Both the position numbers and the translations under genes were made by a program. From Spirochaetaceae bacterium 4572_59 (GTDB lineage Bacteria > Spirochaetota > Spirochaetia > DSM-2461), in assembly GCA_002084805.1 (NCBI GenBank), contig NBMC01000016.1, forward strand, positions 1 through 34,138: 34,138 bases of DNA, given 5' to 3'. The notes beneath the pieces were generated by a model. It did not search any database. It was given only the letters and a program-made list of their open reading frames with translations, and was not told the origin of the DNA. How positions within the stretch are numbered: position 1 is the stretch's first letter; each line of letters opens with the position of its first letter. Of the stretch, positions 1-34,138 are shown piece after piece.

Positions 1-261
1 CCTATAAACATCTCCCCCCAGACCGCCGGCAGGTCCAGCCGTGCTGACCATTGAAAAATCCATATAATCACCAGCATTAGTACCGGCCGCATCGGCTGCA
101 AAATCCATATCCGGCATGAGAGCCCAATTCCCCGAAGACAGGGACGATGAATCCAGAAAACTCTCCCCTATATACTCATCAAAAGAGGGATCCAGATCAC
201 ATGTGATCAGAGAAAATGAGCTAATTATACAGACTAAAAGAATAAACCGTTTCATAAGCAT
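1..261 (-). CDS. Putative lipoprotein, N-terminal part (runs off left edge)
   Basis: An open frame on the minus strand runs from ATG at 261 to base 1 without a stop, giving 87 codons of a protein cut by the window edge. The N-terminus has a basic start (MLMKR), a hydrophobic stretch and a lipobox-like LITC followed by D, so export and lipid anchoring are expected under the relaxed spirochaetal lipobox. The mature part visible is acidic and rich in D, S and G; I recognise no domain. A second in-frame ATG lies at 255. A GAGGG about 11 nt before 261 could be a ribosome site, but it lies upstream of the apparent -10 (267-272), so it would not be in a transcript from that promoter. The gene is divergent from the glycosyltransferase at 340. 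Function unknown. Confidence 0.72.
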   Translation of the reverse strand, partial: MLMKRFILLVCIISSFSLITCDLDPSFDEYIGESFLDSSSLSSGNWALMPDMDFAADAAGTNAGDYMDFSMVSTAGPAGGLGGDVYR

Positions 262-266
262 AATTA

Positions 267-295
267 ATGATACCCTCGACTCTTCATTTTCTCAA
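267..295 (-). promoter_or_regulatory. Sigma70-like promoter for the left-edge lipoprotein
   Basis: On the minus strand TTGAGA (295-290) and TATCAT (272-267) are separated by 17 nt. The -10 ends only 5 nt before the ATG at 261, so transcription would start at or next to the start codon. Confidence 0.45.
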
Positions 296-298
296 GAT

Positions 299-328
299 TT
301 GACAGGAAAAAGCCCTCCATCCTATGGT
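299..328 (+). promoter_or_regulatory. Sigma70-like promoter for the glycosyltransferase
   Basis: A consensus TTGACA at 299-304 is followed after 18 nt by TATGGT at 323-328. The ATG at 340 is 11 nt past the -10, leaving almost no 5' UTR and no Shine-Dalgarno. The -35 sits back to back with the -35 of the divergent lipoprotein promoter, three bases apart. Confidence 0.5.
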
Positions 329-339
329 AAAATACATAA

Positions 340-1230
340 ATGGAACACAAATTACCCTTAATATCGGCCATTATTCCGGTTTACAACCGACCATTACAAA
401 TAAAAGATGCCATTCTCTCTGTTTTGAATCAAAGTTGGCGTCCCCTGGAGCTTATCGTGGGGGATGACGGATCTGATGATGAAACCATATTGGAGATTCG
501 TAAATTGCAGGAACAGGCAGAAAAAGCCACTGTGGAGATGCAGATTCTGGAGTTGAAACACAGCGGATTCCCCGGGGATGTGAGAAATAGCTGCGTCCGC
601 GCGGCCAGAGGCGAATTGCTTGCTTTTTTGGATTCTGATGATATCTGGAAGCCTGAGAAACTGAGCCGGCAGGCAGTAGCTTTTGAAGAGAATCCTGATC
701 TTGAAATCTCCCATACCAGAGAGGAGTGGAGAAGGGCTGGAAGAATCATCTCACAGTCAAAAATGCGGCATAAGAGGGAAGGAGATATCTTTAAGGATGC
801 CCTGAAAAAGTGCATCATCGGTCCCTCTACGGTAATGCTTCGAAAGGACTACTATCTGGAGAGCGGCGGATTTAGAACGGACCTGGAAATTGCCGAGGAC
901 TATGAATATTGGCTTAGGCTTACAGCAGATACATCAGTCACTTTTCTGGATGAGCCCTTAACAATAAAAAAGGCCGGACACAGTGATCAGCTATCTGAAA
1001 AGTACGGGCATATAGAAATTTTCCGCATACAGGGCTTGAAAGATCTGGTGGATTCCGAATATTTTCAGGGTTGGCATAGGCAGGCAGCGCAGCGGGAACT
1101 TTCGAGGAAGTGTCTTGTATATGGCCGGGGCTGTATAAAGCGGGAAAAGCAGGAAGAGGGGCAGGAATACCTGGATCTTTCCGGCTATTATGAAATCCTG
1201 GCGGATAAAGGATATGGAGGGGCTTGTTGA
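340..1230 (+). CDS. Family 2 glycosyltransferase (GT-A fold)
   Basis: A 296-residue protein that should transfer a sugar from a nucleotide-sugar donor, probably on a cell-surface glycan; donor and acceptor cannot be read from sequence. The N-terminus has the GT2 opening (SAIIPVYNRP, about residues 9-18), a DDGSDD nucleotide-binding segment at 42-47, the metal-binding DXD-type motif DSDD at 98-101, and an ED pair at 186-187 in the usual place of the catalytic base. No transmembrane segment is visible, so it is likely cytosolic or peripheral. There is no Shine-Dalgarno before the ATG; the promoter geometry suggests a leaderless message. The stop codon overlaps the TTG start of the HEAT-repeat gene, so the two are probably co-transcribed. 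Confidence 0.85.
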   Translation: MEHKLPLISAIIPVYNRPLQIKDAILSVLNQSWRPLELIVGDDGSDDETILEIRKLQEQAEKATVEMQILELKHSGFPGDVRNSCVRAARGELLAFLDSDDIWKPEKLSRQAVAFEENPDLEISHTREEWRRAGRIISQSKMRHKREGDIFKDALKKCIIGPSTVMLRKDYYLESGGFRTDLEIAEDYEYWLRLTADTSVTFLDEPLTIKKAGHSDQLSEKYGHIEIFRIQGLKDLVDSEYFQGWHRQAAQRELSRKCLVYGRGCIKREKQEEGQEYLDLSGYYEILADKGYGGAC

Positions 1231-3104
1231 CCAGGAGAAACATTTTTTTAAGGATTGTAACAAGGCCACAGTATTATGAGAGGGAGGATGAAAATATCAA
1301 TAAGCAATTATCAGATTCTTGTCACAGATACTATACTTCTCTTTTTTTTCTTCTGGCTCTGACAATTCTATTTCTGGTCGGATGTGCCGGTTTTACCCCG
1401 GAACTTCTGACCTTCGATACGGAGCGGGAACGCATCATTGAAGATGTCCTTGTGCGGGGGCGGATCTACACTATCCGGAGTAATAAAGAAGTGGCTCTGA
1501 TTGATCTGATGGAGAACCCTAATCCAGAGATTCGTCTGACCGCCTTGAAAATAATGGAATCAAACCCTTCTCCTACCATCTATGATGCTGTGTTACGGGC
1601 GACTCTGGATGACGAGGACAATATTACAGAGGAAGCGTTCAGGATCCTTGATGAAAACTGGGAGGAAACAAAGAAGTCTGTCCTGAGAGGATTGAACTCC
1701 ACATCGGCTTCTCTGATTTTATCTTCAGTCAATGTGATTAAGCGGAAAGAGTATGCCGGATATGCTCCCTATCTACTGACTCTGTTTTCCGATAACAGAA
1801 ATATTATCCGTTCTGCCGCATCCAGAACCTATGCCGGTCTCGGGAGTTATGAGGATCAGTGGTTCCAGTCTCTCCTTACTCATGAAAATTCCATTTCGAG
1901 GCTGACCGCCGTAGAGACTCTCCCCAGGTTCCGGAATCCCGATTTGATCCCTGCCATTATTCCTTTTATCGGAGATGAGAATCCAGACATCCGCAGGGCT
2001 GCCCTTTTCGGTTTGTCCGAGTATGATGTGGATGCTCTGCCTTTTCTCCATGAGACTCTGCGTTTTTCCAAAGACGAGGAACTTCGCTTCAGTGTCCTGC
2101 AAATTGTGGAAGGTATCCTAGATTCCTCCAGTATTCCCGTTCTAATCCGTTTGATGGATGATCAAAATGAAAGAATTGCTTTAAAATCGGTTGAGGTGCT
2201 TCTTCGTTTAGGGCCGGATGTGGTCATTCCGGTTTTAATAGAGAACATTGGACAGATGGAAAAAGCCGCACTGATCCAATCTTTTTTGCTTATGAAGAAG
2301 TTTCAGGATAGACGGATGCTTCCGGAGCTTATTCCCTATATCAATCATCAGGATCCGGATATCGCTGAGGCGGCTATTGATACGCTCCACTCATATGGTT
2401 CAAAGGCGTCCTCTTTTCTTCTCCTTCAGTTGCGCTCTGACAGTTTAATAAAGAGCCTGTCCCTGGAACTGCTGGTAAAACTCAGAGAACCTCTTCTGGT
2501 TTACAGTCCAGATACTGGACAGTATCGGACGGATAATATTTTTATGATTTTTGAACAGATTTCACAGGATGGTATTTTAAACTACTTGAGAGACGTCCCT
2601 CTGCCTTCAAAGATCGTCTCTTCCCTCTGGAATCTTTATGATATTGAGACAAACACAATTCTTTATCAGGAAAGTCGGCATTCTATACGTAATGAGTATT
2701 TTCCTTATTTCTATTATTACAAATCCTGGGAAAAGTATGTTCTTGCCGCAGAATCCAGCCGGACATCCTCATACGCTTATCAGCAGGATTTTTTCGAAAC
2801 AAATGATGAGAGATGGCTGTCTGAGTCAAAGATGCTGAGAGAAACGGCTGATTTATATGAGCGAGCTGCCGTAAAATTCTATGAAAAGGCAAAAAAGGCA
2901 GAGTCTGATGCTGCAGAAGAGGACTTATTGTTATTGCAAAACTATCTGGAAAGTCGGCGTGCTCTTATTGTTAGGTGGAGAATTCTTACCAGTGATATTC
3001 AGGATATGGCTCGTCTGATTTTTCTGCGTTACTCATTGGATATTGAAACATTAACGGAAGAATATGATTTTTTCCGTTCTCTGCCACAGGGAGAAGTCCC
3101 CTAG
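1224..3104 (+). CDS. HEAT-repeat lipoprotein
   Basis: A 626-residue protein with a hydrophobic segment ending in a lipobox (FLVGC, Cys at about residue 54), then a long array of HEAT-like helical repeats over roughly residues 85-410 with recurring patterns such as NPEIRLTAL, NPDIRRAAL and DPDIAEAAI. The C-terminal ~130 residues are helical and charged. HEAT arrays are protein-interaction scaffolds; here the protein should face the periplasm or be membrane-tethered. The TTG start at 1224 follows GGAGG by only 3 nt and overlaps the glycosyltransferase stop. The 37 or so polar residues ahead of the hydrophobic core are unusually long for a signal peptide. An ATG at 1276 or 1288 in another frame would encode a more normal signal start but needs a shift at the T8 run 1342-1349. 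Start uncertain, gene itself certain. Confidence 0.82.
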   Translation: MLTRRNIFLRIVTRPQYYEREDENINKQLSDSCHRYYTSLFFLLALTILFLVGCAGFTPELLTFDTERERIIEDVLVRGRIYTIRSNKEVALIDLMENPNPEIRLTALKIMESNPSPTIYDAVLRATLDDEDNITEEAFRILDENWEETKKSVLRGLNSTSASLILSSVNVIKRKEYAGYAPYLLTLFSDNRNIIRSAASRTYAGLGSYEDQWFQSLLTHENSISRLTAVETLPRFRNPDLIPAIIPFIGDENPDIRRAALFGLSEYDVDALPFLHETLRFSKDEELRFSVLQIVEGILDSSSIPVLIRLMDDQNERIALKSVEVLLRLGPDVVIPVLIENIGQMEKAALIQSFLLMKKFQDRRMLPELIPYINHQDPDIAEAAIDTLHSYGSKASSFLLLQLRSDSLIKSLSLELLVKLREPLLVYSPDTGQYRTDNIFMIFEQISQDGILNYLRDVPLPSKIVSSLWNLYDIETNTILYQESRHSIRNEYFPYFYYYKSWEKYVLAAESSRTSSYAYQQDFFETNDERWLSESKMLRETADLYERAAVKFYEKAKKAESDAAEEDLLLLQNYLESRRALIVRWRILTSDIQDMARLIFLRYSLDIETLTEEYDFFRSLPQGEVP

Positions 3105-3177
3105 CGACGGGCAACCCTTCCGGTCGTCTGCATCGTGCCAGTCTCTTTGCTTTGATGCCCGGAATTACTATTCAGGT

Positions 3178-3214
3178 AAAAAAAATAAGGTTATCCATAT
3201 AGGATAACCTTATT
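3178..3214 (-). terminator. Rho-independent terminator of the tRNA operon
   Basis: A perfect 13-bp stem (3184-3196 with 3202-3214) and a 5-nt loop, followed on the minus strand by eight T residues (A-run at 3178-3185 on the plus strand). It lies just downstream of the second tRNA-Asp in the direction of transcription and may also stop plus-strand read-through from the HEAT gene. Confidence 0.85.
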
Positions 3215-3227
3215 CAATTTACTAATA

Positions 3228-3301
3228 CGGAAGCGACGGGCATCGAACCCGCGATCTCCGGCTTGACAGGCCGGCGCGATAACCAGCTTCGCTACGCCTC
3301 C
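3228..3301 (-). tRNA. tRNA-Asp (GTC), copy 2 in transcription order
   Basis: A 74-nt cloverleaf on the minus strand: 7-bp acceptor stem GGAGGCG/CGCTTCC with one G-T pair, 4-bp D stem, anticodon stem CCGGC/GCCGG around loop CTGTCAA (anticodon GTC), 5-bp T stem, and discriminator G as expected for tRNA-Asp. CCA is not encoded. It is identical to the copy at 3408-3481. Confidence 0.95.
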
Positions 3302-3407
3302 AGTATATATGAAGCCCGATAAGGGACATTGTACTGTATTTTGAGGTATACAGAACCTTTTTGCTCAGAGGTTCCCAGCTTATAAGTTAGGAACATTCAG
3401 CTATAAA

Positions 3408-3481
3408 CGGAAGCGACGGGCATCGAACCCGCGATCTCCGGCTTGACAGGCCGGCGCGATAACCAGCTTCGCTACGCCTCC
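3408..3481 (-). tRNA. tRNA-Asp (GTC), copy 1 in transcription order
   Basis: Identical over all 74 nt to the tRNA-Asp at 3228-3301, with anticodon GTC in loop CTGTCAA, discriminator G and no encoded CCA. The two copies are separated by 106 nt of unrelated sequence. It follows the tRNA-Arg by 35 nt, consistent with one transcript. Confidence 0.95.
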
Positions 3482-3516
3482 ATAAAACATTATCCTGTGC
3501 CATCAGTTAAAAATAG

Positions 3517-3589
3517 TACCCCGGGGACGATTCGAACGTCTGACCTGCCGCTTAGGAGGCGGCTGCTCTATCCCCTGAGCTACCGGGGC
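3517..3589 (-). tRNA. tRNA-Arg (CCT)
   Basis: A 73-nt cloverleaf: acceptor GCCCCGG with CCGGGGT (terminal G-T wobble), D arm GCTC/GAGC, anticodon stem GCCGC/GCGGC around CTCCTAA (anticodon CCT, reads AGG), and T loop TTCGAAT. The outermost T-stem pair is an A-C mismatch. CCA is not encoded. It is the first gene of the minus-strand tRNA operon. Confidence 0.93.
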
Positions 3590-3603
3590 ACAGGATGAGA
3601 TGT

Positions 3604-3632
3604 ATAATATAAAAACCCCTATAATATGTCAA
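3604..3632 (-). promoter_or_regulatory. Promoter of the tRNA operon
   Basis: On the minus strand a consensus TTGACA (3632-3627) is followed after exactly 17 nt by TATTAT (3609-3604). The expected start is near 3597, a few bases before the tRNA-Arg 5' end. This is the best sigma70 match in the window, as expected for stable RNA. Confidence 0.8.
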
Positions 3633-3722
3633 CAGCCTTGCGAATTGTTTTTCTTAGAACTTTGATTGACAATAATGCCTGCTATATTTAGCTTGTAAGT
3701 ATTAGTGAAGGAGATCGATTGT

Positions 3723-4967
3723 ATGGATGTTAATTCAGAAAAAATAAAAGAGATGGTAAAAGAGAAGTTTTTGCGTTACGTGCAAGTGTGGACTACTTCC
3801 GATTCGGAGTTGGCAGAAACGCAAACTCCCTCTACGGAAAGACAGTGGGATCTCTTGAAAATGCTCGAAAAAGAGCTGAAAGAACTGGGCGTCAAAGATA
3901 TTGACCTGAATGAGAAGGGTTACCTTATTGGCCGGATTCCCTCCAATCTTGAAAAGGATGTTCCTGTTATCGGGTTTATGGCCCATGTGGATACCGCAGA
4001 AGATGCTTCTGGTGAGAATATCTTAGCGCAAGTTCACCAGAACTGGGATGGTTCTCCCATTAAACTTAAAAATAATGTTGTATTGGATGAAGTTTCTGCT
4101 GTGCAGATGTCCCGCTTTAAGGGCGAAACCATAATCACCAGTGATGGAACTACTCTGCTTGGAGCGGATGATAAGGCCGGTATCGCCGAGATTATGACAG
4201 CTGTCGAGCTTCTGATGGCCGATCCTGCCATTCCCCATGGCGGACTGGAAGTCATTTTTACTCCCGATGAAGAAACAGGCTGTGGTATGGATAATTTCCC
4301 TCTAAAGAAAATTCAGTCCCAATTCTGCTTTACCTTTGACGGAGGAATTGAAGGGGAGTTGGAACTGGAGTGCTACAATGCTTGGCGCTGTGATCTCTCT
4401 TTTAAGGGAAATGTGATCCATCCGGGATACGCCAGAGGTAAACTGGTAAATGCTGTCACCATGGCATCTCAGTTTGTTTCCCTTCTTCCCAGAAATGAGA
4501 GCCCTGAAGCAACAGATGGCAGATTCGGGAACTACTGGGCTAATAGTATTAAGGGAGGCCTTGATGCGGCAGAAGTCTCAGTTATGATCAGAGACTTTTC
4601 CGAAGAAGAGGGACAGCGGCGGCTTGAGGGAATCCGCTCCTTTGCAAAGGCTGTTGAAGCGTCTTTTCCAGGAGGAACGGTGGCACTAACTGTAAAAGAG
4701 CAGTATAAAAATATGAAAACCACCCTGGATAAGTATCCTGAATTGGAAACTCATATGCTTCAAGCCTATAAAAAAGCCCGGGTAGAACCTGAACTCTGTC
4801 CCATTAGGGGGGGGACAGATGGTGCCAGGTTAACCGCAATGGGTATTCCTACTCCTAATGTTTTTGCCGGAGGAATGAACTTCCATAGTGTCCGGGAATG
4901 GATTCCTCTGAGTTCCATGGATAAGGCTGTCCGGGTAATTCTTGCTTTGATCGATTCCTGGGTTTAA
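3723..4967 (+). CDS. pepT: Peptidase T (tripeptide aminopeptidase)
   Basis: An M20-family cytosolic aminopeptidase that removes the N-terminal residue of tripeptides using two metal ions. From the start at 3723 it is 414 residues, close to the ~410 of known PepT. Visible motifs: AHVDTA with metal ligand H88, GADDKAG at 147-153 containing the bridging Asp, the catalytic pair in PDEETGCG (E183, E184), TFDGG (D206), and the C-terminal RGGTDGA and NFHS stretch with the last His ligand. The frame opens at a GTG at 3705, but AAGGAG (3708-3713) lies 9 nt before ATG 3723, so 3723 is the start. It is downstream of, and divergent from, the tRNA operon. I could not fix a convincing promoter. Confidence 0.95.
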   Translation: MDVNSEKIKEMVKEKFLRYVQVWTTSDSELAETQTPSTERQWDLLKMLEKELKELGVKDIDLNEKGYLIGRIPSNLEKDVPVIGFMAHVDTAEDASGENILAQVHQNWDGSPIKLKNNVVLDEVSAVQMSRFKGETIITSDGTTLLGADDKAGIAEIMTAVELLMADPAIPHGGLEVIFTPDEETGCGMDNFPLKKIQSQFCFTFDGGIEGELELECYNAWRCDLSFKGNVIHPGYARGKLVNAVTMASQFVSLLPRNESPEATDGRFGNYWANSIKGGLDAAEVSVMIRDFSEEEGQRRLEGIRSFAKAVEASFPGGTVALTVKEQYKNMKTTLDKYPELETHMLQAYKKARVEPELCPIRGGTDGARLTAMGIPTPNVFAGGMNFHSVREWIPLSSMDKAVRVILALIDSWV

Positions 4968-5037
4968 GGACTAGTTTTCAATAAAATCATCTGTGTATTA
5001 ATCTCTTCCTGTGTTATATTTAATGTAGGGGGAGTCT

Positions 5038-6801
5038 GTGTTAAAGGAGCAACTGTTTTTTACAGTAATTATTTTGTCACTTTTCTTCTCTTGTACTGAT
5101 GATAGCAGTATGATGATGAATCCTGTAGACGAGTATTTCTTTTTCACTATAGATAACGGTTCTATGATTCCCCGCGGTACGGATCTTCCGGTAAGCTTTT
5201 CAGAAAGTTCTTCTAATTCAGATACGATTATTATTATTTTGAGAGATTCAGAGCAGAAAGAGATTGCCCTTGTAGAAGTTCTTCCTGAGGATTTAAAGGG
5301 AGCGGGGCTTCCACTGGAGCTCCCCAGAGATCTGAAGGAGGGTTTATACCTCCTGACTCTGCAGGTAATGGGTGAAGGACTTCTTCTCTCAGAATCAGAA
5401 GTGTATTTTTACATTGTGGGAGGAGGCTATGGTATTGATGGTCTTGACACATATCCTTCTGATATCGGGGCTGGTGAAAATATTACAGCCAGAGCTTCTC
5501 TGACCTATCCTGAGGGACGTGATCCCTGGATTCGCTGGACTCTGGATGATGTTATTCTGAAAGAAGGCTTTTTATCTGATGAAAAAGAAAGCTGCTTTTT
5601 TACCGTTCCCGGAGAGGAGGGGGTTTTCTCCCTAAAGGCTGAGCTTTTCCCGGTTAAACCCCTTCCCGAACATCACAGTTCTGCTTTTTCACACAGTGAT
5701 CTGTTTGTAACCGTCGATGGCCATGATCCATGGGCGCTCCTTGAAGATATGGTCCATACTTTTTATGTCTCTTTTTCTGATGGGCTGGAAGACATTCGTA
5801 ATCCTGCGGAATCTCCTGAACTTATCGGAGATCCCGAGGCCGATTCCGGCTTATTCGGAGGATATGTGTTTTCCTCAGAAGATGGAATCCGATACCACTA
5901 CAATGTTCTGCCCCTGGATGAATCTGGGAATGTGCAGGATTTCACCCTTTCCATGGATTTTATTTATGAAGATCTGCCCTCTTCCGGACAATGGAGAATG
6001 GTAACAATCGGTAACAGATATTCCAGTTTTGTTTTGTATTACAGTGGATTGGATCAGGCTTTTTATGCAGGGTTCTCCAGTTCCGTCGATTCTCTCTCCT
6101 CAGTTCCGGCGGCTCTTCTTCCCCAGGATCAGGCGGTTTCTCTGGATCTGGTTTATAGCTCTGCCGATGGGAAGAACCGGATCATATGGTTTGTTCAAAA
6201 TGAGATCTTGATGGAATCGGATATAAGTGATTTTATTATCTCCCATAGTGGAAATACTCTTATCGGAGCGGATGAAGAGGAAAAGGGGCTTCCCCTGTTA
6301 TGGCAGAGTCTTGGTATCTTTGAACCGGAAGAGACTGCATTAGAAGTTGATGATGATCTTGTTCCTGATGAACTGTCTGCTGATTCTAATCTACCTGCAG
6401 TTGTTGAACCTGCTATTCTGTATACGAGAACTGATGAGTTTATTCCAAAGACCTTGGAGCTTGAGTCCCTGCTGAATGAGGGGCTTTCCTCTCTTGAATT
6501 TCTTCTGGATGGTGATGTGAAAGAGGGTGCTTGGAGCTTCTCTTTTTTGGATGAGGATGGAGAATCCTATTTCACCTTTGATCTTATGGGATCGACGGAG
6601 ACTTCTGTCTCCGAATCCTTTTATCCCGAGACTCTTGTTGTTTCTTTTGTAAATAATCCGGAAGGGTTCTTTTTGAGCCATTCTAATGTCATAAATGGAC
6701 CTTTCCCTTATCAGGAATATTTAAAATTCCGGATTGTGCCGTATAATAGTGAAGACCCCGAATTGGACCTAATAAAAGAGATCCGTTTATATCAGGATTG
6801 A
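5038..6801 (+). CDS. Large lipoprotein with LamG/concanavalin-like region
   Basis: A 587-residue exported protein. It starts at GTG 5038, preceded closely by AGGGGGAG (5027-5034); the spacing of 3 nt is short. The N-terminus has a lysine, a hydrophobic run and lipobox LFFSC. The protein is rich in D, E and S. Residues ~40-230 look like two beta-sandwich (Ig-like) segments. Residues ~235-425 (from SGLFGGYVFSSEDG to LGIFEPE) resemble a concanavalin A-like/LamG fold by their alternating beta pattern; this is a judgement, not a match. A further beta-rich segment ends the protein. The lipoprotein gene at 6820 follows after 18 nt. A surface or periplasmic adhesion or binding role is possible but unproven. 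Confidence 0.75.
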   Translation: MLKEQLFFTVIILSLFFSCTDDSSMMMNPVDEYFFFTIDNGSMIPRGTDLPVSFSESSSNSDTIIIILRDSEQKEIALVEVLPEDLKGAGLPLELPRDLKEGLYLLTLQVMGEGLLLSESEVYFYIVGGGYGIDGLDTYPSDIGAGENITARASLTYPEGRDPWIRWTLDDVILKEGFLSDEKESCFFTVPGEEGVFSLKAELFPVKPLPEHHSSAFSHSDLFVTVDGHDPWALLEDMVHTFYVSFSDGLEDIRNPAESPELIGDPEADSGLFGGYVFSSEDGIRYHYNVLPLDESGNVQDFTLSMDFIYEDLPSSGQWRMVTIGNRYSSFVLYYSGLDQAFYAGFSSSVDSLSSVPAALLPQDQAVSLDLVYSSADGKNRIIWFVQNEILMESDISDFIISHSGNTLIGADEEEKGLPLLWQSLGIFEPEETALEVDDDLVPDELSADSNLPAVVEPAILYTRTDEFIPKTLELESLLNEGLSSLEFLLDGDVKEGAWSFSFLDEDGESYFTFDLMGSTETSVSESFYPETLVVSFVNNPEGFFLSHSNVINGPFPYQEYLKFRIVPYNSEDPELDLIKEIRLYQD

Positions 6802-6819
6802 GTAAAAAAGAGATAAAAA

Positions 6820-8280
6820 TTGAAAAATTATAAACATCAGCTAGTAAAAGTTTTCTCATTAATAATATTTGCTTTACTGTTTTTCAGTTGTGCATCAGGC
6901 CGTTCGGGCCGAATAGATGCTCCTGACTGGTTTCTGGCGTTGTCCGAGTCTGTGGAAGGAGATTGTTACTATTTTCCTGTTTCTTCGGAGGCGCTCTCGC
7001 GTGATGCTGTTGCTGATGCCGTTGGGGATATCGTTTTTGAAAAAATAATGGAACTCAGCGGTCTGAGGGAGTTTTTCAACCATCCTGAAGACCGGGATAT
7101 TCTGGTAGAACAAATTAAATCCCTGTTTTTTCCTGAGGAGCAGTCCGTTACTCTTCCTCTCTCTCTTGAAAAGTCTGAGTGGCTGGAAGAGAGTGGATAT
7201 GCTGCCTTCTTCGGCTATTTCTGTATGAAAACGGATGTAGCGGAAAAACTGCAGGAATCTCTGGCCGAGCAGTACTTCGGCGATGATGATGCCCTGAATC
7301 TCATCCTTGATGAGTCTCTTACTGCCGAAGAGCAAGGCCTGCACTATCAATCGGCTGGGTTTCTTCTGCGGGCCGCTGTTTATGTGCTCGCCTCAGAGAC
7401 TCCTCTTTCCCGCAGTCTTGCAGACAAGTATGTCTTGAAAGCGTGTGAACTCTTAAACAAGATTGAAATCAAGATAGACCGCTATCCTGAGAACGTGGAA
7501 GCCAACAGTAAAGTAGAAACTCCCTTTTCTTTGCGATGTATGGAAGGAATTATAGGTATCAGGGATGTGGAGTTTTTGGTTCAGTACCGTGGGAAGAAGC
7601 GTGACGGCAGTATCGGAACCTTTGAAGTCCGCATTGTCTCTGATGTAGATGGTTATGTATCTTTTTATCATCCATTTTTGCCTTTTGCGGGCGATTCCGA
7701 AGTGATTCTGACTCTGGGGAGCCGGGATCTCAGGACGAATCTGCGTCAGTTGGAAGAGAAGCTTGAGTCCGCTGCCAATTTGAGAACCTATCTGGATGAT
7801 CAGTCTGTGAGTCTTCCCTTTACGGTTCTCTCTTCAGCCAGAGCTGTTCCCACGGGAATCGTTGTGCTTCATACGGATGTGACAGGCGCTTCTCTGAATT
7901 CCTCCGAAACAGCCACAGGATTGAAAGAGGTCCTGCAGGCGGATGGTTTTGATACGGAGATTATGAATCTTTCTCCTCTGGAAATTACATCTTCTAACGA
8001 AGCTTCTTTTTTGAGGGATCTGAAGGCCACATATAGCGGTCAGTATACTCGTGTTATATTCGGAGTCGTAGGGATCAATAATTTTGAAATGGGGAATGAT
8101 CTCTATAAAGTAGAAACCAGTGGTGTTCTCAAGGTTGTGGATGTGCAGACCGGTGAAATCCTGATGGTCAGTGAGATGCGCAAGTCTGTAGAAAGCAAGG
8201 ATAGTACCCTTGCCATGGCAGCTTCTTTCAGGGAACTGGGGAAAGCTTTTGCCCAGGAGATGAAAGACAATCTTTATTGA
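6820..8280 (+). CDS. LPP20-like lipoprotein with CsgG-like C-terminus
   Basis: A 486-residue lipoprotein: signal MKNYKHQLVK, hydrophobic core, lipobox LFFSC. Just after it, APDWFLALS and the following YYFPVSSEALSRDAVADAV are the pattern I associate with LPP20-family lipoproteins. The C-terminal ~140 residues (from about VPTGIVVLHTDV), with an alternating beta/alpha pattern and a VVDVQTGEILMVSEMRKS segment, resemble CsgG/TolB-N-like periplasmic domains. The start is TTG at 6820 with a weak AAGAGA ahead of it; no in-frame ATG fits better. It is 18 nt after the previous lipoprotein gene and probably shares its mRNA. Likely a periplasmic-facing outer membrane lipoprotein; specific role unknown. 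Confidence 0.75.
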   Translation: MKNYKHQLVKVFSLIIFALLFFSCASGRSGRIDAPDWFLALSESVEGDCYYFPVSSEALSRDAVADAVGDIVFEKIMELSGLREFFNHPEDRDILVEQIKSLFFPEEQSVTLPLSLEKSEWLEESGYAAFFGYFCMKTDVAEKLQESLAEQYFGDDDALNLILDESLTAEEQGLHYQSAGFLLRAAVYVLASETPLSRSLADKYVLKACELLNKIEIKIDRYPENVEANSKVETPFSLRCMEGIIGIRDVEFLVQYRGKKRDGSIGTFEVRIVSDVDGYVSFYHPFLPFAGDSEVILTLGSRDLRTNLRQLEEKLESAANLRTYLDDQSVSLPFTVLSSARAVPTGIVVLHTDVTGASLNSSETATGLKEVLQADGFDTEIMNLSPLEITSSNEASFLRDLKATYSGQYTRVIFGVVGINNFEMGNDLYKVETSGVLKVVDVQTGEILMVSEMRKSVESKDSTLAMAASFRELGKAFAQEMKDNLY

Positions 8281-8329
8281 CCCCCTATCCAATTGATTCC
8301 CTCAGGAGAAAGATGTATTCTTCTCACAT

Positions 8330-9688
8330 ATGAATCATGAAATATACGATCCAGATGATATGATTGCCGCATTGGCGACACCCTGGGCGGAGAGCGCTAT
8401 TGCTGTGATCCGCGTGTCAGGTGCCGGTTCCATTGAGGCCGTGGATGCTCTCTTTAGCGGCTCAGTTAAGTTGGCCGGTGCAGAAGCTCGAAAGCTAACT
8501 CTTGGAGTTATCCGTAATCCCGAAACAGAAGAAGCTCTTGATGAGGTTATGGCCGTTCCTTTCAAAAGCCCGGTCAGTTATACAGGCCAGGATGGTTTGG
8601 AACTCTACTGCCACGGTAGTCTGCCGGGGCTGCAGAAAATCCTGAACCTCCTTTTTCAGTCGGGATTCAGGCAGGCTTCTCCCGGCGAGTTCACTTTCAG
8701 GGCTTTTGTAAACGGGAAGATGGATTTGACCCGGGCCGAGGCGGTACAGGAAATTATCAGTGCCAAGTCCGGAAAGGCTCAGTCCATGGCCTTAAGCCGT
8801 CTATCCGGAGCTGTTGAGTCCCGAATCAATACAATGAAGAGTAACGCGCTGGGAATCGCAGCGGCTTTTGAAATACAGCTTGATTATCCCGAAGATGAGG
8901 TGGAAACCCCCGAGACGCCTATGGGGGAGCTCCTTCAGATAAAAGAGGGACTTACGGAGTTAATTGCATCCTATCAGGTCGGCCGCATCTATCAGGAAGG
9001 GGTTGTTGTTGCCCTTGCGGGGCGTACAAATGCGGGCAAATCCTCCTTGTTTAATCTTTTTCTTAAAGAAGATCGCTCTATCGTTTCGGATATTCACGGT
9101 ACAACCCGTGATTTTCTTGAGTCCTGGATCTCTCTGTCAGGAATTCCCGTTCGTCTGTACGATACGGCGGGTCTCCGGAAGTCCGATGATCCCATCGAAG
9201 AAGAGGGAATCCGACGTACCAGACAGGTTCTGAAAAACTCCCATGTGATCCTTTATCTCCTTGATGGAGAGGCTGGTTTATCCGAAGATGATGAGGCTGT
9301 TCTGGCAAGGGCTGATAACAAACGTGTTGTGGTTTGGAATAAGGCCGATATTGCTTCACAGCCCTGTCCTGAGGGTGCTGTCCCTGTCAGTGCTGTGAGC
9401 GGAAAAGGCTTTCAGGAATTGGAAAAAGTTTTAAAAGATAAAATTTTTCATGACTCTTCTACAACGCAGGACGGTCCCGTTATTGATTCTCTTCGACAGA
9501 AAAACCTCCTTGAACGGGCATTATACGGGGTTGATAAAGTTATAGAGGGAATTCATAATGGCCTTCCCGTCGATATTTTAGCGATGGATCTTTCCGAAGT
9601 TCTTCAGGCTCTGGGTGAAATTACAGGCGAAGTTTCCTCTTCGGATATTATGGAGCAGATGTTCTCGAAATTCTGCGTAGGGAAATAA
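8330..9688 (+). CDS. mnmE: tRNA uridine-34 modification GTPase MnmE
   Basis: With MnmG this GTPase builds the (carboxymethyl)aminomethyl group at C5 of wobble uridine 34 in several tRNAs. The 452-residue length is normal. The N-terminal tetrahydrofolate-binding domain starts with DMIAALATP. The G domain, set inside a helical domain, has G1 GRTNAGKSS (about 231-239), a TTRD switch, G3 DTAG and G4 NKAD. The C-terminus ends in FCVGK, carrying the conserved catalytic Cys. AGGAGA (8304-8309) is far from the ATG at 8330 (about 20 nt). In between, a six-codon frame (8313-8333) has its TGA overlapping the mnmE ATG. mnmG follows after 6 nt. Confidence 0.96.
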   Translation: MNHEIYDPDDMIAALATPWAESAIAVIRVSGAGSIEAVDALFSGSVKLAGAEARKLTLGVIRNPETEEALDEVMAVPFKSPVSYTGQDGLELYCHGSLPGLQKILNLLFQSGFRQASPGEFTFRAFVNGKMDLTRAEAVQEIISAKSGKAQSMALSRLSGAVESRINTMKSNALGIAAAFEIQLDYPEDEVETPETPMGELLQIKEGLTELIASYQVGRIYQEGVVVALAGRTNAGKSSLFNLFLKEDRSIVSDIHGTTRDFLESWISLSGIPVRLYDTAGLRKSDDPIEEEGIRRTRQVLKNSHVILYLLDGEAGLSEDDEAVLARADNKRVVVWNKADIASQPCPEGAVPVSAVSGKGFQELEKVLKDKIFHDSSTTQDGPVIDSLRQKNLLERALYGVDKVIEGIHNGLPVDILAMDLSEVLQALGEITGEVSSSDIMEQMFSKFCVGK

Positions 9689-9694
9689 TTAAAT

Positions 9695-11566
9695 ATGGAT
9701 TTTGATGCAATAGTAGTGGGTGGCGGTCACGCCGGAATAGAAGCAGGACTAGCTCTTGCCAGGTTGAACTATTCAACCCTTTTTATAACTCAGAGTCTGG
9801 ATACCATAGGACGGCTTTCCTGTAATCCTGCCGTGGGCGGTCTCTCAAAAGGTAATATCGTCCGCGAGGTGGATGCCTTGGGAGGAGAAATGGCCCGTCT
9901 TATCGACGGATCCATGATTCAGTTTAGAATCCTTAACCGGAGTCGCGGTCCTGCCGTTCAGTCTCCCCGTGCTCAAGCCGACAAAAACCTCTATTCCAAA
10001 CTTGCTAAAATGACCCTTGAAAAACAGGATAATCTTCAGCTGTTTCAGGATACCGTTGTGGATATTCTGGAAGATTCCACTGGGCACAAATGTGAAGGTG
10101 TTGTTACCGAAAGGGGAAGAATCTTCCGTTCCAGGGTTGTTGTTTTGACAACGGGAACTTTTATGGAAGGACGAATCTTTATTGGTGCCTTTAATCAGTC
10201 TTCAGGGCGTTTGGGTGAACCGGCAGCGGTCGGTCTCGGTACGGCCCTCAGGCAGAAAGGTTATACTCTCGGGCGGTTGAAAACCGGCACCCCTGCTCGA
10301 GTAAAGAAGTCCAGTCTGGACTTCTCTCAGATGGAAGAACAGCCAGGTGATGAGCTGATGCAGCCCTTTTCCTTTTTCCGGGAGAAGAGTGACCGTCCTC
10401 AGTTATCCTGTCATATTACCTATACCAATAAAAAAACCCACGACATTATCCGTGCTCATATGCATGAGTCTCCTCTGTATGGTGGAGAGATTGTCGGAAC
10501 GGGCCCTCGTTACTGCCCCTCCATTGAGGATAAGGTTGTTCGCTTTCCCGACCGTGAACGACATCAGGTCTTTGTGGAACCTGAAGGGCTTGATACGGAA
10601 GAAATGTATCTGAACGGCATCTCCTCTTCTCTTCCTGAAATTGTGCAGGAGGAGTTTTTAAGGACTCTACCCGGCTTGGCGAATCTGGAAATCATGCGTC
10701 CCGGTTACGCCGTGGAGTATGATTATATTGATCCCATGCAGCTGCTTCCCAGCCTGGAAAGCAAGCGGCATGAGGGGCTGTTTATGGCAGGGCAGACAAA
10801 CGGAACCTCCGGATATGAAGAAGCTGCCGCTCAGGGGCTTATGGCGGGAATCAATGCAGCTATGAAGTTACAGGGAAAGGCTCCTCTTGTTCTCTCCCGT
10901 GCGGAAGCCTACACGGGGGTTCTGATAGATGACCTGGTGACTCTGGGAACGAAAGAACCCTACAGAATGTTTACCTCCCGGGCGGAGTATCGTCTCTCCC
11001 TGCGGCATGATGATGCCGATCAGAGGCTGTTCCCCTATGCAGAGCAGCTAGGTCTGGCAACAGAACAGATGGAGGACCTTTTTCACAAGAAGAAAAACGG
11101 TCTTGAAGAGATCAAAGAGCTTCTTCGGCAACGGCGGGTAAGCGGATGCTATCTCAGGAAACATGAAAATCTGATTCCCCATGAAGGGAAAAACTGTTAT
11201 ATGGCCTTGAAAGATCCTCATGTGAATCTTTCCCATATGGATGAAGCTGTTCCTGAACTGGAAAACTATCCTCCCGCCTGGCTTGACCATGTGGAGCTGG
11301 ATGTTAAATACGAAGGCTATGTGGCACGGCAGGAAAGACAGGTTGCCCGGTTTAAAAAGATGGAGAATATTCTGATTCCCGAAGGTTTTGACTACAGCGC
11401 CGCCGAGGGAATTTCAATGGAGTCCCGGGAAAAGATGAAAACCATACAGCCTCGTTCGGTCGGTCAGGCATCCCGTATCTCAGGAGTTCGTTCCTCGGAT
11501 ATTGCCGTTCTGACAGTTTTATTGAATCAGGGACGGAACAGGAGCATAAATAATGCTGATAAATGA
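9695..11566 (+). CDS. mnmG: tRNA uridine-34 modification FAD enzyme MnmG (GidA)
   Basis: The FAD/NADH-dependent partner of MnmE in wobble-uridine modification. At 623 residues it is a normal length. The N-terminal dinucleotide-binding motif GGGHAG is at 9-14, the conserved LSCNPAVGG at 41-49 carries Cys43, and the family stretch MRPGYAVEYDY sits mid-protein with the helical tRNA-binding C-terminus after it. Its ATG is 6 nt after the mnmE stop, with AGGGA about 11 nt upstream inside mnmE. Its end overlaps rsmG by 14 nt. The three genes read as one operon. Confidence 0.97.
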   Translation: MDFDAIVVGGGHAGIEAGLALARLNYSTLFITQSLDTIGRLSCNPAVGGLSKGNIVREVDALGGEMARLIDGSMIQFRILNRSRGPAVQSPRAQADKNLYSKLAKMTLEKQDNLQLFQDTVVDILEDSTGHKCEGVVTERGRIFRSRVVVLTTGTFMEGRIFIGAFNQSSGRLGEPAAVGLGTALRQKGYTLGRLKTGTPARVKKSSLDFSQMEEQPGDELMQPFSFFREKSDRPQLSCHITYTNKKTHDIIRAHMHESPLYGGEIVGTGPRYCPSIEDKVVRFPDRERHQVFVEPEGLDTEEMYLNGISSSLPEIVQEEFLRTLPGLANLEIMRPGYAVEYDYIDPMQLLPSLESKRHEGLFMAGQTNGTSGYEEAAAQGLMAGINAAMKLQGKAPLVLSRAEAYTGVLIDDLVTLGTKEPYRMFTSRAEYRLSLRHDDADQRLFPYAEQLGLATEQMEDLFHKKKNGLEEIKELLRQRRVSGCYLRKHENLIPHEGKNCYMALKDPHVNLSHMDEAVPELENYPPAWLDHVELDVKYEGYVARQERQVARFKKMENILIPEGFDYSAAEGISMESREKMKTIQPRSVGQASRISGVRSSDIAVLTVLLNQGRNRSINNADK

Positions 11567-12173
11567 TGGATTGAAGCAACTTGGGCTGAATCAGGATGAT
11601 CAGAAGATCAGAGTGCTGGATCGCTATGTTAAAGAAATCGAATTATGGAATCCCCGTTATGGTCTTGTGAATGCGAAAGGGGATCAACTGATTATCAGGC
11701 ATATTCTGGATTCTCTGAGTGGTGTCTCTCTGCTAAAAGACTTGAAACCCTCCTCTGTGGCAGATATCGGATCCGGGGCCGGACTGCCCGGAATCCCACT
11801 GGCCATTTTTCTGCCGGATGTTCAGTTTAGTCTTGTGGAACGGTCAGGTAGACGGGTCAGTTTTTTGCAGAATGCTGTATTAGCTCTCGGTCTGAAAAAT
11901 GTTACTATTGTGGAAAAAGCCATGGAAGATCTTAAAAATCAGTACGATGTGATAACCTTCAGGGGGTTTTCGCCTTTCAGTAGAGATCTTCTGGGTCATC
12001 TGGGGAGAATCCTTGCTGAGAATGGTTGTGTCGTAGCCTATAAGGGGAAAAAGAGGCAGATCAACGAGGAATTGAATCAGCTCGATGAGTCGGAAAATAG
12101 AAAGATAAAGATAATTCCTGTGTCAGTGCCGTTTCTGAAAGAAGAACGCCATATGGTTACAATGAGCCTTTAA
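11553..12173 (+). CDS. rsmG: 16S rRNA (guanine-527-N7) methyltransferase RsmG (GidB)
   Basis: A SAM-dependent methyltransferase that modifies G527 of 16S rRNA. At 206 residues it is a normal length. The family signature NPRYGLVNAKG and the following RHILDSLS precede the SAM-binding motif I VADIGSGAGLPG (about 69-80), then a VERSGRR motif and an ITFRGFSP segment. AGGAG at 11540-11544 lies 8 nt before the ATG at 11553, inside mnmG, so start and translational coupling are well supported. The 3' end overlaps the convergent TPR gene by 17 bp with no terminator between them. Confidence 0.95.
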   Translation: MLINDGLKQLGLNQDDQKIRVLDRYVKEIELWNPRYGLVNAKGDQLIIRHILDSLSGVSLLKDLKPSSVADIGSGAGLPGIPLAIFLPDVQFSLVERSGRRVSFLQNAVLALGLKNVTIVEKAMEDLKNQYDVITFRGFSPFSRDLLGHLGRILAENGCVVAYKGKKRQINEELNQLDESENRKIKIIPVSVPFLKEERHMVTMSL

Positions 12174-13533
12174 GAGTCTGTGGGTTACTTTTCATATTAT
12201 CCATCAGCTTAACCAGTTTGCTCTTGGGAAATAGGTCAATCAGACGGGCCTCTACAAACTTTTCCGCCTCTTCCGTAAAATTACCCGCACTGAGGCAGAA
12301 TCCTCGCCCCGCGTGAACTTCTTTTATATGAGTATATAGCTCCCGGACTGAAAGATCTCCGATATTTCCCTCTTCCCGGTAGAAACGGAAAAGGATCAGG
12401 TCTTCCCATTTTCGGGCTTTTACCTCTGCCAGAATATCAATGTACTCATTTTTGTTTACAGATATATCCATTACTTTTATCCTGGTTTTCGGGAATAGTA
12501 CAACGGTCAAACGGCGGCATAGAGTAATAAATTCACTGACAGGAGCCATCAAATAGGTCTGTAGGTTTTGATTAGAAGTGAGTTCTCGGATCTTTTTTCT
12601 CTGTAGATCCGCATCCTTGTATTTGGGATTAATTTCGTAGATATCGTTCAGTTCTGAAAGAGCTTTCTCAAGTTGAGAAGATAGATTGTAGCAATCGGCT
12701 AAGCGGTACTTCAGTTCCAAAAGGATGTCGTTTTTTATCTGCTTATGCTTCAGACCGATTTCAAAATCCATTATAGCCAGTTCATATTCTTTTTTCTGCT
12801 TATTGATGGTTCCGCTGAACAGGGCGGACCGGGGACCCCATTCCGGATCCGGTCTCAGGTGAGAGAATATTTTTACAGCTTGATCGTGCTGCCCTATTTC
12901 GTAAAGAGAACGGGCCAGACAGAAAAGTACTTCCTTGTCATCGGGGTGACCATTTGCCGCATTACGCAGATAGGGGGCTGCCTCATTGAATTTTCTGAGT
13001 TTGAACTTACAAAGGCCCATATGTCTCAAGCTTTCATAGTGGTTATGTTCTTTCTTCAGTGCCAGGTTTAAAAGGCTGATGGATTTTTCATAATTACCCC
13101 GTTTAAATTCCAGAATTCCCAGTGAGGAATTTATATCAAAATTTTCCTGATCTGTTGTCCTGGCTATGGTCAGACTCTTGTAGGCTTCGGTCCAGACCTT
13201 AGCGTTCATGGCAGAAAGACCAAAGCGGAAGTTTATGCTGTCTTCGTTGAGGTTCGGGTTTGTAGCACAAAGTTCAAGAAGAATTCCGTAGGTTTTCATA
13301 GCCTGCAGGTAGTTCTGTTCGGAATATTGAAGGTCTGCTAGGGCTGTCAGGGCCTGAGTATCCTTAGGATTACTGGCAAGCCTTTTGTTTGCTTCCTTCA
13401 GGATTGTATTTCTATCCTGTACTTTTTCTCCGCCCAGAGTCTTTTTGTTGCGGGAAGACAGTGCTGTTGCTAAAATTATCACAGCGATAGTAATAATCAA
13501 TAAGGGTATTAAAAGAGGTAAATAGTTCACCAT
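12157..13533 (-). CDS. Membrane-anchored TPR protein with degenerate Mrr-like C-terminal domain
   Basis: A 458-residue protein. Residues 5-25 form one transmembrane helix with positive residues after it (SSRNKK), so the bulk should be cytoplasmic. Residues ~45-330 carry TPR-like helical repeats (for example YEKSISLLNLALKKE and FNEAAPYLRNAA). From ~355 the pattern YIDILAEVKA, then VRELYTHIKEVHAGRGFCLS and NFTEEAEKFVEARLIDLF, resembles the Mrr-type restriction endonuclease fold, where such proteins sense or cut DNA. The Q/E-x-K catalytic element of Mrr appears replaced by LILFRF, so nuclease activity is doubtful. It is convergent with rsmG. The start at 13533 has no Shine-Dalgarno. The fold assignment is by pattern only. 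Confidence 0.75.
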   Translation of the reverse strand: MVNYLPLLIPLLIITIAVIILATALSSRNKKTLGGEKVQDRNTILKEANKRLASNPKDTQALTALADLQYSEQNYLQAMKTYGILLELCATNPNLNEDSINFRFGLSAMNAKVWTEAYKSLTIARTTDQENFDINSSLGILEFKRGNYEKSISLLNLALKKEHNHYESLRHMGLCKFKLRKFNEAAPYLRNAANGHPDDKEVLFCLARSLYEIGQHDQAVKIFSHLRPDPEWGPRSALFSGTINKQKKEYELAIMDFEIGLKHKQIKNDILLELKYRLADCYNLSSQLEKALSELNDIYEINPKYKDADLQRKKIRELTSNQNLQTYLMAPVSEFITLCRRLTVVLFPKTRIKVMDISVNKNEYIDILAEVKARKWEDLILFRFYREEGNIGDLSVRELYTHIKEVHAGRGFCLSAGNFTEEAEKFVEARLIDLFPKSKLVKLMDNMKSNPQTLKGSL

Positions 13534-13542
13534 ATCTATAGG

Positions 13543-13572
13543 ATTATGTTCTTTCTGACTTTACTTTGTCAA
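13543..13572 (-). promoter_or_regulatory. Promoter of the TPR/Mrr-like gene
   Basis: On the minus strand TTGACA (13572-13567) and CATAAT (13548-13543) are 18 nt apart. The -10 ends 9 nt before the ATG at 13533, which leaves a 5' UTR of a few bases at most. Confidence 0.55.
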
Positions 13573-13655
13573 GAAAAGTAATTTTCTATATGGAATATGC
13601 ATTTTTCGATTATAATATATTATATGCCTTGGGTGATAAAAAGGAGTTGTAAAAT

Positions 13656-14453
13656 ATGAATCAAGATATTCAGGATGATAACATCCTGTACCACGTAAAG
13701 TTGAACCGGAAAATGCTTGCCGGTGCCGATACTGCTGTTCTTCCGGGAGACCCGGGACGTGTGGAAAAAACAGCCCGGATGATTGATCCGGATGCTGTTT
13801 TTCTGGTTTCCAATAGAGAGTATACCTCCTGGCTGGCTGAGCTGGGTGGCAAAAAAGTCCTTGTCTGCTCTACCGGAATCGGCGGGCCATCCGTTTCAAT
13901 TTGTATTGAAGAGCTGGCATCTCTAGGTGTAAAAAACTATTTTCGTATCGGAACAACCGGTGCTATTCAGGATCGTATCAATGCGGCGGATCTTGTTATT
14001 ACAACAGCTTCTGTCCGTCTTGATGGTGCATCAACCCATTACGCACCCCTGGAATATCCGGCTGTCGCCGACTTTGATTTGACCACCCATCTTGTTCAGG
14101 CTGCCGAAAACCTGAAAATCCCCTTTCATAAGGGTATTACCGCATCAAGCGATACTTTTTACCCCGGGCAGGAACGCTATGATACGTTTTCAGGCTATGT
14201 TCCCCGTAAATTCCAGGGAAGCCTGAAGGAGTGGCAGAAGCTGAATGTTCTGAATTACGAAATGGAATCGGCAACCCTGCTGACACTTGCCTCGGTATTC
14301 GGTCTTAAGGCAGCTATGGTTGCCTCTGTAATTGCTATCCGGGGAAGAGATGAAACTCCCGACGATTCTATTCTTCCTCTGGCTGAAGAGCGTCTTGCTT
14401 CTTGTATACGGGAAGCTTTGTCCCTTTTATTGACCGGTGAAGGATATAGCTGA
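13656..14453 (+). CDS. udp: Uridine phosphorylase
   Basis: Cleaves uridine with phosphate to uracil and ribose-1-phosphate in pyrimidine salvage, in the cytosol. The 265 residues align by eye with E. coli Udp almost throughout: PGDPGRVEK near the N-terminus (phosphate site), CSTGIGGPSVSI, RIGTTGAIQ, TTASVRLDGAS, TASSDTFYPGQERYDT, and NYEMESATLLTL with the ribose-binding Glu-Met-Glu. AAGGAG at 13641-13646 is 9 nt before the ATG. A TATAAT at 13611-13616 is a possible -10, but no good -35 goes with it. The gene stands alone between the TPR gene (divergent) and the EF-G unit; I see no terminator after it. Confidence 0.95.
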   Translation: MNQDIQDDNILYHVKLNRKMLAGADTAVLPGDPGRVEKTARMIDPDAVFLVSNREYTSWLAELGGKKVLVCSTGIGGPSVSICIEELASLGVKNYFRIGTTGAIQDRINAADLVITTASVRLDGASTHYAPLEYPAVADFDLTTHLVQAAENLKIPFHKGITASSDTFYPGQERYDTFSGYVPRKFQGSLKEWQKLNVLNYEMESATLLTLASVFGLKAAMVASVIAIRGRDETPDDSILPLAEERLASCIREALSLLLTGEGYS

Positions 14454-14497
14454 ATTGATAGGGAAATCCAGTTTAGCTAATTCTGATATTTCGGGTA

Positions 14498-14526
14498 TTG
14501 ATGAAAGAGGGGTAAATCTATATAAT
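14498..14526 (+). promoter_or_regulatory. Promoter of the EF-G operon
   Basis: TTGATG at 14498-14503 and a perfect TATAAT at 14521-14526 are separated by 17 nt. Transcription should start near 14533, giving a 5' UTR of about 168 nt before EF-G. Confidence 0.7.
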
Positions 14527-14700
14527 TCCGTATTTACTTTGAACTATCCGGAAGTTTGTCGGGATGGCAGAGACCGGTATCACAAGCTGATTTCTGTAGC
14601 CCTGACGTAAACGGTCGGATTCTGTTCTGTCGGGGGCTGGATGTCTTTACAATTCCGAGCACACCGGCGTATTTTATATTTTTAAGAGGTTAATGATTAT
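14527..14700 (+). promoter_or_regulatory. Structured 5' leader of the EF-G mRNA (putative)
   Basis: The region between promoter and EF-G contains a long hairpin: 14558-14563 pairs with 14601-14606, and after a 3x3 internal loop 14567-14573 pairs with 14591-14597, with a loop of about 17 nt. GC-rich sequence continues to about 14670, then an AT-rich stretch and AGAGG (14685-14689), 11 nt before the EF-G ATG. I recognise no known riboswitch or ribosomal leader. It could regulate EF-G synthesis or only stabilise the mRNA. An 8-codon frame (14564-14590) lies within the hairpin. Confidence 0.4.
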
Positions 14701-16800
14701 ATGACAGATATCACGAAAATGCGTAATATCGGAATCAGCGCCCATATCGACTCAGGTAAAACTACTCTGACTGAAAGAATTCTGTTTTACTGTCAGAAGA
14801 TTCACGCTATCCACGAAGTTAGAGGTAAAGATGGGGTCGGGGCGACCATGGACTCCATGGAACTGGAAAAAGAAAGAGGTATTACCATTGCGTCTGCAGC
14901 GACCAATGTTACCTGGAAAGAACACGATATCAATATCATTGATACTCCCGGTCACGTTGACTTCACTATTGAAGTAGAACGTGCTCTCCGTGTTCTGGAT
15001 GGAGCCGTTCTGGTTCTCTGTTCTGTCGGTGGCGTTCAGTCTCAGTCTATTACTGTCGACCGTCAGCTGAAAAGATACGGCGTTCCCAGAATTGCATTTA
15101 TTAACAAGAGTGACCGTACCGGAGCCAATCCCTATAAGGTTTGTGACCAGCTGAGAGAAAAACTGGATCTTAACTCTGTTATGATGCAGGTTCCCATCGG
15201 TCTGGAAGAAAAACTGGAAGGTGTTATTGACCTTGTCAGAATGGTAGCCATCTATTTTGATGGTGATGATGGAGAACAGATCCGAATCGAAGAGATCCCC
15301 TCAGAACTTAAGGCAGAAGCCGATGAGAGAAGAGAACTGATGCTCGATGCAGTTTCCATGTTTAATGAAGATATCATGGAAAAAATGATGGAAGAAGAAG
15401 ATATTCCCGAAGATATGCTTCATGAAACAATCAGAAAAGCAGTCATTGCTCAGAACCTTGTACCCGTGTACCTTGGTTCCGCATATAAAAACAAGGGTAT
15501 TCAGGAACTGATGGATGCAGTTATTCGCTACTTGCCTTCTCCTCCTGATGTTGAGAACAAGGCCCTGGACCTAGATGATGAAGAAAAAGAAGTTATTCTT
15601 CCCTCTGATGCGTCTCTGCCTCCTGTGGCTCTGGCGTTTAAACTGGAAGACGGACAGTATGGTCAGTTGACCTATATCCGTGTATACCAGGGTGTCATCA
15701 AGAAGGGTGCCGACATGATTAACGTTCGTAACGGACGAAAATTCAAGGTTGGGCGTCTTGTCAGAATGCATTCCAACAATATGGAAGATATTACCGAAGC
15801 ACCAGCAGGTGATATTGTTGCCCTGTTCGGTATCGAATGTGCTTCAGGAGACACTTTTTGTGACTCTTCTCTGAATCTTTCTATGACTTCCATGTTTGTA
15901 CCCAACGCTGTAATCTCCCTGTCTATCAGACCTGTAGACAAGTCTGCCTCTGACAAAATGGCCAAGGCTTTAAACCGCTTTACCAAGGAAGATCCTACTT
16001 TCAGAACTCATGTTGATCCCGAATCAAACGAGACTATCGTTTCCGGTATGGGTGAATTGCACCTGGAAGTTTATATTGAAAGAATGAAGAGAGAGTATCA
16101 GGCAGAAGTTATTACCGGTGCTCCCCAGGTAGCCTACCGAGAAGCAATCTCCATGGCTGCCGACTTCAACTATACTCATAAGAAACAGACTGGTGGTTCT
16201 GGTCAGTACGCACGTATTGCAGGTAGGATGGAACCCCTGAAAAATGATGATGAGAAAGAATACGAATTTGAAAACAAGATCAAGGGTGGATCTATACCAA
16301 CAGAATATATTCCCTCCTGTGACAAAGGTTTTCAGACTGCTATGTTAAAAGGTTCTCTTATCGGAGCTCCCGTCGTAGGTGTTAAAATGACTGTAACAGA
16401 TGGTCAGTTTCACCCTGTAGACTCTTCCGATCAGGCTTTCCAGACGGCAGGTCTCGGAGCTTTCCGTGAGGCTTATAAAAAAGCCAAACCCGTTATCCTT
16501 GAACCTATCATGAAGGTCAGCGTTGAAGGCCCCACTGAATTTCAGGGAAATATTTTTGGTACACTCAACCAGAGGCGTGGTATGATTGTAGCATCCAACG
16601 ATGAAGGAAGCTACAGTACTGTTGAAGCAGAAGTACCTCTTAGTGAGATGTTCGGTTACTCTACCGTTCTCCGATCTTCTACTCAGGGTAAAGCTGAGTT
16701 TACTATGGAATTTGCCAAATACGGTAAAGTTCCTTCCGGTGTAACTGATGAGCTGATTAAGAAGTATGAAGAAGAAAAAAAACGCGCTCAGCAGAAATAA
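14701..16800 (+). CDS. fusA: Elongation factor G, mitochondrial/spirochaetal (mtEFG1-like) type
   Basis: The GTPase that drives ribosomal translocation. At 699 residues it has all five EF-G domains. G1 AHIDSGKT is at 14-21, DTPGH at 81-85, and the G4 motif is NKSD (135-138) rather than the common NKMD. The sequence follows human mitochondrial GFM1 closely through [14 protein letters not shown], the [15 protein letters not shown] stretch and [11 protein letters not shown]. This matches the spdEFG1 class shared by spirochaetes, planctomycetes and mitochondria. In that class, work on Borrelia assigns translocation to EFG1 and ribosome recycling to a second paralogue. A long leader precedes it; the P-loop ATPase gene follows after 15 nt. 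Confidence 0.95.
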
Positions 16801-16815
16801 GAAGGAGTAATAAAG

Positions 16816-17520
16816 ATGGTAAAAACTGAACTGACAAATAAAAGCCCTCTGAGAAGCCTTGAAAAGGCTGTTGCCGGTGGCGTCGGAAAAGGAAATATCG
16901 CTGTTATTGCCTCCAAGAAGGGCATTGGGAAAACAGCTTGTCTGGTACATATTGCTACTGACAAATTGATGAGAAACAAGCATGTTATTCATGCTTCTTA
17001 CTCTAATAAAGTTGATCATATAGTAAACTGGTATGAAGATATCTTTAAAGAAATCTCTAAAAAGAGAGATCTTGAAGCTGTTATGGCGGTTCATGAAGAA
17101 ATCATTCAAAACCGGGTAATCATGAACTTCAGCCAGGACGGTGTTTCTGTTGATCAGGTTCTGGTCAGTATTAAGGCTATGATGGACAATGGTCAGCGCG
17201 GTACTGATGCTGTTATTGTTGATGGATACGATTTTACTAAGGGGCACGATGGTGATATTGAAAAGTTCAAAGCCTTTGCTGTAGAATCAAATATAGAACT
17301 GTGGTTCAGCGATTCCTACCCTGAGGGTGAGGATTATACGGACGACAGGGGTATACCCAAAAATTTATCTAAATTCATCGATCTTGTTTCTGTTATAGTG
17401 ACACTTAGAGCTGAAGACGGCTTTATGATTCTGAAACTGGTGAAGGGCCATGATAAAATTGTATCTGAAGACCTTGCATTGAAGTTGGATCCTAAGACAT
17501 TACTTATAGCCGAAATGTAA
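16816..17520 (+). CDS. P-loop ATPase of unknown function, in the EF-G operon
   Basis: A 234-residue protein with a RecA/KaiC-like layout: Walker A-type SKKGIGKT at 33-40 (Ser where Ala/Gly is usual), a strand-helix-strand region with SYSNKVDHIVNWYEDIF at about 60-76, and Walker B-like AVIVDG around residues 131-136. The C-terminal part (IVTLRAEDGFMILKLVKGH) resembles the last beta strands of a RecA-fold ATPase such as DnaB or RadA. No DNA-binding or transmembrane segment is visible. AAGGAG at 16802-16807 is 8 nt before the ATG. It lies 15 nt after the EF-G gene and ahead of a strong terminator, so the two form one transcript. A link to translation is inference from position only. Confidence 0.75.
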   Translation: MVKTELTNKSPLRSLEKAVAGGVGKGNIAVIASKKGIGKTACLVHIATDKLMRNKHVIHASYSNKVDHIVNWYEDIFKEISKKRDLEAVMAVHEEIIQNRVIMNFSQDGVSVDQVLVSIKAMMDNGQRGTDAVIVDGYDFTKGHDGDIEKFKAFAVESNIELWFSDSYPEGEDYTDDRGIPKNLSKFIDLVSVIVTLRAEDGFMILKLVKGHDKIVSEDLALKLDPKTLLIAEM

Positions 17521-17545
17521 TTCAACATCGCTAATAAGCTAGTTA

Positions 17546-17576
17546 GGACTGCTCCGTCAGGGAGTAGTCCTTTTTT
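17546..17576 (+). terminator. Rho-independent terminator of the EF-G operon
   Basis: A 10-bp stem (17546-17555 with 17561-17570, one G-T pair) with loop GTCAG, followed directly by six T residues. It lies 26 nt after the stop of the P-loop ATPase gene. Confidence 0.93.
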
Positions 17577-17620
17577 AATTTACGGCTATGTGCTACTCTT
17601 TACGGGGGAACTTTTAACGG

Positions 17621-18115
17621 GTGAGAAAGGATAGTTACTATACACTGGAATTCCAGTTTGATAAAAGCTCTGAGGGCTTGGACCATCTCTTTCCGTCTAT
17701 TGAGCTATTGATACGTTCTCTTGAGAATGTTGACAGGTATCTTGTTTCTGAAGTCGGTTACGATCTCAGCTACAAACGATTCCTTAAAAATATTGGTGAA
17801 GACTCTTTTACATTCTCTATCAGGGTCAGGCTATTTCAGCCCGATCAAATCGCCCTTGGGCAGGATTTTCCTTTTGAGGATGTTCAGAAATGGATGGAAG
17901 AGGGACGTCATCTCTTAGTTCACAGGGCAAATGATGATGACGATGAATTGTCCGATGCTGTGTCTCTGAGAATGGCCCTGGAGGCTCTTGTCCGCTCCTA
18001 TGGGCTGGATCATAGCATTCTATATAGTACTATGACAGGTAATGATTTGCAGGCCCTTTCGGATGATCTTAATAATGCCGTTTCCTTTCTGGGAGGAAGG
18101 GCTCTGATCAGTTAG
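17621..18115 (+). CDS. Hypothetical protein, 164 residues
   Basis: I do not recognise this protein. It starts at GTG 17621 with a GGGGGAA about 11-14 nt upstream. It is soluble and acidic, with a beta-rich first half (YYTLEFQFD, DSFTFSIRVRLF) and a helical second half, and a run of acidic residues (NDDDDE) near residue 110. There is no signal peptide or membrane segment. It comes after the EF-G operon terminator, so it has its own transcript. Its 3' end overlaps the convergent 58-residue gene by 8 bp. Codon use and composition look like the neighbours. Confidence 0.65.
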   Translation: MRKDSYYTLEFQFDKSSEGLDHLFPSIELLIRSLENVDRYLVSEVGYDLSYKRFLKNIGEDSFTFSIRVRLFQPDQIALGQDFPFEDVQKWMEEGRHLLVHRANDDDDELSDAVSLRMALEALVRSYGLDHSILYSTMTGNDLQALSDDLNNAVSFLGGRALIS

Positions 18116-18284
18116 CATTGATGGCTGTAGAAATTGACGTAATGGCGTCTTTAATCTGATCATTTTTCATACTTAATTCTTTCAAAGACCCCTCTATCCG
18201 CTTGGTCCCCGTCTCGGAGCGGAGTTTTCTGAGTTCTTTTTCTATCTGATCAATTTCATTTCTTATCCTTTCATATCTGTTCAT
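18108..18284 (-). CDS. Small coiled-coil protein, 58 residues
   Basis: A minus-strand frame of 58 codons plus TGA, starting MNRYERIRNEIDQIEKELRK and ending STAINAN. It is strongly helical with heptad-like spacing of I and L (IDQIEKELRKLR), so a short coiled coil is likely. The support for a real gene is the ribosome site AGGAG on the minus strand about 9 nt before the ATG and the protein-like composition. It is convergent with, and overlaps the end of, the 164-residue gene. No family recognised. Confidence 0.6.
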   Translation of the reverse strand: MNRYERIRNEIDQIEKELRKLRSETGTKRIEGSLKELSMKNDQIKDAITSISTAINAN

Positions 18285-18401
18285 TTGTTACGCTCCTCTT
18301 TCAAATATCGGAGTATCATAAGATTTATTGAGGTTTCTCTGGAAATTCATGGCCATTCTGATTATTATAAATGTCATAAATCCTTTTGAAAGGAGGCTTT
18401 T

Positions 18402-18596
18402 GTGTCTATCCTTGATGACGAAGATGATTTTGAAGAAAAGACCGTATCCCTGGATGATCTGGAACCTGATCAAGATAAAGGTGAGGATGATTCCGACTGG
18501 GGTGATGAGTATGACGATATGGACTCTGAATCCTGGGGCCGTCAGTATGGTGACTCTGATGAGGTGCTGGAAGGCGATCCTTGGGATCTGAGCTGA
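18402..18596 (+). CDS. Highly acidic small protein, 64 residues
   Basis: Begins at GTG 18402 behind a near-perfect Shine-Dalgarno AAAGGAGG (18389-18396) at 5-nt spacing. Of 64 residues 28 are D or E and only three are K or R, with several aromatic residues (W, Y) scattered among them. No structured domain is apparent; it may be disordered. Extreme acidity is seen in DNA mimics, anti-sigma or anti-toxin-like factors and chaperone tails, but nothing decides between these. The TGA stop overlaps the ATG of the leucine-rich-repeat gene (TGATG), so the pair is translationally coupled. Confidence 0.7.
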   Translation: MSILDDEDDFEEKTVSLDDLEPDQDKGEDDSDWGDEYDDMDSESWGRQYGDSDEVLEGDPWDLS

Positions 18597-19414
18597 TGCA
18601 ATCTTCCCTTCGCGGGGTTGATCAGAGTGCTGCCTATGCCCTGAAGCAATGCTTATATTCTGGTCCTTATGAAAAAATCGATTCGCTTCTCGCCCTGCTC
18701 AGTCTTGAGCAGGGCGAGGTATTTTCTATACTACTAAAACAGACTAAACTCTTTTCGGACGGAACCGTTGGGATTCCATCTTTTTTTAGAGATTGTGAGG
18801 GGAAGCTATCTTCTTATTCTGAATATTCCTTTTGGACCACCCTCTCTTTGATTAAGGAGAAACCTCTCTGGTTTTATGCTGTAGAGCAGATCAATTTCAA
18901 TGGATCTGCCCAGGGAGAATCCTTCAGACTGCCGACATGCTGTAAAAACTGTCCTTCCCTGAAAACTCTGTCTCTCAAGGGTTGTTATCTTTTGGAAATC
19001 CCCGAGCCTGTATTGAATCTTAAGAAACTCAGATCTCTGGATATCAGTTGTAACAGTATAAAATCTGTTCCTTCAGGGATAGGCAGACTCCGCCAATTGG
19101 TGTACTTTAATGCTGCGGAAAATGATCTGGAACAACTAGCCCCGCAGATGGGACTGCTGAAAAAAATGAAGGTATTGAACCTTTCCGGAAACTGTCTGAA
19201 TTCAATCGGATTTTCTTTTGATAAGCTAAGTCGTTTGAATGAATTGAACCTCTCCGGGAACTGCCTTTTTGCAGTGCCAGAGGGTTTGCAGTCTCTGACT
19301 CAGCTTGAGAAGGTGGATCTGTCATTTAATGAGCTGTCGGCTTGTGAAGAGGCAGCCTGGGAATCCAGTCATTTTTCTCTTATCAAAAATTATCAGTGGC
19401 ATTTTACTTTTTAA
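18596..19414 (+). CDS. Leucine-rich-repeat protein
   Basis: From ATG 18596 the protein has 272 residues. The first ~110 residues are helical with no recognised domain and no signal peptide. From about residue 110 there are five to six bacterial-type LRRs, e.g. LKKLRSLDISCNSIKSVP, MKVLNLSGNCLNSI and LNELNLSGNCLFAVP, each with the LxxLxLxxNxL core. LRRs form a curved protein-binding surface. The frame also opens at TTG 18581, but the TGATG overlap with the acidic gene favours 18596. Lack of a signal peptide suggests a cytoplasmic partner, possibly the acidic protein. Role unknown. Confidence 0.78.
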   Translation: MQSSLRGVDQSAAYALKQCLYSGPYEKIDSLLALLSLEQGEVFSILLKQTKLFSDGTVGIPSFFRDCEGKLSSYSEYSFWTTLSLIKEKPLWFYAVEQINFNGSAQGESFRLPTCCKNCPSLKTLSLKGCYLLEIPEPVLNLKKLRSLDISCNSIKSVPSGIGRLRQLVYFNAAENDLEQLAPQMGLLKKMKVLNLSGNCLNSIGFSFDKLSRLNELNLSGNCLFAVPEGLQSLTQLEKVDLSFNELSACEEAAWESSHFSLIKNYQWHFTF

Positions 19415-19446
19415 TACCTTGATAATAGTTTCTGGAGCTGAATAAT

Positions 19447-20244
19447 ATGCTGGATTTGTCATTTTTTGAATTTTATGAAACAGCTGATGACATTAAACTC
19501 TCGTCACTACGTTTTTTTCTGGGAAGACGTCTTTCCCTCTATCTCTATATCTTTAAAATTCTACGGCGTAGCAGAACTCTTTCTCTAAGGGGCATATTTT
19601 CAGACCGCTTATTCTGGGATGCCTCTGACAAGATGAGAGAAGCCATAGAACTTCATGGTGGTAAGTTCCACATCAGCGGTTTACAGAACCTGCAGACCCA
19701 AGGACCTTTTGTTGTGGTTGTCAATCATATGGGGGTTGTGGAAACACAGTTGATGCCCTGGATTATCGGTTGTTATTCACCCCTTTCCATGGTAATGAAA
19801 GATAGTTTATACAAGTCCTGGTTCTTTGGCCCTATTGCCGAGGCCACAAAGAGTATCGCCGTTTCTCGACAGAATTTGAGAGCGGATATTGATGTCATTA
19901 TGAAAGATGGTGTGAAATATCTCTCTAAGGGACGTTCTATTGTTCTATTTCCCGAAGGGACCAGAAAGGATTACTTCTGTCGGAAAGAATTTAACTCTCT
20001 GGGAGAAAAACTGGCTGTAAGAGCTGGTGTTAAGATTGTTCCTGTTGCTGTGAAAACTGATTTTCTGGAAGCTGGTAAGGTGAACTCCTATTTGGGGCCC
20101 ATAATTCCGGAAAGAACAATTAAAATCTCCATTGGCGAGCCTGTTGCTGTTGAAGGACGGGGCAGGAAAGAGCATGAGCAAGTCCTGGATTTTATTGAGA
20201 CAAAGATGAAAGAATGGGGCGTGCCAGTAAAGGAGAATTCATGA
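19447..20244 (+). CDS. PlsC-family 1-acyl-glycerol-phosphate acyltransferase
   Basis: A membrane-associated acyltransferase of the PlsC/LPLAT fold, probably acylating lysophosphatidic acid or a related lipid at the inner membrane. The 265 residues contain the catalytic block NHMGVVE (H94, with E99 in place of the usual D of the HX4D motif), FPEGTR at 168-173 and a later VPVAV strand. Start ATG 19447 has GGAG about 10 nt upstream. Its TGA overlaps the ATG of the carbonic-anhydrase-like gene, suggesting coupling. The HX4E variant is tolerated in some family members but could alter substrate. I do not assign plsC as such because paralogues are common. Confidence 0.85.
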   Translation: MLDLSFFEFYETADDIKLSSLRFFLGRRLSLYLYIFKILRRSRTLSLRGIFSDRLFWDASDKMREAIELHGGKFHISGLQNLQTQGPFVVVVNHMGVVETQLMPWIIGCYSPLSMVMKDSLYKSWFFGPIAEATKSIAVSRQNLRADIDVIMKDGVKYLSKGRSIVLFPEGTRKDYFCRKEFNSLGEKLAVRAGVKIVPVAVKTDFLEAGKVNSYLGPIIPERTIKISIGEPVAVEGRGRKEHEQVLDFIETKMKEWGVPVKENS

Positions 20245-20777
20245 TTTATAAACTGAATGGGAAAGTTCCGAAAATTTCCGGAAAGGTCGGATTTATTGCG
20301 GCTTCTGCAGATATTATCGGAGATGTTTCTCTGGATGAAGGTGTAAGCATCTGGTTTAATGCTGTTCTGCGGGGAGATCTGGATGAGATCCGGATTGGAG
20401 AAAACAGTAATATTCAGGATTGTGCTGTCGTTCATACTGATAAGGGTTATTCCTGTCAGGTCGGGAAAGCTGTCACTGTAGGACACGGTGCTGTGCTCCA
20501 TGGTTGCAAAATAGGGGATAACTGTTTAGTCGGTATGAATTCGGTTGTATTGAATGGCGCGGAAATTGGAGATAATTGTCTCATCGGAGCAAACAGCCTG
20601 GTTTCTCAGGGGGCAAAGATTCCTTCAGGATCTTTGCTTCTTGGTTCTCCGGCTAAAGTTGTTAAAGAATTGAAACCTTCTATGATTGAGGCTATTCAAA
20701 GCAATGGGATGTCCTATGTAAATAATAGTTCGAATTATCTGGACACATTGAAAGAGGCAAAAGAATTATTGGAATAG
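20241..20777 (+). CDS. Gamma-carbonic-anhydrase-like hexapeptide-repeat protein (YrdA/PaaY family)
   Basis: A left-handed beta-helix protein of 178 residues with hexapeptide repeats (DIIGDVSLDEG, IGDNCLVGMNSVV, IGDNCLIGANSLV). Three His at 65, 82 and 87 (VVH and GHGAVLHG) match the zinc ligands of gamma-class carbonic anhydrases. The family may hydrate CO2 or act on CoA compounds; activity often cannot be told from sequence. The frame extends upstream to 20214, but AGGAG (20231-20235) is 5 nt before ATG 20241, which overlaps the PlsC stop as ATGA, so 20241 is the start. Its 3' end overlaps the convergent short gene by 43 bp. Confidence 0.88.
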   Translation: MIYKLNGKVPKISGKVGFIAASADIIGDVSLDEGVSIWFNAVLRGDLDEIRIGENSNIQDCAVVHTDKGYSCQVGKAVTVGHGAVLHGCKIGDNCLVGMNSVVLNGAEIGDNCLIGANSLVSQGAKIPSGSLLLGSPAKVVKELKPSMIEAIQSNGMSYVNNSSNYLDTLKEAKELLE

Positions 20778-20917
20778 TTTTTTCTATTATTCAGGCTCTC
20801 TTGGTCCTGCTGCTTTTCCATGGCAGCCAGGTCCAGTAGCTTCTCCATATTTTCAACGGATGAGCTAAGTAAAAGTTTTCCTTCATAAATGTAAAAATAT
20901 TCAAAATTGTAACGCAT
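20735..20917 (-). CDS. Possible small protein, 60 residues
   Basis: A minus-strand frame starting MRYNFEYFYIYEGK and continuing with an acidic helical stretch (SSVENMEKLLDLAAMEK). It has no Shine-Dalgarno, but TATAAT (20929-20924) lies 6 nt before its ATG, like the leaderless-type arrangement seen elsewhere here; a -35 is lacking. Forty-three bases overlap the end of the carbonic-anhydrase-like gene on the other strand. No family recognised. It may be a chance frame. Confidence 0.4.
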   Translation of the reverse strand: MRYNFEYFYIYEGKLLLSSSVENMEKLLDLAAMEKQQDQESLNNRKNYSNNSFASFNVSR

Positions 20918-21006
20918 ATTAACATTATAGTTCTATTTTTTGAACTTCCCTCCGAAAACATATGTTTTTTTATGAATTTCTTTAATATGCTGTAAAGTCC
21001 CGGGCT

Positions 21007-21370
21007 TGTGGAAAACTTGTTTATAAAATTGAATTAAACGGGCTTAGATCAAATTTATTCTTTTTTCTCCTGTGGATAAGTTGGGGGAAAAATTTTATAG
21101 ATGTGTATAACAAGCTGGAGATTTCACGGTATTGAGAGTGAAATCCTCTGTAAATACTTGGGTTCTATCCTTTTCCATTCATATATAAGTGATAAATCAG
21201 GTAAAATCAGAGTGTTTTCCGAAAAATGCAGGAATTAACCGATTTAAAAGACTACTTTTACAATTACCACCAGGTTGTGGATAAATTGTGGATTAAAATT
21301 TTATAACCATGTATTTGAGGGCTTTTATAACTTTTATTCAGGAAGAAGTCTGTGGATAACCCGTGAATAA
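21007..21370 (+). other. Cluster of DnaA boxes in an AT-rich intergenic region
   Basis: Three perfect boxes TGTGGATAA (21071-21079, 21276-21284, 21351-21359) and three with one mismatch (TGTGGAAAA 21007-21015, TGTGTATAA 21102-21110, TGTGGATTA 21287-21295) all point the same way. A weaker CGTGAATAA is at 21362-21370. Two boxes start 11 bp apart, about one helical turn. AAAATTTTATA occurs twice (21089-21099 and 21295-21305), each near a box, like AT-rich unwinding elements. The flanks are a short minus-strand frame and a plus-strand membrane protein gene; dnaA and dnaN are not in the window. It may be an origin, a DnaA-titrating or reactivating site, or a DnaA-controlled promoter for the recCBD unit. 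Confidence 0.8.
21117..21148. repeat. Inverted repeat inside the DnaA-box region
   Basis: GATTTCAC (21120-21127) and GTGAAATC (21138-21145) are perfect 8-bp inverted arms around a 10-nt spacer, with weaker pairing extending outward. No T-run follows, so a protein-binding site is more likely than a terminator. Confidence 0.5.
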
Positions 21371-21380
21371 TGAATTGCGC

Positions 21381-21409
21381 TTGATGGCTTTTCCATGCTA
21401 TTTTATAGA
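21381..21409 (+). promoter_or_regulatory. Promoter ahead of the membrane protein/recCBD unit
   Basis: TTGATG at 21381-21386 and TATAGA at 21404-21409 are 17 nt apart. A start near 21416 lies ahead of the AGGAG at 21426-21430, supporting the start codon at 21437. The nearest perfect DnaA box ends 22 bp upstream of the -35. Confidence 0.45.
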
Positions 21410-21436
21410 CCTAATACTAATTCTCAGGAGATATTA

Positions 21437-21883
21437 ATGAGACGGCAAAATTCCGGTATGACTTCTATATTCTTCTTACAGCTTGCGGTTGCACTTTTTT
21501 TTCTAATTCTGGGACTTCAGGGGATCATGTATTCCGTTTCTCAGAATACTGGCTTTGCCAGGGAGGTCGCACAGTTCTTTAATTCTGAGTATCCTGCGGT
21601 TCATAATATGGAGCTGATTTTCGGTATTTTCAGTATGGTTGCGGGTATTCTGCTTCTGCTGGGGCTTTTTCGATTTGGAGATTCCCGTCTTGTCACAGTC
21701 TCTTCGGTACTGATTTTTATATTCTGGCTGGTTCGCCTTGTTATGATGCGTTTTATGACAGAGCTTGTTATTTCCAATGGAAATATTTCCTTTCAGCCTG
21801 ATCTTTCCGAATGGCTTCTGAATGTCTCCAGAGATACAATTATCCTGTGTTCTATCTGGACCCTGGCCCGGCGGGTAAGGTAA
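21437..21883 (+). CDS. Small integral membrane protein
   Basis: A 148-residue protein with about four hydrophobic segments (around residues 10-30, 60-80, 85-105 and 130-145), separated by short polar loops, and a basic C-terminus (ARRVR). The frame opens at an earlier ATG (21395), but AGGAG at 21426-21430 with 6-nt spacing marks ATG 21437. I do not recognise the family. It is 24 nt upstream of recC, so it probably leads the same transcript, though no functional link with recombination is evident. Confidence 0.75.
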   Translation: MRRQNSGMTSIFFLQLAVALFFLILGLQGIMYSVSQNTGFAREVAQFFNSEYPAVHNMELIFGIFSMVAGILLLLGLFRFGDSRLVTVSSVLIFIFWLVRLVMMRFMTELVISNGNISFQPDLSEWLLNVSRDTIILCSIWTLARRVR

Positions 21884-21907
21884 GCAATCATAGACAGCCC
21901 CAACAAT

Positions 21908-24900
21908 TTGTCCGCTTATCATATCTATCAGAGTAATTCTCTTGCCGGTCTGGTTGAGGAATATTCCGATTTTCTGACCCCATCCAGCCTGTTCGACGAT
22001 TCTTTATGTCTGATTGTGCAAAACAGAAATATGGGTGAATGGCTGAAGCTTAAGCTTGCCGCACATCGAGGGGTCAGTGCGGATTTCAACTATGTTATGC
22101 CAGAGAATGCTCTGCGGGATTTCTGCAGCGGCTACTCCTCCGCCCGTAAACTCATAGGGGAGGAAGGAGGGGGTAAACCTGTTCTCTTTCTGGATAATCT
22201 GAAACTTATCCTCTTTAAAACCCTTGAGAATCTTCAGGATCCTAAACACGGTGCTGATCCGGTTTTTCAGGAACTCTTCAGATATGTAGGGGCCGCCGAC
22301 CCCGCTGAGGAGAAGGATATTCCTCCCGTCAGGTCTGCACGGCTGTACGAGTTGGCCGACAGCATTGCCGGTCTCTTCTATCATTACGGTATGAACTGCC
22401 GGGATCTCATTACTCCCTGGGAACGGGGGGATTCCTTTCCGGATATGCCAGTACATCTGAAAAAGCATGAAGTTTGGCAGAAAAAACTCTGGAATATCCT
22501 GTTTCATCCCGGACAGCCCTATCTGCATCTCAGTCAGCTCCTGTCAGAAGCTATGCAGGCGGGAGACTCTTATGATGGCAGGATAAAACGGGTTGTTCTT
22601 TTCGGTTCGTCCTTTCTGGGTGATACGGGTCTGAACTTTTTTTATCATCTTTCCAGGGATATTCGTGTTGATCATTTTATTCTATCTCCATCTTCTGTCT
22701 ATTCAAACTGGAACGGAGAGGTTCAGAATGCTCTATTGAGCAGCTGGAGCACCCTTATAGGCGGTTTTGCCACTCTTTCCGGGACGTTCGAAAATGCAAG
22801 TCATCAGAATGAATACAGTCATGCTCCGGGGAACTCTCTTCTGGCTTCCCTTCAAAATGATATTCTGGATAACAGGCAGATTACGGATAAAACAGCTGTT
22901 ACCGGGGATGACAGATCTCTTCAAATCCATACCTTTACCTCCTGCTGGCGGGAAATCGAGGTTCTGAAGGATCTGATTCTGGATGCTTTAAACCGGGATA
23001 ACTCTCTGAAGCTTACGGATATCTGTATACTGGCTCCTGATATCAACGAGTATGCCCCTTTCTTCGAGGCTCTGTTTCCGGTCTATGGTGATATTGCTCC
23101 CCCGCGGGATCATCTTCCCTATAATATTGTTGATCTGGCAGGATCTGAGGATTCCCCCTATATACAGGGATTTCTCCACTTATTTACTCTTCCGGGAGAA
23201 CGGTTCAGCCGCCGGGACCTGTTTCTTCTTTTTGACAATCCCTGTTTTTGTGATACCTTCCAAATCAATAGACAGGAGCGTGATTTCTGGCTGGACCTTT
23301 GCGAAGAACTGAATATTAAATGGGGACTGAACAAAAGTCATAAGCAGAGCTTTTATGGTGAAGCCAGTGATTTTAACTCCTGGGAAGAGGGCTTCAGGCG
23401 GCTTCTGGATGGGTTTTTTCTGGAGGAAGAGGATGATGAGGGCCTGCCCCGGGGACTGTCTGATGAAACGGGAAATCAAAGTGCCGGTAAACTGATTGCA
23501 CTGACAGAGAATCTTTTTAATGATCTCTATGAACTGAACAGGATCTCCCTCCCCCTCAAACAATGGATACTCCTAGCCGAGGCGATGATGGAAAGTTATA
23601 TCTCCGTTAGGGAAGGAAACCGTCAGGATCAGAAAGATCGCTGGCGATTAAAGGGAACTTTTCGGGATCTTCTGACTCTGTCGGAAGATTCCGTCATGCC
23701 TGCGACTGTTTCGGATGATCTGGATTTTACGGTCTTCAGAATTCTTTTAACAGAGTTTATCAGTAAATCTGGAGGAGAGCGTGGTCGTTATCTGACCCAG
23801 GGAATTACCTGTTCTTCCCTCAAACCACTCCGAGCTATTCCTTTTAGACGGGTTTATGTACTGGGCCTGAACGAAAGTTCTTTTCCAGGTGAGGACATTC
23901 AGCTGAGCTTTGACTTGAGGGAAGTTGTTCAACAGACAATTGATCTTTCAAGACGGGGGAGTGATAAGTATGCCTTCCTGGAGACGCTCCTGTCTACAGA
24001 AGACGCTTTGACTCTTTTCTATAATGATCGTGATCCCGTAAGGGGAGAGACCCTGCAGCCCTCCATTATGATCAGTGAGCTGATGGAGTATCTGAATCTG
24101 AACTACTCCTTTCCCGGAGATGTTCCCGCTGAGGAATATCTTATTCACAGAGAGTCTATACACGATTATGATGTGCGCTACTATAATGGCGAGGCTGGTT
24201 TCTACTCCTTTAACAGGCCTGCGTTGAAGAGTGCATCCATTGCGGTTCATCCTGTTACGGAAGAGCCGCTGTCTATGGACTTGAGTCAGGACGAAGGAAC
24301 GATACAGGATTTACTGACAATTCGTGATCTGGAGCAGTTCCTGAAAAATCCTGCCTCCTACTATTTCAGAAAATCTCTGGCGGTGTATCTGGAAGAGGAG
24401 GAGAACCGGGAAGAGGATAGTCAGGAGAACTGGGAGTCGGACTTTCTGGACCGCTACCGCTATCTCTACAACTCTCTGGATGATCCCGGATCGCTGTGTA
24501 ATACATCATCATTAAAGAGTTTTCTGGAGGATCAGCAGAAACGGGGAATCCTTCCTGATTCCCAGCTGATTTTTCTGGAAGAGGATTTTTATACAAGACG
24601 TCTGGAAGAGATGGGGAAACAACTGGAAGAGAAGGGTCTGCAAAATGGCCTGCCTTCCGCTCGTGACTATCTGATTGCTCCCGAAGAGGCCGCCGGACTG
24701 AGTTTTCGGGATGAAGGGCTACACCCCTCTGTTCTTGTTCCACGCCTTGTTCTGGATCTGGATAATGGAAGATCTGTCCGTCTTTCGGGGATTCTTGAAG
24801 AGTTAAGTCCCCTTCCGGAAGGACAGAAGCTGTGGGGAACCATGGAGTATTGTGAGTCGGGAAAACCTTCTGTGCGGCACTATCTTAAATCCTTCCTGAA

Positions 24901-25387
24901 GGCTCTTTTCCTTGATGCGCTGAGCCGGCAGGGGTATGTGGAAGAGTTTGCTAGCCTTCGTCTCTATCAGCTGGGGAAACGTTCGTATCCCCTTCTGAAC
25001 TATGATCTGAATCCCTCTCCGGGAACGGTTGAATCCGGAACAATTCCGCTGAATGCTGCTGATAAGAGGATTCGCCGGATTGTCCGCCTCTGTCTGGAAC
25101 ACAAGTATGAACCTGTCATGCTCTATCCCGAGCTGGGTGAGGTTCTGGGACAGGAACTTGCCGCACAGCCCCATATGGGAGATGATGAACTTCTCAAATT
25201 GTGGAAGCAGAACTGGGAGAAACTGGCCCAGTCCGATTCCTTCCGGGGATTCAGTCCTTTTGCTTCCTGTCCCTACCGGAAACAGTTTCTCTCAAATCCT
25301 CCTCAAACGGATCCGGATCGGCTCCGGGAGCTTCTTGAAACTATCTATCTCCCATTTTGTATAAACGAGGTTCGTGATGAATTCTGA
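21908..25387 (+). CDS. recC: RecBCD exonuclease V subunit RecC
   Basis: The RecC subunit recognises Chi and holds the split DNA strands in the RecBCD helicase-nuclease for double-strand break repair. At 1159 residues it is a normal length. The N-terminus (YHIYQSNSLAGL, then CLIVQNRNMGEWLKLKLA) matches the conserved RecC opening; the LTQGITCSSLKPLRAIPFRR and VYVLGLNESSFPG motifs are also typical, and the C-terminus is nuclease-like but inactive in the family. The start is TTG 21908 with no clear Shine-Dalgarno; upstream codons back to a TAA at 21881 include no ATG, GTG or TTG. It overlaps recB by 11 nt. Confidence 0.93.
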   Translation: MSAYHIYQSNSLAGLVEEYSDFLTPSSLFDDSLCLIVQNRNMGEWLKLKLAAHRGVSADFNYVMPENALRDFCSGYSSARKLIGEEGGGKPVLFLDNLKLILFKTLENLQDPKHGADPVFQELFRYVGAADPAEEKDIPPVRSARLYELADSIAGLFYHYGMNCRDLITPWERGDSFPDMPVHLKKHEVWQKKLWNILFHPGQPYLHLSQLLSEAMQAGDSYDGRIKRVVLFGSSFLGDTGLNFFYHLSRDIRVDHFILSPSSVYSNWNGEVQNALLSSWSTLIGGFATLSGTFENASHQNEYSHAPGNSLLASLQNDILDNRQITDKTAVTGDDRSLQIHTFTSCWREIEVLKDLILDALNRDNSLKLTDICILAPDINEYAPFFEALFPVYGDIAPPRDHLPYNIVDLAGSEDSPYIQGFLHLFTLPGERFSRRDLFLLFDNPCFCDTFQINRQERDFWLDLCEELNIKWGLNKSHKQSFYGEASDFNSWEEGFRRLLDGFFLEEEDDEGLPRGLSDETGNQSAGKLIALTENLFNDLYELNRISLPLKQWILLAEAMMESYISVREGNRQDQKDRWRLKGTFRDLLTLSEDSVMPATVSDDLDFTVFRILLTEFISKSGGERGRYLTQGITCSSLKPLRAIPFRRVYVLGLNESSFPGEDIQLSFDLREVVQQTIDLSRRGSDKYAFLETLLSTEDALTLFYNDRDPVRGETLQPSIMISELMEYLNLNYSFPGDVPAEEYLIHRESIHDYDVRYYNGEAGFYSFNRPALKSASIAVHPVTEEPLSMDLSQDEGTIQDLLTIRDLEQFLKNPASYYFRKSLAVYLEEEENREEDSQENWESDFLDRYRYLYNSLDDPGSLCNTSSLKSFLEDQQKRGILPDSQLIFLEEDFYTRRLEEMGKQLEEKGLQNGLPSARDYLIAPEEAAGLSFRDEGLHPSVLVPRLVLDLDNGRSVRLSGILEELSPLPEGQKLWGTMEYCESGKPSVRHYLKSFLKALFLDALSRQGYVEEFASLRLYQLGKRSYPLLNYDLNPSPGTVESGTIPLNAADKRIRRIVRLCLEHKYEPVMLYPELGEVLGQELAAQPHMGDDELLKLWKQNWEKLAQSDSFRGFSPFASCPYRKQFLSNPPQTDPDRLRELLETIYLPFCINEVRDEF

Positions 25388-28300
25388 CTTGCCTTTCAAT
25401 CCTGTAGAGGCAGACCTCCTTCAATCGGTAAGGCTTGAAGCTTCTGCCGGTACGGGAAAAACCTATAATCTTGAACGGGTGGTGGGGGAACTGATTGCCC
25501 GCTATGAAATCCCTCTGAACCGGATTCTGATCGTCACCTTTACCAACAAGGCCGCCAGAGAGCTGCGAGAGAGAATCCGCCGCATTTTAAGTGAGCTTTC
25601 CCGTCCTGATTCAGGGCGTAGTGAACAGGAAATCCGTCTCCTTAATGAAGCCCGTCATAACTATGATCAGGCCGCAATCTATACGATCCATGGTTTCTGC
25701 CAGCATGTACTGCAATCCTACCCCTTTGAGTCGGGCTCCTCCTTTCATCAGGAATTTTTGAGTGACAGCTCTCTTGTGGAGGAGGGTGTTCGTGACTTTC
25801 TCTACAGCCGTTTTCGTCGGATCAAGGCGGAGGATATGGACCTGATCAGAGGTTTTTTGAAGAAAACTTCTATTAAGGAAGCCATTGCCCGTCTTGTCCG
25901 GGTTACCGTGGAGGAGATGGATTCGGAAGATCTGATTCTGATTCCTCCGGAAGGACAGATGCAGCAGGTTCTGAAGGAAGTCAGGGATTTTAAAAATCAG
26001 AAAGGGGATGTCTTTGATGCTGTTTCGGCCCTGAGAGAGTGTTGCTGGAACAGTGATGATATTCTGGCTATCTTTAAGACTCTGAAAACAAGACAGCAGT
26101 CCTCTACGGCTGTTAAAATCGCTAATGTGGGGAAAGAGCTTTCTGCTGCCCCGAGTCTGCCGGACTGGATGGACTGGTTTTTTTCAAAACAGGATGATGT
26201 CGGAGGGATCCCGTCGGAACTTCTATTGAATCTGAGCGAACATATTCTGGAAGAGAAATGCGGAAAGGGCTGCTCCCCGGATGAGCTTCCCGATAAAACT
26301 CTGATCCTTTGTGTCAGCAGGCTTTTTGAAGCATTAGAACCCTTCTGTGATGGAGAGAACTCTTCCAGGGGAGTTCATAGGCAACTTTTGGGATATGCCT
26401 TTATGAGAGAGGCCGTGAGTGGCGCCCTTCCCATCATCCGTGATAAAAAAAAGATTCGTGGTATGCGGGATTTTTCCGACCTGATCAGGGTGCTTCATGA
26501 GAACCTGACTTCCGATGCTGATGGTCCTCTAGCGCTCACCCTGCGTCAGAAGTACCGGGTTGCCCTGGTCGATGAGTTCCAGGATACCGATAGGATGCAG
26601 TGGGATATATTCCGTATTCTTTTTGACCGGGAAGATCATAACTACTTTCTGATCGGTGATCCCAAGCAGTCCATCTACGGATTCCGGGGAGCGGATCTAT
26701 CGGTCTATTTTGAAGCCTGTGAAACCGTAAAGACGGAGCATCGTTACTCCTTGGGAACCAATTACAGATCACGGAAAGAGCTTGTGGAGAGCTGTAACTA
26801 TCTCTTTGAACGCTTATTCTCTCTGCCTGCCAGGGGAAATCGTCCTGTCCCGTTTCAGCCTGTTGTCGCCGCCGGGAAGAAAGGGGCTGTCCCCCGTGAT
26901 GGTGGAGATCAGCTTCTCCCTGCACTGACCATCTGTGAAATTCATACAGGAAATGATAAGGATATTGAGAATAAGGAAAATCTGAAAAATGCCTGGATGA
27001 AGGATATTGCCCTTCGAATGGATGCGCTTCTGTCCGGAACAGCCAGCCTGGAATCAATGGGAGAAAAAAGAAGCATACAAGCGGGGGATATGGCTGTTCT
27101 TATGGACACGAACCGGGATTGTGAGACCATGCAGCTGCGACTGGAGGAGAGGGGCATCTCCTCTGTTATCTATAGTGATCGAAGGGTTCTGGATTCTCCA
27201 GAGGCGGATCTATTTGGACTCTTTCTCAGATGTCTGGCCCATCCGGCTGACCAGAGCATTCTGGCCTCCCTGCTTATTTCTCCGGTATTTCATCTCCCCG
27301 TAAGGGATGTGAAGACACTGGAACAGACGGATCATCTGGATCAGATCCGAATCCTCTTTCATAACTGGCGGGATACCACCGATAGGGGAGGTCTGATACG
27401 GGTTTTTCATATCCTTTTTGAACAGGAATCTCTTTTGCCCGGGGTCGAACTGAAAGACTCCTGGAAGAACAGACTTCTCAGGCAGAGAAATGGAGATCGG
27501 AGCTGTACCAACCTGCTTCACCTGGCGGAACTCTTTCACCGGGAACAGAAAAACAGAACCCTGGATGCCCGGGGTATTTTTGATCACTTTATTAAAATGA
27601 AAAACGATCCAAGCCCCGATGACCAGAGACAGGTCCGACTGGATAAGGATGGAGAAGCTGTACAGATCCTGACCCACCATTCCAGCAAGGGACTGGAATT
27701 CCCCATTGTCTTTTTCTGCGGAGGGATGCAGGACGGTTCTGTGGGGCAGCGGACGGATCTGACCTATTACTGGGAGGATAAACGCTACAGGGACTACCTT
27801 TTAACATCAGATTCCCGGAAGAAGGCGGCGCTTTCAGACTGGGAGGAGCGGAAAAGGCTCTATTATGTTTCTTTGACGAGAGCGTCATCTCTGCTCTATC
27901 TTCCTTTTTTTCTGCAGGGGGATTTCTGCTATCTCACCAACATCTATGGGGCTCTCTGCAAAGAGGAGCTGGTACAGGGAGAAGAGGATTCTTTGCTGAA
28001 GGATCTTCCTCTCTGTGAACAGTGGCCTCTTCATTCGGAAGTAAAGTGGAAAAAAAGCGGAGGAATCAAGAAAAAAAAGGCTGCCCTTAATGAGCGGATG
28101 TCCGGTCTTCTGGTGGATCTCGGCCAGAGTCATCCTTCTCTATTTCAATACTCCCCGGCTGAAAGACCGGATGATGCTAATCTACTCCTCTTTCCCGAAA
28201 CTTCCGGGCTTTCCACCGTAGATACTGGAGAGCTTCTTCACGCAGCGGAATGGCAGACTGACGCTCCTTTCTATAAACGGATTATCTCTGTCGGGAGTTT

Positions 28301-29132
28301 TTCATCTCTTTCTGCAGGAGCCCACGGTTACACAGAAGATATCCTGCTGGATGATGCCGACAGGGATGATGTTGATGATGGAGGGGATATACCTCCCGAG
28401 GACCTTTCGGGTCCTCTCGGACTAAGCCGTGGGGCAGAGTTTGGGAATCTGGTTCATCATATCTTTGAAACCATAGATTTCTCTTGGGCAGATCTTAGTC
28501 CGGAGCAATGGTTTGAAAACAGTCCGTTCGGGCTCAGCGAGCAGGAGGTCTTTCTGGAGGCAGCCTCCCTTCGTTTTTTTGATCAGAACTGGTGGCTTGA
28601 GTCCCGCAGGGCTTTAGGCGAGATGATCTGGAATGTATTGAACTGCCCTTTAGTTCATACGGGAGTCATGAAGAATCTGAAAGAAGAAGACAGAAAGCAT
28701 GAGTTGGAGTTTCTTTTCAGGATTAACGAATCCTCCCGCATAAAAATGAAAGAGTGGACCGTACCTGTAGCAAAGGGCTACCTGAAGGGATATATCGATC
28801 TTATTTTTCGCTGGGAGGGAAAGCTCTATATTGCCGACTGGAAAACAACTGTCCCCGCAGGACGGGGCATTTTGAGTGATTATGATACAGAGAAGCTCTC
28901 ACAGACTATGCATACTCATCTCTATGATGTACAGGCCATGATCTATGTTCAGGCACTGCGGCGCTATATGCTTAGTCTTGATCCCGATTTTTCCTATGAA
29001 AAGGATTTTGGAGGGGTTTACTACCTGTTTGTCCGTGGGATGGGAGAAGATGGATCCCGGGGGGTCCATTTTACCAGACCCCAAGAGGAGGAGCTGGAAC
29101 AGTTCCTGAAAGGAAGTATCGACTATGCATAA
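25377..29132 (+). CDS. recB: RecBCD exonuclease V subunit RecB (helicase and nuclease)
   Basis: A 3'-5' superfamily-1 helicase with a C-terminal nuclease that resects DNA ends and loads RecA. The 1251 residues include Walker A ASAGTGKT (22-29), motif Ia FTNKAARELRER, motif II VDEFQDTD, motif III GDPKQSIYGFRGAD, motif IV LGTNYRS and motif V HHSSKGLEFP. The nuclease site IDLIF followed by ADWKTT keeps the D and D-x-K residues. The frame opens at GTG 25374, but ATG 25377 is better spaced from GAGG (25367-25370). The start overlaps the recC end and the stop overlaps the recD start. All catalytic motifs look intact. Confidence 0.96.
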   Translation: MNSDLPFNPVEADLLQSVRLEASAGTGKTYNLERVVGELIARYEIPLNRILIVTFTNKAARELRERIRRILSELSRPDSGRSEQEIRLLNEARHNYDQAAIYTIHGFCQHVLQSYPFESGSSFHQEFLSDSSLVEEGVRDFLYSRFRRIKAEDMDLIRGFLKKTSIKEAIARLVRVTVEEMDSEDLILIPPEGQMQQVLKEVRDFKNQKGDVFDAVSALRECCWNSDDILAIFKTLKTRQQSSTAVKIANVGKELSAAPSLPDWMDWFFSKQDDVGGIPSELLLNLSEHILEEKCGKGCSPDELPDKTLILCVSRLFEALEPFCDGENSSRGVHRQLLGYAFMREAVSGALPIIRDKKKIRGMRDFSDLIRVLHENLTSDADGPLALTLRQKYRVALVDEFQDTDRMQWDIFRILFDREDHNYFLIGDPKQSIYGFRGADLSVYFEACETVKTEHRYSLGTNYRSRKELVESCNYLFERLFSLPARGNRPVPFQPVVAAGKKGAVPRDGGDQLLPALTICEIHTGNDKDIENKENLKNAWMKDIALRMDALLSGTASLESMGEKRSIQAGDMAVLMDTNRDCETMQLRLEERGISSVIYSDRRVLDSPEADLFGLFLRCLAHPADQSILASLLISPVFHLPVRDVKTLEQTDHLDQIRILFHNWRDTTDRGGLIRVFHILFEQESLLPGVELKDSWKNRLLRQRNGDRSCTNLLHLAELFHREQKNRTLDARGIFDHFIKMKNDPSPDDQRQVRLDKDGEAVQILTHHSSKGLEFPIVFFCGGMQDGSVGQRTDLTYYWEDKRYRDYLLTSDSRKKAALSDWEERKRLYYVSLTRASSLLYLPFFLQGDFCYLTNIYGALCKEELVQGEEDSLLKDLPLCEQWPLHSEVKWKKSGGIKKKKAALNERMSGLLVDLGQSHPSLFQYSPAERPDDANLLLFPETSGLSTVDTGELLHAAEWQTDAPFYKRIISVGSFSSLSAGAHGYTEDILLDDADRDDVDDGGDIPPEDLSGPLGLSRGAEFGNLVHHIFETIDFSWADLSPEQWFENSPFGLSEQEVFLEAASLRFFDQNWWLESRRALGEMIWNVLNCPLVHTGVMKNLKEEDRKHELEFLFRINESSRIKMKEWTVPVAKGYLKGYIDLIFRWEGKLYIADWKTTVPAGRGILSDYDTEKLSQTMHTHLYDVQAMIYVQALRRYMLSLDPDFSYEKDFGGVYYLFVRGMGEDGSRGVHFTRPQEEELEQFLKGSIDYA

Positions 29133-31095
29133 GGGGAAAATCCGGGGACTCCGCCGTTTTCTCGAACTGAAATCCGTCCGGGAGACTCCACCGAAACAGC
29201 TTTGGAGTCGGATGAGTAATCCTAATGCTGAGGGGGACTTTATGCAGAAAGCCCTTTTGACCGGTTCGGAAAGCTATCAGATCTATGGAGCAGTCCATAT
29301 GGTGGGGCGTTTCGGGGCGTCCCGCGAAGCTTGGGAGAAAAAACTGCTTGCCTGGCTGGTTCTCTATATTCTCAATCAGTCCGGGAACGGTCATATCCGC
29401 ATTTCCCGGGAGGATCTGATGGAGGACTTTCCCCTCTGGCTCAAAGGGGCCTCTGTCAAAATTCCTGAAGATCACAAAGAGTCCTATCTTTCGGATATCC
29501 TCTCCCGCAATGAGCGGCTTTTTGCTTCTCTCCCGGAGGGAAGAGCTCCTATTGTCATTTCAGCGGATGGCGAATCTTTTTATCTGCTGAAACGATGGCG
29601 CTATGAACAGCGCTTTCTGCAGCTTCTGGAAGCTCTGATCGGAGAGAAGGGACATTGTCTCTTTCCCGGATGGGAGAACCCCCGAACTGCCCTGGAAGAG
29701 GCTTACGGCTTGCTCAGTCAAGATCCTTCTCTTTTGATGGGGCCGGAAACCCTGCAGGCGGCGGAAATGACCTCCACCCGGCTTCTCTCAGTTATTACCG
29801 GAGGTCCGGGAACGGGTAAAACAACCCTCCTGGGTGGAATGCTCCGGCTTCTACTGGAGGCCGGTCACAGTTCGGGAACCCCTCCTCTGAATATCCGTCT
29901 CTGCGCTCCTACGGGACGGGCCGCAGGCCGGATGGAAGAGAGCTTACAGGGAGTTCTTCATGATCCCTCTTATGAATCTTCCTTTCCAATAGCCCCCTGT
30001 ACTCTTCATAAACTCCTGGGACTGGTCCCGGGATCTCCTCCGCGGTTTAACCGGAACCGGCCTCTTTCTGCTGACCTTATTGTGGTGGATGAAGCTTCCA
30101 TGGTGGATCTGAATCTGATGTACTACATTCTTGATGCCCTGCAGCCGGGAGCCAGGCTCCTTCTGCTGGGAGACAAGGATCAGCTGCCTTCCGTAGAAGC
30201 GGGTGCTCTGCTTTCGGACTTTCTTCATGGACTGGGACATCCTGCTTACGCTCTTGAAGGTGGCGTTCTGTCTCTCTCCCGGGTTCATCGTAACAGCGGT
30301 GCTATTCTGGAAGGTGCGGGGCTGATTATCCGCGGCGAAACGGAAGAGTTTCTGAGCTTTCTCGGGCAGCCCGCTAGAAAAAAAGACAGAGATGGCAGGA
30401 GATCAACAGAGGATTCAGAGGGGGACGGATTATTCTTCTATCAGGATATCCCTGATTTTCCCAGCTTTCTTGATAGCATGGGGAAGGAGTTTGGTCTGAA
30501 AGAACTGAAGAATAAGATCCCGCCCTTCAACTGTCCCGTCAGTCATTGGGAAGATCAGCGGGAGGAAATCAACAGCTACTTTCAGCTCTTTCGTGATAGG
30601 GTTATTCTGGCTCCCTCCCGGAGAGGGCTTTTTGGTATCAACTCTCTTAACCGCGCCCTGAGTGCGCATATTGCAGAGGGAGAAGGGCCTGTTTTTCATG
30701 GACAGCCCATTATGATTACTCGTAATGATTATGAACGGGATCTTTTTAATGGAGATAGGGGTGTCGTTCTGACATTCAACGGGCAGTCCTTTGCCTTTTT
30801 TGAAGACTCCTGCGACAAGGGCTTCCGTTTCTACCCTGTATCGCTGCTGGGAGAGTATCAGACAGCCTTTGCCCTGACCATACATAAGAGCCAGGGGTCG
30901 GAATACGGACATGTCACTCTTATTATTCCGGAGGGGGTGGAAAGGCTTCTGTCCAGAGAAATTCTCTATACAGGGATTACCCGGGCCAGAGAACAGGTGC
31001 ATCTTATAAGCCGGAGGGAATTGATGGAACGTTCTCTTTCCCGGGGGGTCCGGCGTCATTCGGGTATTCGTGAGTTTATGTGCAGACCCTTATAA
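29125..31095 (+). CDS. recD: RecBCD exonuclease V subunit RecD (5'-3' helicase)
   Basis: The fast 5'-3' motor of RecBCD. The 656 residues contain Walker A GGPGTGKTT (about 226-234), motif Ia CAPTGRAAGRM, TLHKLLGL, Walker B VVDEASMVD, motif III GDKDQLPSVEAG, and C-terminal motifs V and VI in TIHKSQGSEY and YTGITRARE. The ATG at 29125 overlaps the recB TAA by 8 nt. A charged insert (about residues 412-432, ARKKDRDGRRSTEDSEGD) sits between the helicase domains. No terminator is obvious within the 81 nt before the next gene. Confidence 0.95.
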   Translation: MHKGKIRGLRRFLELKSVRETPPKQLWSRMSNPNAEGDFMQKALLTGSESYQIYGAVHMVGRFGASREAWEKKLLAWLVLYILNQSGNGHIRISREDLMEDFPLWLKGASVKIPEDHKESYLSDILSRNERLFASLPEGRAPIVISADGESFYLLKRWRYEQRFLQLLEALIGEKGHCLFPGWENPRTALEEAYGLLSQDPSLLMGPETLQAAEMTSTRLLSVITGGPGTGKTTLLGGMLRLLLEAGHSSGTPPLNIRLCAPTGRAAGRMEESLQGVLHDPSYESSFPIAPCTLHKLLGLVPGSPPRFNRNRPLSADLIVVDEASMVDLNLMYYILDALQPGARLLLLGDKDQLPSVEAGALLSDFLHGLGHPAYALEGGVLSLSRVHRNSGAILEGAGLIIRGETEEFLSFLGQPARKKDRDGRRSTEDSEGDGLFFYQDIPDFPSFLDSMGKEFGLKELKNKIPPFNCPVSHWEDQREEINSYFQLFRDRVILAPSRRGLFGINSLNRALSAHIAEGEGPVFHGQPIMITRNDYERDLFNGDRGVVLTFNGQSFAFFEDSCDKGFRFYPVSLLGEYQTAFALTIHKSQGSEYGHVTLIIPEGVERLLSREILYTGITRAREQVHLISRRELMERSLSRGVRRHSGIREFMCRPL

Positions 31096-31176
31096 GGGGT
31101 AGCTGAAAGATGCATTTTATATTAGGTTTCTAACAGTCGTTTTTGAACGGCAGATTTTGATTTTCAGGAGAATATT

Positions 31177-31665
31177 ATGGCTGTATGTCCTTGCGGAAGC
31201 GGTAAAGAATATGAAAAGTGCTGTGGAATTTTTATCAAAAACGGCATCCCCGCTCCTACGGCGGAAAAACTGATGAGAGCCCGGTACTCGGCGTATGCTC
31301 TGGGTGAAATAGATTATGTAATGGCTACCCATGTGGTTGAAAAAGGGGAAGAGGAAAGTTCCCGTCAAGCCACTGAAAACTGGTCAAAAGAGTCTGAATG
31401 GCAGGGCCTCGAGATTCTGAAAACCACAAAGGGCGGCGAAAGCGATACCACAGGTACTGTTGAATTCAAGGCTCATTATATGGTTGACCGTGCCCGTCAT
31501 ACCCATCATGAACTCAGTCGTTTTGAAAAGAAAGATGGTCTGTGGATTTTTACAGAAGGTCAGGAAATCAATCGTCCTGTTATAAGAGATGAACCCAAGG
31601 TCGGCCGGAATGATCCCTGTCCCTGTGGAAGCGGTAAAAAATATAAAAAGTGCTGTGGGAAATGA
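31177..31665 (+). CDS. YchJ-like (UPF0225) protein with two SEC-C motifs
   Basis: A 162-residue cytosolic protein with a zinc-binding SEC-C motif at each end: [14 protein letters not shown] near residue 4 and [19 protein letters not shown] at the C-terminus. In between, [19 protein letters not shown] and the [13 protein letters not shown] segment match the YchJ core. AGGAG lies 7 nt before the ATG. The SEC-C motif in SecA binds SecB and ribosomes, but the role of YchJ is unknown. It follows recD by 81 nt and could share read-through. Confidence 0.9.
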
Positions 31666-31671
31666 TCTGTC

Positions 31672-31688
31672 AGGGAGGACTCCTCCCT
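31672..31688. terminator. GC-rich hairpin between convergent genes
   Basis: AGGGAGG (31672-31678) and CCTCCCT (31682-31688) form a 7-bp stem with a 3-nt loop, just after ychJ and at the end of the minus-strand coiled-coil gene. The following sequence is only moderately T-rich, so it is a weak terminator candidate that may work in both directions. Confidence 0.4.
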
Positions 31689-32013
31689 ACTTTATATCAA
31701 ATTCTGAAATCATCTGATTTTTCATCTCGTTGATGAATTCTTTGTAATGGCGGTTCTCATTCTTGAGCCGCTTAATTTCAAATACCATCCATCTGACTTC
31801 TTCCATGGCATCTTCTATGTCATAACTGTACTCGGAAGCAGGATTGTAAACGATCCAGCAGAGTTGGTTTCCCTTTCTCTTTTTCATTTCCATCTTTTTT
31901 TCAAGTTCAGCCAGTCTGTCTATTTCATCTTCTTTATGATTATGCTTTTTCACCTCCTCAATATAACCCTTTTTACTTGAAAAGTCTGTGAACTCCCTCT
32001 GAAATAAAGACAA
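31687..32013 (-). CDS. Hypothetical coiled-coil protein, 108 residues
   Basis: A charged, mostly helical protein with likely coiled coils at about 25-48 (EDEIDRLAELEKKMEMKKRK) and 75-100 (VFEIKRLKNENRHYKEFI), joined by a short aromatic segment (CWIVYNPASEYSY). No signal or membrane segment. The longest start is TTG 32013 without a ribosome site; an in-frame GTG 20 codons later has GAGGAG directly against it, which is too close, so the true start is uncertain. It is convergent with ychJ and divergent from the pseudouridine synthase. Not recognised. Confidence 0.55.
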   Translation of the reverse strand: MSLFQREFTDFSSKKGYIEEVKKHNHKEDEIDRLAELEKKMEMKKRKGNQLCWIVYNPASEYSYDIEDAMEEVRWMVFEIKRLKNENRHYKEFINEMKNQMISEFDIK

Positions 32014-32042
32014 AGAAAGTGGCTCTATGGTAGTCTGGCCCT

Positions 32043-32771
32043 ATGAAAAGGGATATAGCGGAAAGGATTCTCTATGAGGATAACCATCTGATCATTGTAA
32101 ATAAAGAGTCTTCTGAAATTGTTCAGGGTGATAAAACCGGAGATATGCCACTAGGAGATATAGTCGGGGCCTATATCAAGAAAAGGGACAACAAACCCGG
32201 GAATGTTTTTATTGGCGTTCCCCATCGGCTGGACCGGCCCACAAGCGGTATTGTCATTTTAGCGAAAACATCCAAGGCCCTCTCCCGGATGAATGAACTG
32301 TTCCGGAAGAATGAGGTCCGCAAAACCTACTGGGCCGTGCTCTGCGGCTGTCCCGAAAAGACAGAAGATACCCTGAATGACTCTCTGAGGCGGGATCGGA
32401 AGCAGAATAAATCCTATAGCTGTGCCCCCGGAAGGGAGGATTCCAAAAAGGCGTCTCTCTCCTACAGGATCCTTCTTCAACACGGACGTTATACCCTGGC
32501 TGAAGTGGACCTCCATACGGGGCGGCATCACCAGATCCGTGTGCAGTTCAGTGCCCGGGGCTACAGCATCAAGGGTGATTTGAAATACGGAGCATCCCAG
32601 GCTAATCCGGGTGGCAGTATTCATCTTCATGCCAGAAAAGTTACCTTTATTCATCCTGTCAAAAAGGAAGAACTAAGCATTACTGCTCCCGTTCCTTCTC
32701 ATGATCTTCTGTGGCGGGAAGTTGAGAAGGAAGTTGAGAAGGAAAGAGCTGCCGGGAGTCCCGCGGGGTGA
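32043..32771 (+). CDS. RluA-family pseudouridine synthase
   Basis: Converts uridines in rRNA or tRNA to pseudouridine. The 242-residue catalytic domain has HRLDRPTSG (61-69) with catalytic Asp64, the KTYWAVL segment, and LHTGRHHQIRVQF near residue 160. The N-terminal S4 RNA-binding domain of RluC/RluD is absent, so it is a short RluA/TruC-like form and the target site cannot be told. There is no Shine-Dalgarno; TATGGT (32026-32031) lies 11 nt before the ATG, the same spacing as at the glycosyltransferase, but no -35 is evident. Its TGA overlaps the GTG of mutY. Confidence 0.9.
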   Translation: MKRDIAERILYEDNHLIIVNKESSEIVQGDKTGDMPLGDIVGAYIKKRDNKPGNVFIGVPHRLDRPTSGIVILAKTSKALSRMNELFRKNEVRKTYWAVLCGCPEKTEDTLNDSLRRDRKQNKSYSCAPGREDSKKASLSYRILLQHGRYTLAEVDLHTGRHHQIRVQFSARGYSIKGDLKYGASQANPGGSIHLHARKVTFIHPVKKEELSITAPVPSHDLLWREVEKEVEKERAAGSPAG

Positions 32772-33835
32772 GTGAGGTTTTCAAAAAACTTCTGCTTGAT
32801 CCTGAGCACATCAGCTCTCTACTTTCATGGTTTGATACTCATAGTATTGCCTATCCCTGGGGAGATAATCCCACAGCCTACAGGGTCTGGATTTCCGAAG
32901 TAATGCTGCAGCAGACAGTGGTCACAGCGGCGGTTGAGCATTTTAAAAAATGGATGATTCAGTTTCCCGATATTGATACTCTGGCTGCGGCGGAGGAACA
33001 GGCCGTTCTGAAAGCCTGGGAAGGCCTGGGTTACTACTCCCGGGCAAGAAATATCCACAAGGCTGCCGCCTATCTTGTTCATTCTCATAATTCCAGTCTG
33101 CCCGAAAGCTATGATGAGCTGATTAGGGTACCCGGAATCGGGGATTATACTGCCAGGGCAGTTCTCAGCCTGGCCTTCGCACAGCCCTGGCCGGTTCTGG
33201 ATGCCAATATCAGAAGAATTGCCAGACGTCTCTATGCCCTTTCCGACTGGGAGAAGGGGGATGACCGGGCTCTGATTAAAATGCTGGAGCGGATCATCCC
33301 CCATAAGGCCTCCGGAAATTTCAATGCCGCTTTAATGCAGCTGGGGCAGCAGATTTGCCGTAGTGGGAAACCGGACTGTCTCTTCTGTCCGTTTCTTTCT
33401 GTCTGTAAGGCCAGGAAGGGGGGGCTGGAAGAGTCTATTCCTCCTAAAAAAAAGAGGCTGATAAAAGAGAAGCAGACTGTTCTTTTTCTGATACGTCATG
33501 GCGACAAAATCCTGATGATCCACCGGAAAAGCGGGATAGGCCGGGGCTTATGGTTTCTTCCCGCTTGTGAGAAATCACAGGCCGGGGATATCCGTTCCCG
33601 TATGGAATCTTTCTGGCAGGAAGCGGGAACTCTCCCTAACCAAACCCATTTTTATACGGCCTGGAAGGATTATCTCTACACGGAAGTGTATGAAACAAAG
33701 TTTCCAGAGAGTATTCCTTTAAAAGAGTTTTTCAATCATAGAGAAGATAGAGCCCTGTGGATTGCCCTGAATGATCTGGAGAACTATCCCAGTCCCTCGG
33801 TATACCGGCGTCTGCTCAATAATTACATAAATTGA
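32768..33835 (+). CDS. mutY: Adenine DNA glycosylase MutY
   Basis: Removes adenine mispaired with 8-oxoguanine in base-excision repair. At 355 residues it is a normal length. It has the catalytic E44 (SEVMLQQT), the helix-hairpin-helix VPGIGDYTARAV with Asp145 in LDANIRR, and a full [4Fe-4S] site C-x6-C-x2-C-x5-C from about residue 197. The C-terminal NUDIX-like domain (LMIHRKSGIGRGLWFLP) reads the 8-oxoG partner. The start is GTG 32768, overlapping the stop of the pseudouridine synthase (GTGA), with GGGAG a few bases upstream. Confidence 0.95.
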   Translation: MSEVFKKLLLDPEHISSLLSWFDTHSIAYPWGDNPTAYRVWISEVMLQQTVVTAAVEHFKKWMIQFPDIDTLAAAEEQAVLKAWEGLGYYSRARNIHKAAAYLVHSHNSSLPESYDELIRVPGIGDYTARAVLSLAFAQPWPVLDANIRRIARRLYALSDWEKGDDRALIKMLERIIPHKASGNFNAALMQLGQQICRSGKPDCLFCPFLSVCKARKGGLEESIPPKKKRLIKEKQTVLFLIRHGDKILMIHRKSGIGRGLWFLPACEKSQAGDIRSRMESFWQEAGTLPNQTHFYTAWKDYLYTEVYETKFPESIPLKEFFNHREDRALWIALNDLENYPSPSVYRRLLNNYIN

Positions 33836-33858
33836 CCGGAGTTTTCCAGGCCCTGTTC

Positions 33859-33888
33859 TTGTCAAATCAGCCTGTATTGATGTACTGT
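33859..33888 (+). promoter_or_regulatory. Possible promoter of the TatT-like gene
   Basis: TTGTCA at 33859-33864 and a weak TACTGT at 33883-33888 are 18 nt apart; the -10 ends 6 nt before the ATG at 33895. There is no Shine-Dalgarno, so a leaderless message fits. Confidence 0.35.
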
Positions 33889-33894
33889 TATTAG

Positions 33895-34138
33895 ATGAAA
33901 TCGTTTACCAACCGGGTCCTTTTCTTTCTGATGGGATCACTCTTATTTCTGACTTCCTGCCGGTCTGTTGATGAGATCGCCATAGCAAAAATTTCCGACA
34001 TGATGTCCTCCAATTCAGGAGCCGGTGCTTTTACCCGGGATAATGATCCGCAGCTGGTTGCCGATGCCCTGCCTTTTGCACTGAAAATGTATGAAATGCT
34101 GATTGAACTGAATCCTGAAGATGCCCCCCTGCGTCTTG
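33895..34138 (+). CDS. TatT-like TRAP-associated lipoprotein, N-terminal part (runs off right edge)
   Basis: The ATG at 33895 opens a frame to the window end (81 codons). The signal MKSFTNRVLFFL leads to lipobox LTSC, so an exported lipoprotein is expected. The mature start, with AFTRDNDPQLVADALPFALKMYE, closely resembles the TPR-type T-component (TatT, TP0956 of Treponema) that works with a TRAP transporter for small ligands. In Treponema the P/Q/M transporter genes follow, so those may lie just beyond this window. The assignment rests on a short stretch. Confidence 0.75.
   Translation, partial: MKSFTNRVLFFLMGSLLFLTSCRSVDEIAIAKISDMMSSNSGAGAFTRDNDPQLVADALPFALKMYEMLIELNPEDAPLRL

Follow-up and report, generated by a model that had tools for sequence, protein, structure and literature searches.

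Upstream of the recCBD genes of Spirochaetaceae bacterium 4572_59, we found an array of predicted DnaA boxes that belongs to a conserved module: head-to-tail box pairs that lie outside of the replication origin (oriC) and keep a fixed gene neighborhood in much of the family. The array is probably a DnaA-binding control site that tunes initiation, like the DnaA-box clusters of Bacillus subtilis or datA of Escherichia coli, and it may help to set the time at which chromosome copying starts. To our knowledge, how DnaA is restrained in bacteria outside of a few models is largely open. In a partial collection of the literature on DnaA boxes and spirochaetes, no title or abstract described such sites. 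A short module of recognizable geometry, present at the same neighborhoods in many Spirochaetia, offers exact sites to delete, and it might link replication control to the RecBCD operon.

A box array upstream of recCBD

The window (the whole stretch of 34,138 nucleotides that we analyzed) is contig C17 of the host genome, which has 93 contigs and 3.29 Mb. A sequence-only reading of the window had reported three exact and three one-mismatch DnaA boxes in one orientation within about 350 bp, and no other exact box. Both statements were confirmed by scanning the window and rechecking the letters: the six boxes are all on the plus strand at 21007-21359, and the exact box, TGTGGATAA, occurs in the window at 21071, 21276, and 21351 only. 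The scan placed a one-mismatch box (TGTGGAAAA) at 21007-21015, an exact box that aligns with boxes of the relatives at 21071-21079, and another one-mismatch box (TGTGTATAA) at 21102-21110. These are followed by a tandem pair with an 11-bp period at 21276-21295 (the exact box at 21276 and TGTGGATTA, with one mismatch, at 21287), which aligns with the pairs of four other members of the genus (G001, G002, G004, and G005). A second tandem pair, at 21351-21370, joins the exact box at 21351 to a weak partner with two mismatches (CGTGAATAA at 21362), and this partner moved the end of the array out to 21370. The whole array, which we call array A, thus spans 21007-21370 on the plus strand, as judged from the window scan and the comparison with the family. 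It has four box units with spacings of 64, 205, and 75 bp, which is less regular than the usual form with two pairs.

Across the window, there are 19 sites with at most one mismatch to the DnaA box, versus 8.1 ± 2.7 expected, and 100 shuffles all stayed below 19. When the window was simulated 400 times with a second-order Markov model, the maximum number of same-strand boxes per 364 bp was three (in six runs), versus the six observed, and tandem pairs with at most two mismatches never arose, versus the two observed. The host genome contains 64 exact boxes (61 of them outside of the array), as compared to eight matches for the reversed pattern, and nowhere but at the array do three of the listed boxes fall within 300 bp. 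We found no support for helical phasing in the spacing of the pairs (p = 0.06 for array A and p = 0.98 for 43 other spacings, using a list that was collapsed by hand).

The sequence-only reading also described a repeated element and an inverted repeat. Both are present: the AAAATTTTATA repeat has copies (D3) at 21089 and 21295, 206 bp apart, and there are inverted repeats, although imperfect ones, with arms GATTTCAC/GTGAAATC. However, both the repeat and the arms are missing from the array regions of all five other members of the genus and are therefore not core parts. Short repeated elements (CCTACC...GCAATAACATTGC) lie next to array A in two of these genomes, G002 and G005 (loci L017 and L019).

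To the left of the array are plus-strand genes for an acyltransferase (AcT) and a hexapeptide-repeat protein (HEX) at 19447-20777, and to the right is the plus-strand recCBD unit. The large flanking genes are therefore on the plus strand, as had been claimed, but a minus-strand ORF of 60 amino acids (MRYNFEYFYIYEGKLLL..., 20735-20917) lies between HEX and the array and is divergent from the array. This ORF has no Pfam match, but it has relatives in four genus members, with 63-74% identity over the first 35 residues. Just behind the array, the alignment of the genus reveals a putative plus-strand promoter (TTGCGC, 18 bp, TATTTT; 21375-21404). It is followed by TM162 (21437-21883, plus strand), which lies between the array and recC and encodes a hydrophobic protein with no Pfam match. 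We reassigned the start of TM162 from 21395 to 21437, at an ATG behind AGGAGA, as in the relatives; a scan for related loci with TM162, at relaxed settings, returned one locus only. Then come recC (21908-25387; PF04257 and PF17946), recB (25374-29132; UvrD helicase domains and a PD-(D/E)XK nuclease), and a recD-type helicase gene (29125-31095), all on the plus strand. In the window as a whole, the only RNA elements that Rfam identified at the gathering threshold are three tRNAs, and we rejected an RNA element as an explanation of the array; the tRNA genes are on the minus strand (3228-3589), amid a mostly plus-strand region. A minus-strand protein next to rsmG (12157-13533) combines TPR repeats with an Mrr-type restriction-endonuclease domain.

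Copies of the module in the family and the class

The sequence-only reading had proposed looking for conservation upstream of recC in related genomes, and we found it. Of the 26 genomes from the family, 18 carry array A: 6/6 from the host's genus (g1), 2/4 from g4, 3/3 from g5, and 7/9 from g6. Two g4 genomes could not be assessed and the array was not found in two g6 genomes (G011, G012, G017, and G019 in all), because of contig ends or because the genes were not found; many of the genomes are fragmented. RecC was found in 23 of the 26 genomes; it is 49-52% identical within the genus and 27-45% identical outside of it, and long matches were at most 52% identical, and the exceptions are a 79-residue piece at 56% and a side piece at 23%. 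In all 12 genomes that have both features on one contig, the array is upstream of recC and co-oriented with it, at a distance of 0.35 to ~9 kb. In 17 mapped genomes (all but G001), array A lies beyond an EF-G/x234/x164 block and its boxes are on the coding strand of the block, as far as the block fell within each stretch.

Most commonly, the array consists of two box pairs 215-239 bp apart, each arranged head to tail with an 11-bp period. This range holds for 14 of the 15 array A loci other than the window in our table of spacings, the exception being G005 with 180 bp, and for G001 (235 bp), which was measured separately; in G003 the array is reduced to a single cluster with two pairs 54 bp apart. 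In alignments of the relatives, the boxes and their spacing are kept and the sequences of the spacers are poorly conserved. Allowing two mismatches, the tandem pair TGTGGATAANNTGTGGATAA has 93 matches in 24 of the 26 genomes, versus three for the reversed control. Across the 18 arrays, 67 boxes are forward and three are inverted (at most one mismatch; the count is biased, as the arrays had been chosen by their same-strand boxes). There is one inverted box in each of G005, G018, and G020 and none in the other 15 arrays, including the host's.

Two genera depart from this pattern. In g3 there are no boxes, and at 3/3 loci the next gene after AcT is a TP_methylase (rsmI-like) gene; in g2, degenerate boxes lie between AcT and a gene that resembles TM162 by eye (L180). 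The array is thus dispensable, which counts against a role in control.

Of 248 Spirochaetia genomes sampled at a minimum completeness of 90, 177 contain the pair motif, versus 13 control matches by our own count among the matches listed. We examined its context in 15 + 16 genomes (20 stretches each) that were chosen for having matches. The resulting table of spacings has 70 rows from loci that were taken because they held pairs, so it is not an unbiased sample, and it leaves out G001 array A and the host's array B, whose pairs are below the cut. The window and L167 are each entered twice in this table, L207 (a STAS copy) carries the label of array A, and L162 (a copy upstream of dnaA) carries no class label. 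Outside of the host's family, double pairs are found at three places: directly upstream of dnaA (172-245 bp apart), after jag, and in the STAS/aroA region. The jag-type neighbor (c226) has Jag_N, KH, and R3H domains, and within the host's family, G014 also has the after-jag copy. The copy linked to recC was seen in the host's family only, among these contexts chosen for having matches.

In 16 genomes of the family, including the host, the STAS/aroA copy is flanked by STAS/TrC and AroA genes that converge on it. Its distance to dnaA or dnaN is ~10 kb in the cases in which one stretch covered both. In the host, this copy is array B (L010:8561-8784, on contig C54), which is ~11 kb from dnaA between convergent TrC and AroA. 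TTGTGGATAACTTGTGTAAA occurs in it at 8561 and 8765, 204 bp apart, and the array has counterparts in the 15 other genomes. In G048, the STAS copy would be ~113 kb from dnaA if the single contig is circular, which suggests that this copy follows its genes and not the origin.

Origin, reactivating site, or promoter

We ruled out that array A is the main bidirectional origin, in agreement with the sequence-only reading, given the position of dnaA and the GC skew. The host's dnaA is on another contig (C54). In G001, which belongs to the same genus and is a single contig of 4.01 Mb, dnaA is at 3.1185 Mb and the GC skew switches from -0.10 to +0.10 between 3.116 and 3.124 Mb, with the reverse turn at about 1.30-1.42 Mb. 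(The skew was sampled in 40 stretches of 20 kb, and single stretches are noisy: 3.2 Mb is negative and 3.0 Mb is positive, against the trend.) The equivalent array of G001 is at 3.4488-3.4491 Mb, which is 331 kb from dnaA, or ~15% along the arm, and it lies in positive skew. Neither there nor in the window, where the skew is positive throughout, does the skew switch at the array. The nearness of mnmE-mnmG-rsmG, which had been mentioned as a mark of origins, does not mark the origin here. Upstream of dnaA, both the host and G001 have one clear pair, an inverted box, and further single boxes, but no clean double pair. The DnaA-trio motif, as described in an excerpt of PMC8287927, was judged too degenerate for scoring in AT-rich DNA.

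A secondary or backup origin would share some features with the array. Two tandem pairs 172-245 bp apart also lie in the region upstream of dnaA (presumed oriC) in other families of Spirochaetia, and relative to its local surroundings, array A is on average almost as enriched in AT as oriC (0.11 versus 0.15, with some rows mislabelled); the g5 arrays reach 85-88% AT in 60 bp. However, array A is far from dnaA, the skew in G001 is positive on both sides of it and switches at dnaA, and it is 57-68% AT in six genomes, as compared to 77-80% for the regions upstream of dnaA in the host and G001, which also contain an inverted box. We consider a backup origin to be extremely unlikely. We think it very unlikely that the array is a DARS-like site, at which the ADP on DnaA would be replaced by ATP. 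Like E. coli DARS1 and DARS2, which are in the promoter regions of uvrB and mutH (PMC5835720, in excerpt), it is a box cluster beside DNA-repair genes, but in the DARS core, boxes I and II have opposite orientations (PMC8682772, in excerpt), whereas every box of the host array points in one direction, with no inverted box at up to one mismatch, and just 3 of 70 boxes across the 18 arrays are inverted. As for a chance clustering of AT-rich box-like words, the exact boxes number only three, but the Markov simulations and the conservation in 18 of 26 genomes contradict this explanation, and its probability is close to nil.

Another proposal is that DnaA, bound at the array, acts on the TM162-recCBD operon as an activator or a repressor and so links the repair of double-strand breaks to replication status. 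In the host's genus, the array is adjacent to and upstream of the putative promoter: it ends just before TTGCGY-18-TATTTT, which is kept in 5/6 genomes (G005 departs in both hexamers), and the TM162 start just behind the array is kept in 6/6. The co-orientation with recC in all 12 genomes with both on one contig also favors this proposal, and DnaA is a transcription factor in Borrelia, where it binds at replication genes (excerpts of PMC9879097). A generic sigma-70 scan of 20700-22000 returned five promoter-like sites, versus 3.8 expected, and the TTGCGY-18-TATTTT site was not among them. Outside of the genus, the setting is different. At 7/7 loci of g6, AcT and UGD233 converge on the array, with their 3' ends facing it (ORFs were itemized for three), and the array is not upstream of a recCBD promoter; AcT abuts the array, and UGD233, a gene with a UDP-glucose dehydrogenase N-domain, is overlapped by it in G025. 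In the one g4 genome whose ORFs were itemized (G010), an opposite-strand ORF of 81 amino acids separates the array from recC, and the start of the K334 gene is on the other side of the array; in g5 it is upstream of the K334 gene. In G014, other genes occupy the ~9 kb between the array and recC. The predicted module is kept while its promoter neighbors change. A DnaA-controlled promoter for recombination genes, as the sequence-only reading suggested, is thus possible in the host's genus, but because the array sits between convergent genes in g6, this is not its general function, and we view the proposal as rather doubtful.

Probable DnaA control from outside of the origin

Of the roles that had been suggested for the array, a titrating or regulating site fits best, while a reactivating site is unsupported, given that there are no opposed boxes. 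The host's DnaA carries GRDHTTV, which we take to be the box-recognition signature. There was no second protein with a Bac_DnaA domain at E ≤ 0.001 in G000 (the host), G002, G003, or G005, and hence no candidate for Hda in these genomes; G001 and G004 have weak extra Bac_DnaA matches of an unclassified kind. YabA was not found above the cut-off in the 26 genomes of the family (G017 has one match below it). Together with the binding of box pairs, the phenotype of the B. subtilis clusters, and titration in E. coli, these findings favor a titrating or datA-like role.

Several other observations support the control site: the conservation of the array in 18 of 26 genomes even though RecC is at most 52% identical; spacers that drift while boxes and spacing are kept; the excess of the pair motif over control matches (93 versus 3) and the one-way orientation of the boxes (67:3, a biased count); and the convergent-gene settings of both the g6 array and the STAS/TrC-AroA module. 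In E. coli control regions, boxes are likewise kept while spacers drift (PMC4585315, in excerpt). Excerpts of PMC11317965 report that DnaA in E. coli prefers, in vivo, pairs of boxes 2-3 bp apart as the bound unit, which also supports this reading. Against it, the 61 other exact boxes in the host genome could titrate DnaA anyway, the array of the host's genus lies beside a putative promoter, and array A is not at a constant distance from oriC (331 kb in G001 and ~77 kb in G014, the two genomes for which this distance is known).

Like the DnaA-box clusters of B. subtilis, the array has several boxes clustered outside of the origin. A B. subtilis strain that lacks six such clusters initiates early, according to the excerpted part of a review (PMC5295017); the same part states that none of the clusters in that species is known to have a significant role, which counts against the control site. 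The array differs from those clusters in its tandem pairs, conserved spacing, and conserved loci, and in being from another phylum. It resembles E. coli datA in being a non-coding cluster of DnaA boxes outside of oriC. No IHF site of the datA type stood out beyond chance: the exact consensus, taken from excerpted literature, is in 1 of 18 arrays (G004), and the window has 17 matches with at most one mismatch, versus 22 expected; one of the 17, at 21282, falls on the boxes, which is no more than chance would give. Much of the DnaA titration in E. coli is due to datA, DARS1, and DARS2 (PMC12371093), and the density of boxes rises towards the origin, with pairs 2-3 bp apart as the bound unit (PMC12371093, PMC11317965; both in excerpt). 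The present array comes from a different phylum and is described here at the level of sequence.

If the array is a control site, then DnaA would bind each box pair cooperatively. In G001 and G014, the module is in the origin-proximal part of the replichore, so it would be doubled early after initiation and would then draw DnaA off oriC by titration. It might also promote the hydrolysis of DnaA-ATP, as datA does. Either activity would help to restrict initiation to a single event per cycle. In the host's genus, where the module abuts the putative TM162-recCBD promoter, DnaA binding may also couple the expression of recBCD to the level of DnaA; such coupling would be a lineage-specific addition.

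More broadly, we tentatively propose that the Spirochaetia have a DnaA control circuit with two to four copies of a double-pair module (pairs ~150-280 bp apart), located upstream of dnaA, after jag, in the STAS/aroA region, and, in this family, at recCBD. The extra copies could set the timing of initiation in genomes without detected Hda or YabA (as checked in this family), and the recCBD copy could tie break repair to DnaA. Several genomes of the family have a further tandem pair on the other side of dnaA/dnaN, ~5-8 kb upstream (L134:9044, L155:9447, and G001:C1:3112966).
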